Source: Flavobacteriaceae bacterium
GTDB taxonomy: Bacteria > Bacteroidota > Bacteroidia > Flavobacteriales > Flavobacteriaceae
Reading direction: 5' to 3'
Assembly (NCBI GenBank): GCA_947459635.1
Contig: CANHEA010000004.1
Span: 1-64,000, forward strand
Length of the DNA: 64,000 bases
Below, piece by piece: positions 1-64,000 of this stretch. The notes under the pieces are model-generated. The model saw only the letters and a program-made list of their open reading frames with translations, made no database searches and was not told where the DNA came from. Position 1 is the stretch's first letter, and each line of letters starts with the position of its first letter. A program made the position numbers and the translations under genes.

Positions 1-43
1 GCGAATGTTGCTCTGATTTAAAACCATAATTAAAACAATTATC

Positions 44-394
44 ATGGCAGATTTATTAAAATTCGTACAAGACGAATTAGTAACAAGAAAAGATTTCCCT
101 GAATTCGGAGCTGGAGATACTATCACAGTGTTCTACGAAATTAAAGAGGGTGAAAAAACAAGAACTCAGTTTTTTAAAGGAGTAGTAATTCAAAGAAGAG
201 GTTCTGGAGCTACAGAAACTTTCACGATTCGTAAAATGTCAGGTGCTATTGGAGTGGAGCGTATCTTCCCAGTAAATTTACCTGCGTTGCAAAAAATCGA
301 AATCAACAAAAAAGGTCACGTTCGTAGAGCTCGTATTTTCTACTTTAGAGAACTTACTGGTAAAAAAGCGAAAATTAGAGATAAAAGAAGATAA
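44..394 (+). CDS. rplS: 50S ribosomal protein L19
   Basis: 116-aa ORF with L19-like GDTITVFYEIKEGEKTRTQFFKGVVIQRRGSG...ERIFPVN; hairpin plus T-tract downstream. Confidence 0.97.
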   Translation: MADLLKFVQDELVTRKDFPEFGAGDTITVFYEIKEGEKTRTQFFKGVVIQRRGSGATETFTIRKMSGAIGVERIFPVNLPALQKIEINKKGHVRRARIFYFRELTGKKAKIRDKRR

Positions 395-411
395 TTACTT
401 CTTGAAGTTTG

Positions 412-448
412 TAAAAAGTCCCAATATGATGTTGGGACTTTTTTTTTG
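412..448 (+). terminator. Rho-independent terminator after rplS
   Basis: AAAAAGTCCCAAtatgatgTTGGGACTTTTTTTT. Confidence 0.9.
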
Positions 449-561
449 GCAATTTGGACTAGCTGAATTTGTGATTTTCTCAAAATAGACTGCTTAGATT
501 ATCATATTCGCAAATCAATAAAATCCGAGTATGTTGTAAATCACTATGAACTTGATTTTAT

Positions 562-569
562 TATATTTG
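562..569 (+). promoter_or_regulatory. Candidate Bacteroidota -7 box upstream of icd
   Basis: TATATTTG fits TAnnTTTG; TTG at 534-536 is near the expected -33 spacing. Confidence 0.4.
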
Positions 570-606
570 CTTCCACAAAATTTACGAATACAAAAAATGC
601 AATCTT

Positions 607-1830
607 ATGGCAAAAATTAAAGTAGCCAATCCAGTGGTTGAATTGGATGGTGACGAAATGACTCGAATTATTTGGACATTTATCAAAGAAAAATTAATCC
701 TTCCTTACTTAGATTTAGACATTAAATACTATGATTTGGGAATTGAAAGTCGTGAAGCAACCAAAGATCAAATTACCATTGATTCTGCAGAAGCCATAAA
801 GAAATATAACGTTGGTATCAAATGCGCAACTATCACACCAGATGAAGAGCGTGTTAAAGAATTCAATCTTTCTAAAATGTGGAAGTCACCCAACGGCACC
901 ATCAGAAACATTGTGGGCGGAACGGTTTTCCGTGAGCCAATTATCATGAGTAACGTCCCACGTTATGTGCAAGGTTGGACCAAACCAATAGTTATTGGTC
1001 GACATGCTTTTGGTGATCAATATAAAGCGACTGATACCGTAATAAAAGGAAAAGGCAAACTTACCATGAGCTTTACTAATGAAGCTGGAGAAACACAAAC
1101 TTGGGAAGTATACGATTTTGAGGGCGATGGTGTAGCCATGTCGATGTATAACACGGACGAAAGTATCTACGGGTTTGCTCACTCCTCATTTCAAATGGCA
1201 TTGACAAAAAAATGGCCGTTGTATTTGTCTACGAAGAATACTATTCTAAAAGCCTACGACGGAAGATTTAAAGATATTTTTGAAGAAGTTTATCAAAAAC
1301 ATTACAAAGCCGATTTCGATGCTAACGGAATGGTTTACGAACACAGACTGATTGACGACATGGTGGCCTCGTGCATGAAATGGAACGGTGGATTTGTATG
1401 GGCATGTAAAAACTACGATGGTGATGTACAATCTGATACCGTTGCGCAAGGATTTGGATCTTTAGGATTAATGACTTCCGTATTGGTAACGCCAGACGGA
1501 AAAACAGTAGAAGCGGAAGCGGCGCACGGAACAGTAACGCGTCATTATCGTGAACATCAAAAAGGAAGAGCGACTTCTACGAATCCAATTGCATCTATTT
1601 TCGCATGGACTAGAGGATTAGAACACCGAGGCAAACTAGACAATAACCAAGCTTTGATTGATTTCTGTCATGCACTTGAACAAGTTTGCATCGACACCGT
1701 AGAAAGTGGAAAAATGACGAAAGATTTAGCCATGTTGGTAAAACCAGAAGGCTTAACAAGTGCAGATTATCTTACTACCGAAGGTTTCTTGGAAGCCATC
1801 AAAGAAAATTTAGATTCAAAATTAGGATAA
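607..1830 (+). CDS. icd: NADP-dependent isocitrate dehydrogenase
   Basis: 407-aa ORF, eukaryotic-type IDH motifs ([47 protein letters not shown]). Confidence 0.95.
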
Positions 1831-1850
1831 TTCCTGAAATCATACTGACT

Positions 1851-1881
1851 TAAGAGGTTGTGCAAACAGCCTCTTTTTTTT
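1851..1881 (+). terminator. Rho-independent terminator after icd
   Basis: AAGAGGTTGTgcaaACAGCCTCTTTTTTTTT. Confidence 0.85.
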
Positions 1882-3140
1882 TACCTTTTCTTTGAAGATG
1901 GACAAAAAACATAGCCCAATCCCAACTCTGTAAAATCAGCCTGACCTAAATTGGCGTTGATGAAAACTCCTAAAAAAAGATTGTGAACTGGCGCTTTATT
2001 ATTGTCAAAGGCGTAATACTTTAATCCCAAACGAGAGGAAATCAAATGCTTGACATTATAGTACCAATCGAGCTCCCCTAATTGATACGAACCATCGCTA
2101 ATGATTTTACCTTGGTTCAATTTCCAATCAACTTTGTAAAAAGGTTTGTAGAAATTGAATCCAATTTGCATCTCAATACCAATATGGTTCATAAGTACTT
2201 CAGCATCTGTAAATATTCCAAAACTAGACGAATTGCCGATTGGATTTTGCTTTAATTCTGGATACATTTCCGTAACCAATTCCCCATCATTCTTTATGTA
2301 ATCATAATAACTTTCATAAAAACGATAGTACATTCCGACGCCATACTTGAAAGTTTTATTTTTGATTCTACCCAAAGATGCGCTAACTGTATAAACCTCG
2401 CGCTTTTTCGCATCATACTTCGTCAGCACATTTTGTCCTAGACCAAATCGATACGAAAAATAAGTCTGCCTGTTAGATTTTTCAGTATTGAGTGGCGCTT
2501 CAACATTCAAATTGGCAACCTCGCTTTTATTAAAATTGAATTCTGTATTGAGTCCAAGTAAAAAAGTATTCAATCCATAATTTGGCAATCGTACATGTCC
2601 ATTTGAATTGTGATAATAACCCAACACTACTTGGCTTTTTCCGTTCTTGAATTGCCACAGATCATATCGCAAATTGGAACGAAATGCCCAAGTTACATGC
2701 GTTGAAATGGCTTGATTTGTAATATTTGTATTTTCATCATAAATGATATCAAAATAGGAAGCGCCGATACCGACATTCAAATCCGCTCGTTTGGTCCATC
2801 TATTCAAAATGGGAAAGTCAAGGAAAGGTATGATTGAAACCGCTTTGCCAATCATATCTTCATTACCAAAATCACTGTATGAAAAAGAAATACCAGTTCG
2901 CGGAAAGTGGAGTTCTTTTGCCCAAGCCACTTCATTTAAAAAATTGGTTTTTCCTAAAATTACTTCCACGCCCTGAAAAGGCTTTGTGTCTGGAAAATAG
3001 GTGTTGGCGGGTGAAGTTCTACCGAAATCGTATTGCAAAGCAAGAAACGAATAATTGGTCTTAGCCTTAGATTGTTCTTGAGCTCTGCATGCTATGCATG
3101 CAAACACTGCAAGTAAAATAAAATGAGCAACTCTATTCAT
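1881..3140 (-). CDS. Acyloxyacyl hydrolase / PagL-like lipid A deacylase family outer membrane protein
   Basis: Signal peptide, beta-barrel-like sequence, YYHNSNGH motif resembling the PagL HxSNG signature. Confidence 0.7.
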   Translation of the reverse strand: MNRVAHFILLAVFACIACRAQEQSKAKTNYSFLALQYDFGRTSPANTYFPDTKPFQGVEVILGKTNFLNEVAWAKELHFPRTGISFSYSDFGNEDMIGKAVSIIPFLDFPILNRWTKRADLNVGIGASYFDIIYDENTNITNQAISTHVTWAFRSNLRYDLWQFKNGKSQVVLGYYHNSNGHVRLPNYGLNTFLLGLNTEFNFNKSEVANLNVEAPLNTEKSNRQTYFSYRFGLGQNVLTKYDAKKREVYTVSASLGRIKNKTFKYGVGMYYRFYESYYDYIKNDGELVTEMYPELKQNPIGNSSSFGIFTDAEVLMNHIGIEMQIGFNFYKPFYKVDWKLNQGKIISDGSYQLGELDWYYNVKHLISSRLGLKYYAFDNNKAPVHNLFLGVFINANLGQADFTELGLGYVFCPSSKKR

Positions 3141-3364
3141 TAAAAATAACTTCTCAAGTAAAAATGCCTTTGATATTTTGTAAATATATATAAACCAATT
3201 GTATTAGAACCTCTCAAATCAACGTAGAGCGAGAAAAAAATGCGTTATCAAAGCGGACTTTTCTTTTTACGATTATATTCATAACTTTTATTTAACAAAA
3301 TCCCTTGTAACAAAACCTACTTTTGCAACTCTTACGGCGCAATTACAAACCAGTATATTTCTTT

Positions 3365-5773
3365 ATGATTACGAAAGCCTTTCTTTACACTTCAATCTTG
3401 TTCTTGCTATTTTTTAATGCTGTTGTGGCGCAGGAAAAAAGCAACGAACCTAGCAAACAAAAATTTACTTTAAGCGGAACCATTAACGACACCAAAAGCA
3501 ACGAAACAATTATTGGCGTGAATGTCTTTATTCCCGAATTAAAAACAGGAACGACAACCAACGAATATGGGTTCTATTCAATTACAATTCCGAGTGGCAC
3601 GTATACCATTCAACTTAGCTCAATTGGTTACGAAACACGAGAAGAAAAAATTGTTTTAGACAAAAACATTAAAAACAACTTTAAGCTTTCCGCCTCTGAA
3701 GAACAATTGCAAGAAGTAGTCATTACAGACAACCGTAAAGCAACTAATATCAGGAAAGCAGAAATGAGCGTCAACAAACTTACGGCAGCAACCATCAAAA
3801 AAATGCCGGTTGTTCTGGGCGAAGTCGATATTCTAAAATCAATCTTATTGCTTCCAGGCGTAACCAATGCTGGCGAAGGTGCTTCAGGTTTTAACGTTCG
3901 TGGAGGTGCCGCCGATCAAAACCTAATTCTCCTGGACGAAGCAAACATCTTCAATTCTTCCCATGTTTTTGGGTTCTTTTCTGTGTTTAATCCAGATGCG
4001 ATTAAAGATCTGAAACTATACAAAGGTGGTATTCCGGCACGCTATGGCGGTCGCGCTTCTTCTGTATTAGACATTTATCAGAAAGATGGTAATAGCAATA
4101 ACTTTCATGCTAATGGTGGCATTGGACTCATCACCAGTCGATTGCTTTTAGAAGGACCAATCGTTAAAGACAAAGGTTCATTTCTTGTGGGCGGTCGCGG
4201 ATCTTACGCGCATTTGTTTCTAAAATTGAACGAGAAACAAAAAAACAACACCGCGTACTTTTATGATTTGAATACCAAATTAAGCTACAAACTCGACCCC
4301 AACAATAGTTTGTATTTATCTGGCTATTTCGGACGCGATGTATTTAGTATCCAAAAGAGCTTTGCCAATACCTACGGAAACGCGACTTTGAATCTTCGTT
4401 GGAACCACCTTTTTACAGAAAAACTCTTTTCCAACCTTTCCCTAATTTATAGCGACTATTATTATGGATTAGAATTAGATTTCATTGGACTACAATGGGA
4501 TTCTGGAATCAAAAACTACAATATCAAATACGATTTCAAAAACTATATCAGCGACAATTTTAAGTTGAATTACGGCGCTCATGCCATATACTACGATTTC
4601 AATCCCGGAACGATAACGCCTTTTACCGAGGGTTCCGGAATCAATTATAAACAACTCGAAAAGAAAAAAGCGCTTGAACCAGCCGTATATGTTGAGGCAG
4701 AACAAAACATTTCAAAAAAATTGTCTGTCTCGTACGGATTTCGATATAGCTTCTTCTACCGAATGGGCGAATCCAACATCAACAATTATGAAAACAACGA
4801 AGCGGTAGTGTTCAATCAAGACCAACAAATCTATGAGTCAGCAAAACCAATCAGTTCCACCTACTACGGAAAAAACAAAACCATAGCCGACTTCTCCAAC
4901 TTCGAACCGAGAGCTTCGATAGCGTATCAACTCAATGACAAGCAATCGGTAAAAGCCAGTTACAACCGAATGGTGCAATACCTTCAATTGATCTCTAATA
5001 CGTCCTCACCTACGCCGCTGGATGTATGGACACCAAGCGATTCCTTCATCAAACCACAAATCGCAGATCAGGTTGCTGTTGGGTATTTCAGAAATTTTAA
5101 AGACGATGAATATTCCCTTGAAGTCGAATCGTTTTACAAAACCATCAAAAATCGCCTCGATTATATAGACGGTGCTAACTTGATTGCCAACGAAGCCATC
5201 GAACAAGTTATCCTCAACGGAAGAATGCGCTCCTACGGATTGGAAGTCATGTTCCGTAAAAACGAAGGGAAATTAACAGGTTGGATTTCCTATACCTTGT
5301 CTAAATCACAGCAACAAACACCCGGTAGAAATGCATCAGAAAGCGGCATCAACAACGGAGAATGGTATAATTCGCTTTACGATAAAACACACAATATCGC
5401 CATTACTAGCGCTTACACTTTGTCGAAAAAATGGAGCTTTGGAGCCAATTTCGCCCTACAAACCGGACAACCGGTAACCTACCCTAACGGACAATATCAA
5501 TACCAAGACATTACAGTTCCGAGTTACGGATTGCGGAACGAAAATCGCCTTCCAATGTATCATCACTTAGACATTTCTGCCACCCTAACGCCACGCAAAA
5601 ATGCCAACAGAAACTGGAAAGGCGAATGGGTTTTTAGCATCTACAATGTATACAACAGAAAGAATGCAGCGTCTATTAACTTCCGTCAAAATGCCGATAC
5701 GGGCGCCAATGAAGCAGTGAAAACCTCGATATTCGGAATGGTTCCAGCTGTTAGTTATAACTTTAAATTTTAA
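3365..5773 (+). CDS. TonB-dependent receptor with N-terminal carboxypeptidase-like (CarboxypepD_reg) domain
   Basis: FTLSGTINDTKSNETIIGVNVFIPELKTGTTTNEYGFY, plug-like GFNVRGGAADQNLILLDEA, C-terminal barrel ending in F; start moved from 3323 to the in-frame ATG at 3365 because a TAnnTTTG box overlaps 3318-3325. Confidence 0.9.
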   Translation: MITKAFLYTSILFLLFFNAVVAQEKSNEPSKQKFTLSGTINDTKSNETIIGVNVFIPELKTGTTTNEYGFYSITIPSGTYTIQLSSIGYETREEKIVLDKNIKNNFKLSASEEQLQEVVITDNRKATNIRKAEMSVNKLTAATIKKMPVVLGEVDILKSILLLPGVTNAGEGASGFNVRGGAADQNLILLDEANIFNSSHVFGFFSVFNPDAIKDLKLYKGGIPARYGGRASSVLDIYQKDGNSNNFHANGGIGLITSRLLLEGPIVKDKGSFLVGGRGSYAHLFLKLNEKQKNNTAYFYDLNTKLSYKLDPNNSLYLSGYFGRDVFSIQKSFANTYGNATLNLRWNHLFTEKLFSNLSLIYSDYYYGLELDFIGLQWDSGIKNYNIKYDFKNYISDNFKLNYGAHAIYYDFNPGTITPFTEGSGINYKQLEKKKALEPAVYVEAEQNISKKLSVSYGFRYSFFYRMGESNINNYENNEAVVFNQDQQIYESAKPISSTYYGKNKTIADFSNFEPRASIAYQLNDKQSVKASYNRMVQYLQLISNTSSPTPLDVWTPSDSFIKPQIADQVAVGYFRNFKDDEYSLEVESFYKTIKNRLDYIDGANLIANEAIEQVILNGRMRSYGLEVMFRKNEGKLTGWISYTLSKSQQQTPGRNASESGINNGEWYNSLYDKTHNIAITSAYTLSKKWSFGANFALQTGQPVTYPNGQYQYQDITVPSYGLRNENRLPMYHHLDISATLTPRKNANRNWKGEWVFSIYNVYNRKNAASINFRQNADTGANEAVKTSIFGMVPAVSYNFKF

Positions 5774-5777
5774 TCTT

Positions 5778-6599
5778 ATGAAGAATGTATTTTATATTTC
5801 TGCTGTTATCTTTTCTCTATTTCTAACGAGCTGCGAAGAAGTCGTCAATGTTGATCTAGACACAGCCAGCCCAAAATTGGTCGTTGATGCTTCCATCAAT
5901 TGGGAACAAGGCACCGACGGAGCACAACAAAAAATCAAGCTAACCACCACAACAAGCTACTATAGTTCGACCGTTCCCACTGTGAGTGGCGCGACTGTCT
6001 CTGTAAAAAACAGCTCCAACACGGTTTTCAATTTTATTGAAGTGCCAAACACTGGCGAATACGTTTGTACTAATTTTGTCCCTCAACTTGATGAAGTGTA
6101 TACTTTAACCGTAATCTCCAAGGGTCAAACCTACACCGCAACTGAAACGCTAAAATCGGTCGCACCGATTAGTGAAATTGTTCAAAATAACGAAGGCGGA
6201 ATCACTGGCGATCAAGTCGAAATCAAGACTTTCTTCAATGATCCTGACCTCGAGGAGAATTACTATATGTTCAAATACAAATACTCCAACAAAACCAAGT
6301 TAGACTACCAAGTAAGCGACGACAGATTTTTCCAAGGCAACTTGTTTTTTAGTCTTTCCAACAATGAAGATCTAAGCGCCGGCGACCAAATAACAGTGAC
6401 GCATTACGGCGTTTCCAAAACCTATTACAACTATATGAATATTCTTTTGAGCATTGCAGGAAATAACGGCGGAGGTCCTTTTCAGTCGCCACCTGCGACC
6501 GTTCGAGGGAACATTATCAATACCACCAATTTTGATGATTACGCCTTGGGTTATTTCCGTTTGAGCGAAACATCTTCTGGTAATTTTATCATTCAATAG
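5778..6599 (+). CDS. DUF4249-family lipoprotein
   Basis: Lipobox-like FLTSCEEVVNVDLDTASPKLVVDASI; directly downstream of the TonB receptor. Confidence 0.8.
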   Translation: MKNVFYISAVIFSLFLTSCEEVVNVDLDTASPKLVVDASINWEQGTDGAQQKIKLTTTTSYYSSTVPTVSGATVSVKNSSNTVFNFIEVPNTGEYVCTNFVPQLDEVYTLTVISKGQTYTATETLKSVAPISEIVQNNEGGITGDQVEIKTFFNDPDLEENYYMFKYKYSNKTKLDYQVSDDRFFQGNLFFSLSNNEDLSAGDQITVTHYGVSKTYYNYMNILLSIAGNNGGGPFQSPPATVRGNIINTTNFDDYALGYFRLSETSSGNFIIQ

Positions 6600-6609
6600 A
6601 TAGAGTGGT

Positions 6610-6678
6610 TGTACGATATCAGATATTTGATGTACGATGTTGGATATTTGATAGTAGATATTTGATAGTAGATATAAC
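6610..6678. repeat. Period-7/14 micro-repeat tract (GATATTTGATAGTA units)
   Basis: ggatatttgatagtagatatttgatagtagatata read directly. Confidence 0.8.
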
Positions 6679-6707
6679 AAACTTCTCGAATGTTATTGCA
6701 GAATTCA

Positions 6708-6765
6708 TAAATCGCAAATCACAAATCACAAATCGTAAATCGTAAATAGTAAATCGTAAATAGTA
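6708..6765. repeat. Period-7 micro-repeat tract (AAATCGN units)
   Basis: aaatcgc aaatcac aaatcac aaatcgt aaatcgt aaatagt aaatcgt aaatagt. Confidence 0.9.
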
Positions 6766-6768
6766 TAC

Positions 6769-6912
6769 AGAGCTCATCCAGCTGTACCTTGCAAAAAAAC
6801 CGCGTCTTGCCAACATTGGTAAAGCTTGGCAAGAGCTCCCGCTGGTCGCTTCGCCAAACTAACCAAAGCTAAAGCAAGACGCGGTTTTGTTTTCCAGTGC
6901 CATCTGGGCTAA
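6769..6912 (-). repeat. Variable-stem intergenic element, copy 1
   Basis: Reverse complement starts AGCCCAGATGGCACTGGAAA and ends AGCTGGATGAGCT, matching the ends of the copy at 63730-63808; centre is a perfect 15-bp inverted repeat 6796-6810/6874-6888. Confidence 0.65.
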
Positions 6913-6914
6913 AA

Positions 6915-6948
6915 AATTAGGAATTACGAATTACGAATTAGGAATTAT
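6915..6948. repeat. Period-7 micro-repeat tract (AATTAGG/AATTACG units)
   Basis: aattagg aattacg aattacg aattagg aatta. Confidence 0.9.
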
Positions 6949-6965
6949 CCACTACATTCGTGCAT

Positions 6966-7002
6966 CCTAAATCGCAAATCAAAAATCTAAAATCGCAAAT
7001 CT
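6966..7002. repeat. Period-7-like AAATCNN tract ending at the start codon of the next gene
   Basis: cctaaatcgcaaatcaaaaatctaaaatcgcaaatctcATG. Confidence 0.8.
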
Positions 7003-7003
7003 C

Positions 7004-7666
7004 ATGTCTTCCCACCACATCGTTCGCGACGACCAAGAACCTGCACTCATTATTGCTAATGGCGCCGCTTGTCATGAAGAATTACTGGGTCAATTGCTCG
7101 AGTGGCAACCTTTGGTGATAGTCCTCGATTCCGCCATCGAAAGAGTCATTGACTTGAATATCAAAGTCGATGTTGTCTTGGGAGATTTCGACCGTGGCTT
7201 CAAGCCAGAAGAAATTACAGCGTCACAATATCCCATCGAAATCATTCATAAACCCGATCAAAACAAAACCGATCTCGAAAAAGCCTTCGATTATCTCATC
7301 GAAAGAGGCATTCCCGCTGTCAACGTCGTATGGGCAACCGGACGCAGAGCCGATCATACAATTACCAATTTGACAAACATTGTGAGCTATCGCAACCTCT
7401 TAAAAATTGTAATCCACGACGACCACTCCAAAATATATCTCTTGCCGCAAAAATTCCAGAAATGGTACCCGGCAAAAACCAATATTTCCTTGATTCCAAT
7501 TGGTGTTGTCAGCGGAATCACCACAAAAAATTTGCTGTATCCGCTCAACGACGAATCGCTAACGATGGGCTATCGCACCGGAAGTAGTAATGCAGTAATG
7601 GAAGATGGTTTGGTGACGATTAATCACACCAACGGTGACTTACTGCTGATGGAATGTGTTGACTAA
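7004..7666 (+). CDS. Thiamine diphosphokinase
   Basis: ALIIANGAACHEELL, VDVVLGDFD, DQNKTDLEKAFDYL, ATGRRADHTITNL motifs of the thiamine pyrophosphokinase family. Confidence 0.88.
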   Translation: MSSHHIVRDDQEPALIIANGAACHEELLGQLLEWQPLVIVLDSAIERVIDLNIKVDVVLGDFDRGFKPEEITASQYPIEIIHKPDQNKTDLEKAFDYLIERGIPAVNVVWATGRRADHTITNLTNIVSYRNLLKIVIHDDHSKIYLLPQKFQKWYPAKTNISLIPIGVVSGITTKNLLYPLNDESLTMGYRTGSSNAVMEDGLVTINHTNGDLLLMECVD

Positions 7667-8529
7667 ATCGTTAACTTTAATAACGTATTTCGAATCAAAT
7701 CGAAATGTTCCCATGGAATAAAGTGATTCGCATTTTCAATCGAAATATTATCAATCGATTTGGCATGTACAAATTTTCGATCCATATATTCCATATTTCT
7801 ATAAGGAACGAGCGGGTCTTTTGTGCCGTGAATAATCGTTACCCGTGAAGTGATGTTTTTTAAGTTGGGTTCCATGTCGAACAAATCCTTTTTCAACCAC
7901 CACAATTCATCATTCGACGGACGCAATGCTCCCGGAATCAGATAGCGCAAAGGTTTTGATAAAAGAACTTTCCGCCACAATTCAGGCGTTTCCGCTCTCG
8001 GATCGACGGCTCCCGCCAAAACTACTAAATTCGGAAAACGATCTGGATGGTCTGTCGCCATTTTGACGATTACTGGTCCACCCAACGAATGTCCAACCAA
8101 GACAACCGGCTGATGGTTATCGACTTGCGAAATGAAATCTTCAATAATTTGCGCTTGTGTGGCTAAATCCTCCGCATTTCCAAAATTACTGTTGCCAAAA
8201 CCAGGGCGGTCAATGGCAATCATGCGGTATTTTTTCAATAATAAACTATCACTCAAATATTGTTTGTACGCATCCCAACTGCCAGGTGACCCATGCACAA
8301 AAAACAAGGTGGGTTTGTCTGAATTTCCGGTTTGAATAAAATGAATTTTGTGTTCGCCCACGATTTCAGTTCGGCTTACATACGAGACTTTTAAAGTATC
8401 AAAATAATTGGCAGTTTCCTTAGCGTTCATTCGCATCGTCATGCATGACTGACACAACACAATATAAAGAGCGAGCACGCCAACCAGCGCATAACGCCAC
8501 TTGAATTTTCCTAGATTGACTGTGTTCAT
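7663..8529 (-). CDS. Alpha/beta hydrolase
   Basis: FVHGSPGSWDAYKQYL, LVGHSLGGPV nucleophile elbow, IIHGTKDPLVPY. Confidence 0.9.
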   Translation of the reverse strand: MNTVNLGKFKWRYALVGVLALYIVLCQSCMTMRMNAKETANYFDTLKVSYVSRTEIVGEHKIHFIQTGNSDKPTLFFVHGSPGSWDAYKQYLSDSLLLKKYRMIAIDRPGFGNSNFGNAEDLATQAQIIEDFISQVDNHQPVVLVGHSLGGPVIVKMATDHPDRFPNLVVLAGAVDPRAETPELWRKVLLSKPLRYLIPGALRPSNDELWWLKKDLFDMEPNLKNITSRVTIIHGTKDPLVPYRNMEYMDRKFVHAKSIDNISIENANHFIPWEHFDLIRNTLLKLTI

Positions 8530-8537
8530 AGTAAAAG

Positions 8538-9176
8538 TTATTCTTTGACGATGATGATGGTAGCTTTAAAACCAGTTCCCAAATTCCATTGGTTGGAAGA
8601 AATCAAGGAACCTTTGTCATCGAAGATCATAAACTGCGCAGTATTGGGTCCTGAAAATCCTTGATTCAAAGCTTCAAAATCTACTTTGTTAAAACCAGGT
8701 TCCAATCCCAATTCAATGCGTTGATAATCGCCGTCCAAATAAACCCGCTCAATCATCACTTTATCATTGACCCAAACGCGGATTTCATCTCCATCAATTT
8801 CACCAAAATCACGACAGCTGATTTTTACGAACGCAGATTTGGTCTTAAAGTCGCCTAAATATTGATTCTTTCGAAAAATCTTGGAGTCAAAACCACCTTC
8901 TTTTTCATTTAACTTTTCCTTTACTAAGTCGCCAGGATTACTAAAATTATTATTTTGGGTAAACTGTAATTTCTTAGTTTCAATCGTAGAGGACGACATT
9001 GGTTTTGGTGTCGAATTCGGCGTATACAAAGAAGGCGTATTCGATTTCGGAACACTAAAACCGCTTCCTTTTGGTGGAATCGTATTGCTTGAATTCAAAA
9101 ACTCGCCTTGAGCCGATGCTTGATCGACCAAAAGAAAATTCAGCATTAAAAAAAGAAAATAGGCACTTCTAATCAT
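8538..9176 (-). CDS. Secreted protein of unknown function
   Basis: 212-aa ORF with signal peptide, ends 9 nt before the downstream hydrolase start. Confidence 0.7.
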   Translation of the reverse strand: MIRSAYFLFLMLNFLLVDQASAQGEFLNSSNTIPPKGSGFSVPKSNTPSLYTPNSTPKPMSSSTIETKKLQFTQNNNFSNPGDLVKEKLNEKEGGFDSKIFRKNQYLGDFKTKSAFVKISCRDFGEIDGDEIRVWVNDKVMIERVYLDGDYQRIELGLEPGFNKVDFEALNQGFSGPNTAQFMIFDDKGSLISSNQWNLGTGFKATIIIVKE

Positions 9177-9312
9177 AGTACAGCGTTCTGTCTTTCAGGG
9201 CATAAAATTATGGCTTTTGACTTCAAGCCAAGTCATTTTATCATTTTTTTATCATAATAAGATTGCATACTTTTATCAGAGGACTTCCGTTATCAAATCA
9301 AAATAAAAGAAC

Positions 9313-9897
9313 ATGACAAATCCAGCCATCGCAATCAAAAACATCGAAGTACTATCCAACAATTGGTACACTTTACGAAAAATCACTTTTGACTATCAAA
9401 AAAAGGATAAAACGTGGCAAACACAAGTCCGTGAAGCCTACGATCGTGGGAATGGTGCCGTAATCTTGCTATACAACAAATCAACTAAGAACGTAATTCT
9501 GACACGTCAATTTAGGATGCCGACTTTTATGAACGGCAATGAAACAGGAATGATGATTGAAGCCTGCGCTGGACTGCTAGACGAAAACAACGCAGAAGAC
9601 TGCATCCGAAAAGAAACAGAAGAAGAAACGGGTTACTCGGTAAAAGACGTGAAGAAAATTTTTGAAGTCTATATGTCACCTGGGTCAGTTACGGAAATTC
9701 TATATTTCTTTGTTGGTGAATATTCAAAAGAGATGAAACTTACCGATGGTGGAGGCGTTGCAGAAGAACAAGAAAATATCGAAGTGCTCGAAATGCCCTT
9801 TGAAAATGCCTACAACATGATCGCATCTGGCGAGATTAAAGACGCCAAAACCATTATGTTATTGCAATACGCGAAAATCAATAAACTAATCGACTAG
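9313..9897 (+). CDS. nudK: NUDIX hydrolase, GDP-mannose pyrophosphatase NudK-like
   Basis: Nudix box GLLDENNAEDCIRKETEEETGY; NudK-like RQFRMPTFMNGNETGMMIEACAG. Confidence 0.8.
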   Translation: MTNPAIAIKNIEVLSNNWYTLRKITFDYQKKDKTWQTQVREAYDRGNGAVILLYNKSTKNVILTRQFRMPTFMNGNETGMMIEACAGLLDENNAEDCIRKETEEETGYSVKDVKKIFEVYMSPGSVTEILYFFVGEYSKEMKLTDGGGVAEEQENIEVLEMPFENAYNMIASGEIKDAKTIMLLQYAKINKLID

Positions 9898-9939
9898 GAC
9901 GCCAATTGGAATTGCTATCTTTGCCACTACTTCTTGTAA

Positions 9940-10884
9940 ATGAAAACAAAAACCAATTCCGAAAAAACCAATTTACATCCGCGAAATTTACATCGTTTTG
10001 GTTATGACTTTCCTGTTTTGATTGACGCTTGCCGTGAATTAGAAAACTTTGTTTTTGTCAATCAATATAATACTCAAACAATCAATTTTAGTGACGCTGA
10101 TGCGGTCAAAACACTCAATAAAGCTTTATTAAAAAAGTACTACGGTGTTGCATATTGGGACATTCCAAATCAATATTTATGTCCACCGATTCCAAGTCGC
10201 GTCGATTATATTCATCAGCTCGCCGATCTTTTGGCTTCCAACAATTATGGAGAAATTCCTAAAGGCGAAAGTGTTCAAGGACTTGATATCGGCATCGGTG
10301 CTAACGCCATCTATCCAATACTCGGTAATGCTTGTTATGGTTGGAGTTTTGTTGGAACTGACACCGATGAAACTGCATTGCAAAACTGCAAAAAAATCTT
10401 TTCCGCCAATCCACAATTGATGGATTTTATGAGTTTACAATTGCAAATTGAACCTCGATTCATTTTCAAAAACATTATTACTGCGGAGGACCGATTTGCT
10501 TTTACAGTGTGCAATCCGCCATTCCACGCCTCTGAAGCAGAAGCGAATAAAGCCAATCTCAGAAAAATCAATACATTACAAAACACCAAATCTAAAGCGC
10601 CTCAATTGAACTTCGGTGGCCAAAACGCGGAATTGTGGTGTGAAGGTGGTGAATTGCGATTCATCACGCAGATGATTTTCGAAAGCGTCAAATATGCCAA
10701 ACAAGTGCTTTGGTTTACGACTTTGGTTTCGAAAAAAGACCATCTTTCAAGTCTTTATAAAACGCTGAATAAAGTCAACGCCACTGAAATCAAAACGATT
10801 GAAATGATTCATGGACAAAAAACCAGTCGCATCGTCGCATGGACATTCATGACAAAAACACAACAACAGGATTGGAAATTTTAG
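9940..10884 (+). CDS. rlmF: 23S rRNA (adenine(1618)-N(6))-methyltransferase
   Basis: LHPRNLHRFGYDFPVLI, IPSRVDYIHQLADLL, GLDIGIGANAIYPILG, FTVCNPPFHAS. Confidence 0.93.
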   Translation: MKTKTNSEKTNLHPRNLHRFGYDFPVLIDACRELENFVFVNQYNTQTINFSDADAVKTLNKALLKKYYGVAYWDIPNQYLCPPIPSRVDYIHQLADLLASNNYGEIPKGESVQGLDIGIGANAIYPILGNACYGWSFVGTDTDETALQNCKKIFSANPQLMDFMSLQLQIEPRFIFKNIITAEDRFAFTVCNPPFHASEAEANKANLRKINTLQNTKSKAPQLNFGGQNAELWCEGGELRFITQMIFESVKYAKQVLWFTTLVSKKDHLSSLYKTLNKVNATEIKTIEMIHGQKTSRIVAWTFMTKTQQQDWKF

Positions 10885-10963
10885 AACTTACTACAAATTA
10901 AAAAATCCAATAAAAAAATCAGCGAATCTGCGGTTAAAATTTATAACACATAACGCTAACTTT

Positions 10964-11006
10964 GTAACTTAGCCACTCAGGAACTCAGTAACTCATCAAC
11001 TCCAAA
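10964..11006. repeat. Period-8 micro-repeat tract (ACTCAGNA) ending at the uvrB start codon
   Basis: gtaacttagccactcaggaactcagtaactcatcaactccaaaATG. Confidence 0.8.
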
Positions 11007-12998
11007 ATGAATTTCCAAGTCATCTCCGATTATCAACCCAAAGGCGATCAACCGCAAGCCATCGAAAAATTGACGCAAGGCATTCTCGAAGATGAAAGAT
11101 ACCAGACCCTATTGGGAGTTACGGGTTCTGGAAAGACATTTACCATTGCCAATGTGATTCAAGAGGTGCAACGACCTACTTTGGTTTTGGCACACAACAA
11201 AACTTTGGCGGCGCAATTGTATTCAGAGTTCAAGCAATTTTTCCCCAACAATGCCGTCGAATATTTCGTTTCTTATTACGACTATTACCAACCCGAAGCT
11301 TTCATGCCGGTGACTGGTGTTTTCATTGAAAAAGATTTATCCATCAATGAAGAATTGGAGAAAATGCGAATGTCGACGGTTTCGTCCTTACTTTCTGGAC
11401 GACGCGATATCATTGTGATTTCCTCTGTTTCTTGTTTGTATGGAATCGGGAATCCGGTAGAGTTTCAAAAGAATGTCATCCCGATTCAAAAAGGTCAAAT
11501 TATATCTCGAACCAAGCTTTTGCATCAGTTTGTACAAAGTTTGTATTCAAGAACCGAAGCCGATTTTACGCCTGGAAGTTTCCGAATCAAAGGCGATACA
11601 GTAGAAATTTACCCGAGTTATGCCGACGATGCTTTTCGCATTCACTTCTTTGGCGATGAAATTGAAGAAATTGAACGCTTCGATATCAAGAATGCACAAG
11701 TAATCGAAAAATTCGAAAAGCTGACGATTTATCCAGCGAATATGTTTGTGACGTCGCCCGATGTCTTGCAAAATGCGATTTGGGAAATCCAACAAGATTT
11801 GGTGAAACAAGTTGACTATTTTAAAGAAATCGGTAAACATTTGGAAGCAAAACGTTTGGAGGAGCGCACCAACTTCGACTTAGAAATGATCCGCGAATTG
11901 GGCTATTGTTCTGGAATTGAAAATTATTCACGTTATCTAGACGGCCGACAAGCTGGCACGCGCCCATTCTGCTTACTTGATTACTTTCCCAAAGATTATT
12001 TGATGGTCGTGGATGAAAGTCACGTGACGATTTCACAAGTTCATGCGATGTATGGCGGCGATAGAAGTCGAAAGGAAAACCTTGTTGAATATGGTTTTAG
12101 ATTACCTGCTGCCATGGACAATCGTCCGCTGAAATTTGAAGAATTTGAATCGATGCAAAACCAAGTGATTTATGTTTCTGCGACTCCCGCGGATTATGAA
12201 TTGCAGAAATGCGACGGAATTTATGTTGAACAAGTCATTCGTCCGACAGGATTACTCGATCCGATTATTGAAATTCGCCCGAGTTTGAATCAGATAGATG
12301 ATTTAATTGAAGAAATACAGCAACGTGCTGAAATCGACGAGCGTGTTTTGGTGACTACATTAACCAAAAGAATGGCGGAAGAATTGGCGAAATACTTGAC
12401 TAAAGTAAGTATTCGTTGTCGTTATATTCATTCCGAAGTGGATACTTTGGAGCGCATCGAAATCATGCAAGATCTGCGAAAAGGCATCTTTGATGTGTTG
12501 ATTGGTGTGAATCTGCTGCGTGAAGGTTTGGACTTACCCGAAGTCTCACTAGTAGCAATTCTCGATGCAGACAAAGAAGGCTTTTTGAGAAGTCATCGAT
12601 CGTTGACGCAAACGATTGGTCGCGCGGCGAGAAACCTCAAAGGAAAAGCGATTATGTATGCGGATAAAATTACCGTCAGCATGCAAAAAACTATTGATGA
12701 AACCAATTATCGTCGGGAGAAACAAATTAATTTCAACGTTGCCAATAATGTGGTTCCAATGGCATTGAACAAAAAAATCGAGAGTGCTTTTACCAAAATT
12801 CCGTTGATTGATGCGGAGTTGGGCTATTTGCCGAACGTTGCAGCGGAGCCGATTACAGAATATTTATCCAAAGCAGAAATCGACAAACGCATTCGAGAAA
12901 AAAGGAAATCTATGGAAAAAGCAGCGAAAGATTTAGACTTTCTGCAAGCGGCGAAATTGCGTGATGAGATCAAATCGCTCCAAGGAAAATTGGTTTAG
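11007..12998 (+). CDS. uvrB: Excinuclease ABC subunit UvrB
   Basis: 663-aa ORF; LLGVTGSGKTFTIANVI, VEYFVSYYDYYQPEAF, IGRAARN, C-terminal UVR motif. Confidence 0.98.
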   Translation: MNFQVISDYQPKGDQPQAIEKLTQGILEDERYQTLLGVTGSGKTFTIANVIQEVQRPTLVLAHNKTLAAQLYSEFKQFFPNNAVEYFVSYYDYYQPEAFMPVTGVFIEKDLSINEELEKMRMSTVSSLLSGRRDIIVISSVSCLYGIGNPVEFQKNVIPIQKGQIISRTKLLHQFVQSLYSRTEADFTPGSFRIKGDTVEIYPSYADDAFRIHFFGDEIEEIERFDIKNAQVIEKFEKLTIYPANMFVTSPDVLQNAIWEIQQDLVKQVDYFKEIGKHLEAKRLEERTNFDLEMIRELGYCSGIENYSRYLDGRQAGTRPFCLLDYFPKDYLMVVDESHVTISQVHAMYGGDRSRKENLVEYGFRLPAAMDNRPLKFEEFESMQNQVIYVSATPADYELQKCDGIYVEQVIRPTGLLDPIIEIRPSLNQIDDLIEEIQQRAEIDERVLVTTLTKRMAEELAKYLTKVSIRCRYIHSEVDTLERIEIMQDLRKGIFDVLIGVNLLREGLDLPEVSLVAILDADKEGFLRSHRSLTQTIGRAARNLKGKAIMYADKITVSMQKTIDETNYRREKQINFNVANNVVPMALNKKIESAFTKIPLIDAELGYLPNVAAEPITEYLSKAEIDKRIREKRKSMEKAAKDLDFLQAAKLRDEIKSLQGKLV

Positions 12999-13426
12999 TT
13001 GTATTGCTCTTGAAAAACTTCCAATAGAAAATCTGGTGAAATCATTTTCGTAGGCGACAATTCCATTGCTTTCAAAACGCGTTTCATTGCAAATGGATTT
13101 AATCCCATATTGATTCCAATTTCGTGAATGGAATTCTTTTCTCGTTCGTGTAAAACGCCATCACAATGCATCAATAAAGCCAAACGGTAGAAATGCTGAA
13201 TACGCTGAAACTCCGATTTAACAACAGTTGGAAACAATTCTTGATGAAACAATTGCTTGAAATCTTCTGGTTTGATTTGAAGTTCATCCGCTACCAAAGA
13301 CAAAAACATCAACTCACGGTCGTGCAATTTCCCATCCACAACAGAAAAGGCAACCATCTCTGCTAATAAGCTCAATTTTTCTTCGTAGCTGTTCATCAAT
13401 TGTTTATTTTTAGCGAAAATATTCAT
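12995..13426 (-). CDS. TerB-like (tellurite resistance/co-chaperone N-terminal fold) protein
   Basis: LSLLAEMVAFSVVDGKLHDRELMFLSLVADELQI pattern; alternative start at 13396. Confidence 0.6.
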   Translation of the reverse strand: MNIFAKNKQLMNSYEEKLSLLAEMVAFSVVDGKLHDRELMFLSLVADELQIKPEDFKQLFHQELFPTVVKSEFQRIQHFYRLALLMHCDGVLHEREKNSIHEIGINMGLNPFAMKRVLKAMELSPTKMISPDFLLEVFQEQYN

Positions 13427-13455
13427 TTTAGTTGAATTCGAAAAAATAAATCCAC

Positions 13456-14253
13456 TTGAAACTTCTTTTCAACCTCTTTCTTTTCTTCTTCGTCCCAATG
13501 GTCTTCGCTCAAGAAAGCACAGCCTCAAAGCAAGTATCAACGTTTACGCTAGACTCGCCACAATTGCGATCCACCAAAAAAATCTGGTTGTATTTGCCTA
13601 AGAACTATAATACTTCTACCAAAAAATATCCTGTAATTTACATACATGACGGTCAAAATTTGTTCGATTCGAAAACTTCTTTTTCAGGTGAATGGAACAT
13701 CGACGAGAAACTCGACAGCCTCAACGCGCAAGTAATCGTAGTTGGCATAGAAACTACCGACAAACGCTTGGAGGAACTCACACCATTTGTAAACGCAAAA
13801 CACGGCGGCGGCAAAGCCAATAACTATTTGGACTTTATCGTCAATACCTTGAAGCCTAAAATCGATGCTACTTACAGAACCAAATCCAATCCACGGAATA
13901 CTATTATGATGGGCAGCTCATTGGGTGGATTAACGTCTTTCTACGCACTTTTAAAATACCCTAATGTTTTCGGAAAAGCTGGCGTTTTTTCTCCTGCTTT
14001 TTGGTTTAATCGCGATGAATTGGTCGACTTGATGAAACAAACGAAAAACTTTGATGCTAAGGTTTACTTCCTCCACGGCAACAACGAAGGCGATCCTGAT
14101 ATGATTCCAGATTTAAATCTCATGGAGTATTTAGTCAACACCAAACGTTGCGAATGCAAAAAACTCAATAAGAAAGTGCTCGTCAAAGGTGGACAACACA
14201 ACGAAAAATTATGGCGAGATGGATTTGTAAAAGCGTATCTTTGGCTTTTCTAA
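13456..14253 (+). CDS. Secreted esterase-like alpha/beta hydrolase, TTG start
   Basis: Signal peptide from TTG start; YPVIYIHDGQNLFD, IMMGSSLGGLTSFYALLKYP. Confidence 0.85.
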   Translation: MKLLFNLFLFFFVPMVFAQESTASKQVSTFTLDSPQLRSTKKIWLYLPKNYNTSTKKYPVIYIHDGQNLFDSKTSFSGEWNIDEKLDSLNAQVIVVGIETTDKRLEELTPFVNAKHGGGKANNYLDFIVNTLKPKIDATYRTKSNPRNTIMMGSSLGGLTSFYALLKYPNVFGKAGVFSPAFWFNRDELVDLMKQTKNFDAKVYFLHGNNEGDPDMIPDLNLMEYLVNTKRCECKKLNKKVLVKGGQHNEKLWRDGFVKAYLWLF

Positions 14254-14377
14254 GTGGCTGAGATACTGAGTAACTGAGATACTGAGAATTAAAAGCTCAA
14301 CAAATTACTAAATACCCGTTTTAAAAGTCAAAATTATAACTCAGAGACTCAGCAACTCAGTCTCTCAGCAACTCAAA
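14253..14377. repeat. Inverted pair of period-8 CTGAGNNA / ACTCAGNA tracts with no ORF in the ~50-nt loop
   Basis: Left 14253-14288 ctgagatactgagtaactgagatactgag; right 14339-14377 actcagagactcagcaactcagtctctcagcaactc; 23/29 matches after reverse complementing. Confidence 0.85.
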
Positions 14378-14380
14378 AAT

Positions 14381-14812
14381 ATGAACAACAACGATATCTT
14401 CAAAAAACTCCGCGTCGCACTCATGTTGCGCGATGATCAAATTATAGAAATTTTGGAACTAGTAGATTTCCGCATGTCGAAAGGCGAGATTGGCAATATT
14501 TTCCGAAGTCAAGATCATGCTGATTTTATGGAATGTGGCGACCAAGTATTGCGTAATTTCTTAAACGGATTGGTAATTCACTTGCGTGGCACCAAAGAAA
14601 ATCCGAAGAATCCAAATGAAGTATTGGCGAAACACAGAGCTGAAATTCCAGTAAAAGAAAATACGAAACCTCGAGTTGAATTTAAAGCCACTCCAAAAAC
14701 GGAATTCAAGAAAAAACCAGCTTCTTCGAGCAACTCACGAGATAAGAAACCAGCACCGAAAATTCAAGTGGTGGAAAAAGTAAAATTCAAAAACGGCAAA
14801 AAGAAGCCTTAA
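14381..14812 (+). CDS. DUF1456 (YehS-like) protein with Lys-rich tail
   Basis: NNDIFKKLRVALMLRDDQIIEILELVDFRMSKGEIGNIFRSQDHADFMECGDQVLRNFLNGL. Confidence 0.85.
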   Translation: MNNNDIFKKLRVALMLRDDQIIEILELVDFRMSKGEIGNIFRSQDHADFMECGDQVLRNFLNGLVIHLRGTKENPKNPNEVLAKHRAEIPVKENTKPRVEFKATPKTEFKKKPASSSNSRDKKPAPKIQVVEKVKFKNGKKKP

Positions 14813-14823
14813 TTTGCTCTGAA

Positions 14824-15291
14824 ATGGAAGTGCTAGTTCATTTAGTAAACCAACTAGAAAGCAACATCAATTCGAAAGATGTTGTCAATAAGCAAGTGTC
14901 GCAAGTCGATGTTTCTTGGCATATTGCGCATAGCTTAAAAGTCCTTCACAACATCATCAAAGTGTTGCAAAGTTCTAACCCAGACGACTACCGTTGGAGA
15001 TTCAATCGAAGTCGAAGCTTTGTATATTTTATCAATTTTATTCCAAGAGGCAAAGGAAAAGCACCGAAAGCGGTGATTCCAGCGGAGGAGATTTCAAAAG
15101 ATGAACTTCATCAAGACATCGCAACGGTCAGACAGCTTTTGAATGAACTCCAACATTTGGATGTCAAAAGTAATTTTACCCATCCGTACTTTGGACAATT
15201 AAATCTCAAACAAACCAAGAAATTCTTGGCACTGCACACCAAACATCACCTTAAAATCATAGATGATATTGTAAAAGCAAATGCGAGTTAA
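14824..15291 (+). CDS. DinB/DUF1569-like protein
   Basis: Two His-containing helices (SWHIAHSLKVLHNII, LHTKHHLKIIDDI). Confidence 0.6.
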   Translation: MEVLVHLVNQLESNINSKDVVNKQVSQVDVSWHIAHSLKVLHNIIKVLQSSNPDDYRWRFNRSRSFVYFINFIPRGKGKAPKAVIPAEEISKDELHQDIATVRQLLNELQHLDVKSNFTHPYFGQLNLKQTKKFLALHTKHHLKIIDDIVKANAS

Positions 15292-15334
15292 GACGAAATT
15301 GCGTTACCGATATTCACGTTCAATGTAAAAACAA

Positions 15335-15364
15335 AAAATCCCAATCTTTCAATTGGGATTTTCT
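15335..15364. terminator. Bidirectional terminator between convergent genes
   Basis: AAAAATCCCAATctttcAATTGGGATTTT. Confidence 0.85.
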
Positions 15365-15418
15365 TATTTACAAAAATTAGTAATAATCTTGAACACTATA
15401 ACTAATCAATCTAATCTA

Positions 15419-16612
15419 TTACTGCAACGCCTTTTTAACTTGATCTGCTGCTTCTTGAAACTCAACGGCAGACAAAATTGGCATCCCTGAATTGTCTATT
15501 AATTCTTTAGCAATTTCCGCATTGGTTCCTTGTAAACGCACGATAATCGGCACTTTGATCGCATCGCCCATATTTTTATAAGCATCAACAACACCTTGCG
15601 CTACTCTATCGCAACGAACAATTCCACCAAAAATATTAATCAAAATCGCTTTTACGTTTGGATCTTTCAAGATAATACGAAACGCCAATTCCACACGTTT
15701 TGCATCTGCAGTTCCACCGACGTCTAGGAAGTTCGCTGGTTCAAAACCTGCATATTTAATCAAATCCATTGTAGCCATCGCCAATCCAGCGCCATTTACC
15801 ATACAACCAACGGTTCCATCTAAATCAACATAGTTTAATCCAGCTTCTTTAGCTTCCACTTCAATCGGATTTTCTTCTCTGATGTCGCGCATGTCAGCAT
15901 ATTTCGGCTGACGATATAAAGCATTGTCATCTATATTTACTTTGGCATCAACAGCCATAATTTTGTTATCAGACGTTTTCAAAACCGGATTGATTTCAAA
16001 CATCGAGGCATCACAACCTACATAAGCACTGTAAAGTGAATCAATAAATTTCACCATTTCTTTGAACGCATTTCCAGAAAGCCCCAAGTTGAAAGCAATT
16101 CTTCTTGCTTGAAAACCTTGCAAACCAACCGACGGATCGATTTCCTCATTGTGAATCAAATGTGGCGTGTGTTCTGCCACTTCTTCGATATCCATTCCAC
16201 CTTCTGTAGAATATACAATCATGTTTCTGCCAGAAGCTCTGTTGAGCAAAACCGAAATATAAAATTCAGACGTTTCGCTTTCACCAGGATAATACACGTC
16301 TTCCGCAATCAAAACTTTGTGCACTTTTTTACCTTCCACAGAAGTTTGCGGCGTAATCAATTGCATTCCGATGATTTGTTCAGAAATTTCTTCAACCTGT
16401 TGCAAGTTCTTAGCCAACTTCACACCACCACCTTTTCCACGGCCACCGGCATGTATCTGCGCTTTCACCACATACCATTGCGTTCCGGTTTCTGTAGTGA
16501 GTTGTTTGGCTGCAGCTACCGCTTCTACTGGACTATTCGCCACTATGCCACGTTGTACGCGCACGCCATATTTTGCTAAAATCTCTTTTCCTTGGTATTC
16601 GTGTATGTTCAT
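15419..16612 (-). CDS. sucC: Succinate-CoA ligase, ADP-forming, beta subunit
   Basis: MNIHEYQGKEILAKYGV, KAQIHAGGRGKGGGVKLA, INIFGGIVRCDRVAQGV. Confidence 0.97.
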   Translation of the reverse strand: MNIHEYQGKEILAKYGVRVQRGIVANSPVEAVAAAKQLTTETGTQWYVVKAQIHAGGRGKGGGVKLAKNLQQVEEISEQIIGMQLITPQTSVEGKKVHKVLIAEDVYYPGESETSEFYISVLLNRASGRNMIVYSTEGGMDIEEVAEHTPHLIHNEEIDPSVGLQGFQARRIAFNLGLSGNAFKEMVKFIDSLYSAYVGCDASMFEINPVLKTSDNKIMAVDAKVNIDDNALYRQPKYADMRDIREENPIEVEAKEAGLNYVDLDGTVGCMVNGAGLAMATMDLIKYAGFEPANFLDVGGTADAKRVELAFRIILKDPNVKAILINIFGGIVRCDRVAQGVVDAYKNMGDAIKVPIIVRLQGTNAEIAKELIDNSGMPILSAVEFQEAADQVKKALQ

Positions 16613-16701
16613 ATGGATGTAATTTGACTTTTTAAAAGTGCCACAAAAATAATAAAAAACGATAAACTATTGACTTCGATTTCTAGTTTTATTTTGAAGT
16701 T

Positions 16702-16816
16702 TTTTAGGAGCTTTATCCCGCTTTTCGCTACAATCTTTTTTGTTCTTTGTCACCCCGAGCGCAGTCGAGGGGTTTTCTAGAACAAAAAAGGATTTCCACT
16801 ACAATCGGGGCTAGGG
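16702..16816 (-). repeat. Variable-stem intergenic element, copy 2, with a nested CCCCTCGACTGCGCTCGGGG hairpin
   Basis: Reverse complement CCCTAGCCCCGATTGTAGTGGAAATCCTTTTTTGTTCTAG...AGAACAAAAAAGATTGTAGCGAAAAGCGGGATAAAGCTCCTAA; 12-bp stem 16735-16746/16779-16790. Confidence 0.85.
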
Positions 16817-16916
16817 TTTCCGCCTTAAAACAACTATATCGATTGAAATGCGAATTCTTCCCCAATTATTTGCAAGTCAATCGCAGTAACAATAGATTTG
16901 CTAAAAAGATACTGTT

Positions 16917-18119
16917 ATGCAACCCAAAGAACTCGTCGATTTAGCTACCGAATTCGGATGTCCGTTATATGTTTATGATGCTGCCAAAATCGAATCGCAA
17001 TACCAGCGCTTGACTGCGGCTTTTTCTAAAGTAGAAAGAGTTCGCATCAATTACGCGGTGAAAGCGTTGTCTAATGTTTCGATATTGCAATTGTTCAAAA
17101 AAATGGGCGGCAACATCGACACAGTTTCCATCCAAGAAGTACAACTCGGATTGCATGCGGGTTTCGAGCCCCATCAAATCATCTACACACCCAACGGCGT
17201 TTCGTTTGAAGAAATCGAAGAAGCTGCGCAACTCGGCGTTCAAATCAATATTGACAATCTATCTATTCTAGAACATTTCGGGACGAAACATCCTACGGTT
17301 CCGGTATGCATTCGGATCAATCCACATGTTATGGCAGGTGGAAACACTAATATTTCAGTAGGACATATCGATAGTAAATTCGGGATTTCGATTCATCAAA
17401 TGCCGCACATTTTACGCATTGTAGAAAATACTGGTATGCACATCAACGGGATTCACATGCACACTGGCTCTGATATTTTAGATATTGAAGTGTTTTTGTA
17501 CGCAGCTGAAATTTTGTTTGAAGCGGCAGTTCATTTTAAGACCTTAGATTTTCTCGATTTTGGTAGCGGATTCAAAGTGCCGTATCACAAAGGTGATATC
17601 GAAACCAACATAGAAGAATTCGGGCGTAAACTCACCAAACGCTTCAACGCTTTTGAAAAAGAATACGGTCGACCATTGACTCTAGCGTTCGAACCCGGCA
17701 AATTTTTGGTCAGTGAAGCCGGTTTCTTTTTAGCGCAAGTAAATGTCGTTAAACAAACTACTTCGACGGTTTTTGCAAGCATCGACAGTGGTTTCAATCA
17801 CTTAATTCGCCCGATGTTATACGGGTCGCAACATTACATCGAAAACATTTCCAATCCAAAAGGGAAAGAGCGTTTTTATAGCGTCGTTGGCTACATCTGC
17901 GAAACCGATACATTCGCTAATAATCGTCGCATTGCTGAAATTAAAGAAGGTGATATTTTGTGCTTTAGAAATGCCGGCGCTTATTGTTTTGCCATGGCAT
18001 CCAACTACAATTCACGCTACAAACCTGCAGAAGTTTTGTGGAAAGACGGCAAAGGAATCTTAATTCGAGAACGAGAAACATTTGCAGATTTGTTGAAGAA
18101 TCAAATTTTGCTGCATTAA
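16917..18119 (+). CDS. lysA: Diaminopimelate decarboxylase
   Basis: NYAVKALSNVSILQL PLP site, HMHTGSDI, EPGKFLVSEAG, RNAGAYCFAMASNYNSR. Confidence 0.95.
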   Translation: MQPKELVDLATEFGCPLYVYDAAKIESQYQRLTAAFSKVERVRINYAVKALSNVSILQLFKKMGGNIDTVSIQEVQLGLHAGFEPHQIIYTPNGVSFEEIEEAAQLGVQINIDNLSILEHFGTKHPTVPVCIRINPHVMAGGNTNISVGHIDSKFGISIHQMPHILRIVENTGMHINGIHMHTGSDILDIEVFLYAAEILFEAAVHFKTLDFLDFGSGFKVPYHKGDIETNIEEFGRKLTKRFNAFEKEYGRPLTLAFEPGKFLVSEAGFFLAQVNVVKQTTSTVFASIDSGFNHLIRPMLYGSQHYIENISNPKGKERFYSVVGYICETDTFANNRRIAEIKEGDILCFRNAGAYCFAMASNYNSRYKPAEVLWKDGKGILIRERETFADLLKNQILLH

Positions 18120-19382
18120 TTACTCTTTTACAAATTTGGCAATGCTATTTTTGCCCATTTGCTGCACGGAAATCAGATAAATACCTGGACTTAAATTCGA
18201 AACATCTATCGAATCAGTATTTTGTCCTTTTTCATGAAGTCGGATTCGTCCCAAGCTATCAAAAACTTGTATCGTCGCATTTGGATCAAAACTACCATGT
18301 ATTCTCAATTCATTCAGCACAGGATTGGGCGCCACTACTAAATCTTCAGTTGATTTAAACTGCTCATTTGCTAATATTTCACAACTACCATCCGCTACAA
18401 AATTCGGAAACCACCGAAGCACATCTTGTTTGATTGAGGCTGACTCTGAAGTTCCCACATCTCGGCACAACCACGCACTAGTTATTCCATTTTCTGGACA
18501 TTTTGGTGTCAATGCAAAACCCTCTACATTGTCATTGTTTCCGGACGGATTAGTAATTAAATAGTCTTTAAGTGTCGTAAACTTCAATATTTCACCATTC
18601 ACAGAAGTGGACAAATCGGTCACTTCAAGTCGGTTGTTTCCCGTGATATTATGCAGAATGTACATAAGTCCTGTACTCCTATCAAATGCTAAATCGCAAC
18701 TCTCCGTTCGATTTGTTTCGTACTTTCCTACAAAGGCAAAATCATTATTGGCATTGGGATTAACATCAAAAACCCAGACATATCCTTGGTCTTGATTCGC
18801 CACAAAAAACAAGCCACCTAAACCTTTTACAGAAGTGTACGGTTGCCCGGTTTGTCCACTTACAAATCCAATGGAAGACAAGAAACTATCGGGAATAAAA
18901 ACAATGCCTTCAGGTCCGGTATTGCCAGTATCGGGCATCAACGATGGCGCTACGAGAAGATTCCAATGTTTGTACTCCGTCACTGTCGAGAAATTGGCAC
19001 TATACACGTAACGTCTTATTTCGTAGTTATTTTCATCAATGGTGTAAAATTCGTTAGCAAATAAATTCGCTTGAGTGATTCCCTCTGGGCCACCGCCAAT
19101 ACTCACGTTTGCCACTTGCGAAAACAGATTTGTTTGTAAATCCCACTGCAAAACCCGCAAATGTCCATCGTCTTGAACGCCATAGAGTCGATTATTCGTC
19201 GGATTGAAATGCAAGCCGCTCAAATCTGTGACGCCGACTGCATTCATCACGCTAGTCAGATTCATAGCACCAGACCAAGTAGATGCTGGCCAAATTTGAG
19301 CCTGTAGTCCGTAGCAGGAAAAAACTAACATTAACGCCAAAAGACCTTTCATGAAAATGCCTTTTCCTTTCAATTTATCCAT
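18120..19382 (-). CDS. Secreted protein with C-terminal type A T9SS sorting domain
   Basis: Signal peptide; C-terminus VVAPNPVLNELRI...IQVFDSLGRIRL...VSNLSPGIYLISVQQ...AKFVKE. Confidence 0.85.
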   Translation of the reverse strand: MDKLKGKGIFMKGLLALMLVFSCYGLQAQIWPASTWSGAMNLTSVMNAVGVTDLSGLHFNPTNNRLYGVQDDGHLRVLQWDLQTNLFSQVANVSIGGGPEGITQANLFANEFYTIDENNYEIRRYVYSANFSTVTEYKHWNLLVAPSLMPDTGNTGPEGIVFIPDSFLSSIGFVSGQTGQPYTSVKGLGGLFFVANQDQGYVWVFDVNPNANNDFAFVGKYETNRTESCDLAFDRSTGLMYILHNITGNNRLEVTDLSTSVNGEILKFTTLKDYLITNPSGNNDNVEGFALTPKCPENGITSAWLCRDVGTSESASIKQDVLRWFPNFVADGSCEILANEQFKSTEDLVVAPNPVLNELRIHGSFDPNATIQVFDSLGRIRLHEKGQNTDSIDVSNLSPGIYLISVQQMGKNSIAKFVKE

Positions 19383-21001
19383 TACTTATCATTTAGAATT
19401 TCCGTCAAGACTTGTGCTTCTGAACCGTTTGGAAAGGCAATATTAATTTTTTGCGCAATTGTTGGGGCAATTTCGGTGATTACTTTTCGGTCGTGCGTTT
19501 CACCCGCTTTGATATTCCATCCAAAGAAAATAAGCGGCACGTGCGTATCGTAAGCGTAGGTTGTCCCGTGGGAGGTTCCCGTTGGACCATATTCGATGTA
19601 ACCCGGTTTATCGATAATAACTAAATCCCCATCTTCAGACGGATCATAGCCTCGAGCAATACAATGGAGGTGGAAATCATTGCCGTTATCTGCGATAATT
19701 TCCTCTTCAGAATACACTCTTTTCACTTGTTCTTGTGTCATCAAATACGCTTTGAAAGCTTGTTTCACTTTGGTCAAATCAAGTCCTTTGGTTTTGATCT
19801 TTTCCGAATCAAAATAGATATTAAAATTGGAGTAATTCAACACCAAGTCGTCGCCAAAGGTGTCGGTAGAAAACTTCTTCAACCCTTTTGCAATTTCTTT
19901 TGGCTCGACATTCGTAACCTTGTACTTGTTATCTTTTAGAAATTGGGCATTTTCTGCACCGCCATGATCAGCTGTTAAGAACAACATGTAATTGCCTTTA
20001 CCAACGGTCTTATCAAGATAATTTAGAAAGTCCGCAATGGTCTCGTCAAGCCTCAAGTACGTATCTTGTATCTCTATAGCTCTTGTTCCGAGTTGATGTC
20101 CCACATAATCCGTCGATGAAAAACTAACAGTTAAGAAATCAGTTATTTCGTCTTTTCCGAGTGCTTCTTTTTCAATGGCTCTTTTTGCAAATTCTTCTAA
20201 TAGATTATTGCCAAAAGGAGTTGCGCGAATGACACCCGCGTCGTTTTTCTCATACATACTTTTCAGGTCATAGGGAAAAACTGGCTTGTCGGCTTTATAT
20301 AATTTCCCTTCATAGGGATTGTCATCCGGGAGACTTTCATCATATGTTGCCATTGGTTTTAGCAGTTCCCAATTTTTGCTGAGATAAGGCAGATAATGCT
20401 TCTCCTCATTAAATTCATTCACCCAACTAGGCAATGTTGGCCCGTAGAATGTACTCGAAATAAAGCTTCCTGTCTTACTGTACCAAAATCCCCAATTGGC
20501 AAAATGTCCAGCTGGAAGAATTGCTCCGCGGTCTTTAAGACTCATTCCAATGACCTTTCCTTTGAAGTTTGTCGACAAACGTAACTCATCCGTGATGGTA
20601 GTCGACAGCAGATTTTTGGGTGACATAGGATCATCTCCTTTGGCGGCGTTTCCTATGATTTGAACATCTGCATCGTCGGTGCAATATCGGTCTTTACCTA
20701 ATCTACGACTAAACCATTCGTTGCCCATTATGCCATGAATAGACGGCGTTGTACCAGTATAGATAGAAGCATGCCCCGGAGCCGTGTATGTTGGTAAATA
20801 ATTATAATGCGTGTTTTGAAAATTGTAACCTTCTTTTAGCAAACGCTTGAAACCGCTTTCTGAGAAATCGTTATAAAAACGGTTGAGATATTCTGGTTTC
20901 ATTTGATCGACTACGATTCCAACTACCAATTTAGGTCGTTGCTGTTGCGCCAACAATACGGAAGATATTAATAACAAGAACCATTGACCTATTCGTTTCA
21001 T
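19382..21001 (-). CDS. Alkaline phosphatase family protein (PafA-like phosphodiesterase/nucleotide pyrophosphatase superfamily)
   Basis: LVVGIVVDQMKPEYLNRF, NYLPTYTAPGHASIYTGTTPSIHGIMGNEWF, LFLTADHGG. Confidence 0.9.
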   Translation of the reverse strand: MKRIGQWFLLLISSVLLAQQQRPKLVVGIVVDQMKPEYLNRFYNDFSESGFKRLLKEGYNFQNTHYNYLPTYTAPGHASIYTGTTPSIHGIMGNEWFSRRLGKDRYCTDDADVQIIGNAAKGDDPMSPKNLLSTTITDELRLSTNFKGKVIGMSLKDRGAILPAGHFANWGFWYSKTGSFISSTFYGPTLPSWVNEFNEEKHYLPYLSKNWELLKPMATYDESLPDDNPYEGKLYKADKPVFPYDLKSMYEKNDAGVIRATPFGNNLLEEFAKRAIEKEALGKDEITDFLTVSFSSTDYVGHQLGTRAIEIQDTYLRLDETIADFLNYLDKTVGKGNYMLFLTADHGGAENAQFLKDNKYKVTNVEPKEIAKGLKKFSTDTFGDDLVLNYSNFNIYFDSEKIKTKGLDLTKVKQAFKAYLMTQEQVKRVYSEEEIIADNGNDFHLHCIARGYDPSEDGDLVIIDKPGYIEYGPTGTSHGTTYAYDTHVPLIFFGWNIKAGETHDRKVITEIAPTIAQKINIAFPNGSEAQVLTEILNDK

Positions 21002-21107
21002 TGAAATGGAATTTGAATTTAAGAGTATAAAGATAGACTACTTATTAAATCTGGAAGTAATGAAATTGTAATATTTCTAATTAGCGTAATTAAAAGTAGC
21101 GGCAAAA

Positions 21108-21137
21108 AAAAAAGCCACTATCCCTAGTGGCTTTTTT
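21108..21137 (-). terminator. Terminator after the OmpA-family gene
   Basis: AAAAAAGCCACTAtcccTAGTGGCTTTTTT. Confidence 0.85.
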
Positions 21138-21145
21138 AACCCAAT

Positions 21146-23023
21146 TTATTTTAATATAATGAACTCACAACGCCGGTTGATGGAATGTTCTTGTTCGGTA
21201 CAGGCCTTTCCGCATTTCACTAGCGGAACCGTCTCCCCAAATCCCTTAGACCGCAGTCGTTTTCTTTTGACACCATTCGAAACGAGGTACTCCAAGGTTG
21301 AGGTAGCACGTCTGTTTGAAAGCATAATATTATAGTAATCGGAGGCACGTGAATCGGTGTGCGCCCCAATTTCGATTTCCATTTCAGAATACTTCTTTAA
21401 TAAATCAACCAAAACGCTTAATATTCTTTCTGCGTCGGGTTTAATATCCCATTTATTCAAATCAAAGTAGATGTTTTCCAAGACAATTTGAACTGAACCA
21501 TCTTGTCGTTTGGTTATAATTTCTTCCGCATCATCATAACATTCCATAAACAATTCGATGGTGTAGCGCAGTTTTCCGTCTTCGTTGGTCATAAATTCTT
21601 CGCTATGTGGGATATAAAAATCACGCATGGCTTCGATACGATATTTCTTATTCGGCTCAGTTGCGAATACGTAGTCTGCATCCCCGCCAACAACCATTTG
21701 ACCAATCAAAATATTGTTTTCGTCATATAGCGATACCAAAGTTCCTGGCAACAAATTTTGAGTGTTTTTATCTCTTACGTCACCTTGCACTACATAGCGC
21801 TCTTGGTTTTCAGATCTGGTGAAACTATATAGCGCATCTCCAAGTTTTCTATTGGATGAAAAGTATCCAAGGTTCTTTTTCTCATCCACCACATAACTAA
21901 AATCATCCATGTTGCTGTTGATGGTTTCCCCTAGATTGAGTGGTTTTGCAAACGGACCGCCGTTTAGAGATTTGCTCATGAAAATATCCAAGCCACCCAT
22001 TCCTTGATGCCCGTCTGAAGCGAAGTATAAAATGCTCCCGTCATTGGAAATTTCTGGGAATTGTTCTCTGTGGATTGTATTGATGGTTTCTCCTAAATTA
22101 ACTGGTGTTCCGTATGTTCCATCTTCATTTACATCAACCATGTACAAATCAAAAGATCCAATAGAACCAGGCATATCGCTGGAGAAATATAATTTCTTTC
22201 CGTCTTTGGTCAACACTGGATGCTCTGTTGAATATTGATCGTTACAAAAAGGTAAGGCTTTAATATTAGTCCAGACGCCATTGACGAATTCTGCTTTGTA
22301 GATTTTAATATTCGCAACCTTTTCATTCCCAACTTTCACCATTTTAGTATTGGTTCGATTGAAATACATGATTCTACCATCTTGACTAAAAGTAACCGAA
22401 CTTTCGTGTGTTTTTGTATTGATTTCTTTTGGGAAAGGGGCCACATCAACAAGTAAACCTTTATCATTTACATTCGCGCTGAACAAATCTAGATAGGGTT
22501 TTTCATTCCAGCCAAAAGACTTTGAACTCGCATTTCTTAATGAAGCAAATGCCACTTTATCGCCATAAAACGACATTCCAAAATCGCCATTCGAAGTGTT
22601 CTTCGACATGGGTTGCACCACATAATTAAACGGCACATTTGTTTTTAGATTATTGATGAATTTAGGTGTACTTACATTATACTTTAAGTACGCACTCATG
22701 ATTTCATCAGCTTTTTCATAGTTTACCTCTCCAAGCAAAGCGTGCGAATATTTGAAATAATATTCTGGTTTCACGCTATCCTTAAAAGTCAAAAACAACT
22801 TTCCATAAGCGCGAACGGCTTCTTTCATTTGGGAATTGTTGTAGTAGCAATCGCCTAAGTTTTGCAATACATTTTGGTTTTCACCCAATTGTTCGTACAT
22901 CTCTGCGGCCTTTACGTAGGCCTTCTTATCAAAAAGTGAATTGGCTTTTTTCAGACTTGCCTTTTGCGCAAAAACGCCGCTGCAGACAATAGTTATAAAA
23001 AGTATAGAATAAAAATTTCTCAT
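21146..23023 (-). CDS. OmpA-family protein with TPR and PD40 beta-propeller-like repeats
   Basis: C-terminal IYFDLNKWDIKPDAERILSVLVDLLKKY...IGAHTDSRASDYYNIMLSNRRATSTLEYLV; repeated YFSSD/YFASDGHQGMGGLDIFMS motifs. Confidence 0.9.
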   Translation of the reverse strand: MRNFYSILFITIVCSGVFAQKASLKKANSLFDKKAYVKAAEMYEQLGENQNVLQNLGDCYYNNSQMKEAVRAYGKLFLTFKDSVKPEYYFKYSHALLGEVNYEKADEIMSAYLKYNVSTPKFINNLKTNVPFNYVVQPMSKNTSNGDFGMSFYGDKVAFASLRNASSKSFGWNEKPYLDLFSANVNDKGLLVDVAPFPKEINTKTHESSVTFSQDGRIMYFNRTNTKMVKVGNEKVANIKIYKAEFVNGVWTNIKALPFCNDQYSTEHPVLTKDGKKLYFSSDMPGSIGSFDLYMVDVNEDGTYGTPVNLGETINTIHREQFPEISNDGSILYFASDGHQGMGGLDIFMSKSLNGGPFAKPLNLGETINSNMDDFSYVVDEKKNLGYFSSNRKLGDALYSFTRSENQERYVVQGDVRDKNTQNLLPGTLVSLYDENNILIGQMVVGGDADYVFATEPNKKYRIEAMRDFYIPHSEEFMTNEDGKLRYTIELFMECYDDAEEIITKRQDGSVQIVLENIYFDLNKWDIKPDAERILSVLVDLLKKYSEMEIEIGAHTDSRASDYYNIMLSNRRATSTLEYLVSNGVKRKRLRSKGFGETVPLVKCGKACTEQEHSINRRCEFIILK

Positions 23024-23034
23024 TTTCTTAGTTG

Positions 23035-24033
23035 TTAGAAGAACCTTGGTGATTTTTCATAGCCTTTAGATTTCAGATTCGTAGTATCTAAATCAAACAA
23101 TAAAAATATTTCGTGTGAGCCTGAATTAAATTCACCTAAATTAGTCAGTGTGTAATCATAAGAATAGCCAATTCTAAAATTTGGAGTTATAGAAAAAGCA
23201 ACCAAACCACTCACGGAATCATCTACCCGATATCCAGCACCAAATTCAAATTGATTGTTAAACAAGAAATTAGCGGTTAAATCCATTGAAAGAGGCGCAC
23301 CAGTAACTGCTTTGGACATGAATGCGGGTTTAAAACGTACACTTTGACTTAAATCAAACACATAACCTCCTGTAAAGAAATAATGGATTTCTTCTACGCC
23401 TGTCGTCTTAAGACCATCTTTAGATTCTAAGTGCTTTGTCGTCAATAAATTCGGAGCAGACAATCCTAGGTAGTAATTCTCTCCAAAATAGAAAGCACCA
23501 GCTCCTACGTTTGGAAAATTTTGATTGATGTTACTCGCAAATGCTTGATCAGGTGCAGCATCAGTGTATTTAAATCCGTTAAAATCCGCATCAAATAAAG
23601 TAATACCCGCTTTCACACCGAAGGACAACTTTTGGGTTTCCGAAAGTGGCAACACATATGCAACGTCTGCATAAATATTATTTTCGTGCACGACATCTCC
23701 GATAGCATCGCTGACAATGGACAATCCAACTTCTACTCTTTTTGCAATTGGCGAATGTGCAAAAAGCGTCCCCGTTTTCGGAGCACCGACAGCACCAACC
23801 CATTGCGTTCTGTATAATCCTCCAACATTGATGACACCGGCATTATCCGTGGCATAACCTGGATTAATTACGTTCATATTATACATGTAGTGCGTAAACT
23901 GCGGATCCTGTTGCGCTCTTACAAACACTGATGTTAGTATAAACACAATCAGAATGATATAATTAAAAGGTCTTATTTTCATCTTGTTATTCATAGGATG
24001 ATACTCTTTTTTTATTGCACTATGCTGACGCAT
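23035..24033 (-). CDS. PorP/SprF family T9SS-associated outer membrane protein
   Basis: QQDPQFTHYMYNMNVINPGYA, GLYRTQWVGAVGAPKTGTLFAHSPI. Confidence 0.93.
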   Translation of the reverse strand: MRQHSAIKKEYHPMNNKMKIRPFNYIILIVFILTSVFVRAQQDPQFTHYMYNMNVINPGYATDNAGVINVGGLYRTQWVGAVGAPKTGTLFAHSPIAKRVEVGLSIVSDAIGDVVHENNIYADVAYVLPLSETQKLSFGVKAGITLFDADFNGFKYTDAAPDQAFASNINQNFPNVGAGAFYFGENYYLGLSAPNLLTTKHLESKDGLKTTGVEEIHYFFTGGYVFDLSQSVRFKPAFMSKAVTGAPLSMDLTANFLFNNQFEFGAGYRVDDSVSGLVAFSITPNFRIGYSYDYTLTNLGEFNSGSHEIFLLFDLDTTNLKSKGYEKSPRFF

Positions 24034-24078
24034 GGTTTTGTTTCAAATTTAAGTTCCATATTAGCGATACTCACTTCT

Positions 24079-27000
24079 TTATCTACTTAAGTATAAGCGG
24101 CCTTGCTTAGCTTCCCGCTCACCATCATTAAAATTGAGTATGTAAAAATACACTCCAACAGGTACGACATTATTTCCTAATTTCATGCCTCCCTCAGTGG
24201 TTGTTCCGTTCCAATTTGGGGTGTTAATATTGCCTTTGTATAAAATATTGCCGTAACGATTATAGATCTCTAAAGTAAAAGCTGGGTAGCCGATTTCGAT
24301 ATCTTTGATGACAAACTCATCATTAACGGTATCACCATTTGGCGAAAATCCATCTGGAATTAGAATGTCTTCACATTTAGTAAGATCGACCGTCACAGGC
24401 AATCTTGTTGCACTCTCGCAACCTGAAGTCGAAATATAAGCTCCGTAATAAGTTGTTGTGTCAATCAATAGATCCGTATCTGCATACGCTGTTCCTCCAC
24501 TATTAGCATTATACCAAACTACGGCTTGCGTTCCGGAAATATTAGTGGTTAAATTTGCAATTGTAGGGCTATCTGAAATACAAAACTCATTTCCTTTTGG
24601 CAATAGTATAGGGGTTTCTAATTCAGACACTTCGAAAGTAATTGGATCAACTCCAATGGTTGCCGAACCGCACGCTCCAATAGCCGACGCTATTTGCGTA
24701 ATCGCAACTGTAACAGAACCCGCTACATTCAAATTAGACGCTGGAATGGAAAATACACCGACATTGCTTGCTATAGTTACTGTATCCGTTAGCGTAGCAG
24801 TAACTGCGCCTGATAATTCATAAGTAATTACGTAACTTCCGTCTGCTAATGTTTGACCTACTTCATTTGTAATAGATACATCGTTTGCAAAATTAATACA
24901 AGCGGTATCAGCACTAAGGATTGCATTTGACAAATCTGGAATGGCATAAATTTCAAAGTTGGTCGAAGCATCTTCCGAAAGGTTATTGCAACCCCCAGAC
25001 AGATTTACGATAGAATTAATTGTTAACGTATAACTGTCGGAATTTGAAAAAACATTATCTGGAACAGTAAATTCTCCAATTCCTCCAACAATTTCCAATT
25101 GCGCAGTCGTATTAGTTGTAGGCGTTGCATTTGGAATTGTATACACAAATTGATATGTTCCGTCTGTCAGACCTGTTGCTCCTGAAATTTGAACGACAAC
25201 ACTATTTCCAAAACAAACATTAACTGCGGTTAGGTTGACACTTTCTAAATTTGAACTTGCCTTAATGATAAAGTCGGCACTAATATTAGGCGTTAATAAT
25301 GTTGTACAAGAAGTATTGGCATTAGTTATACTTAAAAATGTTACTCTCGTGGTTCCAATCACCGGAATTAGACTCGCATTTATTTCTAATGTACCACTTC
25401 CGTTAAGTATAGTAACATTGGCCGTTTGATTAAGTAAAACATTTGCTAATGTTAAATCGTAATTTAGTATGTAATCACCGTCGACCACATTTGAAAAAGT
25501 CACCACGACATTTTCTCCACTACAATTCGGAGAAGAAACCACAATGTTATTTCCGTCTAAAGTAGGATTCGGCAAAACGGTAAATTGAACATTTTCGGCA
25601 TCGTCAGGTCCACAGGCATTCGATACCGTATAAGTGAATGAATAAATATTAGGAACTAAAGTACTAACATCTACAGTACTTGTAACAACTTGATTGGTGC
25701 TGTCTGTCCAAAGTCCACCCAATTGATTACCTGTCAATAGCGAGAATAGGTCAAAGGTACCCAGTGAAGTACAAATATCTTGATTTCCAACAAAAGTACC
25801 TGCATTTGGCAATGGTGTAACGGTTACCTCAACAGTTGCTGTGTCATTGTCACAAGGCTGATTTCCTTGTAGAATATAGGTGTAAATTTGAGCTAAATCA
25901 GTACCTGGAACGAATTCATCTGTCCCACTTGCTAGTGGCAGACCATTAGCGCCAAGCCATGTTCCTCCTGGTTGTGGACTTCCACCGAGACTATCGAATA
26001 AATGAATTGCAGGTCCATTGACACACACGGTTACACTTCCAGAAATACCTGCATCAGGCCCTTGCACTACAACAACCGTCAGTACTGACGAATCTGGATC
26101 ACAAAAAGGAGCTCCGACTGTATAAGTATAGGCTTGTGCAATATCGACTGCAGGATCAAAAAAGTTTGTGCCACTTGCCAATGCCGGTGTCCATACTCCG
26201 CCATCTTGAGGATTCCCTCCCAATCGAATAAGTAAATTAACAGGATCCGAATTTGAACAAATATTAGTAGTTGCCGACTCACCAGCATCTGGTACTGGAT
26301 TTACATTTACGGTAACAGTTGCTGTATCATTATCACATGGTTGGTTGCCACTAATTGTATAAATGTATGGTTGGGCCAAGTCAGTACCTGGTACAAATTC
26401 ATCTGTACCGCTTGCTAAAGGCAAACCATTCAACCCAAGCCAAGTTCCGCCAGGTTGCGCAGTTGGGCCAAGTAATTGAAATAAAAATTGACTTGGACTA
26501 TTCACACAAACTGTTAGACTAGTTGAAACTCCAGCACTTGGACCCTGTGTAATATTTACGACAACTGAAGCAGAATCGTTTCCGCACGGTGCGTTACCAT
26601 TAACTGTATAAACATATGTCCCAGCTAAATCAGTTGATGGATCAAAAAGATTGCTTCCACTACTCAACACTGGTGACCATGTTCCACCTGATTGTGGTGA
26701 TCCTCCAAGATAAGTGGTCAAATCCACAGGATCGAGATTTGAACATAAATTAGCAATTCCGTCATTTCCTGCGTTTGCTTGCGGAACAATCGTAACTGTT
26801 ACTAATGCAGTATCGTTTACACAAGGAGGTGCTCCAGCGACGGTATAAACATAATTTCCAGGAGCATCAACAGTTGGATCGAAAACCCCCGTTCCGCTTG
26901 CCAATAAGGGGAACCATGTTCCTCCAGGTTGCGCATTGGCGCCTAATAATTCAAATAGGTTCTGAGTTGAACCATTGCTACATAAAGATATCGCAGCATT

Positions 27001-30000
27001 ACTTCCTGCGACAGGCGGCTGTGTTACTGTTATCGTGGTAGATCCCGTCAATAATTGAGAACAACTTGGTGGACCATCTAAAATAATACTAACTAAATTA
27101 AAAGTAGAAGTTACCAATAAAGGTATATTCAAAGTAAAAATTCCCGACGCACCTATATTTAAAGTACTAGTAGGTCCATTATTAATATTATAAGTGACGA
27201 TGGTGTTTGGTGTACCAGTAAATACTATCGAAGCCGAACTCCCTGAACAAACCGTTCCTGAAGAAGTTACGGTCGCTGTTGGCAATGGATTTACAGTTAA
27301 AACACTAGATGCAATTGTACTAACACAATTGGTAGTGGTATCGGTAATAGTGACGCTATAGGTACCTGCTACATTTGATATAAAACTTGACACGTCCCCA
27401 GGATTTGCGACGCCAGTTGGCACCGTCCAAGAATAAGTATAACTTCCAGCTTGACCCGGAACGGCGGTTATCGTTGCATTATCACCAAAACAAACTGCTG
27501 GAGTAGTGATAGAAACTGTTGGCGTTGGACTAATAACGACTGTTCCAAAATCTATAGTACTTGCGCAGGTTGATGTTATGTTTGTTATTACGACACCATA
27601 AATTCCTGGAAAAGTCGTATTAAAAGTAGACGTATTTCCTGGATCTGGAGCACCAGAGGGAACAGTCCATGAATAAGTATAGTCTGAAGGCACACCACTA
27701 CCAGGCGTCGCAGTTATCGTTGCCTCTGCCCCTGAACAAATAGACACATCATTTACAGTTACTGTGGGTGCTGGACTAGCAATTACTTCTCCCGACGCAC
27801 TTGCGCTTTGGCAGGTTGTTGTTAGGTCTGTTATTACAACACTATATATTCCTAGTACAGAAGTCGAAAATGTAGCCACATCACCTGGAAGATTTGCACC
27901 TACAGGCACTGTCCATGCATAAGAATAAGTCCCTGTTGTTCCCGGAGTCGCAGTAATTATTGCGTCTAGACCTGGACAAACAGAAGGATTATTTACGGTT
28001 ACCGTTGGAGGAGGATTGATAGTGACAGTACCAGCTGTTGTGCTTACACATGTCGTAATTGTATCTGTAATTTGAACACTATATGTTCCCGGTGTGGTCG
28101 TCGTAAATGTATTGACATTACCTGGATCGGCAGCACCGCTTGGTACCGTCCAAGCATACGAATAAGTACCTGGCGAACCTGGAGTGGCTGTTATGGTTGC
28201 AGTGCCACCAGAACAAATTAACGAACTTGTTACCGTTACAGTTGGTGTAGGATTGATAACTACGGTAACAGCAGTACTTGCACTAGGACAATTAGTCGAC
28301 GAATCAGTTATTATCAAACTGTAACTGCCTGCAACCGCCGTTGAAAAAGTAGCGACATTGCCAGGATTAGTAGCGCTAGAAGGAACAGACCATTGATAAT
28401 TATAATTACCTGGCACACTTGGAGTAGCAGTAACTGTAGCATTTTGTCCTGAGCAAACAGGAGCACTAACTATTGCAACAACAGGTATAGGATTGATAAC
28501 TACCGTAGTTGAGACACTCGAACTTGGGCAAGTGGTAACCGTATTAGTTACAATTACACTATACGATCCTGGAATTGAAGTAGAAAAACTTGCAACATTT
28601 CCCGGATCAGTTGCTCCTGCTGGAAATGTCCAAACGAAATTATAATTACCAGCTGGATTTGGTGTTGCAGTAACCGTTGCACTATTACCAGCACAAACAG
28701 GAGGAGAACTAACTGTAACTGTTGGAACTGGATTTATTGTCAAAGTCCCGGTTGCGCTATCGCTTACACAAGTCGTTACTGTATCAGTTATTATTACGGA
28801 ATAATTACCCGCAACTGTTGCATTAAATGTTGCTACATTTCCTGGCAATGTCGCCCCAGTTGGCACCGTCCATGCATAACTATAATTTCCCGCCGAACCA
28901 GGAACAGCAGTTACTACAGCACTTTGTCCCGGACAAATAGTAGCGTTGACTACTGTAACACTTACAGTTGGTCGGGGATTAATAGTAACATTTGTTGAGA
29001 CACTAGCGCTCTGGCATGTCGTTGTAGTATTTGTAATCACCACACTATATTGACCTACAAATGAAGTAGAAAAACTTGCAACATTTCCCGGATTGGTAGC
29101 ACCAGCTGGAAACGTCCAAGCGTATGTATAATTTCCGGCCGGACTAGGTACAGCGGTCACCGTTGCATTTGTCCCTGCACAAACTGGAGGACTCGTAACC
29201 GTAACTGTTGGCTGCACATTAATTACCACTGTTGTTGATGCACTCGCACTCGCACAATTCGTAACAGTATTTGTCATTACAACACTATAAAGACCCGCAA
29301 CAGAGGTAGGAAAGGAAGCCACATTGCCTGGGTTAGTAAATCCTATTGGCACAGTCCAAACATATGAATAAGTACCAGCGCTACCAGGAGTCGCAGTCAC
29401 TGTAGCATTGTTTCCTGCACAAACTGGTGGCGAACTAACAGAAACAGTTGGTAACGGACTAATAGTCAAAATACTCGAAGCACTAACACTAACACAGTTG
29501 GTTAACGTATTTGTAATAATTACGCTGTAATTTCCTGCAATGGTTGAGCTAAAAGTTGCTACATTTCCGGGAGGTGTTACGCCAGCCGGAACAGTCCATG
29601 CATAATTGAAAGTACCAGCAGTTCCAGGAACAGCTGTAATAGCAGCACTTTGACCTGGACAGATGGTAGGATTTACAATAGAAACACTAACGGTAGGCAA
29701 CGGATTAATTACCACATTTACTGAAACACTAGCACTTGGACAAGTGGTAGTCAAATTTGTCATTATTACACTATATGTACCAGGAACTGTAGTTAAAAAT
29801 GAAGCAACGTTTCCTGGATCAGTAGCGCCAGCCGGAAAAGTCCAACTATAACTATAATTTCCAGGCGCGGCAGGCGTAGCAGTCACGGTGGCATTTGCAC
29901 CTGAACAAACTGGCGAACTAGCCACAGTTAAAGTAGGCAAGGCAACTACAGTAAAAGTAACACTTCCAGAAGCTGGAGTTGTACAACTAGGAACACCAGC

Positions 30001-31308
30001 GGAAGACACACTTACTAGAGTGTAGGTTGTATTTAATGTTAGGAATGGAGTAGTTAAGGTAAAATTGCCGGAAGCATTTAACGTAATCACCTGGTTTGGA
30101 CCAGTCCCTGTAGAATAAGTAACCGTCGCACCAGGAGTACCAACAAAATCAATAAATCCATTTCTTCCAAAGCAAACATTAGCATTCGTTGTACTAATAG
30201 AGGCCGTTGGCAAAGGCAATAAAATTATAGTTACAGTAGACGTTACATTAGGACAAGGCGCCGAAGAAACAGTATACGTAAAAGTATAAGGACTTCCAGA
30301 AAGTGTCAATGTCGACACATTCACACTTCCAAGATTACCACCACTTGTTGTCAACGGTCCACTCCATGTTCCGGTTGCGTCTGGATTTCCGGTTAATTCG
30401 TCAAATAAGTTAAAGCTTGGAAAAGTAGGCAAATCATTCACACAAATTCTCTTAACAGCGCTTACACCGGGATTACCAGGTTCTACTAAAAATGTTTGCA
30501 CTTGTAATCTTGCTGCACTTTCGCAAGGCAAATCTACAGTAGTAGCATAATAACTTTGACCCGAAGCCAAAGGAGTTGTAGAAGGAATTGCAATATTTGA
30601 CGTTGCCGACGCATACCAGTTATTATTTCCGCTCGCAATAATATTATCTAAAGTTGGCGGATTATTTGGATCATTGCAAAAGAACTGAATTGGATTGCCA
30701 GCAGGAATCGGTACCACACCAATTGTAGCTTGAACACTTCTTCTCGAAGTCTCGCATCCTGTTATTGGATTAGTTTGACTCGCATAATAAAAAGCATTGT
30801 CAATCAAAATGGTTGTTGGCGCCAATGGAGAGCCTCCCGAAGCAGATAAATACCATTGAATATTATTTCCGGTAGCCGTCAAATCAGCAACCGTAGCATC
30901 AGACTGAGCATCCACACACGGACCTTGAAATGGTTGCGCAATAGGTTTGCCGTAAATTGTCACTAATACACTTGGTCGCGTCCCACAAGTACCTGCGGTA
31001 TTATCTACAAAATAAGACGCACCACTAACCAGTACAAATCCACTTGGCAACGGAGTTGTTGAAGTTGCAGAATCATACCAGACCACACCTCCCCCAGTAT
31101 CTGTCGCTACTAAATTAGCAACAGTAGGAGAACTTGGAGCGAATTGAATATCACAAAAAGTTTGTGGACTAGTAGCAGTTGGACACTGACCATACGTCAT
31201 CGTCGCAAGCGCAAAAAACAAAATGGAATAGAGTATTTTTTTACTAAGAGTATTAATTCTCATAAGCATAACAAATTGACCAATTAAGAAATTTAAAAAG
31301 ACTATCAA
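24079..31308 (-). CDS. Giant SprB-like T9SS type B surface adhesin; likely start 31263
   Basis: 2409 aa; signal peptide; 11 + 5 tandem ~80-aa repeats; C-terminus [43 protein letters not shown] (gliding motility/T9SS type B domain). Confidence 0.93.
   Translation of the reverse strand: [2409 protein letters not shown]
25812..27018 (-). repeat. Five tandem ~243-bp coding repeats (CSNGxxxxLFxLLGxxxQxGGTW... class)
   Basis: Repeated C[SV]N...LGG.PQ.GGTW...LASGT..FDP..D.A..Y.YT in the translation. Confidence 0.85.
27286..29940 (-). repeat. Eleven tandem ~241-bp coding repeats (PKD/Ig-like [22 protein letters not shown]...)
   Basis: Eleven consecutive units PTV.V....C.G..A.(V/I)TA.PG..G.Y.Y.WTVP.GA..PGNVA.F.T...G.YSV.IT...T.C.S. 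Confidence 0.92.
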
Positions 31309-31618
31309 ATAGCGCTTTCATAATAAAAATCTAATGTTTTTAGAATTCAATTCACCGTTTAAACAAAACGGAATTATTCAAAAAACTATAGTCTAAATTA
31401 CACCACTATATTAATTCATTTTATCTTTTTAATTTTTGGCTTTTTTTTATATTATGAACAAAATCATTAACAATTTGTTGATAACAAAAAAATAAAATTA
31501 AGATATTAAAAAATTAATAATGAACGTATTAGAGGTGCAAAATCAATGTTATTAACATAATGCAATTTTACAAACGCGTCAATTTATTCCCAATTTTGAT
31601 TTTGCCGTTTATAAAAAA

Positions 31619-31645
31619 AAACTCCAAAAACAAGTTCTGGAGTTT
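31619..31645 (-). terminator. Terminator after the 31698..32123 gene
   Basis: AAACTCCAaaaacaagttcTGGAGTTT with an A-run on + strand (U-run on minus transcript). Confidence 0.75.
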
Positions 31646-31697
31646 AATTAGTGACACTAAGGAAATCAGCGATTTCTATAAGAAATGGTCTGGTCGT

Positions 31698-32123
31698 TTA
31701 CCGTTCTCCTTTTTCCATGTAGTTTACTATATTATATACAACAATGAAATCTTTATGATTTATATACAGTTGCTTTCTGTTATTTTGATTCTTCCTAGTA
31801 ATAATTGAAAGCGTAAAAGGAACGCCATCATCATCCCGACAGGTGAAAGGATAAACCAAATCATTTTCATTTTCCTCTTTCTCCTGATAACTCACAATTT
31901 CGTATAATTGAATTTCTTGCGAATACAAGATAAATCTATTTTTAGTGGTATCCAACGAAATTATTAGCGATGTCTCCTTCAAATCAGACCATTTCCCCCA
32001 CTCTCCTTTTTCGTTTTTCTCCATTACGCTTAAACCAGTTGCCATAAATTTGTAGGTCTGCGCCCCAGCCATTAAAAGCGATAAGAAAAAGAAAACGATA
32101 CTATATCTCAATTTTAATTTCAT
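31698..32123 (-). CDS. Small secreted protein of unknown function
   Basis: 141-aa ORF with signal peptide (LRYSIVFFFLSLLMAGAQT). Confidence 0.65.
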   Translation of the reverse strand: MKLKLRYSIVFFFLSLLMAGAQTYKFMATGLSVMEKNEKGEWGKWSDLKETSLIISLDTTKNRFILYSQEIQLYEIVSYQEKEENENDLVYPFTCRDDDGVPFTLSIITRKNQNNRKQLYINHKDFIVVYNIVNYMEKGER

Positions 32124-32142
32124 ACGGTCTTTGTTTATTTCT

Positions 32143-33087
32143 TTAGAAGTTTATTGACTCTAGTTTATTTTTAACCAACGTAAATTCAGAGATAATGTCC
32201 TCCATGATTTGACTCACAGGAGCAATATTATCAATCAATCCTGCAATTTGTCCAATTTCTAATTCACCTTCAATCAAATCGCCTTCAAACATTCCTTTTT
32301 TGGCTCTGGCTCTTCCCAACAATAACTTAAGTTCAGCCGTCGTTGGACATTTCTCGTAGAGCGCCTGCAAATCATCATAAAATTTGTTCTTAATAAGCCG
32401 AACAGGAGCTAGTTCTTTCAAAGTTAGTTGTGTTCCGCCCTCCTCTACTTCCAATATGGTTTTCTTAAAATTCTCGTGCGATGAAGATTCGATAGAGGCT
32501 GCAAATCGGCTTCCCATTTGAACCCCATCGGCACCCAAAATCATAGCAGCCAACATTCCTCTACCCGTCGCAATTCCACCAGCAGCAATTAAAGGAATGG
32601 AAATATTTCTTTTCACCATCGGAATTAAAGTCAATGTTGTCGTTTCCTCTCGTCCGTTATGCCCACCCGCTTCAAAGCCTTCAGCAACCACTGCGTCAAC
32701 GCCGGCATCTTGAGCTTTCAATGCAAATTTCGAACTACTTACGACATGCACAACCGTGATCCCGTTTTCTTTCAACAAACTTGTCCATGTTTTTGGATTT
32801 CCCGCGGAAGTAAAAACGATTTTCACGCCCTCTTCCATAATAATAGTAATGATCTCTTCAATATTGGGATATAACATCGGAACATTGACACCAAATGGTT
32901 TATCGGTTGCTTTTTTACATTTTTGAATGTGTTCGCGCAATACTTCAGGATACATCGAACCCGCACCAATCAATCCCAAGCCTCCAGCATTGCTCACTGC
33001 ACTCGCTAGTTTATAGCCGCTGTTCCAAATCATTCCACCTTGAACAATTGGGTACTGTATTTTGAAAAGGTCCGTAATTCTATTCAT
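32143..33087 (-). CDS. Nitronate monooxygenase / 2-nitropropane dioxygenase family
   Basis: NRITDLFKIQYPIVQGGMIW, AEGFEAGGHNG, PLIAAGGIATGRGMLAAMILGADGVQMGSRF. Confidence 0.92.
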   Translation of the reverse strand: MNRITDLFKIQYPIVQGGMIWNSGYKLASAVSNAGGLGLIGAGSMYPEVLREHIQKCKKATDKPFGVNVPMLYPNIEEIITIIMEEGVKIVFTSAGNPKTWTSLLKENGITVVHVVSSSKFALKAQDAGVDAVVAEGFEAGGHNGREETTTLTLIPMVKRNISIPLIAAGGIATGRGMLAAMILGADGVQMGSRFAASIESSSHENFKKTILEVEEGGTQLTLKELAPVRLIKNKFYDDLQALYEKCPTTAELKLLLGRARAKKGMFEGDLIEGELEIGQIAGLIDNIAPVSQIMEDIISEFTLVKNKLESINF

Positions 33088-34706
33088 TATCGTTTGGATA
33101 TTTTTCCAGATTGCGACCCATTCTTACTCGTGATTTGATACGAATACATGCCAGAAGAGATCCCAGTAAGATCTACTCTTTTGTTCTCCGCATTAATTGC
33201 TTTTGACAAAATCAATTGCCCCATAGAATTGTAAAAATATATCGTCGCGTCGCCGTATCCGGCTGGAAATGCAATCGAAACTGAATCGACAACTGGATTT
33301 GGATAAATCATAAACTTTTGCTCATCGACTGTGTTCAATTTCAATAAACCACTATTCAGTGCCTGATTAAAATCTGGAATTCCATATCCCAATTCAGTCG
33401 TTGGACTATTATAAATGCTCGCTGATTGTTTTATCAATTGTATGATTTCGGCATTAGTTGCATTGGGCAAAGCTTGCCATAAACAAGCCACCATTCCTGC
33501 CGTAATTGGTCCAGAAAATGAAGTCCCACTTGCGGTAGTTATATTCCCACTAGTAGAAGACAAAACAGACTGTTGTCCTTGCGCAACGACATCTGGCTTT
33601 ACTCTTTCATCAAAGGATGGACCTTGCGAACTAAAACTTGCATAATTCCCTGCGGCATTAACCGCTCCAATAGCCAAAGCATTGATGGCGTCTGCTGGCG
33701 CGGATATATAAAACCACGGATCATTTCCTGAATTTCCGGCTGAATTGACGCATACCATTCCACGAGTAAAAGCAATATCCAATCCCTTTGAAATAAACGT
33801 AGATGTGCCATTCATGTCAGCATACGTAAAATTATAATTGGGATTGTCAAATTCTGTATACCCTAATGAAGTTGTAATAATATCAGCACCTACTCTATCT
33901 GCTTCTTCCGCAGCTTCTACCCAAAGTGACAATTCTAATGGCCATTCATTGTCGCCATCTTCTGTTATAAACAAATAATAGGAAGCATCCGGAGCCGTTC
34001 CAACCAATTCATTATCTTGAAATCCACCCATCGTTGATAAGACCATCGTTCCGTGCGAAATTCCAGTGTAGAAATCCGCATTGCGATTAACATAGTCGTA
34101 ACCTCCTAAAATCTGATTGTTATCGCGCAACCTCGAAAATGGAGGGGCGATATCTACACCAGGAAATCCGCCATCCATCACCGCAATTATCTTTCCTGTC
34201 CCAGTAAAATTTTGTTGATGTAAAAGCTGACCATTTAGCATCTCAATTTGATTGGCAGAGCTACCATAATTGAAAAATGAATCTGTTTCAAACTTCTTAT
34301 TCACCTTTTTCATTTTCTTGCGAGGAACAACAGGTCTCAATGGATTATTCAACAATCGATTGGCAAAATCAACACGCTCTACAAAATTTAAAGTAGTAAG
34401 TGCCCGAATTGTTTCTTCCGATCCCTGAACGTGCATGGCATTAAACCATTTTGATTTGGCAAGCACAACGATTCCTTGTGTGGCCGTAATTTGGTCAATA
34501 TAGGTTTGAGTAATTGGAGCGTCTTTAATATCTAAGGCAATATTTTGCGTTATCCTTCTGTCTAAAGACCTTTGCGACAATTCGGAAAGCGGATTGTCGA
34601 AAAAAGCTTGTGCGTTGGGTTTTGCATTAAAGTAAACCCAGGCATCTTCCTGACTGTAGGTAGCGCTTGAAAAAACAATCACTACTAGTAAAACGAATTT
34701 TTTCAT
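33087..34706 (-). CDS. S8 family serine peptidase with type A T9SS sorting domain
   Basis: IIAVMDGGFPGVD, ISHGTMVLSTMGG, ASGTSFSGPITAGMVA; C-terminus MIYPNPVVDSVSIAF...GISSGMYSYQITSKNGSQSGKISKR. Confidence 0.93.
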   Translation of the reverse strand: MKKFVLLVVIVFSSATYSQEDAWVYFNAKPNAQAFFDNPLSELSQRSLDRRITQNIALDIKDAPITQTYIDQITATQGIVVLAKSKWFNAMHVQGSEETIRALTTLNFVERVDFANRLLNNPLRPVVPRKKMKKVNKKFETDSFFNYGSSANQIEMLNGQLLHQQNFTGTGKIIAVMDGGFPGVDIAPPFSRLRDNNQILGGYDYVNRNADFYTGISHGTMVLSTMGGFQDNELVGTAPDASYYLFITEDGDNEWPLELSLWVEAAEEADRVGADIITTSLGYTEFDNPNYNFTYADMNGTSTFISKGLDIAFTRGMVCVNSAGNSGNDPWFYISAPADAINALAIGAVNAAGNYASFSSQGPSFDERVKPDVVAQGQQSVLSSTSGNITTASGTSFSGPITAGMVACLWQALPNATNAEIIQLIKQSASIYNSPTTELGYGIPDFNQALNSGLLKLNTVDEQKFMIYPNPVVDSVSIAFPAGYGDATIYFYNSMGQLILSKAINAENKRVDLTGISSGMYSYQITSKNGSQSGKISKR

Positions 34707-34731
34707 AATCTAATTTTTTGATTCAGTAAAC

Positions 34732-35919
34732 TTACGAAATTACTCCAGATCCAACTAATTCATCATCAAGATACCAAGCCACAAATTGCCCGGAGGTAAT
34801 TGCAGATTGCGGTTGATCAAACGAAACAAACAATCCTTTTTCAAATTGGTGTAAAGTGGCCGATTGCAATTCCTGACGGTATCTAATTCGGGCTTGTACT
34901 TGCAAGGTTTGACCGTTTCCAATCCGCAAATCTTCTCGTATCCAATGCACTTCTTCGGGTTTGACAAAAAGCGACTTTTTAAATAAACCGGGATGGCGGC
35001 TTCCTTGACCTGTATAAATGGTATTGGTTTCTACATCCGTAGCAATAACAAATAAGGCTTCCGCGGTTCCTCCGACATTTAATCCTTTGCGTTGGCCCGT
35101 CGTAAAGTAATGAGCACCTTGATGTTTCCCAACCACTTTTCCCATGGCAGGTTCGTATTGTATTGAAGTAGATTCTAATTCTAAATGTTCTTCTAGTGAA
35201 TTTGACGCTGATCTTATCTCGCTGTAGACAGGCAAGTCCGACGCCACTTCGAAAATCAATCCTGGTTTTGGCTGCAATTTCTGCTGCAAGAATTCAGGTA
35301 ATTTTACCTTTCCAATAAAACAAAGTCCTTGGGAATCTTTCTTTTCAGCGGTCACCAAATCCATTTCTGCTGCGATTGCACGAACTTCTGGCTTGGTTAA
35401 CTCGCCAATCGGAAAAAGTGATTTCGATAACTGTTCTTGAGATAATTGACAAAGAAAATAAGACTGATCTTTGTTGGTGTCAACACCCGCCAAAAGTTGA
35501 TAGATGGTTTTTCCGTCTTTTTCCAACTCCCCTTTTCTACAATAATGCCCAGTCGCGACATAATCAGCACCTAGGCTCAATGCAATTTTCATAAAAACAT
35601 CAAACTTGATTTCACGATTGCATAAAATATCTGGGTTGGGCGTTCGACCTTTCTCGTATTCATTGAACATGTAGTCGACAATCTTCTCTTTATACTGTTC
35701 GCTTAAATCAACCGTTTGAAATGGAATTCCGAGTTTTTGAGCGACTAAAAGTGCGTCGTTGCTATCTTCGAGCCATGGACATTCATTAGAAATGGTCACA
35801 GAATCATCATGCCAATTTTTCATAAACAGACCAATCACTTCATAGCCTTGCTGTTGCAACAAGTACGCTGCTACGCTTGAATCTACTCCGCCAGAAAGCC
35901 CAATAACGACTCGTTTCAT
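34732..35919 (-). CDS. mnmA: tRNA 2-thiouridine(34) synthase MnmA
   Basis: [67 protein letters not shown]. Confidence 0.97.
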
Positions 35920-35953
35920 TTTGCCAATTTTGCAGCAAAAATACGATAAAATT

Positions 35954-36667
35954 TTATTTGGATTTTGCTTTTACAAGTTTCTTAACCTTTGACATATTTT
36001 CTTCGCTGACCAACTTTCCGTTTGCGTAAAATTGCCAAATTCCTTTTTTCTTGCCATTCACATAAATGCCTTGTGCCACTATATTTCCTTGCGGATCTCT
36101 ATAGATTGCTTTGCCATCAAATTGCCCATTCTTATAATTAGACTCTTCTAAGATTACACCATTTGTAGTATACTTTTTGTATGAACCGTTTTTAACACCA
36201 TTGGAATAAGTGGTTTCTTCTGCAATTTTAGCATCAGGATAAAAGACACTCCTAGTCCCGTCGAGTTTGCCTTTGACATATTGCTCTAACGTCATAATTA
36301 CCTTCGAATTTTCGTGGTAATATTTCCATTGACCCTCATAAAGTTTGTTGACCACTTTACCTTCACTAACAACATTCTTCGATTGATTGTAGAAAATGGT
36401 ATAAGCCGAGTTGTCTTTTTTGTTGAATTCTCTTGTAGCGATTACTGTTTGTGCTTGGGTGTCGTCATAGTATTTAAATGTTCCGACTTCTTTACCATGA
36501 TCGAACGTGCCATCATAACGCAATCGTTTAGATTCCGGATAATAGCCTTTCCACAATCCGTTCTTATTGCCTTTTTCGTCCAGTTGATTGACGTCTGTTT
36601 GTGCATTTGCAATAGTATTTAGTGCCAAAACGAGCATAATTGCAAAGAACCTTTTATTAATTTTCAT
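35954..36667 (-). CDS. MORN-like repeat protein (YwqK-type)
   Basis: Repeated [20 protein letters not shown] / [33 protein letters not shown] units; start chosen at [13 protein letters not shown] within ORF 35954..36709. Confidence 0.8.
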
Positions 36668-36947
36668 AAATCTAGTAAACATATCATTTTGTAAAACTTC
36701 ACTAAGCATTTTTTAGTATGTCAAAAGTACATTATTATTTTGATTGTCGCTTAGAGGCAATCTGTCTTTACTAGTAATAACTACTTATATTTCTATTTAT
36801 TGTTGCTACATAATAGTCGAAAATGATAGTAAACACTCTTAAAATAAATCCCAAAACCAAGCTGAATTGTAGCGATTTAAGAAAATATTATCATTTTACT
36901 AAATTTTGTTTGATAGATTTGCAATCTAATTAAACACTCTATAAACT

Positions 36948-37958
36948 ATGAAAACAAACATTAAATTTATTTTAGTAGCACTAATTGCTATTGTGTCCTT
37001 TTCAGTTACTTCTTGTAGCAGCAGCAGCGATAGTTCAGATCCTGCTCCTACACCTCAGACCATCACTCAAATTGCACAAGGAAATGCGAATTTGTCTCTT
37101 TTGGTAAAAGCATTAACAAAAACTGATCTTGCAGGAACGTTGAACGCAGCGGGTACTTATACTGTTTTCGCTCCAGATAATACTGCCTTCATTGCTGCTG
37201 GTTATACTGATGCAGCTGCTATTGATGCCTTAACAACTGAAGAAACTGCTGCACTGAAAAATATTTTATTAAACCATGTACTTTCAACAAAAAAAACAGC
37301 GGCTGAATTAACCACTGGTTATAAAAAGACATTGGCTGTTCCCGTTGCAAATCCAACAGGAAAAATAGATATGTTCGTAAGTAATACTGCAGATGGAGTT
37401 ATTTTAAATTCCACCAGCGAAGTATCAACTCCAAATATCGCTGCTTCAAATGGAATAATACATATTGTGGATGAAGTAATTGCTTTGCCTTCTATAGTTA
37501 CTTTTGTGGGCTCAGATCCAAATTTAACCTCTTTATATGCTGCAGTAACTAGACTTGATCAAGCATCAGCTGGTTTTGTTGGACTCCTAAGTGGCACAAC
37601 TTCTTCTCCATTTACTGTTTTTGCACCCACTAATGCTGCTTTTACTTCTTATCCTACAGAATCAGGTAACACTGCAAGTGAATTAACGGGAGGAAATTTG
37701 ACCAAGATCTTAAAATATCATGTTGTTTCAGGGCAAAATTATAGTTCATCACAATTGTTTGGTTTAACAACACTGACAACTCTTTTAGATACTGGTGCGT
37801 CAGGATTTCAAGCTATTACGGTTGTCGCAAATCCTGCAAGTGGATTGCAACTTAAAGACAATAATAATAAATCAACTTCTCTTGATGTAGCTTACGACAT
37901 TCAAGCTAACAATGGTATCATTCATCAAATAAAAAATGTTTTGAAACCAAATTTGTAG
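36948..37958 (+). CDS. Fasciclin-domain lipoprotein (two FAS1 domains)
   Basis: Lipobox SVTSCSS; YTVFAPDNTAF and FTVFAPTNAAF FAS1 motifs with IIHIVDEV/IIHQIKNVL. Confidence 0.93.
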   Translation: MKTNIKFILVALIAIVSFSVTSCSSSSDSSDPAPTPQTITQIAQGNANLSLLVKALTKTDLAGTLNAAGTYTVFAPDNTAFIAAGYTDAAAIDALTTEETAALKNILLNHVLSTKKTAAELTTGYKKTLAVPVANPTGKIDMFVSNTADGVILNSTSEVSTPNIAASNGIIHIVDEVIALPSIVTFVGSDPNLTSLYAAVTRLDQASAGFVGLLSGTTSSPFTVFAPTNAAFTSYPTESGNTASELTGGNLTKILKYHVVSGQNYSSSQLFGLTTLTTLLDTGASGFQAITVVANPASGLQLKDNNNKSTSLDVAYDIQANNGIIHQIKNVLKPNL

Positions 37959-37977
37959 CATTTAAGATATAACAATC

Positions 37978-38010
37978 AAAAAAGCCTTCCTAACCGAAGG
38001 CTTTTTTATT
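37978..38010. terminator. Bidirectional terminator between convergent genes
   Basis: AAAAAAGCCTTCctaaccGAAGGCTTTTTTATT. Confidence 0.9.
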
Positions 38011-40108
38011 TTCCAAGCTTCGTCTCATCCAACAACCGTTGCAAATGGGTTTTTTCGCGAATAGGCAATTTAGATCTGATTGCAATGAATAACTCTCTGT
38101 TTTTGGGCTCCTCTATTAATTTACGAATATTGTCCTTGCAAAATTTCACATATTGCCAACGATGATGCGCCGTGCCATAAGCCAAACTTCTAAACACATC
38201 TTCGGTGTGGATCTCTAATTGTAATAGTCTTTCGAGCGCTTCTTGCTGTACATTCGAATCGTAATTGGTACCCGTAAATTGTAGCAATTGCAAATAGGCT
38301 TCCATTTTTTTCTTGGTATCCGAATAGGTCAAAAAGGACAGATATAAATGCAGTATTTTTAAGTTCTGATTCTGGAAACCAATCCAATCTTTAGACGCTT
38401 CCATATAAAATTCTCGACGGTCTGTAAACTGTTTCCATAACTTAAATAAGGCCACTTCTTGCGTATCATAACTGGCATCATTCAATAGGGTTTCGTAGGC
38501 AACTCTAAAACTTTCTGGGATTTCTGAAACGGCGTTTGCGACCGCTTGTCGAACAGGTAATTCGTTGGTGCTCAGCGCCGCATTCAACAACCATTCTTTA
38601 TTTTCGAATGGCAAGGAAATCGACTGATAAACCAACAATTCTTTAATTTGATAATAAGCACTACTTTGCATAATGTTCAGAATTTTCTCGCGATCATTAA
38701 TCAAATCTAAAGGTTGTTCTTGAAGCGACAAATATTGCTTCATAAACGTATTCTTTAGCAGTAAATCTTGAACTTCCTGAGCCGGAAACTCCGTTCCTTC
38801 CAACCATTTCTTTCTAAAATTGACCGTATCAAAATCTGAAACCAAGTTAATTTCATTCAAAAAATCATTGGTCGTTACGTTTTGAAACGCATATTTCCTC
38901 AAATAATTCCTTACGGCCTTATTGAATTTCTCGGCACCAATGCTTTCTCGAAGTGCATGCAAGGCCCACGCTCCTTTTTGATAAAAAGACAAGGAACTCG
39001 CTTTTTCGTTCAAGATCGGAATTGTATCAGTTTTAGCGGCTTGCATCAATTGTCCAGACATCGTGTACAACTTCTCATAAAAATAATCGTCTCCAAAAAC
39101 CGCCCGTTCCGCCAAGAGCGCATAGTATGTAGCAAATCCTTCTTGCAACCAATGGTCTTTACCTGATTTGGCTGTTACTAAATCGCCAAACCATTGATGC
39201 GCCAATTCGTGAGCGCCTACATTTGCATAGTTTCTGTCATTGAAACCATTTTGATCTACCATAAAATCTCTCGAAAACAAGGTAGAAGTAGTGTTTTCCA
39301 TGCCAGCATAAAGAAAATCATGCACTGGAATTTGTCTGTATATTTTCCACGGATAAGGTACACCAATTTCCTTTTCTAAAAAGTCGAATATTTTTGCGCT
39401 ATTTCGATAAGTTGGCTCGACCAAAGTACTGTCGGTATCTTCAAAATAATCGACTAGAGGAACGCCAGACAGCGACCGCGACTCTTGTTTCTTAAAATGG
39501 CCTATAGCTAACATGACCAAGTAGCTACTCATTGGATTCGTCATTTGGTACGACCACTTTATATTATCGCCAACCGACGCTTTCTTCAGCAACGCTCCGT
39601 TTGAAATCACTTCAAAACTCTTTTGAAAAACAATCGTCAAACCAAAAACAACCTTCTCGTTGACATCGTCAAAACTGGGCAACCAATGACTGGTATATTT
39701 CCCTTGACCTTGCGTCCAAATTTGACCATTTACTTCCTCTGGCGTATCAATTTCCTTGGAAAAATCCCAATTGACAAAGTACATCGTCTGCGTGGGAAAA
39801 GCATCGTAGTTGAAAGTCAACGTGTTTTTGCCTTTTTTGTAACCTTCAAATAGCAACAATTGCTTCTTATTTTCCTTAAATTTTACTTCTTTCCCATTGA
39901 TTTTCATATTAGTAAAAACCATCTTTTGTGCGTCGATTCGAATGGTATCAATCAGCTGTTTGACTTCGAAAGTGTACGACACTTCACCCACAACGTTGCG
40001 CTTAATCGGATTAATTTCAATCGATGCATTCATTGTTTTAAAATCGACAGATTGCAATTGCTGTGAAAATGCTACCGCACTAAGTAAGAGTAAAAAATAA
40101 TATCGCAT
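38006..40108 (-). CDS. M1 family metallopeptidase
   Basis: GAMEN-like YAGMENTTSTLF, HELAHQWFGDLVT zinc site, WLQEGFATYY. Confidence 0.95.
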   Translation of the reverse strand: MRYYFLLLLSAVAFSQQLQSVDFKTMNASIEINPIKRNVVGEVSYTFEVKQLIDTIRIDAQKMVFTNMKINGKEVKFKENKKQLLLFEGYKKGKNTLTFNYDAFPTQTMYFVNWDFSKEIDTPEEVNGQIWTQGQGKYTSHWLPSFDDVNEKVVFGLTIVFQKSFEVISNGALLKKASVGDNIKWSYQMTNPMSSYLVMLAIGHFKKQESRSLSGVPLVDYFEDTDSTLVEPTYRNSAKIFDFLEKEIGVPYPWKIYRQIPVHDFLYAGMENTTSTLFSRDFMVDQNGFNDRNYANVGAHELAHQWFGDLVTAKSGKDHWLQEGFATYYALLAERAVFGDDYFYEKLYTMSGQLMQAAKTDTIPILNEKASSLSFYQKGAWALHALRESIGAEKFNKAVRNYLRKYAFQNVTTNDFLNEINLVSDFDTVNFRKKWLEGTEFPAQEVQDLLLKNTFMKQYLSLQEQPLDLINDREKILNIMQSSAYYQIKELLVYQSISLPFENKEWLLNAALSTNELPVRQAVANAVSEIPESFRVAYETLLNDASYDTQEVALFKLWKQFTDRREFYMEASKDWIGFQNQNLKILHLYLSFLTYSDTKKKMEAYLQLLQFTGTNYDSNVQQEALERLLQLEIHTEDVFRSLAYGTAHHRWQYVKFCKDNIRKLIEEPKNRELFIAIRSKLPIREKTHLQRLLDETKLGK

Positions 40109-40264
40109 GGTCTCGTTTTATTTCCGAATAATGGGCAAATATACTGCGAGAATTTGCAATTTTTTAGTTTTAAAACTTTCATATTTCACAGTTTTAAAAT
40201 TATAGCTTATATTCGCTTTTAATATTTTAAGCCATTCAAAAATCTATTAATTCCTTCCGCTGCA

Positions 40265-42367
40265 ATGTCGAATCTTCTTCAAACTCCCATCGAATATTTA
40301 AAAGGCGTCGGACCCAATCGTGGCGATCTGCTTCGCAAAGAGTTAGGCATTCGCTTTTATGAAGATTTAATACAACACTATCCAAATCGTTATATCGATC
40401 GAACGCGCTACTATAAAATTCGCGAATTACAAAACCAACCCGCAGAAGTTCAACTGATTGGAAAGATCATCAACATCAAAATGGTAGAACAAAAACGGGG
40501 CAAAAGATTGGTCGCCACGTTTGTAGATGAAACTGGGCAAATGGAATTGGTGTGGTTTCAAGGCCACAAATGGATCAAAGACAGTTTGCAACTCAATGTT
40601 CCTATTGTTATCTTTGGAAAATGTACTTCGTACAATCATGTGTTCACGATGTCACATCCGGAAATCGAACTATTTTCGGAGCACAACAAAGGGTTGCGCT
40701 CGGCTTTGCAACCAGTTTATCCGTCGACAGAAACACTCACCAATCGTGGCATTTCCAGTCGTGTCGTTTCCAAAATGATGCAACAATTATTTCTGGAAAC
40801 ACAAAATTTATTTTCGGAAACCTTACCAACCTACTTGATTTCAGATCTAAGATTGATGTCAAAAAAAGAAGCGTTATTCAACATTCATTTTCCCACAAGT
40901 AATGATGCTTTAGCGAGAGCACAATTTCGACTCAAATTCGAAGAATTGTTCTTTATTCAATTGCAATTAATTACGAAAAACCTCATTCGAAAACACAAAA
41001 TAAAAGGCCATGCTTTCTCTCAAGTGGGCGAATACTTTAACGAATTCTTCCAAAACCATTTGCCATTTGAATTGACCAATGCGCAAAAACGCGTCATCAA
41101 GGAAATCAGAAATGACATGGGAAATCCGGCACAAATGAATCGTTTGCTACAAGGCGATGTCGGTTCTGGAAAAACAATTGTGGCGTTTATGAGTATGCTT
41201 TTGGCACTCGACAACGGATTCCAAGCCTGTTTAATGGCACCCACTGAAATTCTGGCGAATCAACACTTTTTTGGATTAAACGAATTGGCTAAAGATTTAA
41301 ATATCAATATTAAAATACTTACTGGCTCGACGAAAACTTCCGAAAGAAAAATCATACATGACGCATTAGAAGACGGCAGTTTGCACATCATCATCGGAAC
41401 ACACGCGCTACTAGAAGACAAAGTACAATTTAAGAATCTGGGACTCGCGATTATCGACGAGCAACATCGTTTTGGCGTAGAACAACGTTCTAAATTGTGG
41501 CAAAAAAATACCATTCCACCCCACGTTTTAGTCATGACCGCGACTCCTATTCCGCGAACTTTAGCAATGAGTTTGTATGGCGACTTAGACATTTCGGTGA
41601 TTGATGAATTGCCACCGGGACGAAAACCAATTCAAACCGTGCATCGATTTGATTCCAATCGCCTCAAAGTGTGGAAATTTATTCGCGATGAAATTGCCAA
41701 AGGAAGGCAAATCTATATTGTTTATCCATTGATTCAAGAATCTGAAAAAATGGATTTCAAAGATTTGATGGACGGTTATGAAAGTATTTCTAGAGATTTT
41801 CCGTTGCCGCAATATGCAATTTCTATCCTTCACGGAAAAATGAAACCAGCCGACAAAGACACTGAAATGAAGCGATTCGCTGAAGGCAAAACCAACATTA
41901 TGGTCGCCACCACAGTCATAGAAGTGGGCGTTAATATCCCAAATGCAAGCGTGATGATTATAGAAAGTGCCGAACGTTTTGGTCTGTCCCAACTGCATCA
42001 ACTTCGTGGTCGCGTGGGTCGTGGCGCTGAACAAAGTTATTGTATCTTGATGACCTCGCACAAATTGTCTTCCGATAGCAAAACCCGAATGGACACGATG
42101 TGTCAGACGAACGACGGATTCGAAATTGCCGAAGTCGATCTGAAATTGCGCGGTCCTGGAGACTTGATGGGCAAACAGCAAAGCGGCGTTTTGCAACTTC
42201 AAATTGCGGATATCGTGCGCGACAAGGAGATTTTACTTGTAGCACGACACGAAGCAATGAAACTTTTAAAAGCAGATGCACCTATGGAAAAGCCAGAACA
42301 TGCTGCTTTACGAACAGCTTTTATCGCGCTTTCGAAGAAAAAAAATATTTGGAATTACATTAGTTAA
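40265..42367 (+). CDS. recG: ATP-dependent DNA helicase RecG
   Basis: RLLQGDVGSGKTIVAFMS, AIIDEQHRFGVEQR, MTATPIPRTLAMSLYGDLDISVIDELPPGRKPI, QLRGRVGRG. Confidence 0.98.
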   Translation: MSNLLQTPIEYLKGVGPNRGDLLRKELGIRFYEDLIQHYPNRYIDRTRYYKIRELQNQPAEVQLIGKIINIKMVEQKRGKRLVATFVDETGQMELVWFQGHKWIKDSLQLNVPIVIFGKCTSYNHVFTMSHPEIELFSEHNKGLRSALQPVYPSTETLTNRGISSRVVSKMMQQLFLETQNLFSETLPTYLISDLRLMSKKEALFNIHFPTSNDALARAQFRLKFEELFFIQLQLITKNLIRKHKIKGHAFSQVGEYFNEFFQNHLPFELTNAQKRVIKEIRNDMGNPAQMNRLLQGDVGSGKTIVAFMSMLLALDNGFQACLMAPTEILANQHFFGLNELAKDLNINIKILTGSTKTSERKIIHDALEDGSLHIIIGTHALLEDKVQFKNLGLAIIDEQHRFGVEQRSKLWQKNTIPPHVLVMTATPIPRTLAMSLYGDLDISVIDELPPGRKPIQTVHRFDSNRLKVWKFIRDEIAKGRQIYIVYPLIQESEKMDFKDLMDGYESISRDFPLPQYAISILHGKMKPADKDTEMKRFAEGKTNIMVATTVIEVGVNIPNASVMIIESAERFGLSQLHQLRGRVGRGAEQSYCILMTSHKLSSDSKTRMDTMCQTNDGFEIAEVDLKLRGPGDLMGKQQSGVLQLQIADIVRDKEILLVARHEAMKLLKADAPMEKPEHAALRTAFIALSKKKNIWNYIS

Positions 42368-42398
42368 AGCTTTAATTTGAAAATAAATAGAACTAGCG

Positions 42399-43265
42399 AT
42401 GATATCCTATAACACCAAAGATTGGTTTACTTTCATTTTCAAATTTCATAAGGCCGATACGTTTCGAACTTTGTTTCCGATTATGATCGCTATTGCTCTT
42501 TACGCGGGAATTGTGGGCTACATGGAAGTTGAATATTGGAAACTAGCCGATACCAGTTATATTAAAAATATCACCATCATGCATGGAATGCTGGGGTTCG
42601 TCATATCGTTATTGTTAGTTTTTAGAACCAATACGGCCTACGATCGTTGGTGGGAAGGGAGAAAAATGTGGGGCGCGTTAGTGAATAATAGCAGGAATTT
42701 TGCGTTGAAACTCGCTGTGATTTTGAAAGACGAAAAAGACAGTCAATATTTCAAAAAGTTAATTCCTACGTATGCCGCAGTGTTGCACCAGCATTTGAGC
42801 AACGATGAAACAAGCCAACAATTGTTTGATGATGTTGATTTGGAAATTGACCATCATTTGCATAAACCTAATCAAGTGGCAAAAAAGATGTTTCAAAAAT
42901 TGAATGATTTGTATGACGAGCAAAAAATATCTGGCGATCAATTGATTATTTTGAATGCCGAAATACAATCATTTACGGATATTTGTGGCGCGTGCGAGCG
43001 TATCAAGAATACGCCTATTCCCTATTCTTACAGCGCATTTATTAAGAAGTTTATTTTCTTTTACGTGATGACTTTGCCTTTTGGCTATTCGTTTAGTTTG
43101 GGCTATTATACCGCACCTGTCGTCGTTTTTATCTTTTATGTTTTGGCGAGTTTGGAATTGATTGCTGAAGAAATTGAAGATCCTTTTGGTGGCGATGCCA
43201 ATGATTTGCCGACACAGAAAATCGCGGAAAATATCAAAAAACATGTGGGTGAACTGATGCCCTAG
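42399..43265 (+). CDS. Bestrophin/UPF0187-family membrane protein
   Basis: LLVFRTNTAYDRWWEGRKMWGALVNNSRNFA, RIKNTPIPYSYSAFIKKF, EIEDPFGGDANDLP. Confidence 0.93.
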   Translation: MISYNTKDWFTFIFKFHKADTFRTLFPIMIAIALYAGIVGYMEVEYWKLADTSYIKNITIMHGMLGFVISLLLVFRTNTAYDRWWEGRKMWGALVNNSRNFALKLAVILKDEKDSQYFKKLIPTYAAVLHQHLSNDETSQQLFDDVDLEIDHHLHKPNQVAKKMFQKLNDLYDEQKISGDQLIILNAEIQSFTDICGACERIKNTPIPYSYSAFIKKFIFFYVMTLPFGYSFSLGYYTAPVVVFIFYVLASLELIAEEIEDPFGGDANDLPTQKIAENIKKHVGELMP

Positions 43266-43345
43266 CCCTGATAGTAGCGGTATCCTTTTGCGACGGTTTT
43301 CCGCGCAAAAGATTTAGCGGATAGCAGGTTCCCGGCTTCTAAAAA
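43260..43345 (+). repeat. Variable-stem intergenic element, copy 3
   Basis: cCCTAGCCCTGATAGTAGCGGTATCCTTTTGCGacggttttccgCGCAAAAGATTTAGCGGATAGCAGGTTCCCGGCTTCTAA; overlaps bestrophin stop codon. Confidence 0.9.
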
Positions 43346-43418
43346 AAAGCATTCCGTTACTTGTTTCTTTTACGAAAGTTTTACTATATTTAGACTTTAC
43401 TTCTGATATCTTTTTACT

Positions 43419-44342
43419 ATGAACCACCAGCGCGCTTTTATCAATCCACCGCATTTGTCTAAGGAAAAATCTCTTAAGACGTTGGTTGAAAATCGCACGG
43501 TCTATTCCTTAAATCATTGCGAATTGAATTTGTTCGAAACGTACGAAGCTTCGGCGCTAGTTCCATTAAAATTTAATGATTTGGTGGTGACCAGTATGTT
43601 GCGAGGTAAGAAAGTGATGCATCTTTTTGACGATCCTGAATTTGATTATTTGCCAGGAGAAACGGTAGTGATTCCGTCGAATGTAGAGATGAAAATTGAT
43701 TTTCCAGAAGCAACCAAGAACAATCCGACACAATGTTTGGCATTGGCGATTGATCAAGCGAAAATTACAGACACACTGCATTTTCTCAATGAGCGTTATC
43801 CAAAAGAAGGCAACAATCATTTTTGGCAATTGAATTATCAGAATTACTTTTTTTATAATAATGTCGAATTGGCGGCCACCATCAACAAACTCATCAAGGA
43901 ATGCATGAGCACTTCGATTACTAAAGATGCTTTAGCAGATTTGACCTTGCAGGAATTATTGATTCGGATTATCCAAACACAAACGGCCAAAGCCATTGAT
44001 GATGGATTAATGTTGGATCAAAAAAATCCGATGTCGCAGGTGGTGGAATTTATTAGAATGAATTTGAAGGAGAACATCAGCATGAAAAATCTGAGTGAAA
44101 AAGCCTGTATGAGTACCACTTCATTCTATCGTTTTTTCAAGCGGGAATTGGGTATGAGTCCATTGGAGTTTGTACTTCACGAAAAAATGAAATGCGCCAA
44201 GCAACTTTTAAAAAACCCATCGATTCAAATCAACGAAGTCTGTTATATGTCGGGGTTTGAAGATTGCAATTACTTCATTCGACTCTTTAAAAAGCACGAA
44301 GGCATTACACCGAAACAGTATCAATTGTTGTATGTGAATTAA
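43419..44342 (+). CDS. AraC family transcriptional regulator
   Basis: C-terminal HTH: NLSEKACMSTTSFYRFFKRELGMSPLEFVLHEKM...EVCYMSGFEDCNYFIRLFKKHEGITPKQY. Confidence 0.93.
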   Translation: MNHQRAFINPPHLSKEKSLKTLVENRTVYSLNHCELNLFETYEASALVPLKFNDLVVTSMLRGKKVMHLFDDPEFDYLPGETVVIPSNVEMKIDFPEATKNNPTQCLALAIDQAKITDTLHFLNERYPKEGNNHFWQLNYQNYFFYNNVELAATINKLIKECMSTSITKDALADLTLQELLIRIIQTQTAKAIDDGLMLDQKNPMSQVVEFIRMNLKENISMKNLSEKACMSTTSFYRFFKRELGMSPLEFVLHEKMKCAKQLLKNPSIQINEVCYMSGFEDCNYFIRLFKKHEGITPKQYQLLYVN

Positions 44343-44713
44343 TCTTCGAGAAAATGCAACGGTGATAAATCTTGTAATTCTTCTGTTGTAAACATTCTCG
44401 ATTGTGTGAGAAACCGCAAACCCATTGGAATTTCTAAAGAAAAACTTGAGCCTCGACCTTCGACTACATGAATGGTTAAATGGGTAAATTTCCAATATTC
44501 GAATTGGTCTTTACTCATCCAGAACTCGCAATCATCTATGATTCCAAGGCAGACGTCACTTTGTCCGATTTTGAAATCACCTTTTTCGAAGCACATAGGT
44601 TGGGAACCATCGCAGCAGCCGCCACTTTGGTGAAACATTAAGTCACCGTATTTGGCTTTTAGTTTTGCAATTAATTCGCTGGCTTCGGGTGTTACGGATA
44701 CTCTTGGTGTCAT
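44339..44713 (-). CDS. DUF779 domain-containing protein
   Basis: MFHQSGGCCDGSQPMCF...GIIDDCEFWMSKDQFEYWKFTHLTIHVVEGRGSSFSLE. Confidence 0.88.
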   Translation of the reverse strand: MTPRVSVTPEASELIAKLKAKYGDLMFHQSGGCCDGSQPMCFEKGDFKIGQSDVCLGIIDDCEFWMSKDQFEYWKFTHLTIHVVEGRGSSFSLEIPMGLRFLTQSRMFTTEELQDLSPLHFLED

Positions 44714-44747
44714 GCCGTCATTTTAAGATTGTGTTGCTAAAAAAAAA

Positions 44748-44854
44748 TTAACCGCAAGGAGCGCAAAGTTTTTTGCTAAGTTCGCTATAAAAATTTTAGA
44801 TTAATGAAGTAACCTTGCGATCCTTGCGAAAAACTTTGCGCACCTTGCGGTTAG
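44748..44854. repeat. Inverted AACCGCAAGGNGCGCAAAG repeat hairpin
   Basis: Left 44748-44776 ttaaccgcaaggagcgcaaagttttttgc; right 44826-44854 gcgaaaaactttgcgcaccttgcggttag; about 26/29 complementary. Confidence 0.9.
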
Positions 44855-44879
44855 AAAAAAACCAACAATTCACTACTTT

Positions 44880-46385
44880 CTAAAAGAAACCTAACTTGTT
44901 TTTATCATACGAAATCAACATGTTTTTCACTTGTCGGTAATGGTCGAGCATCATTTTGTGATTTTCTCTACCGAAACCTGATTTTTTATAACCCCCAAAC
45001 GGTGCATGTGCTGGATATGCATGGTAACTATTAACCCAAACACGGCCCGCTTGAATAGCTCTTGGCACTTGATATATTTCGTGTGCATCGCGCGTCCAAA
45101 CGCCTGAACCCAATCCGTATAAAGTGTCGTTGGCGATTTCTATGGCTTCTTCGACCGTTTTGAATGTTGTCACGCACAATACCGGTCCAAAAATTTCCTC
45201 TTGAAACACACGCATTTTGTTATTGCCTTTGAAAATTGTAGGTTGAATGTAATAACCGCCCGCCAATTCACCATCAAGATGATTGATTTCGCCACCGACT
45301 AAAACTTCAGCGCCTTCTTCTTTTCCTATTTTCAAGTACGATTGAATTTTTTCATACTGATCGTTGGATGCTTGTGCGCCCATCATCACGGTTCCGTCTA
45401 ACGGATGTCCGATTTTGATGGCTTTGACACGTTCGATAATTCTTGGCATCAACTTGTCATAGATATCTTCTTGAATTAACAAACGAGATGGACAAGTACA
45501 GATTTCACCTTGATTTAGGGCAAACATTACTGCACCTTCAATCGCTTTGTCAAAGAATGCATCATCAGCATCAGCAACGGATGAGAAGAAAATATTGGGT
45601 GATTTTCCACCTAATTCCATAGTTACGGGAACTAAATTTTCAGAAGCGTATTGCATGATTAAACGTCCAGTTGTAGTTTCTCCAGTAAAGGAAACTTTTG
45701 CTACTCTGTCTGATTGCGCTAATGGTTTTCCAGCTTCTAGTCCAAAACCTGTAACGATGTTTAGAACTCCTGGTGGGAGAATATCTTGGATTAATTCCAT
45801 CAACACCATAATAGAAGTTGGGGTTTGTTCTGCTGGTTTTACGACACAACAGTTTCCGGCAGCTAAAGCTGGAGCGATTTTCCATGTCGCCATAAGCAGT
45901 GGGAAATTCCACGGAATGATTTGTCCAACTACACCTAGTGGTTCGCTCAAACATATGCTAACCGTGTTTTCGTCATGTTCAGAAATGCTGCCTTCTTCGG
46001 CGCGAATTACACCAGCGAAATACCGGAAATGATCGATAACTAGAGGTAAATCAGCGGCGCGGGTTTCACGAATGGCTTTCCCGTTGTCGATGGTTTCTAC
46101 GATAGCGAGGTATTCGAGGTTTTCTTCGATGACGTTTGCAATTTTATTTAATAGATTGCTGCGGTGTGCTGCCGAAGATTTTCCCCACGTTTTGAATGCT
46201 TCGTGAGCTGCATCTAGTGCTAAATTGACATCGGCTTTGGTCGATCGAGCCGCTTTGGTAAATACTTTTCCGTCGATTGGAGAAATGTTTTCGAAATATT
46301 CTCCTCCGACTGGCGGTACAAATTTTCCGCCGATAAAATTGTCATACTGTGCCTTGAATTCAGGTCTTTGAACTATGTTACTCAT
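44880..46385 (-). CDS. Aldehyde dehydrogenase family protein
   Basis: [58 protein letters not shown]; start chosen at [10 protein letters not shown] within ORF 44880..46454. Confidence 0.95.
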
Positions 46386-46577
46386 CTTTTTATGGTTTTT
46401 GGTTCGCTCAAATGTACTTTCATGGTTGACATTTGAATAGCACAATTCGGTCAACTGATAGCACTAAATTTCCATATTCCTTTTTTAACGTATTTTTTTT
46501 AAGGGATTCTGATTTAATGGGCTTCAAGTTATAGAATTCTCAATTTGTTTTCTTGTGAATCGCATTTGAATACCACT

Positions 46578-46664
46578 GCCCTAGCCCTGATAGTAGCGGT
46601 ATCCTTTTGCGCCGGTTTTCGGCGTGAAAGATTTAGCGGATAGCAGGTTCCCGGCTCCTAAAAA
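46578..46664 (+). repeat. Variable-stem intergenic element, copy 4
   Basis: CCCTAGCCCTGATAGTAGCGGTATCCTTTTGCGCCGgttttCGGCGTGAAAGATTTAGCGGATAGCAGGTTCCCGGCTCCTAA. Confidence 0.9.
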
Positions 46665-46714
46665 AATTGCTTCAAAAAGTTGCCATTTTCTTTCGAACTC
46701 CAAACTGCAATGCT

Positions 46715-46722
46715 TATATTTG
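46715..46722 (+). promoter_or_regulatory. Candidate -7 box upstream of pheT
   Basis: TATATTTG, 28 nt before the pheT ATG. Confidence 0.4.
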
Positions 46723-46749
46723 CGACCTTAAAATTTGTATTTAAAACCC

Positions 46750-49170
46750 ATGAAAATCTCGTACAACTGGTTAAAACAATTCATTAAAATCGATTGGAAA
46801 TCTGACGAAACTGCAGCGCTATTAACCGATCTTGGTTTAGAAGTGGAAGTCGTAGAAAAATACCAATCCGTAAAAGGTGGTCTGGAAGGGATTGTCGTTG
46901 GGCATGTTTTGACTTGTGTACAGCATCCTAATGCCGATCGATTGAAAGTAACTACGGTTGATTTGGGAGATGGCACGCCAGTTCAAATTGTATGTGGCGC
47001 CAGCAATGTTGCCGCTGGACAGAAAGTACCTGTTGCCACGATTGGATCGACTTTGTACGATAAAGATGGAAATGCATTCGTCATCAAGAAAGGAAAAATT
47101 CGAGACGAGGAAAGTCACGGAATGATCTGCGCTGAAGACGAAATTGGGCTAGGAACGGGCCATGACGGGATTATGGTGTTAGATGCCAATTTGAAACCTG
47201 GAACTTCTGTCGCCAAAATCTTTAAAGTAGAAAATGACGAAATCTTTGAAATTGGATTAACGCCCAATCGCGCCGATGCGATGAGTCACCTTGGAACTGC
47301 GAGAGATTTGCGTGCGGGACTTATTCAAAGTGGTGTCAACGTGGAGTTGATTACACCTTCTGTAAGTAACTTTAGAATAGACAAGCGTACTTTAAAAATA
47401 GATGTCAAAGTAGAAAACGGCAAATTAGCACCAAGATATTGCGGCGTTACCATTTCAGGAATTACCGTAAAACCGTCACCAGAATGGCTGCAAAACCGTT
47501 TAAAATCGATTGGATTAAATCCAAAAAACAATATCGTTGACGTTACTAATTACGTGCTACACGAATTGGGCCAGCCGCTTCACGCCTTTGATGCGTCGAA
47601 AATTAACGGTAAAATTTTGGTTAAAACATTGACTGCAGGAACGAAATTTACCACGCTGGATGATGTGGAGCGAACGTTGCATGAAGAGGATTTAATGATT
47701 TGCGATGAGAAAGGACCAATGTGTATTGCGGGCGTTTTTGGAGGTAAACACTCTGGTGTTAGCGAAAGCACGACCAACATATTTTTAGAAAGCGCTTATT
47801 TTAATCCGGTAAGTATTCGTAAAACAGCTAAGAGACACGGTTTGAGTACAGATGCTTCGTTTCGTTTTGAGCGCGGCATTGATCCGACAATTACCGAATT
47901 TGCTTTGAAAAGAGCCGCTTTGTTAATTCAAGAAGTGGCTGGAGGCGAAATTACTTCGGATGTGATCGACATTTATCCAAAGAAGATTGAAGATTTCCCT
48001 GTATTTTTGAATTTTGCCAAAACAGCCAAGCTCATTGGACAAGAATTATCTAAAGAAATTATCAAGAAAATTTTGGCGTCGTTGGACATCAAAGTCAATA
48101 GTGTTACCGATGCCGGCTTAGGCTTGACCATTCCTGCGTATCGCGTGGATGTCCAAAGAGAAATTGATGTGATTGAAGAAATCCTGCGTGTGTATGGCTA
48201 TAACAACATCAACTTCACTAAGAAACTCAATGCGACCGTTTCGAACTCAGCACGAACGGAAGATTACAAACTACAAAACATCGTAGGAAATCAACTGAAT
48301 TCGCTGGGCTTTAATGAAATGATGGCGAATTCCTTAACTAGTCCAGAGTATGTTGCGCTCTCTGAAATGCTGCAAACGGAACACAACGTGACGATGTTGA
48401 ATCCGCTGAGCAATGAGTTATCAACAATGCGACAATCTTTATTATTTTCTGGATTAGAAGCTATTTCGTATAACATCAATCGTCGAAATTCAGATCTAAA
48501 ATTATTTGAATTTGGAAAATCGTACCATCGTTTTGAATCGGGTTATGAAGAATTAAAACACCTGACGCTCTTCCTTTCGGGCAATCGAAATGCTGAAAAT
48601 TGGACTGCGGGGCAAACGCCTACTGATTTCTTCCTTTTTAAGGGATATATCGATGCTATTATTTCTAGATTGGGTATCGACAAAATCAAAACTGAACCAC
48701 TACAATCAGACGTTTTTGCAGAAGGATTGACCATGGTAATTGGTGAAGAAAAACTGGTCGAATTTGGAACCGTGAGAAAAAATATTCTGAAACACTTTGA
48801 TATCACACAAGAAGTCTTATTTGCTGATTTTAATTGGAATTTGGTTTTGAAAGTGATCAATACAAAAATCAAGTTTACTGACATTCCGAAATATCCCGAA
48901 GTGCGCAGAGATTTGGCGTTGTTACTCGATGAGAACATTAGTTTTGAAGCAATCTACAAAATTGCAAGACAAAGCGAAAAAACGCTATTAAAAGATATTG
49001 TTTTGTTTGATGTTTACAACGGCAATAACCTCCCAGAAGGTAAAAAATCTTACGCGATTAGTTTTACCATTCAAGACTTTTCTAAGACACTCACCGACGA
49101 ACAAATTGACAAAGTAATGAGTAAACTCCAAAAAAGTTTAACGTCGGAACTTGGTGCTATTTTACGTTAA
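46750..49170 (+). CDS. pheT: Phenylalanine-tRNA ligase beta subunit
   Basis: MKISYNWLKQFI, GLTPNRADAMSHLGTARDL, LFEFGKSY, C-terminal anticodon-binding FDX-ACB domain; ORF opens at 46735 but MKISYNWLK starts at 46750. Confidence 0.97.
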   Translation: MKISYNWLKQFIKIDWKSDETAALLTDLGLEVEVVEKYQSVKGGLEGIVVGHVLTCVQHPNADRLKVTTVDLGDGTPVQIVCGASNVAAGQKVPVATIGSTLYDKDGNAFVIKKGKIRDEESHGMICAEDEIGLGTGHDGIMVLDANLKPGTSVAKIFKVENDEIFEIGLTPNRADAMSHLGTARDLRAGLIQSGVNVELITPSVSNFRIDKRTLKIDVKVENGKLAPRYCGVTISGITVKPSPEWLQNRLKSIGLNPKNNIVDVTNYVLHELGQPLHAFDASKINGKILVKTLTAGTKFTTLDDVERTLHEEDLMICDEKGPMCIAGVFGGKHSGVSESTTNIFLESAYFNPVSIRKTAKRHGLSTDASFRFERGIDPTITEFALKRAALLIQEVAGGEITSDVIDIYPKKIEDFPVFLNFAKTAKLIGQELSKEIIKKILASLDIKVNSVTDAGLGLTIPAYRVDVQREIDVIEEILRVYGYNNINFTKKLNATVSNSARTEDYKLQNIVGNQLNSLGFNEMMANSLTSPEYVALSEMLQTEHNVTMLNPLSNELSTMRQSLLFSGLEAISYNINRRNSDLKLFEFGKSYHRFESGYEELKHLTLFLSGNRNAENWTAGQTPTDFFLFKGYIDAIISRLGIDKIKTEPLQSDVFAEGLTMVIGEEKLVEFGTVRKNILKHFDITQEVLFADFNWNLVLKVINTKIKFTDIPKYPEVRRDLALLLDENISFEAIYKIARQSEKTLLKDIVLFDVYNGNNLPEGKKSYAISFTIQDFSKTLTDEQIDKVMSKLQKSLTSELGAILR

Positions 49171-49218
49171 TATTGGGTATATTTGTAACTAGAATTCTAA
49201 CTTTAAAATGATATAAAA

Positions 49219-49608
49219 ATGAAAATGAAATCTTTAGCAATTGTGCTTTTTCTTTTTGCTGTAAACACGATTAGCGCACAATCTACATTTGACAAATGGC
49301 CAGCCATTAAGGAGTTTCACGAAGTGATGTCTCAAACTTTCCACCCTTCAGAAGAAGGTAATTTAGATCCAATTAAAACGCGTTCGGAAGAATTAATGAA
49401 TAAAGCTGCAGTGCTTTTGAAATCGGATATTCCAGCTGAATTTAAAACTGCGGCGGTGTTAGCTTCTGCTGAAAAATTACAATTAAAAAGCAAATCTTTG
49501 CATAAATTAGTGCAGTCAAAAGGTGCGGATGCCGATATTAAAAAATCGTTGGCGGAACTTCATGATGTTTTTCATGAAATAGTGGGACTTTGCGCCGAGA
49601 AGAAATAA
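49219..49608 (+). CDS. Small secreted/periplasmic protein of unknown function
   Basis: 129-aa ORF with signal peptide (LAIVLFLFAVNTISAQ). Confidence 0.7.
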   Translation: MKMKSLAIVLFLFAVNTISAQSTFDKWPAIKEFHEVMSQTFHPSEEGNLDPIKTRSEELMNKAAVLLKSDIPAEFKTAAVLASAEKLQLKSKSLHKLVQSKGADADIKKSLAELHDVFHEIVGLCAEKK

Positions 49609-49650
49609 GGAAACTACTATAAAAACATAAAAGTGGTTTTTTTAAGAATT

Positions 49651-49709
49651 GGCCACGAATTGACGAATTTTTGAAAATTTATTCGTGAATTCGTGGCTTA
49701 TTTTTTTTT
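49651..49709 (+). terminator. GCCACGAATTNACGAAT inverted-repeat hairpin followed by T-tract
   Basis: ggccacgaattgacgaat ttttgaaaattt attcgtgaattcgtggct tatttttttttc. Confidence 0.8.
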
Positions 49710-49711
49710 CA

Positions 49712-49750
49712 ACAAATCGTAAATCTAAAATCCTAAATCTAAAATTAAAC
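49712..49750. repeat. Period-7 AAATCNN micro-repeat tract
   Basis: aacaaatcgtaaatctaaaatcctaaatctaaaattaaac. Confidence 0.85.
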
Positions 49751-49782
49751 TTTACATTTGGGCTTTCAAAAATTAAGTTATT

Positions 49783-50331
49783 ATGGTTTATAAATTCAGA
49801 GTAATTCTCGACACTGAAGAAGATATTTTTAGAGACATTGCCATTCTTGAAGACGATACTTTAGAGGATTTACACAATGCAATTGTAAATGCTTTTGATT
49901 TTGACGGATTGGAATTGGCGTCATTTTACACCTGTGACAACCAATGGAATCAAGACGAAGAAATTCCCCTTTTTGATACGGGAGACGTTGCTGGTGAAAT
50001 GAAAACGATGGCTGATTATCCTTTGTCTTCAATTCTAGATAAAGAACATACCAAAATTATTTACGTGTATGATTTTCTGAACATGTGGACGTTTTTGGTC
50101 GAATTGGCAGCGATTGAAGAAATTGAAGTCGGAGAAACCTATCCAAGTACCTTATTTTCTCATGGCATCATGCCAATGGACGCAGGTGACAAATCGTTTG
50201 AAGCAGATATGACCGATGACATCTATGGTGAATTTGAAGATGATTTAGACGAAGACGACCTCGACATGTTTGACGATAACGAAGGCGGCGAAAGTTTTGA
50301 GGATTACGGATTTGAGGAGAATTGGAATTAA
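49783..50331 (+). CDS. pRiA4b ORF-3-like / IS1096 passenger TnpR-like domain protein with acidic tail
   Basis: YKFRVILDTEEDIFRDIAILEDDTLEDLHNAIVNAFDFDGLELASFYTCDNQW; C-terminal DDLDEDDLDMFDDNEGGESFEDYG. Confidence 0.75.
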   Translation: MVYKFRVILDTEEDIFRDIAILEDDTLEDLHNAIVNAFDFDGLELASFYTCDNQWNQDEEIPLFDTGDVAGEMKTMADYPLSSILDKEHTKIIYVYDFLNMWTFLVELAAIEEIEVGETYPSTLFSHGIMPMDAGDKSFEADMTDDIYGEFEDDLDEDDLDMFDDNEGGESFEDYGFEENWN

Positions 50332-50347
50332 AAAGTGCCTGAGAAAC

Positions 50348-50370
50348 TGAGTTGCTGAGTTGCTGAGTTT
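50348..50370. repeat. Left arm of a perfect 23-bp inverted repeat flanking the four-helix-bundle ORF
   Basis: tgagttgctgagttgctgagttt, exact reverse complement of 50786-50808. Confidence 0.95.
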
Positions 50371-50408
50371 TTTGGTTATATTTGAGTTTAATTTTAAATA
50401 TACGCCAA

Positions 50409-50768
50409 ATGAAAACTTTCCGAAATTTGCTGATCTGGCAAAAATCAATGATTTTAGTAACCAGTAACTATCAACTAACACAAAAATTCCCTAAAGAAGA
50501 AATCTTTGGATTGACTTCCCAAATTAGAAGATGTTCAGTTTCCATTCCGAGTAATATTGCTGAAGGATATGGAAGGCAAAGCAACAAAGAATTTGCTAGA
50601 TTTTTGAATATTGCTGTCAGCTCTTTATTTGAATATCAAACCCAAATTGAAATTGCAAAAAATATAAATTACATAAACGAAGAAGAATTTAACCAATTAT
50701 ATGAGAAAAGTAGGGAATTAGAAGCGATGATTATCTCCTTTACCAAAAAAGTGAATTCGGTAAACTAG
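50409..50768 (+). CDS. Four-helix-bundle protein (S23 / 23S rRNA intervening-sequence protein family)
   Basis: FRNLLIWQKSMILVTSNYQLTQKFPKEEIFGLTSQIRRCSVSIPSNIAEGYGRQSNKEFARFLNIAVSSLFEYQTQI; start at MKTFRN within ORF 50382..50768. Confidence 0.92.
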   Translation: MKTFRNLLIWQKSMILVTSNYQLTQKFPKEEIFGLTSQIRRCSVSIPSNIAEGYGRQSNKEFARFLNIAVSSLFEYQTQIEIAKNINYINEEEFNQLYEKSRELEAMIISFTKKVNSVN

Positions 50769-50785
50769 AAAACTCAGAAACTCAG

Positions 50786-50808
50786 AAACTCAGCAACTCA
50801 GCAACTCA
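50786..50808. repeat. Right arm of the 23-bp inverted repeat, ending 3 nt before the next ATG
   Basis: aaactcagcaactcagcaactca. Confidence 0.95.
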
Positions 50809-50811
50809 AAA

Positions 50812-51870
50812 ATGATCAACTTATACAATACCCACATCGAAAACCTTTCTATTCACAGAGTGGGAAATAAAAGCCGAAACGAAGCAATTTTTCTATCTGA
50901 CCAACCCTACAATTTGAACGATGAGATTGTACCCTTGCTCAAAGAATATTTTCTAAAACCATTTCGAGAAAAAGAAGAAAACTATTTTCAATTTGCGCAT
51001 GAAGTCGACTTGGATTACAATGACATGTATAAACTTGTAAGTGAAGTTTTCGACAATCCGAGCAGCATTCATGATGTTTCTAAAAAAATCACGAAACATT
51101 TGTTCGAGCAGTCCAATCATCCGCACATCAAGAATGGTGAAGTGTATGTAACGTATTTGACTAACTTGAATATCGACAATACTATAGTGGATGCTGTGGG
51201 CATTTTTAAAAGTGAAATACAATCAGATTTCATGCAATTTGAGGAGAAAGGCAGCACACTGGAAATGATTTTGCAACAAGGCATCAACCTCAACAAATTA
51301 GACAAAGGTTGCCTGATTTTCAACCACAAAAAAGAAGAAGGTTTCAAAATATTGTCTGTAGATAGCAACAGATACGACGCTCGTTATTGGCTAGAACATT
51401 TTCTTTCGGTTGATGCTTTTGAAGATGAAAATTTTATCACCAAAAAGTACCTAAAATTCTGTCAAGGCTTCGCCAAAGACGTTGTTTTTCCAGCGGAAGA
51501 CAAGAAAGAAGAAGTAATGTTTATGAATCGATCGGTGAATTATTTTGCCAAAAACGATCAATTTGAAGAAACTAATTTTTTGAATGAAGTTTTAGACAAT
51601 CCCGATTTAATTCCTGAGTTCAAGAACTATAAAGTAGACAAAGGAGAAAAATATTCTATTGAAGACGTTACTACTTTCCCAATTGCCAATGCTGCGGTTT
51701 CTGATGCGCGAAAATCTATTAAGAATGTGATCAATTTGGATACACATATTCAAATAAAAATGGACTTTATCAATCCAGAAAGCGCGGAGAAATACGTAGA
51801 AAAAGGCTGGGATGAAGAAAAGCAAATGTATTATTATTTGGTGTATTTCAATAAAGAACAAAAGAGTTAA
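50812..51870 (+). CDS. Nucleoid-associated protein, 37-kDa NdpA/YejK-like family
   Basis: IENLSIHRVGNKSRNEAIFLSDQPYNL, NHPHIKNGEVYVTYLTNLNIDNTIVDAVGIFKSE. Confidence 0.85.
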   Translation: MINLYNTHIENLSIHRVGNKSRNEAIFLSDQPYNLNDEIVPLLKEYFLKPFREKEENYFQFAHEVDLDYNDMYKLVSEVFDNPSSIHDVSKKITKHLFEQSNHPHIKNGEVYVTYLTNLNIDNTIVDAVGIFKSEIQSDFMQFEEKGSTLEMILQQGINLNKLDKGCLIFNHKKEEGFKILSVDSNRYDARYWLEHFLSVDAFEDENFITKKYLKFCQGFAKDVVFPAEDKKEEVMFMNRSVNYFAKNDQFEETNFLNEVLDNPDLIPEFKNYKVDKGEKYSIEDVTTFPIANAAVSDARKSIKNVINLDTHIQIKMDFINPESAEKYVEKGWDEEKQMYYYLVYFNKEQKS

Positions 51871-51891
51871 GTTGTTAATTTATAACAAAGT

Positions 51892-51932
51892 AAATCCTCA
51901 ACGCTAATGCTATTGGGGATTTTTTTTTTATA
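51892..51932 (+). terminator. Probable terminator
   Basis: AAATCCTCAAcgctaatgctaTTGGGGATTTTTTTTT (one mismatch). Confidence 0.7.
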
Positions 51933-51960
51933 TTTGATACTGACCAAAATTTGATTTGAC

Positions 51961-53076
51961 ATGAAAAAAATATATTGCTTTGGATTGATTTTGTTTACTG
52001 TAGCGCTCAGCAGTCAAAAGTTATTTATAACAAAGTCTGTCAATGACAATTCAAATTTGAGTAGTTATTTTTCCAAAATAAATACGACAGACGGCAGTAT
52101 TATGGCTGATTTTCCAATAACTGCAGATGGCTCTTCGAGCGTTCTTCCAAGGGGTCCTGTATACGGAAGCCAGACTAATTCTATTTATTCTTTTAAAGGA
52201 ACTCGGATATTTAGCTACAATGCGGACAACTTTCTCGAATATGCGTCCATAGGTGGTTCGGTAGATTTTCTTTACCCCTATGATCAAATAATATTTGTTA
52301 AAAATCGTCTTTTTGCCATGCGGTCATACAATACCAATGGATTTAATTACGAATTAACCCTTTTTGAGCTCAATAAAGACGATGGCTCAGTAATATATAC
52401 GCATACATGGACAGTTGTAGTCGGCACTAATGGTTGGGGCTCCTCCTTTTCACCAATAACCAATGAAATATTTATTGTATTTGGAAACAATCTTTCAAAA
52501 TACAACATTATCACCCAAGAATTAAATGTTTTTACCTTGCCAGGTGCGAATTTCTCTACATCTTATCCCGGAGTAATTGCTGCACAAGGTCGACTTTTCG
52601 CGCGAAAGAAAGATTTTGCGAATGGTCAATCGAATAATTATCTGGTAGAAATTGACCGACAAACAGGCGCGGTAATGGAGACAAATACATTAAATCCAGC
52701 TATTGGAAACCTTTACTATCCTGGAAGCCAACTAGTATTCCTGAAAGAAACAAAGGAGATTGCTTGTTTATACTACGGAAGTCCTTCTTTTCCAAATGAA
52801 AATATCATTGTGAAATATAATATTGATACCAGTGTTGAAACATTACTACATCTACCTACTGAGATTGCAACTTCTACATTAACAGAAAATTACGCCTCTT
52901 TGGTTTCCGTTGATTCAGAAGAATTAGCACTAGATGAGTTTGTGCAAAATTCTAATTCGAAAATCTCAGCGGTCTATAATTTGCTTGGTCAAAGTGTTCC
53001 AATCGATACCTACAACCAAATCTTGATTGTTGAATATGAAAATGGAGCAAGAGAAAAAATATTTAATTCAAAATAA
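51961..53076 (+). CDS. Secreted beta-propeller-like protein with short T9SS-like C-terminus
   Basis: Signal peptide; C-terminus ISAVYNLLGQSVPIDTYNQILIVEYENGAREKIFNSK. Confidence 0.65.
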   Translation: MKKIYCFGLILFTVALSSQKLFITKSVNDNSNLSSYFSKINTTDGSIMADFPITADGSSSVLPRGPVYGSQTNSIYSFKGTRIFSYNADNFLEYASIGGSVDFLYPYDQIIFVKNRLFAMRSYNTNGFNYELTLFELNKDDGSVIYTHTWTVVVGTNGWGSSFSPITNEIFIVFGNNLSKYNIITQELNVFTLPGANFSTSYPGVIAAQGRLFARKKDFANGQSNNYLVEIDRQTGAVMETNTLNPAIGNLYYPGSQLVFLKETKEIACLYYGSPSFPNENIIVKYNIDTSVETLLHLPTEIATSTLTENYASLVSVDSEELALDEFVQNSNSKISAVYNLLGQSVPIDTYNQILIVEYENGAREKIFNSK

Positions 53077-53246
53077 TAAAATGCAGCATAAGGCAAGTAG
53101 CCTATTCTTAGCTTCGATTAAGATTCTTCATGTTGTTTTTGTAAGTAATTAATTATTTTTTTACTCTATTAATGTATTTTAACGACATAAGTTGCTTTTA
53201 ATCTGCATTTTATATAGGTTTGACGTTTGAAATAATTTCACGTCAA

Positions 53247-53486
53247 ATGAAAAGCACATTCCTCATACCGGTTTATCTTGTAGGCAAAATTGGCTGCCAT
53301 TTGGCGGGACACCGCTTTGTTACAACACGATCTGTAACGAAATATTTCAAAGAGTACCGATGCAAGAATTGTGGTTTAGAATTGACCAATGATGAAAACG
53401 GGAAAAAAGTATCTCTAACGCCTTCCCACCGTGAAATTAATGAAACGCTCAGTCAATTTTACCAAAAACGCCAAAATGCAGGATAG
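53247..53486 (+). CDS. Small CxxC protein of unknown function (zinc-ribbon-like)
   Basis: MKSTFLIPVYLVGKIGCHLAGHRFVTTRSVTKYFKEYRCKNCGLELTNDENGKK; start chosen within ORF 53220..53486. Confidence 0.6.
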   Translation: MKSTFLIPVYLVGKIGCHLAGHRFVTTRSVTKYFKEYRCKNCGLELTNDENGKKVSLTPSHREINETLSQFYQKRQNAG

Positions 53487-53552
53487 CTAAATTTTATCAG
53501 TAACTTTTCCTTAACTTGTTCGACCTATTCCCAATCTAAAAAAACGAACACT

Positions 53553-54455
53553 TTGGAAACGATCCTTTCAATTGAAAATCTAAACAAGCGTTTTGGACCA
53601 ATTCACGCGGTCAAGAACGTTTCCCTCGAAATAAAAAAAGGCAATGTATATGGAATTTTGGGTCCAAATGGATCCGGAAAATCAACAACTTTAGGAATTG
53701 TTTTGAATGTAGTCAACAAAACTTCAGGAGACTACAGTTGGTTCGGCGGAACGATGCAAACCCATGAAGCGTTGAAAAAAGTAGGAGCTATTATCGAGCG
53801 TCCGAATTTCTATCCCTACATGACTGCCCGTGAAAATCTGGAATTGGTTTGTAAGATTAAAGGCATTGCCTATACGAAAGTGCGCGAAAAGCTAGAATTG
53901 GTTGGGCTAATGGATCGTGAAAATAGCAAGTTCAGTACCTTTTCTTTGGGAATGAAACAGCGACTTGCCATTGCCTCTGCCCTTCTCAATGATCCTGAAA
54001 TTTTAATTTTAGACGAGCCAACCAACGGATTAGATCCTCAAGGAATTCATCAAATTAGAGACATCATCAAATTAATCGCATCCCAAGGCACAACCATTTT
54101 GTTAGCTTCTCATTTGTTGGATGAAGTAGAAAAGGTTTGCTCACACGTTTTGATTCTTCGAAAAGGCGAAGTGCTTTATTCGGGAAGTGTTGATGCGATG
54201 ACGTCCAACGAAGGCTTTTTTGAATTGCAAAGCGATGATAATCATCAATTGATGGTATTTCTTTCTGCCTTTGAGGGCATTGATAAACTTTCGGAAGAAA
54301 ATGGAAAAGTCTATGCCTATTTGAAGAAACCTATCGAATCTAAAGAATTGAATCGTTTCCTTTTTGAAAAGGGCTTAGTGCTAAGTCATTTGGTTAAGCG
54401 TAAACATAGTTTAGAAGAGCAATTTCTTCAACTCACTAGCAAATCCCAAATCTAA
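53553..54455 (+). CDS. ABC transporter ATP-binding protein, TTG start
   Basis: GILGPNGSGKSTTLG Walker A, FSLGMKQRLAIASALL signature, ILILDEPTNGLDP Walker B. Confidence 0.95.
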   Translation: METILSIENLNKRFGPIHAVKNVSLEIKKGNVYGILGPNGSGKSTTLGIVLNVVNKTSGDYSWFGGTMQTHEALKKVGAIIERPNFYPYMTARENLELVCKIKGIAYTKVREKLELVGLMDRENSKFSTFSLGMKQRLAIASALLNDPEILILDEPTNGLDPQGIHQIRDIIKLIASQGTTILLASHLLDEVEKVCSHVLILRKGEVLYSGSVDAMTSNEGFFELQSDDNHQLMVFLSAFEGIDKLSEENGKVYAYLKKPIESKELNRFLFEKGLVLSHLVKRKHSLEEQFLQLTSKSQI

Positions 54456-54470
54456 AATCGTAAAATCCAC
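54439..54470. repeat. Period-7-like AAATCNN tract spanning the ATPase stop and ending at the permease ATG
   Basis: gcaaatcccaaatctaaaatcgtaaaatccactATG. Confidence 0.75.
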
Positions 54471-54471
54471 T

Positions 54472-55308
54472 ATGAAAAGATTACTCGCCATCGAATTGCA
54501 AAAAATATGGAAAAACAAAGCCAGTCGTGTTTTGACGCTTGCCTATTTTATCATCTTGTCATTTATTGCGCTTATTGCTTCAGTCAAATTTAATATAGGA
54601 AGTTTTCAATTGAGAATCGCCGACGAAGGCATTTTTAATTTTCCATATATCTGGCATTTCAATACCTATATCGCTGCTATTTTGAAGTTCTTTTTGGCTA
54701 TCGTAATTGTCTCGATGATGGCAAACGAATACAGTTATGGGACCTTAAAGCAAAATCTGATTGACGGCTTGAGTAAGAAAGAATTTGTATTGTCTAAATT
54801 CCTAACGGTTTTTGTCTTTGCCGCAAGTTCTACCATTTTTGTGTTCATTATGTCATTAATACTTGGCCTATGCTTTTCTTCTTACACTGAAATTGGTATT
54901 ATTTTCTCAGAATTGGAGTACTTAGTCGCCTATTTCGTAAAACTTTTAGGCTTCTTCTCCTTCTGCTTGTTCTTGGGCATCTTGGTTAAGCGTTCTGCTT
55001 TTGCCTTGGGTTTTTTACTATTATGGAGCATTTTGGAAGGAATTGCTCGGGGAATACTAACATTCAAGGTCTTTCCAGAGGGTAACACAGCCTCCTATAT
55101 TACAATGCTTTTCCCTTTAGAATCGATGTCGAATTTGATTGTCGAACCATTCTCAAGATTGTCTTTTGTAAAAACCATCGGTACGCAAATCGGTGTAACG
55201 CAGATCAAAGACTACAGCGTTCATTGGTACGGAATCTTAATCGTTTTGGCGTGGACCTATTTGTTTATGTTATTCTCCTATAAATTACTGCAAAAAAGAG
55301 ATTTATAG
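54472..55308 (+). CDS. ABC-2 type transporter permease
   Basis: Multiple hydrophobic helices; LAIELQKIWKNKASRVLTL, VSMMANEYSYGTLKQNLIDGLSKKEFV; follows the ATPase. Confidence 0.92.
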   Translation: MKRLLAIELQKIWKNKASRVLTLAYFIILSFIALIASVKFNIGSFQLRIADEGIFNFPYIWHFNTYIAAILKFFLAIVIVSMMANEYSYGTLKQNLIDGLSKKEFVLSKFLTVFVFAASSTIFVFIMSLILGLCFSSYTEIGIIFSELEYLVAYFVKLLGFFSFCLFLGILVKRSAFALGFLLLWSILEGIARGILTFKVFPEGNTASYITMLFPLESMSNLIVEPFSRLSFVKTIGTQIGVTQIKDYSVHWYGILIVLAWTYLFMLFSYKLLQKRDL

Positions 55309-55324
55309 TATCTTTGCCGATGCT

Positions 55325-57619
55325 ATGAAATTTTTACGTCATTTTCATTTTGTTTTAGTATTCTTTTGCTTAACAGGAAACTGTTTTGGTCAATATATTC
55401 AAGTTGATGATACTTATGGTGTTCAGCAACTAATAGAAAATGTTCTGATCAATAGTCCATGCGCCAATGCCAGTAACTTTACAGTATCCGGAGACCCTTT
55501 TAGCGGCGGCGAGCAAAGTTTTGGTTACTTTAACGCCGGAACAAGCGGCTTCCCTTTTTCAGAAGGCATCGTTTTGAGTACGTCAAGAGCCAAAAGAACT
55601 GAAGGTCCGAATAACAATCTGATTGATGAAGGATTAACTTCCTGGCTCGGTGATTCGGACTTAGAAGACGCTTTAAATATATCAGGAACTTTTAATGCGA
55701 CCGTCATGGAGTTCGATTTTACTCCGTTAACAAGCAAAATCAGTTTTGACTACATATTTGCTTCCGAAGAATATCAAGGCACTGCACCATGTCAGTATTC
55801 AGATGGGTTCGCTTTCTTACTCAAAGAAGCCGGCACTACAAATCCGTATAAGAACCTCGCTCTAATTCCAAATACTACTACACCAGTTTTGGTTACAACG
55901 GTCCATCCGAATATACCAGGCCGTTGTCCAGCCATCAACGAGAATTATTTTGGTGGCTATAATGGATCTAATGCAGCAATCAATTTTAATGGACAGACCA
56001 CTGTACTCACTGCAAAGTCAGACGTCATCCCGGGCAGAACATATCACATAAAATTAGTAATTGCGGATCATGAGAATATTCGCTATGATTCAGCAATATT
56101 CCTAGGAGGAGGCAGTTTCGACGTGGGAACAGATTTAGGTCAAGACCAATTGATTTCAACTAATAATCCCGTTTGTGCGAACCAGACTTTCAATATTCAA
56201 ACCTATGAAATCGGAAGTAATTCCTATAAATGGTTTAAGGATAATGTTGAAATTCCATTAGAAACTAATTCGAATTTGATTGTATCAACTCCTGGAACTT
56301 ATAGCGTAGAAATCACCTTAGGTGGTACAACTTGCATTGCAAAAGGCAAAATCGTGATTGAATACGCACCAGCGCCTACTTTGACAACCATAAACGTGGA
56401 GCAATGCGACGAAGATTTGGATGGCAGTACTTTATTCAATTTGACTAAATTAGATACTACTATTACTAATAATGATCCGAATTTCGGGCCCGTAACCTAT
56501 TTTGAAAATCTACTCGATGCCCAAAACCAAGTTTTTACAAATGCGATTTTAAATCCAAATTCCTATTCGAGTAGTACGAAAACCATTTATGCTACGGTTA
56601 CTAATAATTTTGGATGTTTGACTGTTGCCACCATTTCACTTCAAGTTTCTAGTAATGCATTTCCAAATATTGTAGATTTTGAGACCTGCGATTTAGACAA
56701 TGTAATTGATGGATTTTATGCTTTCCAATTGAGTGATATTGATGCTCAGGTATTGAATGGATTACCCTCTGGGCTAGTCGTTACTTATTATCCAACATAT
56801 AACGACGCGTTATTGCAAACGAATATCTTACCTTCTATTTATACAAATGAAACGCAATTTATTTCTAGAATTTATGCTAAGATTTTAGATGGAACCAGTT
56901 GCTATGGCATTCAACCTGTTGATTTGTATGTAAATAGTCATTCGCCACCTAATTTCGAAGACCAAGAAGTCTATCTATGTGACAATGTCCCTTTAACAGT
57001 GAGCATTGCGACCAATTTCTTTTCCTATAATTGGAGTAATGGTGACAATGATTTTTCGACTCAGCTCAATGCACCTGGAGATTATACCGTTACAGTGACA
57101 AATAGTGATGGTTGTGAAGCGACTAAAAAATTTATTGCCATTGCATCGGGTGCTCCAACAATAACTTCTGTGGATATTAACGATTTTCAAGGCGACTCAA
57201 ATTCGGTGACCATCTATGTGACTGGACTCGGAACTTGGGAATACTCGCTAGATGGCATTAGTTACCAAGACAGCCCCGTTTTCAATAATGTTTTACCAGG
57301 TGAATATCAAGTTCATGTTCGAGACCAATTCCTTTGCGGTGATGACACTTTCGATATTTTCGTTCTGAATTACACTAGTTTCTTTACACCCAATGACGAT
57401 ACATATAATGATGTTTGGACCATCGAAAATATAGAATTTTACCCTAACGCAGTAATTCAAATCTTTGATAGGTTTGGAAAATTCCTCAAACAAATCGCCC
57501 CACAAAATGGTTGGGATGGCACATTTATGGGAAAGAAACTACCATCAGATGATTATTGGTTTGTTATGCAACTAAACAACGGTCGCACAATAAAAGGGCA
57601 TTTTTCACTCAAACGATAG
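55325..57619 (+). CDS. Choice-of-anchor L protein with type B T9SS sorting domain
   Basis: GIVLSTSRAKRTEGPNN, ISFDYIFASEEYQG...SDGFAFLLKEAG; C-terminus FFTPNDDTYNDVWTIENIEFYPNAVIQIFDRFGKFLKQ. Confidence 0.93.
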   Translation: MKFLRHFHFVLVFFCLTGNCFGQYIQVDDTYGVQQLIENVLINSPCANASNFTVSGDPFSGGEQSFGYFNAGTSGFPFSEGIVLSTSRAKRTEGPNNNLIDEGLTSWLGDSDLEDALNISGTFNATVMEFDFTPLTSKISFDYIFASEEYQGTAPCQYSDGFAFLLKEAGTTNPYKNLALIPNTTTPVLVTTVHPNIPGRCPAINENYFGGYNGSNAAINFNGQTTVLTAKSDVIPGRTYHIKLVIADHENIRYDSAIFLGGGSFDVGTDLGQDQLISTNNPVCANQTFNIQTYEIGSNSYKWFKDNVEIPLETNSNLIVSTPGTYSVEITLGGTTCIAKGKIVIEYAPAPTLTTINVEQCDEDLDGSTLFNLTKLDTTITNNDPNFGPVTYFENLLDAQNQVFTNAILNPNSYSSSTKTIYATVTNNFGCLTVATISLQVSSNAFPNIVDFETCDLDNVIDGFYAFQLSDIDAQVLNGLPSGLVVTYYPTYNDALLQTNILPSIYTNETQFISRIYAKILDGTSCYGIQPVDLYVNSHSPPNFEDQEVYLCDNVPLTVSIATNFFSYNWSNGDNDFSTQLNAPGDYTVTVTNSDGCEATKKFIAIASGAPTITSVDINDFQGDSNSVTIYVTGLGTWEYSLDGISYQDSPVFNNVLPGEYQVHVRDQFLCGDDTFDIFVLNYTSFFTPNDDTYNDVWTIENIEFYPNAVIQIFDRFGKFLKQIAPQNGWDGTFMGKKLPSDDYWFVMQLNNGRTIKGHFSLKR

Positions 57620-57649
57620 TATTTGTATTTTATTTGCTAATTTTATCCA

Positions 57650-60600
57650 ATGAAAAAGATATACCTACTATTTTTTCTGCTGTTTTCTATTGGATGCTTT
57701 GCTCAATTTAGCAAAATCCATTATATCCCGCCTTTATCAGGAACAAATGATGTATCAGGTAGTGCCCAAGAACAATTTTTATATATTTCTACGCCAACAG
57801 TTACCCCAGTAAACTTTCGAATTATTCAACTTGGGGGCACCACTATAACTGCAACAGTGTCTAAAAGCAGCCCCTATGTCTTTAATGCTGGATTCGGAGT
57901 AAGTACACAATTGATGGTGCAAAAAAGCGATGTCAATACCATCCAAACTAACAAAGGCTTCATCATCGATGCTGATGATTTGGTTTATGTTTCCGTTAGA
58001 ATTATTGCAGGCAACGGGAATCAGTCTGGCGCAGTCGTATCAAAAGGACTAGCTGCGTTGGGAACTCAATTTAGAATTGGATCGTTACTCAATACAAATC
58101 CGAACCTTTCCTTTGGCGAGAGACATCACACGTTTGTTTCAGTTCTTGCTACTGAAAATAACACCTTGGTGCGATTTGAAGACATCAAACCTGGAGTCGT
58201 GTTACTCAATAATGCACCGGCGGGAAATAATCCGGCTCCGATTATCTTAAATAGCGGCGAGAGCTTCGTCATGGCAGTAGAAGGTCCGTTAGATCCGATG
58301 GCGCCAGACCAACTTACGGCAAACAGAGATGGGTTGATTGGGTCTTTAGTTCTCTCTAATAAACCTATTGCCGTTAACTGCGGATCGTTTGCTGGAACAA
58401 ATGCCGATAACAATTTAGACTTGGGTTTTGACCAAATTGTATCGGTGGAAAGAACAGGAAAAGACTATATTTTTATAAAGAGTACAGGGCAAGATGTTGT
58501 CGAAAGAGTGCTATTAGTCGCGCACAGCAACGGTACCGAAATTCGACTAAATGGAAATACTGGTGCGCCAGATTATGTGATTAATTCAGGACAGTATCTT
58601 GATTTAAATGGAAGCAATTTCGATGCACAAGGGAATCTCTACGTGCAATCATCCAAAAATGTTTTTGCTTATCAGACTATTGGCGACGACAGTAGAACTG
58701 ATTTTGCCAACCAAGAACTCTTCTTTGTTCCGCCTTTGAGTTGCGAAACACCAAAATTAATTGACAACATTCCGCTGATTAATCAAATCGGAACAAGGAC
58801 ATATTCAATTTCTAAAATAACATTAATTACAAAATCAACAGCAACTCTAAATTTTCAAATCAATGGCGTCAATAATACGCTAGCTGCTATTAGCTCGATT
58901 CCTGGGGTCGTTGTTACGGGTCCAACAATAGTCAACACTTCGTTGGGCAGTTACGACACCTACATTATTACAGGTTTGGCGGGAAATATTGGTGTCTATT
59001 CAACCGCGGAATTGTATTTGGCAGCTTATGGTACAGATGGCGCGGCCACTTTTGGCGGATTCTATTCTGGTTTCATTTTTAAACCCGAAATTACATTCAA
59101 CTTGTTGAACGTCACGCAAAACAATTGTATCCCAAATGCAGTGCTTAACGTAAATTCGTTAAGTTCTTTCGATACTTTTCAGTGGTATTTTAATGGTAAT
59201 CCAATTCCGTCAGCCAATCAAAACTTCTATAATCCCCTAGTAGCAGGCTACTATTACGTTAAAGCTGCCATCGGCAATTGCGGAACCAACGAAATTTCTT
59301 CGGATGAAATTCCGATTAGTTCTTGTCCAATTGACTCCGACAATGATTTAGCAAACGACAATATCGACATCGATTTTGATAACGACGGTATACCCAACTG
59401 CGAGGAATCACTGGGCGACTTAGGGATTAACTTGGCAGATACTAGCACGATCACTGTAGCTACTTCCGGCAGCAATACTCCGGATCCAAATCCTTTCGTT
59501 GGGAACATCAATGGTGATTTCGTGACCAAAACACCAATAGGAAAAAATAATGCCGTAACAGTTCAAAAAACCTTCGCCGCGCCAACAAACATTTCGCTGC
59601 AATATGTCAATTCGGCGTCAGCAGCTAATTTAATCAACTTTAATGCTGATTTCGTTCTCACTTGCGATGTAAGCAAGACCATAACAGTTCAAAATCCAGA
59701 TAATCAATTATTAATTGATACCAACTACGATGACATTTACGAAAGTGGCGTCACCGTATATTCCTCTTATGAAGTGCGTTTCAGAGTAAACAGTGCAACA
59801 CCATTAGCGCCAGGAACAGGCACCTTCCGATTCAAATCTGCCTCCACGACCAGTATTACTTTAAAGCATGTTAATCTGTCGGATGCGGATCCTAATAATG
59901 CGACCTTTAAATTGGTAACAACCTGTGTTGCAAAAGACAGTGACGGCGACGGCGTTCAAGATGCACTAGATTTGGACAGTGATAACGATGGTATTTTAGA
60001 CCAAACCGAAGCACTAGGAACAAGCCCCATTACTCCTTTGAATACAGATGTAAATGTTGATGGAATGGACGACGCTTTTGGAAACGGAATCACACCTGCT
60101 GATACGGATGGCGACGGTGTTTCAAATAATCTCGACTTGGATAGTGATAACGACGGAATTTTTGATTTAATAGAAGCCGGCAGTTCTGCAAGCGATAGCA
60201 ATGGTGACGGAAGAATCGACGGAAGTCCTGCAAGTTTTGGCGCCAATGGTGTTTATAATCTCATAGAAACTGGATCAAATTCAGGGATTTTGAATTATAT
60301 AGTACGCGACTCAAATAGCGATAATGTGGCCAATTATATCTCACTAGAAAGTGACGGTGACGGTTGCAATGATGTTATTGAAGCTGGATTTGTTGATCCT
60401 GATGGCGATGGAATGCTCGGTAGTTCTCCGTTTACAGTAGATGCAAATGGTCTAATAACTAGTGGGATTGGCTATATTTTGCCGAATTCAAACTACATTT
60501 CTAGCGCGCCGATTACGATTATTTCCCAACCTTCGGTGGCACCCTTCTGCGCCTACCAAAATTCTGTAATAACAATTACCACATCGCCTTTAGATTCTTA

Positions 60601-62791
60601 TCAATGGCAAGTATACACAAGTGGTACTTGGGTATCAATTGTGGACGGTCCTAATTATGCGCAAAGTAATACAAGTACGCTACAACTTACTACTATTCCT
60701 TTTTCCTTTAATGGCAATAGATATCGCGTGATATTGCGTAAAAACGGAAACATATGCGAAGTGATTTCAAATGAAGTAGTCTTGGAATTGTACAATGTTC
60801 CTATTCTAAATTCACCAACGACGCTAGTGCAATGCGACAACGACAATAACGGATTTACTACTGTCAATTTGAGACAAAAAGAAAGTGATATCACTTCCGT
60901 TACCGACCGGGTATTCACCTACTATAAAACGTTTTTGTCTGCGGAATCGGGTAATGAGAGTTCTCCTAATTTTATCTCTAATCCTTTGAGTTATTTTACC
61001 AATTCGACGACGATTTGGGTTCGTATTGTTGACCAATTGCATGGTTGTTTTAGTGTAGCTGAATTGAATGTAGTCGTTTCTAATACGCAAATTATAAATA
61101 CTTACAATCGCCGCTATTATAGATGTGACGATTTCTTAGATGCTTTTGGAAATAACAATAGCGACAACAATGATCGAGATGGAATTGCCACATTTGATTT
61201 TAGTAGCGCAACTGCCGATATCATTGGCATTCTTCCAACGTCATCAATTTATAGTATTAAGTATTACAAAAATTTTCAAGATGCGTCTATGGAGCTTGAT
61301 ACCAACGGTAATTCGTTAGAAATTTCTCAAGATATTAACGCACCAGAAAGTATTTACAATTTCAGAAATAGAGACTATCCTACGCACCAACAAATTTGGG
61401 TACGCGTCGAAAGTACGCTTGATAATGCTTGTTATGGCATCGGTCCCTACGTCACGCTTATTGTAGAGTCATTGCCAACTGCCAATCCTTATAATGACAC
61501 CAATATTATCCGCAAATGTGACGACAATCAAGATGGTATATTTGCCTTCGATACGTCCCAAATCGAATCGATTATATTGAATGGTCAAACCAATGTTGCT
61601 GTTAGTTATTTTGATCAAAATGGCGCGCCGCTTTCGAGTCCGCTTCCGAATCCATTTACAATTAACGGCAGCAAAACCATTACCGTTAGAGCTACAAATA
61701 CGATTACATTTGACCCCAATGGACCTTGTTACGATGAAGAGACCTTGCAATTTATTGTAGACGATTTACCTCAAGCTTTTCCTGTAGACACCACATTATT
61801 CACGGTTTGCGACGACGAGGATGATCCATTGCTGCAAGACGGCATGTTTGGATTTGATACGGCAGCCATCGAATCGCAAATATTGAATGGACAAACCTCA
61901 CTCGTTGTGAAATATTATGACCAAGCTGGACAACCGATTGCAAGTCCACTACCGAATCCTTTCGTAACCATTTCTCAAAACATCACTGCGGTAGTTGAAA
62001 ATCCGCTAAACGCGACCTGTCCTGCAAGTATTCAGATACCATTTGTGGTCAATCCGATGCCTAAGATTAAATTGTTAGGAAGCGATTTGCTTTGTTCTGA
62101 CAATCCCGAATTTACCATAACGATTGATGCCGCGATTGTCGACGGAAGTTCTACTTCCAATAATACCTATCAATGGTATCTCGATGGAAATCCGATTGTA
62201 GGCGGCACCCGCTATAGTTTGGTTATTAATACCGAAGGCGTTTATACTGTTGATGTCACGACGCCACAAGGTTGCTTAAAAACAAGAATTGTTGATGTGA
62301 CTGCTTCCGAAATTGCACAAATTCAAGAAATTAAGATTAGCGACCTAGCTGAATCTAATACAGTTGAAATCACTGCGACAGGCAATGGCGATTTGGTGTA
62401 TACGATTGATGATCTGACTGATTTTCAATATTCGAACATCTTTTACGATGTGCCGTACGGAATTCATCAGGTGTATGTAAAAGATATCAACGGATGTGGA
62501 CTCGTTGGTCCAATCGAAATCTATGTTTTAGGAATTCCAAAGTTTTTTACTCCTGATGGAGATGGCGTTAATGATACGTGGAATTTAGCGGGAAGTAGTT
62601 CCAAATTCAACAAGAATGCTGAAATACTTATCTTTGATCGTCATGGTAAATTTATTCACCAACAATTTGGTGATGACACAGGTTGGGATGGTACTTATAA
62701 TGGCAGACAATTGCCTTCTGACGATTATTGGTATGTGATTACCTTGGAAGACCAACGGGTCTTTAGAGGACACTTCAGCATGAGAAGATAA
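57650..62791 (+). CDS. Large type B T9SS surface protein with Asp-rich thrombospondin-type-3-like repeats
   Basis: 1713 aa; DSDNDLANDNIDIDFDNDGIPNCEE, DSDGDGVQDALDLDSDNDGILDQTEA, DTDGDGVSNNLDLDSDNDGIFDLIEA; C-terminus FFTPDGDGVNDTWNLAG...GWDGTYNGRQLPSDDYWYV. Confidence 0.93.
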   Translation: MKKIYLLFFLLFSIGCFAQFSKIHYIPPLSGTNDVSGSAQEQFLYISTPTVTPVNFRIIQLGGTTITATVSKSSPYVFNAGFGVSTQLMVQKSDVNTIQTNKGFIIDADDLVYVSVRIIAGNGNQSGAVVSKGLAALGTQFRIGSLLNTNPNLSFGERHHTFVSVLATENNTLVRFEDIKPGVVLLNNAPAGNNPAPIILNSGESFVMAVEGPLDPMAPDQLTANRDGLIGSLVLSNKPIAVNCGSFAGTNADNNLDLGFDQIVSVERTGKDYIFIKSTGQDVVERVLLVAHSNGTEIRLNGNTGAPDYVINSGQYLDLNGSNFDAQGNLYVQSSKNVFAYQTIGDDSRTDFANQELFFVPPLSCETPKLIDNIPLINQIGTRTYSISKITLITKSTATLNFQINGVNNTLAAISSIPGVVVTGPTIVNTSLGSYDTYIITGLAGNIGVYSTAELYLAAYGTDGAATFGGFYSGFIFKPEITFNLLNVTQNNCIPNAVLNVNSLSSFDTFQWYFNGNPIPSANQNFYNPLVAGYYYVKAAIGNCGTNEISSDEIPISSCPIDSDNDLANDNIDIDFDNDGIPNCEESLGDLGINLADTSTITVATSGSNTPDPNPFVGNINGDFVTKTPIGKNNAVTVQKTFAAPTNISLQYVNSASAANLINFNADFVLTCDVSKTITVQNPDNQLLIDTNYDDIYESGVTVYSSYEVRFRVNSATPLAPGTGTFRFKSASTTSITLKHVNLSDADPNNATFKLVTTCVAKDSDGDGVQDALDLDSDNDGILDQTEALGTSPITPLNTDVNVDGMDDAFGNGITPADTDGDGVSNNLDLDSDNDGIFDLIEAGSSASDSNGDGRIDGSPASFGANGVYNLIETGSNSGILNYIVRDSNSDNVANYISLESDGDGCNDVIEAGFVDPDGDGMLGSSPFTVDANGLITSGIGYILPNSNYISSAPITIISQPSVAPFCAYQNSVITITTSPLDSYQWQVYTSGTWVSIVDGPNYAQSNTSTLQLTTIPFSFNGNRYRVILRKNGNICEVISNEVVLELYNVPILNSPTTLVQCDNDNNGFTTVNLRQKESDITSVTDRVFTYYKTFLSAESGNESSPNFISNPLSYFTNSTTIWVRIVDQLHGCFSVAELNVVVSNTQIINTYNRRYYRCDDFLDAFGNNNSDNNDRDGIATFDFSSATADIIGILPTSSIYSIKYYKNFQDASMELDTNGNSLEISQDINAPESIYNFRNRDYPTHQQIWVRVESTLDNACYGIGPYVTLIVESLPTANPYNDTNIIRKCDDNQDGIFAFDTSQIESIILNGQTNVAVSYFDQNGAPLSSPLPNPFTINGSKTITVRATNTITFDPNGPCYDEETLQFIVDDLPQAFPVDTTLFTVCDDEDDPLLQDGMFGFDTAAIESQILNGQTSLVVKYYDQAGQPIASPLPNPFVTISQNITAVVENPLNATCPASIQIPFVVNPMPKIKLLGSDLLCSDNPEFTITIDAAIVDGSSTSNNTYQWYLDGNPIVGGTRYSLVINTEGVYTVDVTTPQGCLKTRIVDVTASEIAQIQEIKISDLAESNTVEITATGNGDLVYTIDDLTDFQYSNIFYDVPYGIHQVYVKDINGCGLVGPIEIYVLGIPKFFTPDGDGVNDTWNLAGSSSKFNKNAEILIFDRHGKFIHQQFGDDTGWDGTYNGRQLPSDDYWYVITLEDQRVFRGHFSMRR

Positions 62792-62806
62792 TTGAAACTT
62801 TCTAGC

Positions 62807-63721
62807 ATGATAAAAACGGCATTTTTTTTCGTTATGATTACCATACTTACTCAAGCGCAAACGGTCAAAGTTACGACTGGAAAAGTAGAGCGCATCGAAA
62901 AATTCAAATCGCAGTTTGTTGATGCAAGAAACGTCGATGTCTGGTTGCCGGAGGGATATTCTACTTCAGAAAAATATGCTGTTTTATATATGCATGATGG
63001 ACAAATGTTGTTTGACCCAGCTTCCACCTGGAACAAACAAGCCTGGCAAGTAGATGCAATTGCAGGGAAATTGATTGCTGAAAAACAAATTCAAAAATGC
63101 ATTGTCGTTGGTATTTGGAATAATGACAAGAAACGACATCCCGAGTATTTTCCACAAAAGGTCTATCCTGCTTTCTCTGAAGAACAAAAGAAATTCATCT
63201 CGGATGACTTGATTAAAAGAGGAAAAATCGACAAGGAGTTTGATCCGATTTCCGATAATTATTTGAAGTTTATTGTCAAAGAATTGAAGCCTTATATTGA
63301 TAGGACCTACCCTACATTCTCCGATCGTAAGCATACTTTTATTTCTGGTTCAAGCATGGGCGGATTGATTTCGTTGTATGCTATTTGCGAGTATCCAAAG
63401 ATATTTGGCGGTGCAGGTTGTTTGTCGACGCATTGGACAGGAATCTATCAAAACAATGACAATCCAATTCCGGACGAGATTATTGCTTATTTGAAAGTTC
63501 ATTTGCCCGATCCAAAGAGCCACAAGATTTATTTTGATTATGGCAATAAGACTTTGGACAGTTTGTATCGCCCATGGCAATTGAAAGTTGATGTTGTCAT
63601 GAAAGCAAAAGGATACACCACGAAGCATTGGATGACGCAGTTTTTTGAAGGAAAGAATCATTCGGAAGAAGCGTGGCGGGAGCGTTTTCATGTTCCGTTA
63701 GCATTTTTATTGCGTGTTTAG
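62807..63721 (+). CDS. Secreted esterase-like alpha/beta hydrolase
   Basis: VDVWLPEGYSTSEKYAVLYMHDGQMLFDP, FISGSSMGGLISLYAICEYP; ORF track opens at TTG 62792, ATG at 62807. Confidence 0.88.
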   Translation: MIKTAFFFVMITILTQAQTVKVTTGKVERIEKFKSQFVDARNVDVWLPEGYSTSEKYAVLYMHDGQMLFDPASTWNKQAWQVDAIAGKLIAEKQIQKCIVVGIWNNDKKRHPEYFPQKVYPAFSEEQKKFISDDLIKRGKIDKEFDPISDNYLKFIVKELKPYIDRTYPTFSDRKHTFISGSSMGGLISLYAICEYPKIFGGAGCLSTHWTGIYQNNDNPIPDEIIAYLKVHLPDPKSHKIYFDYGNKTLDSLYRPWQLKVDVVMKAKGYTTKHWMTQFFEGKNHSEEAWRERFHVPLAFLLRV

Positions 63722-63729
63722 CACAGGTC

Positions 63730-63808
63730 TCTAGCCCAGATAGAAGCGACTATCCTTTTGCGATGGCGTTCAGCGCAAAAGATAATAGCGAATAGCTGGA
63801 TTAGCTTC
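63730..63808 (+). repeat. Variable-stem intergenic element, copy 5
   Basis: CTCTAGCCCAGATAGAAGCGACTATCCTTTTGCGatggcgttcagCGCAAAAGATAATAGCGAATAGCTGGATTAGCTTC. Confidence 0.8.
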
Positions 63809-63841
63809 ACACGAGCAATTTGAAATGGCGAAGCAAAACAA

Positions 63842-63872
63842 AAAACCCATTCAGTGACGAATGGGTTTCTTT
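63842..63872 (-). terminator. Terminator for the typA transcript
   Basis: AAAACCCATTCagtgacGAATGGGTTTCTTT; A-run at 63837-63845 gives U-run on minus transcript. Confidence 0.8.
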
Positions 63873-63889
63873 ATAATTAAAATTCAAGA

Positions 63890-64000
63890 TTAGACTTTGA
63901 ATCGTTTTCTATCGTTTTCTGTTAGATAGATTTTTCTCAAACGAATTGATTTTGGTGTTACCTCTACGTATTCGTCTTTTTGAATATATTCTAACGCTTC
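63890..64000 (-). CDS. typA: 3' end of translational GTPase TypA/BipA (truncated by window edge)
   Basis: Manual minus-strand translation [36 protein letters not shown]. Confidence 0.9.

Follow-up and report, generated by a model that had tools for sequence, protein, structure and literature searches.

Flavo-1 in flavobacteria: probably a dispersed palindromic DNA repeat whose core is exchanged within a fixed frame

The five dispersed repeats in the window (the whole stretch of DNA analysed, 64,000 nucleotides from a Flavobacteriaceae bacterium) are copies of the already catalogued family Flavo-1. The comparisons indicate that Flavo-1 is probably not a dedicated small-RNA gene but an imperfect palindromic DNA repeat of REP/MITE-like kind, in which a fixed frame encloses a core that can be exchanged. 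The frame consists of the ends and the arms with their invariant GNA mismatch loops, and it stays in place while the core is replaced as a block. The copies themselves hold no novelty; what is new is the evidence on the nature of the family, which is scattered, found both ways round, gained and lost between species, and built of a persistent frame with a replaceable tip.

Identity of the repeats

All five repeats in the window matched Flavo-1 (RF01705) in a cmscan search against Rfam, four of them above the gathering score of 42 bits, the curated cut-off of the covariance model (Table 1). A two-arm scanner likewise recovered five of five, and gave zero matches in 400 kb of locally shuffled sequence from a relative. 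The conserved unit, as seen in 43 copies, runs from 5' YYYTAGCCC to 3' AGCTYCTAAAAAA and is slightly longer than the Rfam model. Two types of arms are found, type A with GRAAATCC...GATTG and type C with GGCATCC...GATA. Of 187 copies, 171 have both arms of one type; among the other 16, 13 come from the pheT data set (80 orthologous loci with pheT as the anchor), mostly from one variant site, designated X.

The initial annotation had the places and strands of the five copies right, as both re-inspection and cmscan bear out, and its description of fixed ends around a variable paired core is accurate. The limits it gave need a small correction, the 43 copies showing that the element extends slightly beyond them. 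The copies at 6.8 kb and 16.7 kb can be aligned with the other three. The comparison with Flavo-1 that it had called for shows that this is no new family.

The degenerate 6.8 kb copy has near-tandem ATTTACGATTT / ATTTGCGATTT and TAATTCGTAATTCC repeats on both sides (window positions 6690-6770 and 6925-7000). A weak Phe_leader match at 37923-38010 (30.3 of 55 bits) consists mostly of the terminator hairpin and is probably an ordinary terminator.

Table 1. Flavo-1 copies and associated genes in the window
Feature	Position	Strand	Remarks
Flavo-1 copy 1	43260..43335	+	64.1 bits; type C arms; arms 43263-43285 and 43311-43329; exchangeable core 43286-43310
Flavo-1 copy 2	46579..46654	+	66.1 bits; type C arms; upstream of pheT
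Flavo-1 copy 3	63729..63806	+	67.7 bits; diverged; called type A by the scanner
Flavo-1 copy 4	16710..16816	-	74.0 bits; type A arms; apical loop with a second palindromic repeat, CCCCTCGACTGCGCTCGGGGTGAC
Flavo-1 copy 5	6771..6914	-	37.3 bits (below 42), E 2.6e-4; degenerate; enlarged core
Bestrophin gene	42399..43265	+	ends ...ELMP, with its stop on the TAG of copy 1
AraC regulator, small ORF and aldehyde dehydrogenase	43419..46454		between the direct copies 1 and 2; missing in close relatives
pheT	46750..49170	+	anchor for the 80 orthologous loci

Abundance and orthologous sites

The genome from which the window is taken, a draft of 2.68 Mb in 148 contigs, contains about 145 Flavo-1 matches above the cut-off, a figure that is possibly a lower bound, 150 candidates having been scored; 65 of these copies were studied in detail. 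Flavo-1 is present in 26 of the 41 genomes searched, this one included, with 3 to at least 87 copies each. The genome search gave zero copies in two members of the same genus (G019 and G021), and three complete genomes of the genus hold 55, 93 and 42. Spacing along the chromosome is near random (coefficient of variation 0.87-1.03) and no replichore strand bias of the copies was seen. There is no sign of a recent burst, the median identity to the nearest neighbour being 0.85. A nucleotide search for plasmid or phage carriage, made with the 43.26 kb copy, returned nothing, which is a weak result as the copies diverge quickly. A rare BIME-like pair, two copies in opposite orientation 46 bases apart, was observed at G294:C1:739125-739346.

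The initial annotation had proposed a comparison of occupied and empty orthologous sites, and both were found. Among 30 copies from G010 or G311 with collinear flanks in G294, the site is occupied in 19 and without a copy in 11, two of the latter being ambiguous. The L102 site in G294 retains an element-like right end and the L331 site retains the right half of the element, and because of such remnants some of the unoccupied sites are losses. No target-site duplication was recognised in the filled and unfilled pairs examined, whose 80-97% identity means that a short one could have been lost.

Fold and gene context

In 21 copies of equal length 99.0% of the cells fall in standard pairs, against 87.9% after shuffling, and pairing drops to 33-50% when the partner is shifted by 1-3 columns. 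Compensatory change is found at 12 of 20 pairs in the same copies, and none of 500 shuffles reached the observed covariation. Together with the approximately 145 copies in 2.68 Mb, the failure of all 500 shuffles to match the observed pairing or covariation places Flavo-1 beyond chance. The larger set has 94 copies of type C and 77 of type A. Most of its freely varying arm pairs reach 95-100% pairing, compared with approximately 50-90% after shuffling, and one type C pair is paired in 84 of 94 copies; as the copies are related and not independent, these pairing counts are not probabilities. The unpaired positions hardly vary and make up 3x3 GNA/GNA loops, a pattern compatible with sheared G.A pairs. 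Judged by sequence comparison, the predicted fold is real, and the base-paired constraint with a free apical stem described in the initial annotation is upheld by the pairing and covariation tests.

Such a fold invites a second reading, in which Flavo-1 is a real RNA element, either a trans-acting small RNA or a protein-binding cis element in mRNA ends, with an apical stem that is free to vary. The strong covariation with invariant unpaired bases supports it and also counts against the DNA-repeat reading, and the near-invariance of the 3x3 loops is a further point on its side. The sense strand outfolds the antisense strand in 119 of 137 copies with RNA parameters; the preference is, however, equally clear with DNA parameters (132 of 137). 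G-T pairs make up approximately 2-3% of the variable arm pairs and approximately 5% of the apical pairs. Natural RNA helices are usually richer in G-T pairs, and this scarcity makes Flavo-1 lean, short of proof, towards DNA.

The orientation relative to genes also speaks against an RNA element. With neighbouring genes called by a simple open-frame rule, 70 copies have a gene on each side. Of these, 30 run antisense to both genes and 16 sense to both, and 9 sit in convergent and 15 in divergent gene pairs. All four arrangements thus occur, with none of the fixed orientation or place relative to genes that marks a cis-acting mRNA element, and between divergent genes Flavo-1 is in no 3' UTR. Dozens to more than 100 copies per genome, and absence from some members of the genus, are further arguments against the RNA reading. 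The catalogue type of Flavo-1 is sRNA, and Weinberg et al. scored it as likely RNA and not cis-regulatory (PMC2864571), but published transcription is not strand-consistent. In the transcriptome of Flavobacterium psychrophilum the Flavo-1 hits are sense or antisense to transcribed regions indistinctly, and many are outside any (PMC9723704). On balance the RNA reading is regarded as unlikely. Because the copies are dispersed, lie both ways round and are present or absent between species, the REP/MITE-like alternative offered in the initial annotation is favoured; the RAYT/Y1 link for which it suggested a check was not found. A DNA repeat and an RNA function are not strictly exclusive.

Flavo-1 was also tried as an intrinsic terminator. 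This was rejected: there is no T run, the hairpin being followed by CTAAAAAA on the sense side and by GGGCTAGGG on the antisense side.

Each end of Flavo-1 offers a TAG to an incoming gene and some genes stop there. Several distances between gene and element are the exact positions that make the TAG of the element the stop codon. The C-terminus of the bestrophin protein tracks the element: where the element is present it ends in ...P or ...H with the stop on the element TAG, and in species without the element it ends in ...ELL, ...ELI and similar, with TAA, TGA or TAG as the stop.

Search for a mobilising transposase

According to a third reading Flavo-1 is a REP-type element that is mobilised today as single-stranded DNA by a RAYT (Y1 HUH transposase), perhaps of the Bacteroidetes subclass 2.6. 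An imperfect hairpin with conserved mismatches, a strand-specific fold and a high copy number are in keeping with this, and RAYT-like genes do occur in the genus. Bacteroidetes RAYT genes of subclass 2.6 have been reported beside atypical hairpins (PMC6006769). The single Y1_Tnp match in the genome under study is a RAYT with the WQ and IHNNP motifs of that subclass (L039 97-560, G000:C93), but it is a pseudogene, broken by an in-frame TAA before IHNNP. No Flavo-1 match was found on its contig.

The tests of linkage and co-occurrence were negative, and the RAYT/Y1 link suggested in the initial annotation was not found in either. The number of RAYT-like genes, separated from IS200-like matches on the basis of score and length, is not correlated with that of Flavo-1 in 25 genomes of the genus (Spearman -0.08, p 0.72). 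Six genomes (G004, G011, G012, G016, G018 and G020) carry 12-86 Flavo-1 copies and have zero Y1_Tnp matches. No RAYT-like gene was found within 5 kb of Flavo-1 in G002, G009, G013, G023, G024, G027, G030 or G037, for G009 and G013 among the matches listed; in G023 one IS200-like gene is located 1.6 kb from a Flavo-1 match. The lack of a GTAG or CGTC tag and of a lagging-strand style bias also goes against mobilisation by a RAYT. The data give no sign that Flavo-1 is a partner of subclass 2.6 RAYTs, and the reading is considered improbable.

Exchange of the core

At occupied orthologous sites the ends are retained and the apical hairpin has been replaced. The mean core identity of orthologous copies, taken over 18 sites, is 0.65, compared with 0.57 for copies that are not orthologous. 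Only at three of the 18 does the ortholog give the best core match, and at five the arm type has switched. Pairs of copies within the genome under study that have at least 97% identical arms mostly have cores that are approximately 0.4 identical, and arm identity and core identity in this genome are barely correlated (0.22).

The clearest examples are from the pheT region. At site X the loci L324 and L312 have 100% identical arms and 89% identical immediate flanks, with cores that are 0.19 identical. At site Y the flanks of L326 and L336 are 0.89 identical, and both core and arm type differ. One core of site Y, CACGCTTTTGGGCGTG, reappears at site X of L324 (15/16), and another, AGCTTCCAGCC...GGCTGGAAGCT, reappears at site X of L329 (0.93). 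As read from the alignments, the edges of the exchange in these examples are only 4-5 bases long, which would favour template switching or a specific process over ordinary recombination through long homology. A count over 0.45 Mb of the genome under study places the repeat CCCCTCGACTGCGCTCGGGGTGAC, from the loop of the 16.7 kb copy, nine times within detected Flavo-1 copies and seven times elsewhere; the detected copies cover approximately 1% of this sequence, and some of the matches elsewhere may sit in undetected copies.

Sites X and Y, downstream of pheT in L304-L338, hold Flavo-1 variants lengthened by approximately 30 bases near the 3' end, between GGGA and TGCTCC. These longer variants at X and Y are common to one group of Flavobacterium species.

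That Flavo-1 copies are passive old palindromes, with cores changing by template switching within the hairpin and ordinary mutation and no exchange between copies, is in accordance with compensatory change in place (e.g. L124 and its ortholog in G294) and with the lack of a recent burst, but is very improbable: sites whose arms and flanks are nearly identical carry whole cores of other length, and the same cores turn up at two separate sites.

The exchange can tentatively be described by a more specific model, for which the odds are somewhat below even. Flavo-1 would be a docking frame in which the outer arms and mismatch loops remain at their site from species to species and the apical hairpin is exchanged whole, between edges of only 4-5 shared bases (ATCC / GATAC), the donors being other Flavo-1 sites or other dispersed palindromes and the process being a dedicated or replication-coupled one. 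If true, the model would account for the fact that nearly every copy in a genome has a tip of its own. Core exchange appears to be undescribed; the literature searched contained no account of it or of Flavo-1 mobility.

Recombination between copies 1 and 2

Copies 1 and 2, at 43.26 and 46.58 kb, are direct repeats in the same orientation and are identical at 85 of 94 positions. In the loci L280, L281 and L282 there is a single copy, its left flank matching that of copy 1 and its right flank that of copy 2, and the three genes of the module are missing. Because the single copy joins the outer flanks, this arrangement is the product expected of recombination between copies 1 and 2. In the pheT tree the genome carrying the module is nested within the module-absent group (support 89/92). 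A simple deletion of the module in the relatives was set aside because of this nesting, which makes gain in the lineage of the genome under study as likely as loss in several lineages.

A second dispersed inverted repeat (AACCGCAAGGAGCGCAAAG ... CTTTGCGCACCTTGCGGTT) is located beside the aldehyde dehydrogenase gene at 44738-44855, and parts of it match many places in relatives. The drafts with L280 and L320 are labelled Sphingobacterium thalpophilum and Klebsiella pneumoniae, and their pheT is Flavobacterium-like. The L280 label, at least, is probably wrong, since L280 is almost identical to L281.

Discussion

The history suggested by the DNA-repeat reading has several parts. Flavo-1 copies would have been dispersed in the distant past by copying into the ends of genes and the gaps between them, and the hairpin may have been retained because a protein or a replication process acts on the folded strand. 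Cores would be swapped between copies via template switching or short-homology recombination at the ATCC/GAT core edges, and direct repeats of the element may also provide places where recombination adds or removes genes. The mode of movement is putative, and an additional RNA function is possible.

Flavo-1 ranks with the most abundant 'small RNAs' catalogued in bacteria, and no function has been assigned to it since 2010; one review names it as an abundant sRNA family that has no function (PMC9029176). Should it prove to be a recombining DNA palindrome, annotations and counts of small RNAs throughout Flavobacteria are misleading. Replacement of the tip while the frame stays would be an unusual mode of repeat evolution, and the copies would mark points of recombination at which genes are gained or lost.

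Comparison with known systems

In integron attC sites, too, the ends are fixed, the apical part varies, unpaired bases are conserved and one strand is preferred in folding. The likeness to Flavo-1 would be an analogy of form only, Flavo-1 being without arrays and without the GTTRRRY core.

Bacterial MITEs are, like Flavo-1, short, non-coding, scattered and able to supply stop codons. They are characterized by inverted terminal repeats; the ends of Flavo-1 are imperfectly inverted relative to each other, over only approximately 5 bases, TTTAG / CTAAA. No target-site duplication was seen between relatives that are 80-97% identical, a distance at which a short one could have been lost. Flavo-1 differs from MITEs in its conserved, strand-specific internal structure.

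Like Flavo-1, REP elements tagged GTAG or CGTC (PMC3733652) are intergenic, imperfect palindromes that occur in many, divergent copies, often close to the ends of genes. They are 20-40 bases long compared with approximately 76-110 bases for Flavo-1, which has internal mismatch loops. The foot of the Flavo-1 hairpin is YYYTAGCC before the first pair, and the REP tag GTAG (or GTGG) or CGTC is absent. Unlike REPs, Flavo-1 is found mostly as single copies with no linked RAYT.

With the Flavo-1 RNA of Rfam (RF01705; Weinberg et al. 2010, PMC2864571) the repeats share sequence, arms, internal loops and taxonomic range, and there is no difference at the sequence level. The difference is one of type: the catalogue entry is an sRNA gene, whereas the copy number, orientation and core exchange found here argue for a dispersed DNA repeat.
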